Source: a virus. Taken from it: a DNA stretch of 22,569 nucleotides. The position numbers were made by a program, and so were the translations under genes. The stretch is from IMG/VR virus record IMGVR_UViG_3300027770_001790, positions 1-22,569 of that record, one strand, 5' to 3'. The notes under the pieces are model-generated. The model was not told the origin of the DNA. It worked only from the letters and a program-made list of their open reading frames with translations, and did no database searches. Of this stretch, positions 1-22,569 are shown in pieces. Numbering within the stretch: the stretch's first letter is position 1; every line of letters begins with the position of its first letter.

Positions 1-6
1 CAAAAT

Positions 7-441
7 GTGAGTAGATGCGACTCATGTAATAACCGCCCGGATGATTGCGAGTGTAGTTACTGCCCGTGTTGCGATACACATAGTCCAGATGGTTGCAATG
101 AGTGCGACATGTGCGAACGGTGTGATCGTTGCGTTACACATAGCGACTGCAACTGTACACGCTGCGGCGAATGCGGCGAATTACGGGCAGGGATATACTC
201 ACACCAGCGTGACGAGTGCTCCTGCGACCGCTGCGAAACGTGTGACGAACTCGAAGATGAGTGTGAATGCGATGACAGGCCATATCACACTTGCGAACCT
301 GACCCGGATGCGAAGTATGACGGCATGGACGCAGCTGGGGCAAGGGCATTCTTGAATCGGGTATTCGTATGCTTGCGAGATACTCGCGAGACAGCAGAAG
401 GTGAACGGGCCATACTGATTGCGGCCTATAACAGACTGTGA
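7..441 (+). CDS. Cysteine-rich CxxC-repeat protein, possibly 5'-truncated
   Basis: The 144-residue reading has 24 cysteines, 23 of them in the first 96 residues. Most lie in CxC or CxxC pairs separated by acidic and Asn/Asp-rich stretches. The last 40 residues are ordinary helix-like sequence with one cysteine. The pattern suggests several small metal-binding (zinc) knuckles, but I recognise no family. A GTG at 7 is the first possible start, yet the frame is open to the window edge, so the gene may begin upstream. It ends 12 bases before the peptidase-like gene and is probably co-transcribed with it. Function unknown. Confidence 0.7.
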   Translation: MSRCDSCNNRPDDCECSYCPCCDTHSPDGCNECDMCERCDRCVTHSDCNCTRCGECGELRAGIYSHQRDECSCDRCETCDELEDECECDDRPYHTCEPDPDAKYDGMDAAGARAFLNRVFVCLRDTRETAEGERAILIAAYNRL

Positions 442-453
442 GAGTGAGGGAAC

Positions 454-1353
454 ATGAATAAAACAGAGACGGCACGATTGGTGGACATGTTGCGATATCG
501 CCGCAAGGCCCGGTCACGGACCGAGAATGCGTTTATCTCGAAGTATCTCGACAGCATACCGGGAATGTATGCAGATGACTTCGGCAACCGCATACTGCCG
601 CATACCGGGGCCAGAGTCATGATCTCGGCCCACACTGACAGCGTGAGTCGGCTTGATGGAATGCAATCGGTATCGGTGTCGCATGGCGGTATCGTATCGC
701 TTGCGAAGGGCGAACGCTTAAGTAACTGCCTGGGCGCTGACGATGCAGCGGGTATCTATATCGCCTTGCGTATGATTGAGGCAAATGTACCTGCTACATT
801 CGTGTTCCATCGGGACGAAGAGACGGGCGGCAATGGTAGCGCGTGGCTGGCCAAGTCATACCCGGAATGGCTGGAATCGTTCGATATCTGTCTCGCACTT
901 GACAGGCGCGGGACAAAAGATATCATCGTCTCGCAGTCGTGGGCCGGGTGCGCCAGTGACACGTTCGCGGAGTCACTGGCGGCGCAACTTGGCATGGGCC
1001 ACAAGGCGGCTGACGGGATATTCACGGACAGCGCGAACTATACGGAACTCATCGCAGAGTGCAGCAATATCAGCGTGGGTTACCAGAATGAACACAGTGT
1101 CTGTGAGACATTGGATCTCGGGTATCTTGAGCGGGTGACGCAGGCTCTCATCGCCGTGGATTGGGGTGCTGTGTCAGTGGAACGCAAGCCGGGTGAGTAT
1201 GTGCCGATGTGGCCAGCGTCCCGCAAGTTCGACCGACTCGACTGGCGGCAATTCCTACTCGACGATGACGAGACAAGCGCGGGTGACGAGCTTGAGGCGA
1301 AGTGGCTGGCCGAGGAGTTGGAATACAGCAGACGCACCCGCTACCACATGTAA
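454..1353 (+). CDS. Zinc aminopeptidase-like protein (M28/M42/M20 metallopeptidase fold)
   Basis: This 299-residue protein carries, in the right order, the ligand set of co-catalytic zinc peptidases: H60-T-D62, the bridging Asp in GADD (96/97), the Glu pair E122-E123 followed by TGG, D150 in ALD, and H214 in NEHS near the end of the domain. The last 60 residues are acidic and probably a tail. The family removes N-terminal residues from peptides or hydrolyses related amide bonds; the substrate here is unknown. There is no signal peptide, so a cytoplasmic enzyme is likely. The ATG at 454 follows GAGGG. The gene is unusual for a phage early region. A palindrome copy (786-798) lies inside it, encoding V-P-A-T. 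Confidence 0.75.
   Translation: MNKTETARLVDMLRYRRKARSRTENAFISKYLDSIPGMYADDFGNRILPHTGARVMISAHTDSVSRLDGMQSVSVSHGGIVSLAKGERLSNCLGADDAAGIYIALRMIEANVPATFVFHRDEETGGNGSAWLAKSYPEWLESFDICLALDRRGTKDIIVSQSWAGCASDTFAESLAAQLGMGHKAADGIFTDSANYTELIAECSNISVGYQNEHSVCETLDLGYLERVTQALIAVDWGAVSVERKPGEYVPMWPASRKFDRLDWRQFLLDDDETSAGDELEAKWLAEELEYSRRTRYHM
786..798. repeat. Dispersed 13-bp palindrome, copy 1 (TGTACCTGCTACA)
   Basis: Perfect match to TGTANCNGNTACA inside the peptidase-like gene. The right half-site is the exact TGTAGC complement. Confidence 0.9.
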
Positions 1354-1362
1354 AGGCGGCGG

Positions 1363-1375
1363 TGTAGCGGCTACA
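1363..1375. repeat. Dispersed 13-bp palindrome, copy 2 (TGTAGCGGCTACA)
   Basis: Fully symmetric copy in the 58-bp gap between the peptidase-like gene and the next gene, 9 bases after the stop codon. Confidence 0.92.
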
Positions 1376-1411
1376 GTGGCGACGTAACACGAAGAAAACA
1401 AAGGAGATACC

Positions 1412-1618
1412 ATGACGATTGCAGATTGGGATAAAGAGATCACAGAGACACCGACACCTGCGCTGGTGGCAAGGCTGGCAGCGTTCCGGGAACTTGAGAG
1501 GTGGCCGTTGTACAAACGGGAGTTTACACACGGAAACAAAGTCTTGCTGATCTCCATCTGGTATGAGTTGCGGCGACGGGGTGAGGACGTGGGCAGCACG
1601 TTCGAGGGCGGAGAATGA
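1412..1618 (+). CDS. Small hypothetical protein (68 aa)
   Basis: The ATG at 1412 follows a strong AAGGAG ribosome site. The product is soluble and helix-rich, with a basic centre and an acidic, Gly-rich tail; I recognise no family. Its stop overlaps the ATG of the next gene (ATGA at 1615-1618), which marks translational coupling. It starts a run of four very short genes, and palindrome copy 2 lies in its leader. Confidence 0.75.
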   Translation: MTIADWDKEITETPTPALVARLAAFRELERWPLYKREFTHGNKVLLISIWYELRRRGEDVGSTFEGGE

Positions 1619-1785
1619 ACACGATCTATGTCACACTGCGGTCGGACGAGTACGATTGTTTTGAGGCCTTGAAAGCGGTGAGTGGCTGGTTCCCTGATGC
1701 TGCTTTCATCGAGAGCGTATTGTCCGATCACGATCACGTGTTTCGAGTACACCTGATACGCACTCTGCGGGTGGCTGTGGGATGA
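1615..1785 (+). CDS. Small hypothetical protein (56 aa)
   Basis: A 56-residue frame starting MNTIYVTLRSDEYDCFEALK. It starts in an ATGA overlap with the preceding gene and ends in an ATGA overlap with the next. A beta-strand/helix pattern and an Asp-His-Asp-His segment (38-41) are visible, but no family is recognised. The double coupling is the main support for it being real. Confidence 0.6.
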   Translation: MNTIYVTLRSDEYDCFEALKAVSGWFPDAAFIESVLSDHDHVFRVHLIRTLRVAVG

Positions 1786-1871
1786 GGGCCGCTCTCATGG
1801 CAGTGCTTGCGGTACTGGTAGGTGTAGTAGTGGCGGCGATACCGCTGCTCATCATGGTGTACGGGGATTGA
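1782..1871 (+). CDS. Tiny single-span membrane protein (29 aa)
   Basis: The 29-residue frame is almost entirely one hydrophobic segment (about residues 4-26, Val/Ala/Leu-rich) after an Arg at position 2. The start overlaps the previous stop (ATGA). It is followed one base later by another tiny membrane gene. Function unknown; such micro-proteins are common between early phage genes. Confidence 0.5.
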   Translation: MRAALMAVLAVLVGVVVAAIPLLIMVYGD

Positions 1872-1872
1872 T

Positions 1873-1992
1873 ATGACGCAGCAAAAGGAACCGAGATGGC
1901 TCATGCCATTGTATGTGGGAATGTTTTTGACACTAGTGGCGGAGGTGCTTGCCATTGCGGCATTCGTAATCCACCCCCTGACAGGAGCGTAA
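1873..1992 (+). CDS. Tiny single-span membrane protein (39 aa)
   Basis: A 39-residue frame with a short polar, charged N-terminus (MTQQKEPRW) and a hydrophobic span at about residues 10-34. It starts two bases after the previous gene, and its last codons contain the AGGAG that serves the next gene at 1994. Function unknown. Confidence 0.5.
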   Translation: MTQQKEPRWLMPLYVGMFLTLVAEVLAIAAFVIHPLTGA

Positions 1993-1993
1993 C

Positions 1994-2611
1994 ATGGACT
2001 ACAAACAACGAGACGAATACGAAAAGGCGCAATGCGCTAAGCTGGCGGCGATGATGCCGGGGTTGTTGGACCTGCTCCCCGGCTGGGTATTGAAACCGTC
2101 CGACGACGGCGAACGCTGGCGGCAATACGTGATCGAGTGTGATGGCATGGGCATTTATATCTCACTCGACAGGGCCGGGAAGTGGGACCGGGTGAACATC
2201 GGGTCATGGCACTGGCCTAAGTACGTACCCTACACCGACAGGCGGCACACGTCGGAGGTCAGCATCACGCCACGGGAATTGGCGGGGAGTCAGAGTCTTG
2301 CGTCTATCTCAGTGGCTCTCGACCGAGGCGCGGCGGCACTAGCAGACGGTATCCGCAAGCGGTTTCTCCCCGAGTACACCCGGCTGTATGCGGAGTGCGT
2401 GAGGGTGGCGGCAGAGCGGCAAGTGTACCAGAATGCCTGCCGTGATGTGTGGGCGGAGATCTGCGGCGTCATCGGCAAGAAACCGGATCACGGCTATCAG
2501 TACGGGCCGCACGGCATGACACTGAACCAGCGGGGCGATAAGACGGCGCGGCTGGAGATGGATGTCACCCCGGCGCAACTGCGGGTCATCATCGCGGCCC
2601 TGAAAGCGTAG
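1994..2611 (+). CDS. Hypothetical phage protein (205 aa)
   Basis: The ATG at 1994 is preceded by AGGAG within the end of the previous gene. The product is soluble with mixed alpha/beta character. An N-terminal part is rich in Trp and Asp, a middle helical part (about 95-160) is rich in Arg and Ala, and the C-terminus (EMDVTPAQLRVIIAALK) resembles a short closing helix. There are no cysteine clusters or nucleotide-binding motifs. I recognise no family. A one-mismatch copy of the palindrome overlaps its stop codon. Confidence 0.75.
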   Translation: MDYKQRDEYEKAQCAKLAAMMPGLLDLLPGWVLKPSDDGERWRQYVIECDGMGIYISLDRAGKWDRVNIGSWHWPKYVPYTDRRHTSEVSITPRELAGSQSLASISVALDRGAAALADGIRKRFLPEYTRLYAECVRVAAERQVYQNACRDVWAEICGVIGKKPDHGYQYGPHGMTLNQRGDKTARLEMDVTPAQLRVIIAALKA

Positions 2612-2619
2612 CTGCTACA
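2607..2619. repeat. Dispersed 13-bp palindrome, one-mismatch copy (CGTAGCTGCTACA)
   Basis: Differs from TGTANCNGNTACA only at the first base. It overlaps the TAG stop (2609-2611) of the upstream gene. Confidence 0.7.
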
Positions 2620-2813
2620 CAATCACACGACAAGGAGGCAACAAAACATATGCGGCCCACAAAGTAACGGACCTACTACTACTCAAGGGTGTGGCGGAGA
2701 TGGTCGCCCAATATAATCATCCGGCCCACACCCGGCTAACTGGACACCCCGGATATCCCAAGTACCGGGCCGCAAGAGCGGACGCAGGATGGGCCGAACA
2801 GGAGAGAACTACC
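2620..2813 (+). other. Gene-poor stretch with a strong ribosome site and a possible frameshifted ORF
   Basis: AAGGAGG (2632-2638) is followed by an ATG at 2650 whose frame closes after five codons. One base out of phase, an open frame runs uninterrupted from this point into the zinc-ribbon gene (to 2960) and reads like protein (for example YNHPAHTRLTGHPGYPKYRA). A single-base loss near 2650-2655 would explain a strong ribosome site with no gene. A GTG at 2691 is the only conventional upstream start in that frame, and its ribosome site is weak. The alternative is a short untranslated leader. Confidence 0.4.
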
Positions 2814-2960
2814 ATGAGCAAGACAACAGCCAAGTATTGTGGCAACTGCGGCAAGCGAACCAAGCAGACGAACAAGCGCAAGTCCCCAGTGGGCCGGGGC
2901 GTGACCGTGTGCGAGGGATGCCGTCGCCGCCAGGCAAAGGGGGTGCGGGAAGATGTCTAA
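2814..2960 (+). CDS. Small basic zinc-ribbon protein (48 aa)
   Basis: The ATG at 2814 follows AGGAGAG at good spacing. The 48-residue product has a CGNCGK pair near residue 9 and a CEGC pair near residue 35, separated by a Lys/Arg-rich loop: a four-cysteine zinc ribbon of the kind that binds nucleic acid or acts as an adaptor. An in-frame GTG at 2691 would give an 89-residue form. Its end overlaps the next gene by eight bases. Specific role unknown. Confidence 0.65.
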   Translation: MSKTTAKYCGNCGKRTKQTNKRKSPVGRGVTVCEGCRRRQAKGVREDV

Positions 2961-4134
2961 CTTATACGGCGCATCCCGCCAGTGGGCGGAGCGCCCCGCA
3001 GATCAGAGGTTCTGGACCATATCCGACATGCTTGAGAAGATGTCGGATTACACGTCCGAGTGCCGGGTGGACCCGGTGGCGTTGTCGGAGTGCAGCATCA
3101 TCACGAGCGGTGACGGCTACGGTCCCGAGTATGACGGGGATGATGATCTCCTCCTCCTCACCCCGTCCGATGACGTGATCACATTCCAGCATTACTCCTT
3201 CGGCCAGCTTGCCGGGATTGCCAAGTCCCCGGCTGCATACCTACGGGAGCTTCCGGCCCCGCTTGCGGCCCAATGCCTGAACCACGGGCTTGCAAGGGTG
3301 GGCGGTGAACAGGCCATGCTGCTGCACCAGAATGGAGGCTTGGCCCTACGCTGCATCACATCACAGGAATACTCCCGGATCTGGAACTGGGAGGTGGCGG
3401 AGATGGCACTGGCGCTCGAAGAGGGCGAGGGGTGGCGAGTACCCCCGGCGCGGCCCTGTAATCTCTCCGGTGTGGAAGTGCGGACGGCTACCGCTGCCGA
3501 CTGCTTGCGGCGTGCCTCTCACCCATCCCTCGGTATCAAACCGGGCGATAAGATTTCCCCTGCCGGGCTGTATGCCAGCGACAAGGACTGTTACATCCTG
3601 CAAATTAACGAGGATTGCAGCATCGAGGGCGGCAACGGCGAGAACCTGTATCGCGGCGTGATCTGGGGCAACTCTGAAGTCGGGGACCGCAGGTTCTTCG
3701 GCACCATGTTCCTGTTCGAGAGTATCTGTGGGAACCACATCATCTGGAACTCGAAGGTACTGGCGGAGATCAGCATCCGCCACACTGGCAACGCACGGGA
3801 AGCGTTTGCGGAGGCGATGGCGAGTATCACTGGCAACATGAATCGGGCCGGGTCCGAAGATGAGAAGCGGATCAAGGCGGCGAAGCGGTATGAGCTTGGG
3901 CCGGGTCGCGACGAGGTAGTGGATCTGGTATTCCGCAAGAACTTCGGCCTCACCCGTGCCGAATGCAGCGACGCCTATACCATCGCGGATCGGGTGCAGG
4001 ATGACCACGGTGGCAACCCGACGAGCGCCTGGGGTTACGTTGCGGGACTCACTCGTCTGTCTCAGGGTGTGTATGCCGACTCCCGTGAGCGGATGGATCG
4101 AGCTGGCGGTAAGATTCTGGAGATGGCGCAGTAA
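2953..4134 (+). CDS. DUF932-type phage/plasmid protein
   Basis: The 393-residue product has the layout of DUF932 proteins (phage/plasmid-like family TIGR03299). It has a Ser/Pro-rich segment FGQLAGIAKSPAAYLREL (83-100), a strand-rich LRCITSQEYSRIWN block (132-145), and the hallmark RGVIWGNSEVGDRRF (234-248) followed by an aromatic strand and ICGNHIIW (258-265). The C-terminal third is helical. Family members are common in phages and plasmids near replication or recombination genes; the biochemical role is not established. Palindrome copy 3 lies just after its stop. Confidence 0.75.
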   Translation: MSNLYGASRQWAERPADQRFWTISDMLEKMSDYTSECRVDPVALSECSIITSGDGYGPEYDGDDDLLLLTPSDDVITFQHYSFGQLAGIAKSPAAYLRELPAPLAAQCLNHGLARVGGEQAMLLHQNGGLALRCITSQEYSRIWNWEVAEMALALEEGEGWRVPPARPCNLSGVEVRTATAADCLRRASHPSLGIKPGDKISPAGLYASDKDCYILQINEDCSIEGGNGENLYRGVIWGNSEVGDRRFFGTMFLFESICGNHIIWNSKVLAEISIRHTGNAREAFAEAMASITGNMNRAGSEDEKRIKAAKRYELGPGRDEVVDLVFRKNFGLTRAECSDAYTIADRVQDDHGGNPTSAWGYVAGLTRLSQGVYADSRERMDRAGGKILEMAQ

Positions 4135-4144
4135 AGCGGCCAAG

Positions 4145-4157
4145 TGTAGCAGCTACA
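4145..4157. repeat. Dispersed 13-bp palindrome, copy 3 (TGTAGCAGCTACA)
   Basis: Symmetric copy in the 35-bp gap after the DUF932 gene. Its last base is the first base of the AGGAG ribosome site of the next gene, so a bound protein would block initiation or elongation there. Confidence 0.92.
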
Positions 4158-4169
4158 GGAGAAACGACA

Positions 4170-4616
4170 ATGACAAAGTACACCACGAAGTACATGACGG
4201 TTGAGAACATCCCCCAAATCGGGGGGATGCTGGCGCAGGAGCTGAACGATGTTGGGCTTGCTGCGAGAAATGCAATCGAACAGCACGAACCACCGCCAAA
4301 CATGTCCGGCCTGTTCAAGGCAATCTCGGACGATACAAAAACGGCTACGTCCCTGCTCAAAATTGCTCAGGTGCATAAGGTTGCACAGGCTTTAATGGGC
4401 GGCGAACGCAGCACATACGTCCTCATCATCGAGACGCTGGATATGGGGATCTCCATCGGCCTGAAGATGGCAGCAGAGAGGGCACGGGAAGCACGGGTGT
4501 CCTGTCCCGACTGCGCTGACGGCACCCGGTATCCGAGTCTGGGTGCCGATTACGTCAAGGTTGCGGGAGTGGTGACTGAGGCACGGTGCATCACATGTGG
4601 CCGGGAGGTGAAGTAG
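4170..4616 (+). CDS. Hypothetical protein with C-terminal zinc ribbon (148 aa)
   Basis: The ATG at 4170 follows AGGAG at 4157-4161. Residues 10-110 are helical. A compact C-terminal zinc ribbon uses the pairs C112-P-D-C115 and C140-I-T-C143, as in many small nucleic-acid-associated phage proteins. No catalytic motif is visible and I do not recognise the family. The next gene starts one base after its stop. Confidence 0.7.
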   Translation: MTKYTTKYMTVENIPQIGGMLAQELNDVGLAARNAIEQHEPPPNMSGLFKAISDDTKTATSLLKIAQVHKVAQALMGGERSTYVLIIETLDMGISIGLKMAAERAREARVSCPDCADGTRYPSLGADYVKVAGVVTEARCITCGREVK

Positions 4617-4617
4617 G

Positions 4618-4758
4618 ATGGACGACGTAAGGGTTAGTGAGGAAACAGCAGAAGAGATAAGAGACTTGCTGGCTAAGGTGTCGCAGGGGTTGCAGCTAAC
4701 CCCCGAAGATCGAGACAATGCCGAAGTGTTCCGGCAGTTATTGGACCCGATATGCTGA
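4618..4758 (+). CDS. Small acidic hypothetical protein (46 aa)
   Basis: A 46-residue acidic, helical product (MDDVRVSEETAEEIRDLL) starts one base after the previous stop, with GGAGGTGAAGTAGG upstream as its ribosome site. It overlaps the next gene by seven bases. The tight packing supports it; its function is unknown. Confidence 0.6.
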   Translation: MDDVRVSEETAEEIRDLLAKVSQGLQLTPEDRDNAEVFRQLLDPIC

Positions 4759-5036
4759 CCGATACCCGACACACCAAACTCTCCGCCCAACGCATCCGGC
4801 AACCGCCCCGTGCAGTATGTGACACCCAAGTAGGCACCTGTAAGGATGTGGCTGGTGTACCTGCTACAGTAACTCTCCGGTTCGCTCACGGGGTAAGCCT
4901 AGACATACGGTACGGCATCGCCTACGAGATGTCACCGAAGGAAGCACGGCAACTTGCGTTGACCCTTGCGGAGTACGCAAGCCGTGCCGACAGACTCGAC
5001 GGCAAGGGCATCGGGATTGGCAGGCCGCATGTCTGA
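4752..5036 (+). CDS. Small hypothetical protein (94 aa)
   Basis: A 94-residue product starting inside the end of the preceding gene and overlapping the next by eight bases. The N-terminal 35 residues are basic and low in structure. Residues 35-80 form strand and helix segments (TVTLRFAHGVSLDIRYG, then KEARQLALTLAEYASRA). No family recognised. A palindrome copy at 4856-4868 is read here as V-P-A-T. Confidence 0.6.
   Translation: MLTDTRHTKLSAQRIRQPPRAVCDTQVGTCKDVAGVPATVTLRFAHGVSLDIRYGIAYEMSPKEARQLALTLAEYASRADRLDGKGIGIGRPHV
4856..4868. repeat. Dispersed 13-bp palindrome, copy 4 (TGTACCTGCTACA)
   Basis: Perfect consensus match inside the 94-aa gene, identical to copy 1 and to the copy at 11108. 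Confidence 0.9.
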
Positions 5037-5385
5037 TATCCGCGAGGAGATCAAGCGCCTCACCTACAACCAGCAGTTGCGTATCCTTTGCGGCAAACTC
5101 GGGGGCCAAGCAAAGGTAACCAAGGGTATCGGAACCCTGTCCCCGGAGCGGCGTAAGGAGATGTCCCTCGCCGCGAACATAGCCAAGCAGAAGAAGAAGG
5201 AGTGGAGAGAAATGAAACGAGCAAAAGCAGACGCACTACTGGTGAAGGTACTGGCAAGCATGGTGGCTACCATAAGCATGAACAAGAAGCACAGGCTGCG
5301 GCAAGCTGGCGAGGGGCTGCTGTTGAAGTACCTCGACACCAAGAAGCGGGACGTGATGGCAGTAATTGAAAGCGAGGACAAGTAG
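5029..5385 (+). CDS. Small basic helical protein (118 aa)
   Basis: The start at 5029 (MSDIREEIKRLTYNQQLRIL) overlaps the previous gene's end and fits the operon better than in-frame codons further upstream. The product is strongly basic and helical, with a KLGGQAKVTKGIGTLSPERRKEMS turn region and a Lys-rich helix (53-70). It may bind nucleic acid, but there is no recognised domain. The gene at 5387 begins one base after its stop. Confidence 0.6.
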   Translation: MSDIREEIKRLTYNQQLRILCGKLGGQAKVTKGIGTLSPERRKEMSLAANIAKQKKKEWREMKRAKADALLVKVLASMVATISMNKKHRLRQAGEGLLLKYLDTKKRDVMAVIESEDK

Positions 5386-5386
5386 C

Positions 5387-5620
5387 ATGGACATCCTTAT
5401 GTATCTCGGATTCGTCTTTCTCTTGTCCTCTGTATGCGTCTGGTTTGACCCCGTCCTAGCCCTTACCATCTCCCGACTGCTTTCGCGGCGATCTGCCGCA
5501 CTCAGGGCCTCAAGGCTGGAGTATAAGCGAGTCTGGGATGCGGGAAAATCACCTGACTCTGCGGCAAGTGTAGCAGCTACACCCGATCACGTCGCGGGGA
5601 TTTACCTCCTACACCAGTAG
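5387..5620 (+). CDS. Small membrane protein (77 aa)
   Basis: A 77-residue product with a hydrophobic N-terminal span (about 2-28, with a Trp-Phe-Asp-Pro kink) followed by an Arg-rich cytoplasmic-type segment RLLSRRSAALRASRLEYKR. It probably has one membrane span. The ATG at 5387 lies two bases after the previous stop. Palindrome copy 5 is near its 3' end, encoding V-A-A-T. Function unknown. Confidence 0.55.
   Translation: MDILMYLGFVFLLSSVCVWFDPVLALTISRLLSRRSAALRASRLEYKRVWDAGKSPDSAASVAATPDHVAGIYLLHQ
5569..5581. repeat. Dispersed 13-bp palindrome, copy 5 (TGTAGCAGCTACA)
   Basis: Symmetric copy near the 3' end of the small membrane gene, about 60 bp upstream of the candidate -35 box for the ParB-like gene. 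Confidence 0.92.
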
Positions 5621-5643
5621 AGCAAATATATCTGCGGACCCTA

Positions 5644-5672
5644 TTGACAGGGCGGCACCTGATCCGTAATCT
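5644..5672 (+). promoter_or_regulatory. Candidate sigma70 promoter for the ParB-like gene
   Basis: A perfect TTGACA (5644-5649) is followed, after 17 bp, by TAATCT (5667-5672). The -10 is weak but has the TA...T framework. It lies in the 100-bp gap before the ParB-like gene, which also has a terminator behind it, so the gene is probably a single-gene unit. Confidence 0.5.
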
Positions 5673-5720
5673 GGAGTTGTACCAACCGCCCACATCGGGC
5701 ACCAAAAAGGAAAACGCACA

Positions 5721-7010
5721 ATGGAACGTACAGTAATTCAGATCCCGGTCGGCAAGATCTCCGTGGACGATAACATCCGATTCTCTCTCCTCCCTGCCCG
5801 TGTGGCACGGCTGGCGGACATCATCACCAGCGATGGCACCGTCAAGAACCCCATCGAAGTCGTGGACATCGGTTCTGGCGAGTACATGCTGGAGACGGGC
5901 GCGTACCGCCTGGCTGCATCCACGAAAGCCGGGTTCGCTACCGTCCCCGCCTTCGTTGTGGAGAGCAAATCGGATGTGGACCGCCTGAAGTCTCAGCTCT
6001 CCGAGAACTTCGACCGTCAGGACATGACCCTCATGGATTGCGCGGTTGCGATCAAGAAGATGTTCTCTGCGGGTATGGACCGGGCTGCGATCCGCACCTA
6101 CTTCGCCCGTCCGACTGGCAACAAGGGTACGGAGATGCGCCCCGCTTCAAACTCCTGGGTCAACATCATCAACGTCCTGAACGATATGTCCAAGAAGATT
6201 CAGATGTCGGCACACGTTGGCGACCTGTCCTTCCGCGCCATCTACGAACTGTCGAAGCATCCGAAGGCAGAACGCGATGTGATCTACAACGCAGCCCTCG
6301 AAGCTCGGGCAGCGGAGATTGAAGACGAGAACAAGCTCGACGCCAAGCTGGAGAAGTCTGAAGAGAAGACGAAGAAGATCGAGACGGCGGCAGCGGAAGC
6401 TGAAACCAGAGTCAAGGAGACTTCTACCGAACTGGAGAAGACTCAGACCGCGCTCAAGGAAGCTGATGCCTCCCTCAAGACTGCCAAGACCAAGGCCATC
6501 CGCGCATCGGAGTCCAAGTTCAACGCGCCGGAAGATGCGGATGTTGTCAAGAAGGCCGAACTCGTGGCAGCGGAGAAGGAGGCGAACGATGCCGTGACTG
6601 CGGCAACCAAGCTCAAGGAATCCCTCACCAAGAAAGTCAAGACTTTGGAATCCAAAGTCGAGACGGTCAAGACGACCGCCGAAGATCGGGCTGCGAAACT
6701 CAAGCAGCTCCGGGAAGCGGCCAAGTCTGGCGAGGCTCCCAAGAAGAAGGTGGCTTCGGTATCCGACGACGACGTGAAGAAGGCCGCGAAGAAAGTCGGC
6801 AGCGTGCCGGATAGCGGCCCGGTCAAGCTCAGCGCGACCGAGATGCGGAACGTGATCCGGGATCTGCAACTCCCCGGCTCCACGGCAAACGTGATCCTGA
6901 TCGCCAAGGCATTCGATGAGTGCTTCGCCGGAAGCATCACCGACAATCAGCTCCTCAAGCGTCTGGCCCTCATCACGGGCGAGGCGAAACCGAAAGCGCC
7001 CAAAGCATAG
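5721..7010 (+). CDS. ParB-like DNA-binding protein with long coiled coil
   Basis: Residues 1-85 match a ParB/Srx N-terminal domain: a short ISVDDNIR entry, NPIEVVDI, then GAYRLAASTKAGFATVPAFV where ParB has its GERR-type nucleotide motif. ENFDRQDMTLMDCAVAI (95-111) matches the ENxQRxDL box, and 105-185 looks like the helix-turn-helix part. Residues 195-350 are a Lys/Glu-rich coiled coil, and 370-425 form a small C-terminal domain. ParB proteins bind short palindromes and spread or clamp on DNA using CTP. No ParA gene is in the window. AAGGAAA precedes the ATG at 5721. It is a candidate binder of the 13-bp palindromes; alternatively it is a general phage ParB-like accessory protein. Confidence 0.75.
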   Translation: MERTVIQIPVGKISVDDNIRFSLLPARVARLADIITSDGTVKNPIEVVDIGSGEYMLETGAYRLAASTKAGFATVPAFVVESKSDVDRLKSQLSENFDRQDMTLMDCAVAIKKMFSAGMDRAAIRTYFARPTGNKGTEMRPASNSWVNIINVLNDMSKKIQMSAHVGDLSFRAIYELSKHPKAERDVIYNAALEARAAEIEDENKLDAKLEKSEEKTKKIETAAAEAETRVKETSTELEKTQTALKEADASLKTAKTKAIRASESKFNAPEDADVVKKAELVAAEKEANDAVTAATKLKESLTKKVKTLESKVETVKTTAEDRAAKLKQLREAAKSGEAPKKKVASVSDDDVKKAAKKVGSVPDSGPVKLSATEMRNVIRDLQLPGSTANVILIAKAFDECFAGSITDNQLLKRLALITGEAKPKAPKA

Positions 7011-7042
7011 ACCAACCCCGATTCTCCTCGGTTGTTGACTTG

Positions 7043-7072
7043 GCCCCCGGCGTAAAAAACCGGGGGCTTTTT
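7043..7072 (+). terminator. Rho-independent terminator after the ParB-like gene
   Basis: An 8-bp perfect G+C stem (GCCCCCGG at 7043-7050 with CCGGGGGC at 7060-7067) with a loop of nine bases, followed by TTTTT. It lies 33 bases after the ParB-like stop codon. Confidence 0.92.
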
Positions 7073-7075
7073 ACA

Positions 7076-7088
7076 TGTAGCAGGTACA
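7076..7088. repeat. Dispersed 13-bp palindrome, copy 6 (TGTAGCAGGTACA)
   Basis: Four bases after the terminator's T-run and directly touching an AGGAG (7088-7092). The left half-site is exact. Confidence 0.9.
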
Positions 7089-7127
7089 GGAGTGGCGAGA
7101 TGATGTGTTGCCATCATGGAGAGAGAT

Positions 7128-7325
7128 ATGGAACGTAACGAAAAACTCTGGGAGCTTACCAAGTATCTCCCGACTGGCAAGGAAGCAACACACCTACAAC
7201 GGGAGGCATGGTACAGCCGATTCTTCTACCATCCGCCTATAGTACACAGGGACACATTCTACGCATCTTGGGAGGATGTGGGCAAAAGCAGATACAATTC
7301 AGTAGAGAGGACAAGACAACTATGA
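7128..7325 (+). CDS. Small hypothetical protein (65 aa)
   Basis: A 65-residue, Trp/Tyr-rich, basic product. The ATG at 7128 has GGAG (7118-7121) at ideal spacing; an in-frame ATG at 7116 has no good ribosome site. A separate 12-codon frame (7100-7138) follows the AGGAG at 7088 and may be a leader peptide. The stop overlaps the next ATG (ATGA). No family recognised. Confidence 0.55.
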   Translation: MERNEKLWELTKYLPTGKEATHLQREAWYSRFFYHPPIVHRDTFYASWEDVGKSRYNSVERTRQL

Positions 7326-7441
7326 TACCGATATTTGAGAACCGCAATGGCCGCTGGGTGTGTAGCGGATACACCCCCGTTACCGTCCCGGCCCCCATAC
7401 TGGCGATGCCGGAAGTAGTGTGGTACAGGGAGGCAGCATGA
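7322..7441 (+). CDS. Tiny hypothetical protein (39 aa)
   Basis: Starts and ends in ATGA overlaps with its neighbours. The 39-residue product is Pro- and aromatic-rich (MIPIFENRNGRWVCSGYTP). The palindrome copy at 7361 is read here in the C-S-G-Y-T phase, unlike the other intragenic copies. Function unknown. Confidence 0.5.
   Translation: MIPIFENRNGRWVCSGYTPVTVPAPILAMPEVVWYREAA
7361..7373. repeat. Dispersed 13-bp palindrome, copy 7 (TGTAGCGGATACA)
   Basis: Perfect consensus match inside a 39-aa gene, in a codon phase (TGT AGC GGA TAC) that differs from the other intragenic copies. Confidence 0.9.
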
Positions 7442-7521
7442 GGCTCCGAATCGGGCTGGTGATCGTAGCTGCCGCTGTGTATGCCGCTGCGATGATTGGG
7501 GCGGTGAGATGGCAGGGGTAG
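7438..7521 (+). CDS. Tiny single-span membrane protein (27 aa)
   Basis: A 27-residue frame: two N-terminal arginines, then an Ala/Val/Ile-rich span (5-23). It starts in an ATGA overlap with the previous gene and overlaps the next by 13 bases. It resembles the micro-protein at 1782; function unknown. Confidence 0.4.
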   Translation: MRLRIGLVIVAAAVYAAAMIGAVRWQG

Positions 7522-7697
7522 GTAAGCTCCGGGTGCGTTGGCAGCGTATCGCCCCAGAGACTTACCCGGCCCTCTATCGCGTGCTGTCACTCGACGGCCC
7601 CGGCTGCATGACAGTGAATGTCCAGCCCCCCAACTACCCCGACGGTTTGGAGACTGACATCTTCACGGAGCTTACACTCCAGAACTCGGAAGCATGA
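7509..7697 (+). CDS. Small hypothetical protein (62 aa)
   Basis: A 62-residue product with a basic N-terminus (MAGVGKLRVRWQRIAPETY) and an acidic, hydrophobic C-terminal segment. It starts inside the preceding micro-gene and its stop overlaps the HNH gene's ATG (ATGA). The coupling supports translation. No family recognised. Confidence 0.55.
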   Translation: MAGVGKLRVRWQRIAPETYPALYRVLSLDGPGCMTVNVQPPNYPDGLETDIFTELTLQNSEA

Positions 7698-8086
7698 AGC
7701 GCACATCCCTCCTCACTCTCGTCTCCCGCTGCGGCCCCGACTGCTGGATTTGCGGCATCCCGTGCGACATCCGGCCCGACCCGCACCCACGCCTAGTCAT
7801 CACCCGCGATCACATCCACCCCCGTTCGCATGGCGGCACAGCCAAGCCGAACAACATCCTCCCTGCACACCAGTACTGCAACGTGAAGCGGGGCAATCGA
7901 GAAGTAACCCACGAGCTACGCACCGCTTGCCGCGTGTGGGTAGAACGCGAGGGCGGGAGTGCCATCCCGGATATCCTACTCGCAGCCGCGACTGTAGCCG
8001 CTACGCACAAACGCCCCCAGGTGTCAGGCCGGGGGCGTAAGGTTAAGCGGGATGTGTTGCGATCTATGGACGGGGGCTGGGACTAG
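7694..8086 (+). CDS. HNH endonuclease
   Basis: The 130-residue product has a compact HNH (treble-clef zinc) domain: C17-W-I-C20, the catalytic pair D39-H40 in RDHIHPRSHGG, N54, H59 and C62 in CNVKRGN. Members nick or cut DNA with one metal ion. Phage HNH proteins of this size can be free-standing endonucleases or assist packaging; with no terminase nearby the role is open. The C-terminal 45 residues are basic and probably contact DNA. It is the last plus-strand gene, and its end overlaps the convergent gene at 8064. A near-consensus palindrome (7993-8005) lies in its V-A-A-T codons. Confidence 0.85.
   Translation: MKRTSLLTLVSRCGPDCWICGIPCDIRPDPHPRLVITRDHIHPRSHGGTAKPNNILPAHQYCNVKRGNREVTHELRTACRVWVEREGGSAIPDILLAAATVAATHKRPQVSGRGRKVKRDVLRSMDGGWD
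7993..8005. repeat. Dispersed 13-bp palindrome, one-mismatch copy (TGTAGCCGCTACG)
   Basis: Symmetric except for the last base (G for A). It lies inside the HNH gene. Confidence 0.7.
8012..8037 (-). terminator. Candidate minus-strand terminator at the convergence point
   Basis: Perfect 7-bp stem CGCCCCC (8012-8018) with GGGGGCG (8031-8037). Read on the minus strand it is followed by TTTGT, and it lies 27 bases beyond the stop of the last leftward gene. On the plus strand the hairpin lies inside the HNH gene with no T-run. The T-run is short, so efficiency is uncertain. Confidence 0.5.
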
Positions 8087-8300
8087 CGGCCAGCCTCCGC
8101 TTCTTATCGCGGTGCGTCTTGTCGTTGACTCTCCGCGCTTCAGCTCGGCACTCTTTCCCGTTGCATGTGATCTGCATGGGAGTGGCCCTGGTGATGTTGG
8201 TTTTTGGACAGTGCGGGCACTTCGTGATGGTGCCGAAGTCTTTCCGCATGTGCTGGCCGGGAGAGAACCCGCGATTCAGGAACATGAGTCTGCGTCCCAT
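8064..8300 (-). CDS. Small zinc-finger-like basic protein (78 aa)
   Basis: Residues about 28-55 hold CPHC and CNGKEC, a four-cysteine zinc finger, followed by a very basic tail (RVNDKTHRDKKRR). It probably binds DNA or RNA. GGTGG precedes the chosen ATG at 8300; an ATG at 8285 would give 73 residues. It overlaps the end of the upstream gene by 25 bases, and its 3' end overlaps the convergent HNH gene by 23 bases. It is the last leftward gene. Confidence 0.55.
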   Translation of the reverse strand: MGRRLMFLNRGFSPGQHMRKDFGTITKCPHCPKTNITRATPMQITCNGKECRAEARRVNDKTHRDKKRRLAASPSPRP

Positions 8301-8923
8301 CCTTCCACCAAAATAAACTCCACCCCGAGGGCGCGGAGGGCGGCGAGTGCCATAGCGGTTTCGAGTGTTGTGTGAGTTTCTGCAATTTCGCAACAATGAT
8401 CCTGCGCGTACATCTCCACATGCCACCGATTGCCATCACTTGCCAGCGCCCAATCCCACTTGCGTTCCCACTTGCGTTCCCACATGCGATTCCGCAGCAG
8501 CTTCGACGCTACCGGGTCGCCGCAGAAGTCGGCAGGCTCCCATCTCCCCCACTCGTTGCGGGTTACTGGAGTGTGGTATCTGGCCCAGCGCCAAACCCCA
8601 CTCTCGTGTATCGCCCGCCGCTCTGACGCTGGCGGCTCCGGGCAAAGCGCGTTGGCTACCGCCCGGTTGAGGTCTGCTTTGCTGTTGATTTGGATCATGC
8701 TGCATCTCCATGAGTTTTCCTTTGTGGGTGTCCAGTCTGGCGCAAAATTGTGGCATACTTGCGGGCTGGCACAATCGCCTCCGCAAGTTCGGCATGGGAC
8801 AAGTTTTGCTCTCCTCGCAGCCCAAACGGCTTCGATTGCAGCGCGGCCAAGCGCAGCGGCTGCGTTGATTCTATCCCGCGACTCGATTGGAATAGGCGTG
8901 AATGCGGGCACGCTGACGCTCAT
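8276..8923 (-). CDS. Hypothetical protein with cysteine cluster (215 aa)
   Basis: The start at 8923 follows GGAGGAGGGG and overlaps the previous stop (ATGA). The N-terminal 70 residues carry a CRTCGGDC...C cluster, possibly a metal site. A second possible start before MIQINSK (about residue 76) has GGAG upstream. The C-terminal part is rich in Trp and contains the repeat WERKWERKW, produced by a 12-bp tandem duplication near 8460-8485. The final segment (TLETAMALAALRALGVEFILVEG) is helix-strand. No family recognised. Confidence 0.65.
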   Translation of the reverse strand: MSVSVPAFTPIPIESRDRINAAAALGRAAIEAVWAARRAKLVPCRTCGGDCASPQVCHNFAPDWTPTKENSWRCSMIQINSKADLNRAVANALCPEPPASERRAIHESGVWRWARYHTPVTRNEWGRWEPADFCGDPVASKLLRNRMWERKWERKWDWALASDGNRWHVEMYAQDHCCEIAETHTTLETAMALAALRALGVEFILVEGWDADSCS

Positions 8924-9636
8924 CCCCTCCTCCGTATCTCAACATCCTCGTACACCCGAATCCCCTTGATCTTCTCCGCTTCGGCCCGGTCATGCTTCAC
9001 AAGACCACTCACCCAGTCCTCATTGATGCACAGGATGTCCGAGTCTATCTCACCCTCCGCAACTGCAAGGATGATGGCCTCGAAGTTCTTCAGCTCCCAC
9101 TTCACCACTCGCACTGCCGACGACCCGACCGCTCGTGTATCTGCTACACTCCCAGCTACATCTCGCGCTTCCTCTTCCTTCTCCTCCGCCTTCGCAAGCA
9201 GCCTGGTCTTCGATGCCTTACTGGTCACCAACTCGGCCCGTTCCCGTGCTGCCTCCGCTTCTTCCTCGATCCTCCGCGCTTGCGCCTCAGCCTCGATCTG
9301 CTTCTGCATCTCCTCCCGCTTGAAGGTCTGCATCGCGGCTTTGATCTGCGCTATCAGCCCCGTCTTCGGATGCCCAATCGGGTCCATATACTTCTTACGC
9401 AGGCTATACAGCGCCTGAAGCGCATCGTACATGGGCCGCACGACAGGCTCGAAGTCGGCCTCTATCTCCTTGTGCTTGGCTGCACACAGATTCAGGAGAT
9501 TGGATGCCTGCTGGTACTGCTCCTCGTTTCGGATCTTTCCGACCGTCACGGCTTTGGTCTGCAAGCTGGCGACTGTAGCGGCTACAGATTTCTCGATGAC
9601 GGCTACGTCGGTTTTAGTTGCGGTCTTGGTTTTCAT
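8920..9636 (-). CDS. Phage coiled-coil protein, early recombination-region type
   Basis: The 238-residue product starts at 9636 (MKTKTATKTDVAVIEKS) after AGAGAG. A helical N-terminal half contains LRKKYMDPIGHPK, and residues 110-160 form a long Glu/Arg/Ala coiled coil. The C-terminal domain (WELKNFEAIILAVAEGEID ... GIRVYED) matches in layout a widespread uncharacterised phage protein often near ssDNA-annealing or recombination genes; this link is from memory of the family. Palindromes at 9136 and 9574 are both read as V-A-[DA]-T. Confidence 0.65.
   Translation of the reverse strand: MKTKTATKTDVAVIEKSVAATVASLQTKAVTVGKIRNEEQYQQASNLLNLCAAKHKEIEADFEPVVRPMYDALQALYSLRKKYMDPIGHPKTGLIAQIKAAMQTFKREEMQKQIEAEAQARRIEEEAEAARERAELVTSKASKTRLLAKAEEKEEEARDVAGSVADTRAVGSSAVRVVKWELKNFEAIILAVAEGEIDSDILCINEDWVSGLVKHDRAEAEKIKGIRVYEDVEIRRRG
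9136..9148. repeat. Dispersed 13-bp palindrome, copy 8 (TGTATCTGCTACA)
   Basis: Perfect consensus match inside the coiled-coil gene. Confidence 0.9.
9574..9586. repeat. Dispersed 13-bp palindrome, copy 9 (TGTAGCGGCTACA)
   Basis: Fully symmetric copy near the 5' end of the coiled-coil gene, 50 bases inside its start. Confidence 0.92.
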
Positions 9637-9659
9637 AATTATCTCTCTGATATTTCTCA

Positions 9660-9688
9660 TAGACATCACTTGACAGCCTTGCTATAAT
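9660..9688 (+). promoter_or_regulatory. Strong sigma70-like promoter pointing against the minus-strand operon
   Basis: TAGACA (9660-9665, one mismatch from consensus), a 17-bp spacer ending in TGC (extended -10), then a perfect TATAAT (9683-9688). It lies in the 119-bp gap between two minus-strand genes. No plus-strand gene follows, so any transcript would be a small or antisense RNA. Confidence 0.6.
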
Positions 9689-9703
9689 GCTATCTGGGGG
9701 TCC

Positions 9704-9722
9704 GATCATCCTTCTGATGATC
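9704..9722. repeat. Hairpin in the 9637-9755 gap
   Basis: A perfect 7-bp stem GATCATC/GATGATC with a 5-base loop, starting about nine bases after the predicted start of the plus-strand promoter at 9660. There is no T-run, so it is not a typical terminator. TCCGATCA occurs at 9701 and again about 31 bases later. Confidence 0.5.
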
Positions 9723-9755
9723 TAAACGTCCTCCGATCAAGGGGGCGCTGCGCTG

Positions 9756-10001
9756 CTACTTGGCACACGCCTTCTCTAATTCATCCCGTAGCCTGTCATT
9801 CTCCAGCAGTAGTGCTTCAGCATTCTCCTGAGCACACCGCAAAGATGCCAAGTCCCCAGCCGGATCAGCTTGTGCTTCCAGCATCATGATGTAATCCCTT
9901 ATTCCTTGCGGAAGATTGTTGATCTGCTCCGGGGTAGGGGTGAACTTCTCCAGCTCCTGCAATCTCACAGCCAGACTGGTATAGCTACTGGAGTACATCA
10001 T
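9756..10001 (-). CDS. Small coiled-coil protein (81 aa)
   Basis: The start at 10001 overlaps the preceding stop (ATGA); frames starting further upstream lie in the neighbour. The 81-residue product has helix-rich sequence with a clear leucine heptad pattern at the C-terminus (ENAEALLLENDRLRDELEKA), suggesting dimerisation. No further family signal. Confidence 0.6.
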   Translation of the reverse strand: MMYSSSYTSLAVRLQELEKFTPTPEQINNLPQGIRDYIMMLEAQADPAGDLASLRCAQENAEALLLENDRLRDELEKACAK

Positions 10002-10429
10002 TTTGCGCACGCTCTCAGCAACCGGGCAATGTCTGTCGAGTCTGATCCTCCACCCCCGGACGGCGAGTAATCCCAAATCTCAATTGCACCCGGAACACGG
10101 GATATAATCGCAGCCGCAGTAGCCAGTGTAGCTTTCTCCTCGTCAGATGCTTTAAGAGCAGTAGCGAATCTTACTTCATCCGGTGAGAATACCTCTAGTG
10201 GTTCCATTTCTGTATCCGCTACACCCGCGACCGAGAACGGGGTGGGCCAATACCGGGCCGCAGTTCCTTCTGCTGCTCTGACAGCTTCCGCTTCCGTCGA
10301 GAAGTCGACCTGCTCATGTCGAGTCTCCACCAGATCATCATCCTTTGAGAATCCAGATACGAAGAACCCGAAGCGGTTGACCCTCGGCTTGTGCTGCGTG
10401 TATGCCACCCAGTATGCGACCCGGCTCAT
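9998..10429 (-). CDS. Hypothetical protein (143 aa)
   Basis: Starts directly after the preceding stop, with GAGGGGGAGGAG as ribosome site. The N-terminus (MSRVAYWVAYTQHKPRVNRFGFFVSG) looks like strands of a small alpha/beta fold, and the rest is helical with a Gly/Ser linker near the end. No catalytic motif is recognisable. A palindrome copy at 10211 encodes V-A-D-T. Confidence 0.65.
   Translation of the reverse strand: MSRVAYWVAYTQHKPRVNRFGFFVSGFSKDDDLVETRHEQVDFSTEAEAVRAAEGTAARYWPTPFSVAGVADTEMEPLEVFSPDEVRFATALKASDEEKATLATAAAIISRVPGAIEIWDYSPSGGGGSDSTDIARLLRACAK
10211..10223. repeat. Dispersed 13-bp palindrome, copy 10 (TGTATCCGCTACA)
   Basis: Perfect consensus match inside the 143-aa gene. 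Confidence 0.9.
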
Positions 10430-10876
10430 CTACTCCTCCCCCTCTTTCATCCTGCTGATCTTTAGCGTGAACACGTCGGTCTTTTCCGTAGCCGCATCGA
10501 GTATGCTCTGCTTGACACCGAGATCCAGCAGCTTCGCACGGGAGATGGAAGTACGCGGTGCATTGTAGTACGCCAGCTTGCAGTCCCCGATCACCGCCTT
10601 CTCGATGCCATTGTCCGACACCAGCTTCTTGAGTGTAGCGGTTACACCCATACGCTCCCGTTCGAGCACGTCGATCTGGGATTTCAGATCCATGCTGGTT
10701 TCGACCAGTGACATGAACACGTCAGCAGTCTTCCTGCTCACCTGGTCCCTGATATCTGGGACAGGCTCTTCCTTCTGCTTCGGCTCGGGCTTAAACGGCG
10801 CAGGCTTGCTGCCGATGGGCGCGTTGCGAGAGCCGTGGATCTCGGCACGGGCCGATGCGAGATTACTTTTTGCCAT
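10430..10876 (-). CDS. Hypothetical early phage protein (148 aa)
   Basis: The ATG at 10876 follows AGGAG and lies one base after the RHH gene's stop, so the two are co-transcribed. A Pro/Lys-rich N-terminal 45 residues precedes a helical stretch (DVFMSLVETSMDLKSQIDVLERER) and a strand-helix C-terminal part ending in a segment (LLDLGVKQSILDAATEKTDVFTLKI) typical of small early phage proteins. Specific role unknown. A palindrome at 10634 encodes V-T-A-T. Confidence 0.65.
   Translation of the reverse strand: MAKSNLASARAEIHGSRNAPIGSKPAPFKPEPKQKEEPVPDIRDQVSRKTADVFMSLVETSMDLKSQIDVLERERMGVTATLKKLVSDNGIEKAVIGDCKLAYYNAPRTSISRAKLLDLGVKQSILDAATEKTDVFTLKISRMKEGEE
10634..10646. repeat. Dispersed 13-bp palindrome, copy 11 (TGTAGCGGTTACA)
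   Basis: Perfect consensus match inside the 148-aa gene; the left half-site is exact. Confidence 0.9.
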
Positions 10877-10877
10877 A

Positions 10878-11054
10878 TTAACTCCTATCCTTTGTCTCGA
10901 AAAACGTGGGAGTTAGTTGGATTTCTGGCTGCTTTTCCAGCATAAACCGGATAGCCAGCCGGATAATCACTGACACACTGATACCTGGGTACATAGCCAG
11001 CAGCCTGTCTTTCTCCGCGCCGTCGAGTTGTACTGACGTTTTGACTAATGCCAT
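10878..11054 (-). CDS. Ribbon-helix-helix (CopG/Arc-type) DNA-binding regulator (58 aa)
   Basis: This 58-residue protein has the classic RHH layout: a short strand VKTSVQL (residues 4-10), helix 1 (GAEKDRLLAMYP), a turn, and helix 2 (SVSVIIRLAIRFMLEKQ). RHH dimers insert the paired strand into the major groove and bind short palindromic half-sites, often autoregulating. It begins directly behind a near-consensus promoter, with almost no leader, so the mRNA may be leaderless. A 25-bp inverted repeat overlaps the -35 box, and a palindrome copy (11108) lies further upstream. It is a leading candidate for a phage repressor. Confidence 0.8.
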   Translation of the reverse strand: MALVKTSVQLDGAEKDRLLAMYPGISVSVIIRLAIRFMLEKQPEIQLTPTFFETKDRS

Positions 11055-11062
11055 ATACCTAC

Positions 11063-11091
11063 ATCATACCAGAGTGAGGGTATATTGTCAA
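11063..11091 (-). promoter_or_regulatory. Near-consensus sigma70 promoter of the RHH gene
   Basis: On the minus strand a perfect TTGACA (11091-11086), a 17-bp spacer and TATGAT (11068-11063). The predicted start is at about 11056, only 1-2 bases before the ATG. It divides the leftward operon, so genes from the RHH gene onward can be expressed separately. Confidence 0.8.
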
Positions 11092-11103
11092 TACAAATAT
11101 ACC
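11079..11103. promoter_or_regulatory. Operator-like inverted repeat over the RHH promoter -35
   Basis: GGTATATT (11079-11086), 9 bp, then its exact complement AATATACC (11096-11103). The spacer and left arm contain the -35 hexamer. A protein bound here would block RNA polymerase, as expected for autoregulation by the RHH protein. Its sequence differs from the dispersed palindrome. Confidence 0.65.
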
Positions 11104-11107
11104 GCCG

Positions 11108-11120
11108 TGTACCTGCTACA
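11108..11120. repeat. Dispersed 13-bp palindrome, copy 12 (TGTACCTGCTACA)
   Basis: Covers the stop codon (11116-11118) of the upstream gene and lies 16 bp upstream of the RHH promoter's -35 box. Confidence 0.92.
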
Positions 11121-11310
11121 GTTTCCAAGCCCAGTTAACGATAGCCCAGTTCTCTATACACTCCTCGTCTGTGGGGACTATGCCGATAGCCTCGCATCTG
11201 TCCCGGAAATAGGGTCCGTATGTGGCCAAGACTTCTGCTTCTGTCACAGTCACTACTCTGTTGCCGTCAGGGGATTCTTCGTCCTGTTCGTTGTATGCCC
11301 ACGTCGTCAT
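11116..11310 (-). CDS. Small acidic Trp-rich phage protein (64 aa)
   Basis: The ATG at 11310 has GGGGGG upstream at good spacing; an in-frame GTG at 11322 is less likely. The 64-residue acidic product ends in CIENWAIVNWAWKL, a Trp-rich ending I recall from small conserved phage proteins of unknown function, so the family link is tentative. The start region carries the remnant end of an older methyltransferase gene, whose TGA would have overlapped this ATG. Confidence 0.65.
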   Translation of the reverse strand: MTTWAYNEQDEESPDGNRVVTVTEAEVLATYGPYFRDRCEAIGIVPTDEECIENWAIVNWAWKL

Positions 11311-11318
11311 AACACCCC

Positions 11319-11340
11319 CCACTGAGATGCCATTGCGTCT
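11319..11340. repeat. Direct repeat, copy B (3' end of methyltransferase gene)
   Basis: Twenty of 22 bases match 11942-11963; the shared core is TGAGATGCCATTGCGT (11323-11338). In the methyltransferase frame it reads ANAMASQW and would continue GVL-stop, the stop overlapping the next gene's ATG. Confidence 0.85.
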
Positions 11341-11896
11341 ATTTCCAGTTTATGGAAAACGCACTTAGTCTTGTTATCCATTCTTTGAACTCTTCTACTG
11401 TGTGATCCTGCTTGGCTATGTTGCACATTTTACAGCAAGGGACTACGTTCGTTTCTACGTAGCCGTGGCTATTGTCCACTCTATCCAGCCCGTTGTACGG
11501 GAACCCGTCTAAATGCTTCTTGTCTCGGAGAACATTGGAGCTTTTTACTCCGCAGTACTCACATGGTAGTCGAACGATTAAATCTACAAACTCTTTGGAT
11601 AAAGACCAGATCAGTGACCTGTCCTTTGCGTGTCTCTTGGCTCTCAGGATTAGCTGGTTAATGGCCCATCCGTCATTAGCGAGTCGAGTCGATCTTTTGA
11701 CTTCCCTCGATAGGCACCCGCAGCTTCTTGTGTTGTTGGATGTCAGTAATGTGCCTTGTACAGTCTTTGTGACTCCGCATATGCAGCTACAGAGATAGTG
11801 CCGCCTCCACCTCTTATCTTTGTGACTCAAGCGAATGACGGTTAGCCTGTAGAAAATATCACCCTCTTTGACTGTCGGTTTTTTAGATGAGGCCAT
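11339..11896 (-). CDS. HNH homing endonuclease (free-standing)
   Basis: The N-terminal part (10-65) is the zinc-type DNA-binding module of phage homing nucleases: CSCICG (36-41) and SCGC (58-61). The C-terminal part is an HNH nuclease: CEYC (112-115), LDRVDNSHGY (137-146), N150 and CCKMCN (154-159). Such genes cut an allele lacking them and are copied in by repair. The gene is visibly more A+T-rich than its neighbours and lies exactly between two 22-bp direct repeats derived from the methyltransferase 3' end, its stop codon at the repeat border. No strong ribosome site is visible. Confidence 0.88.
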   Translation of the reverse strand: MASSKKPTVKEGDIFYRLTVIRLSHKDKRWRRHYLCSCICGVTKTVQGTLLTSNNTRSCGCLSREVKRSTRLANDGWAINQLILRAKRHAKDRSLIWSLSKEFVDLIVRLPCEYCGVKSSNVLRDKKHLDGFPYNGLDRVDNSHGYVETNVVPCCKMCNIAKQDHTVEEFKEWITRLSAFSINWK

Positions 11897-11932
11897 ATCC
11901 CCACTATACCACTGTAGCCCCCCATTCTTCCA

Positions 11933-12568
11933 TCAAAAATTCCATTGAGATGCCATTGCGTTTGCCCACCCCTGGAACGTCTTCGCCCGGTCTTTACCCC
12001 GAGTCGGGGACGGTCCCATGTCATGAACACTCGTGCGGTATGGGGGCGGCAGGGGATTGGTTGGCACGAGCGGAGGCAACCCGCGCAGCCACAGATGTGT
12101 AGTCTTCAGCTCCGGGTGCCCGTACTCGTGTGGCTGGATAGTCTGAGTGTAGCGTCTCGGGATACGGAGGATGGCCTGCTCATGCTGTACCGGGTTCTCC
12201 ACGCACAGCCGGGGGCATTTGATATCCAGCACCCGGTTAAAGAACGCCGCTGCTTCCTCCATGTTCTTCCACCGCACCGGGTCTATCCCGTGGACCTTTC
12301 GGTTCTGCTTCACGAACTTACCGCTCGGCATCATCACCAGTCGGGACTGGTACAGGTGCTTGACCCCGGAGTTAGACAGGTATGTGCATGGCGGATGAAT
12401 TATTGCGAGGTCGAAACTGGAAATAGGCACAGACAGTATATCCCCCTGAATGTGGAATGGAGAATTATCATCCGGGGGGAATAGATCGCAAGACCATGCA
12501 TCGTGTCCTTTGTCTCGGAATGCCCGCCTCACTACCCCTGAAACCTCACAGCCCACAAGTACTCTCAT
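11933..12568 (-). CDS. C5-cytosine-methyltransferase-like protein
   Basis: The 211-residue product begins with a Rossmann entry (MRVLVGCEVSGVVRRAF), has HPPCTYLS (58-65) at the position of the catalytic Pro-Cys motif IV and VENPV (123-127) matching the ENV motif VI. It is much shorter than host Dcm-type enzymes and lacks an obvious target-recognition domain, as do many phage members annotated as DNA methylases. It may methylate cytosine for protection, or be a divergent relative. Its start overlaps the upstream HNH stop (ATGA). Its 3' end appears altered by insertion of the second HNH gene (now ends ...SQWNF). Confidence 0.75.
   Translation of the reverse strand: MRVLVGCEVSGVVRRAFRDKGHDAWSCDLFPPDDNSPFHIQGDILSVPISSFDLAIIHPPCTYLSNSGVKHLYQSRLVMMPSGKFVKQNRKVHGIDPVRWKNMEEAAAFFNRVLDIKCPRLCVENPVQHEQAILRIPRRYTQTIQPHEYGHPELKTTHLWLRGLPPLVPTNPLPPPYRTSVHDMGPSPTRGKDRAKTFQGWANAMASQWNF
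11942..11963. repeat. Direct repeat, copy A (3' end of methyltransferase gene)
   Basis: The copy inside the present methyltransferase gene, encoding ANAMASQW. It borders the homing-endonuclease insert on its upstream side; see copy B at 11319-11340. Confidence 0.85.
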
Positions 12569-13092
12569 AGTGATTTCCAGATTGAGCGGTTGGAGATTCT
12601 GGTTATTGTGGGTCTGCTGACTTGGTAGATATTAGCTAGAGATTGTTGAGACATTCCGCCGTCCAGCCTCTCTCGTATTTTTACCACCTGCTGCGCTGTT
12701 AAGCGAGATCCGCCGCATCTCTTATCCCAAGTGCCGTGTTCTTTTTTATCATGTTCATTCTGTTTGTATGTCCCCCACCTAAGATTTTCAACCCAGTTGT
12801 GATCTGAGATTCCGTCTCGATGCCGAACACACGCTTTAGGAAATGGCTTAGGGCTTATGAAGCATTCTGCGACAAGGATGTGAATGTAAGTCCGCCGACT
12901 TATCCCATGTCCATCCCGTAGATCGATACCGAGATAACCTGATTCGTGTCGTCGTAATTTAGGTTTACTCCACCTATCCTCTGTAGTGAATCCGTTATAG
13001 AACATTCCAGATCTCCATCTGGATTCTATTTCTCCATTCGGGTATACACGGTATGCGGGGAAATTCGGCACAAGCACGGGCGTATTAAGCAT
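12565..13092 (-). CDS. NUMOD4/HNH_3-type homing endonuclease
   Basis: The 175-residue product has the usual order: an N-terminal strand module (YRVYPNGEIESRW, 14-26) of NUMOD4 type, an HNH_3 core with H71, VRHRDG (89-94) and NWVENLRWGT (99-108), and a C-terminal helix-turn-helix (130-170, LTAQQVVKIRERL ... MSQQSLANIYQVSRPTITRI). Such enzymes are mobile and target conserved phage genes. It is more A+T-rich than its surroundings, overlaps the methyltransferase start, and begins within a fragment of another methyltransferase allele. Its ribosome site is weak. Confidence 0.88.
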   Translation of the reverse strand: MLNTPVLVPNFPAYRVYPNGEIESRWRSGMFYNGFTTEDRWSKPKLRRHESGYLGIDLRDGHGISRRTYIHILVAECFISPKPFPKACVRHRDGISDHNWVENLRWGTYKQNEHDKKEHGTWDKRCGGSRLTAQQVVKIRERLDGGMSQQSLANIYQVSRPTITRISNRSIWKSL

Positions 13093-13192
13093 GAGATGAT
13101 TGCATCACAAGTCTATGCACTATTGTAGATGTGTTTCGTATGAATGCGTCTCGGATGACGCCGCTGTACTCGAATGCGATGAGAACTTTCAT
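13085..13192 (-). pseudogene. N-terminal remnant of a methyltransferase gene
   Basis: An ATG at 13192 behind the AGGAG at 13205-13209 opens a 35-codon frame beginning MKVLIAFEYSGVIRDAFI. This matches the start of the intact methyltransferase (MRVLVGCEVSGVVRRAF) at 10 of 18 positions, then degenerates and stops at 13085. The DNA differs clearly from the intact gene, so this is not a recent duplication; it looks like the 5' stub of a resident allele displaced by the HNH-methyltransferase block. Confidence 0.7.
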
Positions 13193-13204
13193 GTATCAGC
13201 TACA
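13192..13204. repeat. Dispersed 13-bp palindrome, copy 13 (TGTATCAGCTACA)
   Basis: Between the polymerase stop and the methyltransferase remnant, spanning the gap from its AGGAG to its ATG. Confidence 0.92.
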
Positions 13205-13207
13205 CTC

Positions 13208-14602
13208 CTATTTCGGCAACAATCCCCAGCTCGGGGCCGTACACCAGTTCGCCTTCACAGGCACTCGTAACTCCACGCAATTCTCAAACACCTGCTTGAT
13301 GAGCACCCCCAGTTCCTTCGCCATGTCGGTCCTGCACTCGAACAGTAACTCATCATGGATCTGGAGCAGCGGCCAGCAGTATTCGGACAGATGCTCGACC
13401 CAGAGGTCATACACCTCTGCCATCGCCAGTTTGATGATACCCTGCGCTCCCGACTGATACACAAAATTGGCCGCTTCCCGAAGTGCAGCCATCTGCACCC
13501 ATTCATGCACGCTCTTAACCGCAGCCACATGTAGCACCCGGCCCCACATGTCATACATGTAGCCGCGAGTTCTCGCAATCCGATGCGCCCGCTTCCGATC
13601 CTCCATCACTCCCGAGTACCGGATGTAGAACTGATTGATGATGTTCTGGCACGGGTCCTCAGTCCACCTCGGCTCGAACTTCCCGCAGTCGTGCTCCATT
13701 GCTTTCTTACCGCAGTTCGCACAGATTACGGGCATCTGCTCCTGCAACCCCACCGCTGTGACATCGTACAGCGCAGCCAGCACGCATGTTTTACTCGGGG
13801 TCCTGTGCTCCAGCTTGTTGACGGTCGGGTACTTCCACTCCCCGGACTTATCCCGGTACCGCTCGTCCTTTAGCTTGAATGCAGATGTCGCGAAGTCAGA
13901 GTATATATCCTCTTCATTCTGGTATACCGACATCAAGTTCCGGTCGCCGCTGCTGTCTGCGGCCATCCGCACTTCGATCTGCGAGAAGTCTACGGAGACG
14001 TAGCTCCAGCCGGGGTCGGTGATGAATCCCTTTCGGATCTCCAGCCCCCTGTCGGTACGCGACGGCATCGCAAGCAGGTTCGGATCACTGCAACTTAGAC
14101 GGCCACTGGGAACGCGGGTCGTCTTAAAGTTCGGGAACATACGCCACACCCCGAACTTGGTCCGGGTAGCCAGCTTCGGCATCGGCACCACATACGTCCC
14201 ACGGAGCTTGGAGAGTTCCTTGAAGTCCTGCACCAGCCCCACCACCGGGTGCTCGTGCTGGATGGCCTTCAGCACCTCATCCTCCACTGATTCCCGGTCG
14301 CCGCTGGATGTCAGCTTGATACGGGCCTGCTTCAGCCCCAGCTTCTTGAAGAGTAAGTCGGCAACTTGATCGCCCGAGTCGATGTTGACGTAGTAGCCAG
14401 TGCTCTCCCGGACCTCCTCGGTTATCCGCTCCATATCCCGAGTCAGGTCCACTTCCATCTTGGCGAAGTGGGAGAGATCAACCTGAAGGCCACGCCCCGC
14501 GCACGTTTGCACAAAGGGCATGGCATTCATGTCGAGTCGGAATGCGGAACGGGGAGACGGCCCCAAATTGTGCATCCTTATCCCGTTGTAAAGTCTGAGC
14601 AT
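13208..14602 (-). CDS. Family A DNA polymerase (polymerase domain only)
   Basis: The 464-residue enzyme has motif A (VDFSQIEVR, catalytic D205), motif B with R267, K271 and Y279 at Pol I spacing, and motif C (QIHDELLFE, H416-D417-E418). The 3'-5' exonuclease domain is absent; one is encoded separately at 15886-17259. The residue equivalent to E. coli Phe762 is Leu275, a variant common in virome polymerases and proposed to go with temperate or slow replication. Just after motif B an extra insert holds CANC (294-297) and HDC (304-306), perhaps a zinc knuckle. YD replaces the usual YG. It should replicate the phage genome with the nearby helicase, SSB and exonuclease. Confidence 0.93.
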   Translation of the reverse strand: MLRLYNGIRMHNLGPSPRSAFRLDMNAMPFVQTCAGRGLQVDLSHFAKMEVDLTRDMERITEEVRESTGYYVNIDSGDQVADLLFKKLGLKQARIKLTSSGDRESVEDEVLKAIQHEHPVVGLVQDFKELSKLRGTYVVPMPKLATRTKFGVWRMFPNFKTTRVPSGRLSCSDPNLLAMPSRTDRGLEIRKGFITDPGWSYVSVDFSQIEVRMAADSSGDRNLMSVYQNEEDIYSDFATSAFKLKDERYRDKSGEWKYPTVNKLEHRTPSKTCVLAALYDVTAVGLQEQMPVICANCGKKAMEHDCGKFEPRWTEDPCQNIINQFYIRYSGVMEDRKRAHRIARTRGYMYDMWGRVLHVAAVKSVHEWVQMAALREAANFVYQSGAQGIIKLAMAEVYDLWVEHLSEYCWPLLQIHDELLFECRTDMAKELGVLIKQVFENCVELRVPVKANWCTAPSWGLLPK

Positions 14603-14603
14603 G

Positions 14604-14616
14604 TGTAGCTGCTACA
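14604..14616. repeat. Dispersed 13-bp palindrome, copy 14 (TGTAGCTGCTACA)
   Basis: Fills the gap between the kinase stop (14612-14614, overlapped) and the polymerase ATG, between GGGAG and the start codon. Confidence 0.92.
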
Positions 14617-15301
14617 CTCCCATTGCGGTTCGGATTGTGATCGCCAGCTTGTGTATGTCACCATCATTCACCAGTATCACATCTGGCATGATCTCCGCAA
14701 TCACCAGTTCGCTTTCATGCCCTCTCTCCGGCTCGTCTTGCAGTCTCGGATTATCCACTCTCCAGACCTGACCACCCAGTTCCCTGATCCGTGTAACCTC
14801 GTTCTCGAACCGCACGTCGGAGATGGTCCACTTCCCCGGCCCGAGAGTGAGCTGCTTCACCCAGTAATCCGGGTCCTGTTTGCGGCGGTAGTCAGTACCC
14901 CACCACTGCAAGAGTTCCCGCATGAACTTGGATGTGGGCTTGCCGTACACGCACTCACGCAAGAGCATGGTGTCGGCGTAGTCAGGCATCCTCAGCACTT
15001 CTGCCCACATGCTACTTGACATGCCCGGTAGCCATTCCGGTTTGGTGCGGGACAGGTACCACAGTATCTCTCCTCGAACCCCGGCTCCGAACGACGCATT
15101 CTGATACCCCAGCATCGACAGCAGTGCCGCAACGGTGTCCTTCCCGGCCCCGAAGCTGCCGCAGATGCCGATCACTCTCGTCTCCGGTTTGCGTGTAGCG
15201 GGTACATCTAACTCCACGATGCGGCTTGGATTCGGCTCATCGTAAACCATTCCAAGTCCGCGCTCATACTCATCCACGTAGTTTATCTCGTCCTGTCCCA
15301 T
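14612..15301 (-). CDS. Deoxynucleoside monophosphate kinase
   Basis: The 229-residue product has a P-loop GSFGAGKDT (near residue 49) and, in the C-terminal half, ISDVRFENEVTRIRELGG followed by RVDNP, the layout of phage dNMP kinases (T4 gene 1 type). These phosphorylate dNMPs to dNDPs and feed precursors to phage DNA synthesis. The ATG at 15301 has GGGAG at good spacing; an in-frame codon at 15331 lies in the neighbour. The next gene is the DNA polymerase. A palindrome copy (15194) encodes V-P-A-T. Confidence 0.85.
   Translation of the reverse strand: MGQDEINYVDEYERGLGMVYDEPNPSRIVELDVPATRKPETRVIGICGSFGAGKDTVAALLSMLGYQNASFGAGVRGEILWYLSRTKPEWLPGMSSSMWAEVLRMPDYADTMLLRECVYGKPTSKFMRELLQWWGTDYRRKQDPDYWVKQLTLGPGKWTISDVRFENEVTRIRELGGQVWRVDNPRLQDEPERGHESELVIAEIMPDVILVNDGDIHKLAITIRTAMGV
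15194..15206. repeat. Dispersed 13-bp palindrome, copy 15 (TGTAGCGGGTACA)
   Basis: Perfect consensus match inside the dNMP kinase gene; the left half-site is exact. Confidence 0.9.
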
Positions 15302-15302
15302 G

Positions 15303-15605
15303 TTAGTCTCCCACCCCGACCGCTTGGTCAATGAGATCCGACCGCAGATCGTTCAGCAGATCCGAGTCAGTCTCCTTCACTACGCCGTGAACATCCGCCC
15401 CGCAATCAGGGCACTTATGACCACGCTTCACAGGCTCGGGAATGAGTCCGGTCTTGCAGGCTCCGCATCTCCAGACGCCATCAGCTTCCTCGCAGTAGCT
15501 GGACTTGCGCCCAACCCGCACAATCACCTGCGCGGTATACTCGGCCCCGCGAGTGGCCCGTCTTTTGATCTGCTTCAGCTTCTTATCTGGTACCTTGATT
15601 GTCAT
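15303..15605 (-). CDS. Small zinc-ribbon protein (100 aa)
   Basis: A basic N-terminus (MTIKVPDKKLKQIKRRATRG) is followed by a zinc ribbon built from CGAC and CPDC with about 17 residues between, then an acidic C-terminal tail. It probably binds nucleic acid or a replication partner. The start overlaps the previous stop (ATGA), and the kinase ATG lies one base beyond its stop. No specific family recognised. Confidence 0.7.
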   Translation of the reverse strand: MTIKVPDKKLKQIKRRATRGAEYTAQVIVRVGRKSSYCEEADGVWRCGACKTGLIPEPVKRGHKCPDCGADVHGVVKETDSDLLNDLRSDLIDQAVGVGD

Positions 15606-15889
15606 GCTTCTCTCCTATACGGGTTCGACCACCTGCCCCACCTCTCACTCGCCGCTGGCTTCTTCACTGTCCCGTTCAGCCCATCCAGCAGCTCTTTCAA
15701 CTTCCCCGCCGTCATCTGATCCGCGAGGGTGTAGGTAGACGGCCCCAGTACCCTCTCTGTCTCGTGAACCGGACCCACCCGCCACAGATGCCCTTCCGGC
15801 CACACCCGCCCTATCTTGCCAGCCGCTCGGAGAGTGCGATATATCTCGAAATACTCAGGACCGAGAGTGTCGTGATCGTCGTAGATCAT
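15602..15889 (-). CDS. Hypothetical protein (95 aa)
   Basis: A 95-residue protein joined by ATGA overlaps to the glycosylase-exonuclease gene upstream and the zinc-ribbon gene downstream. The N-terminal part (YFEIYRTLRAAGKIGRVWPEGHLWRVG) looks like a helix followed by strands; the C-terminus is basic and Trp-rich. No known motif. Its place suggests a replication accessory. Confidence 0.65.
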   Translation of the reverse strand: MIYDDHDTLGPEYFEIYRTLRAAGKIGRVWPEGHLWRVGPVHETERVLGPSTYTLADQMTAGKLKELLDGLNGTVKKPAASERWGRWSNPYRREA

Positions 15890-17259
15890 CTCACATCCCC
15901 CCAGTTCTCAGGCGCTGTCTTCCGCACCCGTGCCAGCATCCGATCCAGTCTCGGATTCAGTCTACCTAGTACGTCCGAATCTCGGCAACTGTAATGTATG
16001 ACTTCATCCAGCGGTGCATGTGTGATGCACATCCCCGGCCACTCGCCGCACCGCGCTTCAATCTCATCGTGCCGATCCTTCCAGTTCTCCCACGCATCCA
16101 ACGGGTCCTTATCCGGGTTCTTCTTGTAGTCGGTATAGAACCGTTTCAGCTTCGTCCTCACGCTCTGCGGCTGGTACTTCTTCAAGCTGCCGTCCGATTG
16201 CGTAATCATCTGCGCTTCCGGCTTCTCCCACTCCTCGGCCCAAACCCCCATGAGATACTCCATCGCCCGAATCTTGGAATAAGGCCGCACCAGATCATCG
16301 AAGTCCTGCATAGTCGCGCCCAGCTCACGCCGCACGAGAGCCTTCAACCCCTGCGGCAGCACCCCGAGAGCGAACACCTTGACCATCGTATCCACGACCT
16401 TCTTCGCCGGAATCACCAGCCCCATCTTCGTCACCACCCGGAAGTCGAACAGCCAGTTGTGGAATAGGATCTTAGCACGCCAACGGTTGATGTACTTCTG
16501 TAGCCGCTGCACTGCCTTGGTGTCATCTGCCATCACCATGTACCCGGTCCCAGGCTGCGTCGAGTAGGTGTAGCAAAACGGGTCGCCGCCCTTCATCGTC
16601 TCGGTATCGGACGCCATATCGAAGTCTTCCTGCCCGTCGAGTGTATCAGCTACACCGTCCGCATTCACAATCTGGTAATCTTCCCAGCCTGCGTAGGAAT
16701 CTTTCGGTGTCCGCAGCTTTTTGTGTCGAAACTTCCGCAGCCTCACCCAGTCGTTGCGGATGTGCAGCATCTTCTTCGGCTCATACATCCCGAGATTGGG
16801 ATGGAACATGGGGAACACCCAAGTCTCGAACCGCTTGTTCCATCTCGGAATCCCGTGATCCATTTCCAGATCTATCTCCGGGTCCAGAGCGCGGCAAGCA
16901 AACGCCCCCATCGCGAGGATGAGTTCTGGCTTGGCTGCATCCAGCATCGGAGCCGCGTTGTGATTGAAGCAGGAAGTCAGCAACTCGATATCCTCCCACC
17001 TGTCCGACTTCAGCTTGCCCTTGTGGCGGTCGGGATAGCAGCAGATCGTATTCTGTAAGCAAATGTCTGATCGGTACAGGCCCGCGAGTGGGAGGTATCC
17101 CCGGTTCAGCTCCTCGCCCGCAGGGCCGATGAAAATCTGGCCTTTCTCATCCTCTCGCAATCCAGGAGACTCGCCCAGTGCGAACACACGAGCACGAGAC
17201 GGGCCACTGGGTTGCAGGAGATTGAATTTCCTGGGGCAGGCGCTACACGGGGAGTTCAC
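15886..17259 (-). CDS. Uracil-DNA glycosylase fused to a Pol I-type 3'-5' exonuclease
   Basis: Residues 1-180 form a family 4/5-like uracil-DNA glycosylase: CSAC (5-8), GESPG (29-33), IFIGPAGEELN (42-52), further cysteines at 73, 74 and 97 that could hold a 4Fe-4S cluster, and HPN (153-155). Residues 210-440 form a DEDDy exonuclease: D218-T-E220 (Exo I), HN268WLFD272 (Exo II) and Y423-SCR-D427 (Exo III). The protein could remove uracil and proofread for the exonuclease-less polymerase at 13208. The start is a GTG at 17259 after GGAGG, overlapping the upstream gene. Some phages such as SPO1 join such modules to the polymerase; here they are split off. Confidence 0.88.
   Translation of the reverse strand: MNSPCSACPRKFNLLQPSGPSRARVFALGESPGLREDEKGQIFIGPAGEELNRGYLPLAGLYRSDICLQNTICCYPDRHKGKLKSDRWEDIELLTSCFNHNAAPMLDAAKPELILAMGAFACRALDPEIDLEMDHGIPRWNKRFETWVFPMFHPNLGMYEPKKMLHIRNDWVRLRKFRHKKLRTPKDSYAGWEDYQIVNADGVADTLDGQEDFDMASDTETMKGGDPFCYTYSTQPGTGYMVMADDTKAVQRLQKYINRWRAKILFHNWLFDFRVVTKMGLVIPAKKVVDTMVKVFALGVLPQGLKALVRRELGATMQDFDDLVRPYSKIRAMEYLMGVWAEEWEKPEAQMITQSDGSLKKYQPQSVRTKLKRFYTDYKKNPDKDPLDAWENWKDRHDEIEARCGEWPGMCITHAPLDEVIHYSCRDSDVLGRLNPRLDRMLARVRKTAPENWGDVR
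16499..16511. repeat. Dispersed 13-bp palindrome, one-mismatch copy (TGTAGCCGCTGCA)
   Basis: One base (G for A at position 11) from consensus, inside the glycosylase-exonuclease gene. Unlike most intragenic copies it is in a different codon phase, so it may be chance. Confidence 0.5.
16642..16654. repeat. Dispersed 13-bp palindrome, copy 16 (TGTATCAGCTACA)
   Basis: Perfect consensus match in the linker between the glycosylase and exonuclease domains (codons V-A-D-T, residues 203-206). Confidence 0.92.
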
Positions 17260-17566
17260 GGCCCTCCGCCTCTGTAGCCGCTACAGCCTGCACCAGCCGG
17301 AACTGCTGCATAGGCGGGATAGGTGCTCCCGTCCTCCGGTCCCGCGCCGGGTTCTCCTTGCTCCCGAGTGTCACAAGATCCCCATATTTCCAGCCGTCCG
17401 GGTACACCGACATGGTAAGATCTATAGGCAGGTTTATCGGAATGCTACACACTAGCCACCTCCTATCTACGACCGCGAATACAGGTCCGAGGTCCCTTGC
17501 CATCTTGCACAGATCCTTGTACTGCTCCCTCTGCCTCTTCACGCCTCTACTGACTTTCCTAAACAT
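17243..17566 (-). CDS. Small basic hypothetical protein (107 aa)
   Basis: The ATG at 17566 has GGGAGGG at ideal spacing, so longer in-frame starts are rejected. A basic helical N-terminus (MFRKVSRGVKRQREQYKD) precedes a strand-rich part (PVFAVVDRRWLVCSIPINL ... VYPDGWKYGDLVTLGS), perhaps a small beta barrel. It overlaps the glycosylase-exonuclease start. No family recognised. A palindrome near its end encodes V-A-A-T. Confidence 0.65.
   Translation of the reverse strand: MFRKVSRGVKRQREQYKDLCKMARDLGPVFAVVDRRWLVCSIPINLPIDLTMSVYPDGWKYGDLVTLGSKENPARDRRTGAPIPPMQQFRLVQAVAATEAEGRELPV
17273..17285. repeat. Dispersed 13-bp palindrome, copy 17 (TGTAGCCGCTACA)
   Basis: Symmetric copy in the last codons of the 107-aa gene, 14 bases upstream of the GTG start of the glycosylase-exonuclease gene. 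Confidence 0.92.
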
Positions 17567-17750
17567 CGTCGTCCCTCCCCCACTCACACGACACAGTATG
17601 CAAGAAATTCCTCCACAGTGATGATATCGCGCCACTCACATGCCTGTGTCGGCATTCCAAGCAAGTCCATTCGAGTGTGGAGAATGACTCGACCAGCAGC
17701 AGGACTGCGATTGCAGCAAACAGTATACCCAGTGTTTCTTTCGGCGTCAT
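17559..17750 (-). CDS. Small membrane protein with CxxC (63 aa)
   Basis: One hydrophobic span (about 7-21, LGILFAAIAVLLLVE) is followed by CLEC and a His-Arg-His segment on the far side. The start overlaps the ERCC4 gene's TAA (TAATG), and the stop overlaps the next start. Function unknown; it sits oddly inside a DNA-repair operon. Confidence 0.6.
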   Translation of the reverse strand: MTPKETLGILFAAIAVLLLVESFSTLEWTCLECRHRHVSGAISSLWRNFLHTVSCEWGRDDDV

Positions 17751-18475
17751 TATCTTCTCTCCCTTATCTTTCGCACGATCTCTTTCGCTGTCTTCTCCCC
17801 GATGCCATCAAGCTCCATCCAGTCCTCTACGGTCGCGGTTGCGATACCGTACCCGGTTTGGAATTTCATATCAGCAGCCCCCGCTTTCTTGGTCCCAACT
17901 CCCGGCAGTCTCGCAGCCCATTCCTTGGCGAGGGTTGCCTTGCCAGATATCCCACTCAGCGGCAGCACCTGACACTCAGCGAGACTCGTGTGCGACTCCC
18001 ACCGCTTCTGGAAATACTGGTAGATGTCGAAGATGTTCCGCGCCGTATGCGTCATGTCCCGACTCTGTGTAACCGCTACACCAGTCAGCGAGATCCCAGT
18101 GAGGTAGCGGTACAGCTTCGAGTATTTCACCGGGCGGTTGCGGTACTTGCTGACACCCCAGCTCCCACTGTACTTCTCGATGAGGATGTCCTCCCGGTCG
18201 TGACAGGCCCACTCGCCCTCGACGAGTAAGAACACCCGGTTGTAGGTCTGAACCAAGCCGGGGAGCTGGTGTGACGCGAATCGTGCCGTCTCGATGCAGT
18301 CGAGGATGTCATGCAGCTTCTTGCGTTCCACCCCGATTGCGATCTCACCACGGGGGCCGTTACCGGAGAAGCAGACATCTCCGAACCCGAGTGGAGTGCG
18401 TTCGACAGGGACACCAAGCCGCATGAGTGGTGCCGTGAGTTCACCGGAACCGACTCGCGGGTCAACATATATCAC
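17750..18475 (-). CDS. ERCC4/XPF-type nuclease with HhH motifs
   Basis: The 241-residue protein starts YVDPRVGSGEL and carries the ERCC4 catalytic pattern GD (32-33), V49-E-R-K52 and D56, then a long helical part, then two helix-hairpin-helix segments (LPGVGTKKA at 190, LDGIGEKTA at 222). XPF/MUS81-type enzymes cut branched or flapped DNA, so it probably resolves recombination or replication intermediates. The GTG at 18475 overlaps the Sak4-like stop (GTGA) and has GGGGAG at good spacing; a GTG at 18490 is possible. A palindrome at 18068 encodes V-A-V-T. Confidence 0.88.
   Translation of the reverse strand: MIYVDPRVGSGELTAPLMRLGVPVERTPLGFGDVCFSGNGPRGEIAIGVERKKLHDILDCIETARFASHQLPGLVQTYNRVFLLVEGEWACHDREDILIEKYSGSWGVSKYRNRPVKYSKLYRYLTGISLTGVAVTQSRDMTHTARNIFDIYQYFQKRWESHTSLAECQVLPLSGISGKATLAKEWAARLPGVGTKKAGAADMKFQTGYGIATATVEDWMELDGIGEKTAKEIVRKIRERR
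18068..18080. repeat. Dispersed 13-bp palindrome, copy 18 (TGTAACCGCTACA)
   Basis: Perfect consensus match inside the ERCC4 gene; the only copy with A at position 5. Confidence 0.9.
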
Positions 18476-19293
18476 GCGAGTTCTCCCCACTCTTCCGGGT
18501 CACGCCCCTCGTACACCAGCTCCATCAGGCCCCGGAAGTTACAGTCCTTCCCCGTAAGCTCTGCCCCGATTAGCGACATCTGTGGCTTGCACTTCAGGAT
18601 CTCGACGCCATGCACGATGCCCCTCTTCCCCTGCCGGAAGAAACTCCGCAGCTCGATTTTCACTAGATACCCGTTCGACGAAAATCCTGCCGATATCATC
18701 TTGCCCGTAGCCGACCGCTTCTCCCGACCCTTGTCATCAAACACAGGTGCGCCATTCTCGTCTGTATCCGCTACATATTCCTTCTTCAGCTTCTGCGTGA
18801 GCACGATCACCTTACCGCTTCTGTGCATCCGCATGAGGATAGCCTTGCGTGCCATGTTCACATCCGTATAGTGGTGCGGTAGAACCTGCGTGAGTTTCCC
18901 GAATGCGGCCAGCCTTTGCAACTCGTAGCCGTCTGAGTCGCCGTCCACTATCACCGTGCGTGCGTCAGTGTTATCCAGCCCACTATACAGCACCTCCTTG
19001 AATCGCGACCATGAGTTCTCCCATGTCCCCTTGTCATTCGTGGACCCGGCAGGCTTATACTCGATACTCTCGAATGCGAAGTTGTCCACATTCCTTGACT
19101 TCGGCGGATTCGGATTCTCCAGACATCCTTCGAGGCCGGGGTCCAGAGCCACGACGAGGCCGGGGCCGGGGCATGACAGACAGAACTCAGTCTTCCCCGA
19201 GTCGGTAGGACCCTCGATGCTGATAATAATCCCGCGATTCTGCGACACTGTTTCTGCCGTCTTGTATCTGCTAAAGCTCTTCGGTAGCGCCAT
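18472..19293 (-). CDS. Sak4-like RecA-fold ATPase
   Basis: The 273-residue protein has Walker A GPTDSGKT (28-35) near the N-terminus and Walker B VIVD (114-117). The later region (KVIVLTQKLKKEY ... KIELR) matches the RecA-core layout of phage Sak4 single-strand annealing proteins. These pair homologous DNA and work with an SSB; a probable SSB and a PD-(D/E)XK exonuclease are directly upstream, forming a recombination cassette. The start overlaps the nuclease gene's end by 23 bases. A palindrome copy (18763) encodes V-A-D-T. Confidence 0.85.
   Translation of the reverse strand: MALPKSFSRYKTAETVSQNRGIIISIEGPTDSGKTEFCLSCPGPGLVVALDPGLEGCLENPNPPKSRNVDNFAFESIEYKPAGSTNDKGTWENSWSRFKEVLYSGLDNTDARTVIVDGDSDGYELQRLAAFGKLTQVLPHHYTDVNMARKAILMRMHRSGKVIVLTQKLKKEYVADTDENGAPVFDDKGREKRSATGKMISAGFSSNGYLVKIELRSFFRQGKRGIVHGVEILKCKPQMSLIGAELTGKDCNFRGLMELVYEGRDPEEWGELA
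18763..18775. repeat. Dispersed 13-bp palindrome, copy 19 (TGTATCCGCTACA)
   Basis: Perfect consensus match inside the Sak4-like gene. Confidence 0.9.
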
Positions 19294-19909
19294 CTTCCAT
19301 CCTTTTGCACTCTAACATCAGATCCCAGGTCGAGTCCAGCTCTTCCTGCGTAAACTCAAACACGAACGTCCGCAGCATCGGCTTGATTGGACGGCCATAA
19401 TCACCGCAGATAAACAGGACATGCAGCATAGCATGACATGTCCCCTTCGCCCGACAGTAGCTCCGCATCTGCGCGATCCACATCCACTGCTTGCGGATGT
19501 CCTTCCTCGCCGTCTTGTACGTTGCCTTGATCTCGTGAACAATCGAGTCATGTCGCTTCTTGCCGCGCTTCTCTACATGCACAATGCCGACAGACTCGCC
19601 ATCCGGCGTCATGTAGATGCCGTCCACCAGCATCTCGCCGGGATGGTCAATGACATCGAGAGCAGGTCCGAGAATGCGCGGAATATAATACTGCTCCCAT
19701 GCCAAGCCGATACTGATTCGGAGAATGGCGATGGGGTCGGTAATCTCCCGGTGGTCCGAGAGCAGGCCCATGCTCTCTTCTTCGTCGGTCGTGAGGATGC
19801 CCTCCTGTATAGCAATCCGGCGAATGATAGAGGACAAGTGGACGCCGGGTGACCGGGGTTCGTCTGACTCCGGGAGAAACAACGGGGCTTCTACTTCAGT
19901 AACAGTCAC
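19271..19909 (-). CDS. PD-(D/E)XK exonuclease (Cas4/RecB-like)
   Basis: With the GTG at 19909 (GAGGAGAGG upstream) the product has 212 residues. The nuclease core is visible: an acidic residue D96 in MLVDGIYM, E126-I-K128 in HEIKATYK, and Q147-MRS-Y151, the order expected for RecB/Cas4/lambda-exonuclease relatives. It would resect double-strand ends to provide single strands for the Sak4-like protein. No cysteine quartet for an Fe-S cluster is obvious. The frame stays open further upstream, but without a good start and into the neighbour. Confidence 0.8.
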   Translation of the reverse strand: MTVTEVEAPLFLPESDEPRSPGVHLSSIIRRIAIQEGILTTDEEESMGLLSDHREITDPIAILRISIGLAWEQYYIPRILGPALDVIDHPGEMLVDGIYMTPDGESVGIVHVEKRGKKRHDSIVHEIKATYKTARKDIRKQWMWIAQMRSYCRAKGTCHAMLHVLFICGDYGRPIKPMLRTFVFEFTQEELDSTWDLMLECKRMEDGATEEL

Positions 19910-19966
19910 AAATAGTATCCTCTCCTCTTTACGCAACGGGGCGATACCGTTTCCAGCACCGCCCCG

Positions 19967-19979
19967 TGTATCCGCTACA
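19967..19979. repeat. Dispersed 13-bp palindrome, copy 20 (TGTATCCGCTACA)
   Basis: In the 82-bp gap between the SSB-like stop and the nuclease start, 12 bases after the stop. Confidence 0.92.
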
Positions 19980-19991
19980 GTGTACCGCCGT

Positions 19992-20909
19992 TTACTTCTT
20001 CTTGGCTTTCGGCTTCTCTTCCTTGACGACGATGTTCTTGCCGTCCAGCTCGAATCCGACCTGATCCAAGATCGCGATGAGGTTGTCATCGTCGGAGAAC
20101 AGGAAGTCGGTCAGGGCGTCAACCAGCTCCTCGTCGTCCTTGAGAGCCTTCTTTGCGAGAGGTACCAGAGCTGCGCGGAAGCGGATCTTGGCCATGCCTT
20201 CCTCGTTTGCTTCGAGAACGGTCTTGACGAGTTCGGTTGCGGTTTCGGCAAGCTCTTCCTCTTCGCTCTTCGCGCCTTTCTTCGTGGCCTTCTTGACAGG
20301 CTTATCGTCCTCTTCTTCTTCCTCCTCTTCCGGTTCGGCCTTGCCCTTCACCGGAGGCTTGGCTTTCTTCTTGCCGCCCTTCTCCCACGGCGGGTCGATG
20401 AACTCGGTCACGACCGCAATCGTGCCGCGCTGTTTCGGTTTCGCTTCCGCATCGCCCGTGGACTTCTGGATCTTGCTCCAGTCTTTCGGCTCCAACTCCT
20501 CATGCACATGGCCGACCAGATCATCCAGGACGCTGATATCATCCACGAAATGCCCTTCCGGCAGGCCCGCATTGTAGAGCGAGTTGAGCAGAATTGACCA
20601 CTTCGTCCCGTCCGGGAAGTTGCCTTCCTTGCCGGGAATCTCCTTGATCTTCTTGCCGCCCGACTTCGGATCAACCATGAACGCCTCGTGGACTTTGCGG
20701 CCAAAGCTGTAGAACTTCTCTTTCGGCTCCTTCTCGCCATCCGGGTCCTCGAACGACACCATCACGCCGAGAGAGGCCGGGAAGTTGGATTTCTCAGGTG
20801 CCCACAACTTGCACTCGAAAGTCAGTTTGTAATTGCCTTCGGGGATGCTGAACCCGCTGGCTACCAGCGAGGAAAGACTACCGAAAGCTGCGTGTTTAAC
20901 TGTTGCCAT
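19992..20909 (-). CDS. Probable phage single-stranded DNA-binding protein
   Basis: The 305-residue product has a strand-rich N-terminal domain (about 20-140: NYKLTFECKLW, SLGVMVSFED, FYSFGRKV, TKWSILLNSLYNAG, LVGHVHEE) like an OB-type phage protein usually found beside Sak4/RecA-like ATPases. A low-complexity linker with a Lys/Pro part and an acidic run (194-202) follows, then a helical domain. The call rests on fold impression and context, not a signature motif. AAGGAG precedes the ATG at 20909. It would coat the single strands made by the exonuclease next door. Confidence 0.6.
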   Translation of the reverse strand: MATVKHAAFGSLSSLVASGFSIPEGNYKLTFECKLWAPEKSNFPASLGVMVSFEDPDGEKEPKEKFYSFGRKVHEAFMVDPKSGGKKIKEIPGKEGNFPDGTKWSILLNSLYNAGLPEGHFVDDISVLDDLVGHVHEELEPKDWSKIQKSTGDAEAKPKQRGTIAVVTEFIDPPWEKGGKKKAKPPVKGKAEPEEEEEEEDDKPVKKATKKGAKSEEEELAETATELVKTVLEANEEGMAKIRFRAALVPLAKKALKDDEELVDALTDFLFSDDDNLIAILDQVGFELDGKNIVVKEEKPKAKKK

Positions 20910-21081
20910 TGTCTTGCATTCTCCTTATTGTTGACTTGCACAGGGACAGCTCTATGTCCACTGCTTCTACTGCTTCGGATATCACCGGGTCATGCACCCT
21001 GCGATCAACCGTTTGGCGGAGTAGTTGTACTGCTCTTCGAGCATCCGCCAGATTCTGTAGTGCTTTTTCGGGAAGGGTCAT
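20896..21081 (-). CDS. Small helical protein (61 aa)
   Basis: The start at 21081 overlaps the previous stop (ATGA). The product is a short helical protein (MTLPEKALQNLADARRAVQLL ...) with a charged C-terminus and no recognised family. It overlaps the SSB-like start by 14 bases. The palindrome at 21090 lies directly before its ATG, where a ribosome site would be expected. Confidence 0.55.
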   Translation of the reverse strand: MTLPEKALQNLADARRAVQLLRQTVDRRVHDPVISEAVEAVDIELSLCKSTIRRMQDNGNS

Positions 21082-21323
21082 AGGGCGTGTGTAGCGGCTA
21101 CAGAGAATTTCTTCGTCCTGTTCTCCGACATAATCCGAGTAAAGCATGTTACGCACGCTCGTACATCTTTTCCATATGGCAGTATTTCCAAGCTCTTCAT
21201 GCCTATGCTCATGTCATCTACAGCCGCCAAGTTTCCGAAAGTGGAGCATGACTCGCATCTGCCCTGACCCAAGAAATAGGCGCTGTGCAGCATTTCCAAA
21301 GCTCTACGTTCTGTCTGTGTCAC
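21078..21323 (-). CDS. Small protein with two CxxC pairs (81 aa)
   Basis: A GTG start at 21323 overlaps the helicase stop (GTGA). The 81-residue product has CESC (23-26) and CVTC (57-60), a four-cysteine site that probably binds zinc, around an acidic loop. The palindrome at 21090 is read here as V-A-A-T. Function unknown. Confidence 0.6.
   Translation of the reverse strand: MTQTERRALEMLHSAYFLGQGRCESCSTFGNLAAVDDMSIGMKSLEILPYGKDVRACVTCFTRIMSENRTKKFSVAATHAL
21090..21102. repeat. Dispersed 13-bp palindrome, copy 21 (TGTAGCGGCTACA)
   Basis: Fully symmetric copy in the last codons of the 81-aa gene, eight bases before the ATG of the next gene. Confidence 0.92.
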
Positions 21324-22569
21324 CGTAACCTTGGTGGCGGAGCCGGAAGCGTCCGCACTTCATTAAACAGGGAATGAAACGACTTCGGAGCCAGGTGCTT
21401 CCACTTCGGCCAGAACCAATCCATGTGCATGTCCCCAATAAACGTCTCCCCCTGATCTGACTTCGACCGCATGAGGCGACCGCACATTTGCACGATCTGC
21501 TGGATTGTCAGGTACATCGGGTATGCACTATCCTCCTCCGTCCGCGCCTTCATGACCTTACTCGGAGGCGGGAATGGAATCTTGGTAATGAACTGCCACT
21601 CTGCCATCTTACCCGGAAAGTCATATCCGGTACTGACACTAGGAGTCACGAACACCGTACCCCTCGTTGCTTCTCGGAACTGCTCGACAATCTCACCAGC
21701 CGCTTCCCCGCGCTTATTCAGCATGAAGTTGTCGCGATGCCGGGAATACTCTTCGAACTGGCGCTGCCTGTCATACGAGATCGTGTGGACTAACCCACTC
21801 CGGTCCCGGCGACGGCTTGCGATCTGGTCAAACATTCGCAGCATAGCCGTGAAGTTATCCGACTTTGAATCCATTCGCGCTGTCGGCACGTAATAGAACG
21901 GGTTCCGAGTCGGATCGAACTCACTCGGATACTCATGGAAATCAAACGAGTCCTTGCTCATGCCCGACAGATACATGGTCTTGGGCCGCAGTGTAGCAGA
22001 TACAATCACGACCTTCGGGACACGCAGCAGAAGATACCCCTCCGCATACTTACCGGGTCGAACCGGATCGAACTGAAACCCATCGTCGATAGAGTCCACA
22101 ACCCAGTCCGCTACCCGGCCCGTCGAGATCAGTCCCAGCTTCCTCACCAGATTCCGCAGGTGATTGTAGGCACGGATGTGAGATGTCTTGGGCTTGCCCA
22201 CCCCGGTAATCTTCGCCTTCGCTACTGTGCAGGCATAGTCCGCAACTTGGCGGCAATTCACCGCCCACTTCTTCCATTCCGCAAACTCAAGCGCATCAGT
22301 CCCGGATAGGAACGGCACTCTCAGCCCCTCTTCTATCTCCTTGTGCCGCAGCACAACTTGCAGAGCACGTCCGAGGGCATTCGGCATCTCGTGGCCTTCA
22401 TCGAATATGACCTGCTGGATGTGGCCCAGCCCCATCCCGTACTTCTTGGTCGAGATCCACTTGTCGTAGTTGGTGATCACTAGGTTGCTGGTAGCCGCTG
22501 CCATTTCGGCCCGAGTAGAAGCGCACCCAACCGACCCCTTGTACGGGCACTGTGCCGCATAGCCGTCCT
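21320..22569 (-). CDS. DinG/XPD-like superfamily 2 helicase, 5'-truncated by window
   Basis: The frame is open to the window edge, so the Walker A end is missing. Visible in order are two cysteines in QCPYKGSVGC (about 22552-22523), placed where DinG/XPD enzymes hold Fe-S ligands; NLVITNYDKW; the DEAH-like FDEGHE (about 22405); VIVSATLRP; STGYDFPG with IPFPPPSKV, as in the Rad3 family; and GRLMRSKSDQG (motif VI). Such helicases unwind DNA 5' to 3'. It leads the replication module visible here. A palindrome at 21992 lies in the SAT motif codons. Confidence 0.85.
   Translation of the reverse strand, partial: DGYAAQCPYKGSVGCASTRAEMAAATSNLVITNYDKWISTKKYGMGLGHIQQVIFDEGHEMPNALGRALQVVLRHKEIEEGLRVPFLSGTDALEFAEWKKWAVNCRQVADYACTVAKAKITGVGKPKTSHIRAYNHLRNLVRKLGLISTGRVADWVVDSIDDGFQFDPVRPGKYAEGYLLLRVPKVVIVSATLRPKTMYLSGMSKDSFDFHEYPSEFDPTRNPFYYVPTARMDSKSDNFTAMLRMFDQIASRRRDRSGLVHTISYDRQRQFEEYSRHRDNFMLNKRGEAAGEIVEQFREATRGTVFVTPSVSTGYDFPGKMAEWQFITKIPFPPPSKVMKARTEEDSAYPMYLTIQQIVQMCGRLMRSKSDQGETFIGDMHMDWFWPKWKHLAPKSFHSLFNEVRTLPAPPPRLR
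21992..22004. repeat. Dispersed 13-bp palindrome, copy 22 (TGTAGCAGATACA)
   Basis: Perfect consensus match inside the helicase gene, at codons for V-S-A-T of a conserved motif. Confidence 0.9.

Follow-up and report, generated by a model that had tools for sequence, protein, structure and literature searches.

Free-standing HNH endonuclease genes in a phage methyltransferase gene and the probable replacement of its displaced ends

The WHO elements of Torulaspora and Lachancea yeasts consist of a nuclease gene and a resistance-giving 3′ end of the target gene, and the old end is pushed downstream (PMC7282813). In the mobile ORFs of fungal mitochondria (atp6 of Allomyces; atp6, atp9, cox2, and nad3 of Glomus), a foreign C-terminus is brought by the endonuclease ORF, while the native one is displaced downstream (PMC3630166). 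The free-standing homing endonucleases of phage T4 (seg and mob) spread by intronless homing, in which a neighbouring gene is cut (PMC2988022). The ShiLan domain is a homing HNH inserted in a phage DNA methylase, and the start of the insert resembles the sequence after the insertion site (PMC11855218). My literature search, which was thin on subscription journals, gave no account of a phage nuclease that replaces the end of its target and leaves the old end displaced. F-CphI, another homing endonuclease, reportedly lies next to a psbA intron of a cyanophage.

The window analysed in this study is a 22,569-nucleotide stretch of viral DNA (positions 1 to 22,569 of the IMG/VR record IMGVR_UViG_3300027770_001790). 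Its minus strand has, in this order, polA, a decayed methyltransferase (MT) start, an HNH endonuclease gene (HNH1), an intact MT gene, a second HNH gene (HNH2), and a displaced MT end (Table 1). The reading frames of HNH1, MT, and HNH2 are all intact. No Rfam family matched positions 10800-13400 at E values up to 1, and therefore there is no known group I or group II intron around HNH1 or HNH2. It is likely that two free-standing homing endonuclease genes lie in one resident MT gene, each substituting the end that it displaced. The replacement of the 3′ end by HNH2 is well supported, and HNH1 would have performed the mirror event on the 5′ side.

Table 1. Features of the methyltransferase locus in the window, in the order of the minus strand
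Feature	Position	Strand	Basis or remark
DNA polymerase A, polymerase domain	13208..14602	-	PF00476, 2.7e-72; directly upstream of old MT start
Displaced 5′ end of resident MT, codons 1-18 MKVLIAFEYSGVIRDAFI	13139..13192	-	shuffles and identity to MT starts
Possible decayed continuation of 5′ remnant, with ~5-nt insertion and in-frame TAG	13092..13138	-	P = 0.025, suggestive only
HNH1, HNH_3-type endonuclease with helix-turn-helix tail	12565..13092	-	phrog_59, 8.5e-30; PF13392, 4.9e-5 (just below Pfam's cutoff)
MT codons 1-62, putative arrival with HNH1	12383..12568	-	GC3 0.45, change point at codon 62
Intact C5-cytosine-type DNA methyltransferase, 211 aa, chimeric	11933..12568	-	phrog_757, 1.5e-46
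Left copy of MT 3′-end repeat, inside MT	11942..11961	-	MT then ends QWNF*, not QWG
New end of MT frame and HNH2 leader	11897..11941	-	TGGTATAGTGGGGATATG, partly common to L134 (TGGTGTAATGGGGATATG)
HNH2, PacI/endonuclease VII-like HNH nuclease	11339..11896	-	phrog_1035 (endonuclease VII), 7.7e-18; phrog_374 also matched; MT-adjacent clade
Displaced 3′ end of resident MT, AMASQWGVL*	11307..11338	-	19/20 identity to MT end and family motif
Next gene downstream, formerly coupled to MT stop (ATGA overlap)	11116..11310	-	sequence

No close relatives of the window phage were found by DNA among phages or by polymerase among viral contigs. The polymerase A of the window seems to be split (17259-15886 and 14602-13208): one ORF encodes a UDG and an exonuclease, another the polymerase, and three ORFs lie between them. 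A further HNH-like ORF lies at 7694-8086 on the plus strand (CGPDCWICG...DHIHPRSHGG), and a near-consensus promoter (TTGACA-17-TATGAT; 11091-11063, minus strand) is located just ahead of a 58-aa ORF (11054-10878).

The window MT keeps the invariant residues of its family, including HPPCT and ENP. Its predicted structure (pLDDT 87.8) matches the folds of M.HaeIII, M.HhaI, and DNMT3 (E values from 2e-6 to 4e-6 for M.HaeIII and DNMT3). By this predicted fold and the PPC and ENP motifs, it is classed as a putative C5-cytosine DNA methyltransferase. The family has a C-terminal motif, AMAxQWG, and AMAxQW sits in the last helix (199-208) of the predicted structure.

An earlier note on this DNA, made from the letters alone, had reported a near-exact copy of the MT end downstream of HNH2. 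This was confirmed; the 20-mer at 11319-11338 differs from the MT end (11942-11961) at a single position, and the downstream copy runs on as ...GGGGTGTTATGA, whose translation contains the family motif and whose stop codon shares bases with the ATG (11310) of the gene that follows. HNH2 carries the nuclease domain of a known class of homing and restriction nucleases. The structure of PacI was matched both by profile (4e-6) and by fold (7.8e-5), the predicted structure of HNH2 being of fair confidence (pLDDT 85.5). A motif in the HNH2 leader might, as a guess, be an extended -10. The window HNH2 stops on its own stop codon ahead of the displaced tail, without fusion to it. Its C-terminus (SAFSINWK) was considered as an old MT tail, but a gapless alignment with fused tails gave too few identities for such a claim.

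Is HNH2 found beside the MT in other phages? The best phage match to HNH2 is a gene of Rhizobium phage RHph_I3_11, which also lies directly after an MT and whose last residues, AEQWG, are an MT tail. The MT search gave L134, in which the HNH after the MT has the tail TAMATQWG, and a search with three HNHs gave further loci with the MT-HNH2 order (L184, L185, L186, L187, L188, L190, L191, L192, and L198); in L199, such a locus is cut by the contig end. When contigs under several locus numbers are counted once, RHph_I3_11 and no fewer than 10 further contigs, apart from the window, have an HNH2-family gene directly after the MT. The genes in this position, from at least 12 diverse phages, form one clade in a tree of 109 sequences, with a basal support of only 0.22.

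An MT tail is frequent in these nucleases. Of the 14 MT-adjacent HNHs (the near-duplicates L192 and L205 included), 10 have QWG within their last 40 residues, versus none of 116 other relatives (P = 4e-12), and in most of the MT-adjacent HNH2-like genes the HNH C-terminus is the displaced MT tail. AMAxQWG is found in none of the 12 MTs beside HNH2-type genes versus 110 of the 157 MTs without one (P = 1.5e-6), a comparison in which 4 of the 12 come from subfamilies unsampled in the comparison set; within the same MT subfamily the count is 0/8 (P = 1e-4). Among the loci themselves, some of which depend on one another (the HNHs of L187 and L188 are of one lineage, as are those of L010 and L191), QWG is present in 10/12 displaced copies versus 1/12 MT copies (P = 0.004). 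About 30% of MTs without HNH2 likewise deviate from AMAxQWG. HNH2-type genes lie at the same site in 12 loci, and the motif of the MT is altered in all 12, which may represent loss of the HNH2 cut site.

In L028, a different HNH gene follows the MT and has the tail LAKQWEDL*, but 10.5% of random windows were as good; the likeness is not above chance, and L028 was left out of the counts. L192 (2528-3070) and L205/L321 have an HNH2 relative with an apparent mid-gene frameshift, which is probably decaying. L087 (1946-2668) has no nuclease; its MT carries the C-terminal motif twice in one frame, as AMANQWN and, 114 nt on, as AMADQWG, possibly as the scar of a lost nuclease.

The earlier note had expected an uninterrupted MT in relatives. 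For this 3′ insertion, such alleles were found elsewhere: L130 has the uninterrupted form for L134, and L103 has that for RHph_I3_11; none came from a close relative of the window phage. L130 is closely related to L134, and the two share 87% and 96% identity in their flanks. The MT of L130 is uninterrupted; L134 has a 564-bp stretch with the HNH gene between two copies of 19 bp from the MT end, and the surplus of mismatches at the L134 MT end was not significant (P = 0.17). The displaced tail of RHph_I3_11 closely matches the HNH-free relative L103 (TGGCAGAACAGTGGGGTT is shared), unlike the MT end of RHph_I3_11 itself. In related genomes, one fixed site either carries or lacks the HNH2-type gene. 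In a separate comparison, the MT and HNH pair of RHph_I3_11 (L010, 3407-4498) is absent in RHph_N3_19 (L018, 2207), in which the next gene lies directly after nrdJ.

The unit of transfer can be seen in L187 and L188, whose HNHs are 86% identical, while their MTs are 59% identical. Along the locus, identity runs at about 0.4-0.7 over the MT body, rises to mostly 0.8-0.9 from the MT tail through the HNH, and drops to 0.3-0.4 past the displaced tail. From these sharp edges, the MT tail and the HNH gene together are the unit that moved. HNH2 has spread horizontally, independently of its flanks. The distances of MT and HNH correlate overall (0.46, P = 0.0065), and therefore part of the HNH2 spread follows the MT.

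In the window and likewise in L134, the two copies of the repeat differ by one synonymous base, and these 19-20 bp repeats could be mere target-site duplications. HNH2 would then be an ordinary free-standing nuclease gene that entered by illegitimate repair with an approximately 20-bp target duplication, bringing no replacement end, and the motif changes would be drift. I give this explanation little probability. The two MT ends differ in protein sequence in L184, L185, L191, L192, and L010, and the MTs of L187 and L188 have a common foreign tail of about 20 residues on bodies that are only ~60% identical. Furthermore, mere insertion would keep AMAxQWG in the MT, whereas the MTs beside HNH2 lack it, which favours replacement of the 3′ end.

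On the 5′ side, the diverged stub of an MT start that had been proposed upstream of HNH1 proved to be a real MT end. The stub ORF (13192-13085), which begins MKVLIAFEYSGVIRDAF, scores 50 against the window MT, while the maximum in 2000 shuffles was 39. The in-frame likeness covers only about 18 codons, and the stub is identical to the MT start of another phage at 43/54 nt versus 28/54 nt for the window's own MT start. Past codon ~18, a frameshifted remnant, perhaps as far as codon ~33 and with TAG in place of TGG, is faintly suggested by dinucleotide shuffles (Table 1) and by the same offset given by 44 family members. In neighbour-similarity tests, the stub did not group with the MT body, and the nearest MT-body relatives were uninformative on the stub sequence. 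The ATG of HNH1 overlaps the stop of the stub ORF, and the stop of HNH1 overlaps the ATG of the MT. Since the stub stop overlaps the HNH1 start, the stub ORF may now act as a translational leader for HNH1.

The GC3 of the first 62 MT codons is close to that of HNH1 (0.43), while codons 62-211 have a resident-like GC3 of 0.745 (0.67-0.77 in most resident genes). The change point at codon 62 (support 51-69) has a permutation P of 0.0028, and the first 60 codons have a lower GC3 than every one of 3347 60-codon windows from resident genes. This change point is moderate evidence, because two resident genes have scores that match or exceed that of the MT (9.81 and 8.5 vs 8.14). The simplest reading would be that HNH1 brought a new MT start of about 60 codons and that the displaced start has since been decaying as the stub; the case for this comes from one locus, that of the window, and from composition.

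Alternatively, the stub and HNH1 may be separate in origin. Ordinary phage recombination would then have doubled or exchanged the MT start, with HNH1 a bystander. No close relative of HNH1 was found, no second locus with HNH1 and a stub was found among ~165 MT loci, and in L163 the MT start is duplicated with another gene in between, all of which agree with a separate origin. However, HNH1 is placed exactly between the stub and the MT, and MT codons 1-62 have its GC3, so that a bystander role of HNH1 is possible but rather unlikely. In L163 (1468-3091), 57 codons of the MT start are repeated 606 bp upstream of the full MT; an HNH-like ORF lies upstream of the copy, another ORF lies between the copy and the MT, and the arrangement resembles two tandem alleles.

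Did HNH1, MT, and HNH2 arrive together? The earlier note had proposed that a single HNH-MT-HNH block replaced the interior of the resident MT and that the block would be a mobile unit with its own replacement target. Both remnants do lie outside the two HNH genes, and phage HEG-islands that bracket genes are on record (PMC10448857). However, HNH2 adjoins the MT without HNH1 in all other loci found, and therefore HNH2 moves alone. In addition, the MT interior is resident-like in composition and only codons 1-62 are HNH1-like, while the MT 3′ end and the displaced tail are nearly identical (19/20). A single block is thus improbable, and a mobile unit carrying its own replacement target survives at least for the 3′ side. 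I favour, with fair assurance, two insertions that each brought only the adjoining MT end.

HNH2 resembles the WHO elements in its arrangement: it lies just downstream of its target gene, the target is chimeric, and its unit carries the target 3′ end, with the old 3′ end behind the nuclease (PMC7282813). The WHO protein is an intein-derived LAGLIDADG-type zinc-finger protein with FBA1 as the target and fragments of ~400 bp (PMC7282813). In contrast, the present nuclease is a PacI/EndoVII-like HNH in phages, the target is a methyltransferase, and the very short tails are often fused to the HNH C-terminus. With this nuclease and this target, HNH2 is therefore not a WHO element and is only WHO-like in its proposed working; it is classed with the free-standing HNH homing endonuclease genes. 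The fungal mobile ORFs differ in having LAGLIDADG or GIY-YIG nucleases and a mitochondrial location, and no 5′-end counterpart was reported there (PMC3630166). The T4 seg and mob genes are intergenic with cut sites hundreds to thousands of bp off, and the review describes no displaced target end (PMC2988022). F-CphI and other Endo VII-motif homing endonucleases are free-standing in phage and belong to a related class by the phrog_1035 match, while the available part of that source reports no target-end replacement (PMC6083498). The ShiLan domain lies inside its gene, out of frame, and is retained in the methylase product with no displaced end (PMC11855218).

The following course of events is proposed. 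The home of the HNH2 clade would be the stretch encoding the last MT helix (AMAxQWG). HNH2 would cut the element-free MT, presumably at this motif, and repair would copy in a unit consisting of the altered MT 3′ end and the HNH gene. The recipient would thereby obtain a whole chimeric MT with a changed target motif, which may resist cutting. Downstream of the HNH gene, the old MT 3′ end would remain, in many cases as an in-frame C-terminal part of the HNH. At the MT start, HNH1 may have acted as the mirror image, with ~60 new codons copied in and the old start left as the stub.

HNH2 relatives at other genes were also assessed. In 4 of 66 loci without an MT, the likeness between the end of the neighbouring gene and that of the HNH exceeded the 99th percentile of cross-pairings, and only L340 looks convincing. 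Its polA-like gene (589-1575) ends in DYWKKG*, and the following HNH2 relative (1643-2176) also ends in DYWKKG*, which suggests the same end displacement at a polA-like gene. In L017 (277-2908; RHph_N3_13), a ribonucleotide reductase gene is split by a Srd/EndoVII-like gene related to HNH2.

The prospects are about even that these genes represent a phage clade of homing endonucleases that rescue their target with an altered, cleavage-resistant end and reuse the displaced piece as their C-terminus, joined in the window by a second, unrelated HNH at the other end, so that nucleases would have replaced both ends of one gene; the polA case of L340 would make the strategy general for the nuclease family. 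End replacement allows a free-standing homing endonuclease gene to enter a coding sequence without destroying it, as is known from yeast (WHO) and fungal mitochondria. The occurrence of end replacement in phages, where the nuclease is unrelated and at least 12 loci share one site, points to convergent evolution. The empty and filled alleles provide a compact system for measuring target, resistance, and co-transfer. End replacement also accounts for odd phage annotations, namely nuclease genes whose tails resemble those of methyltransferases, and methyltransferases that end in an unusual way. Replacement of the HNH2 type may be a route to chimeric phage methyltransferases.
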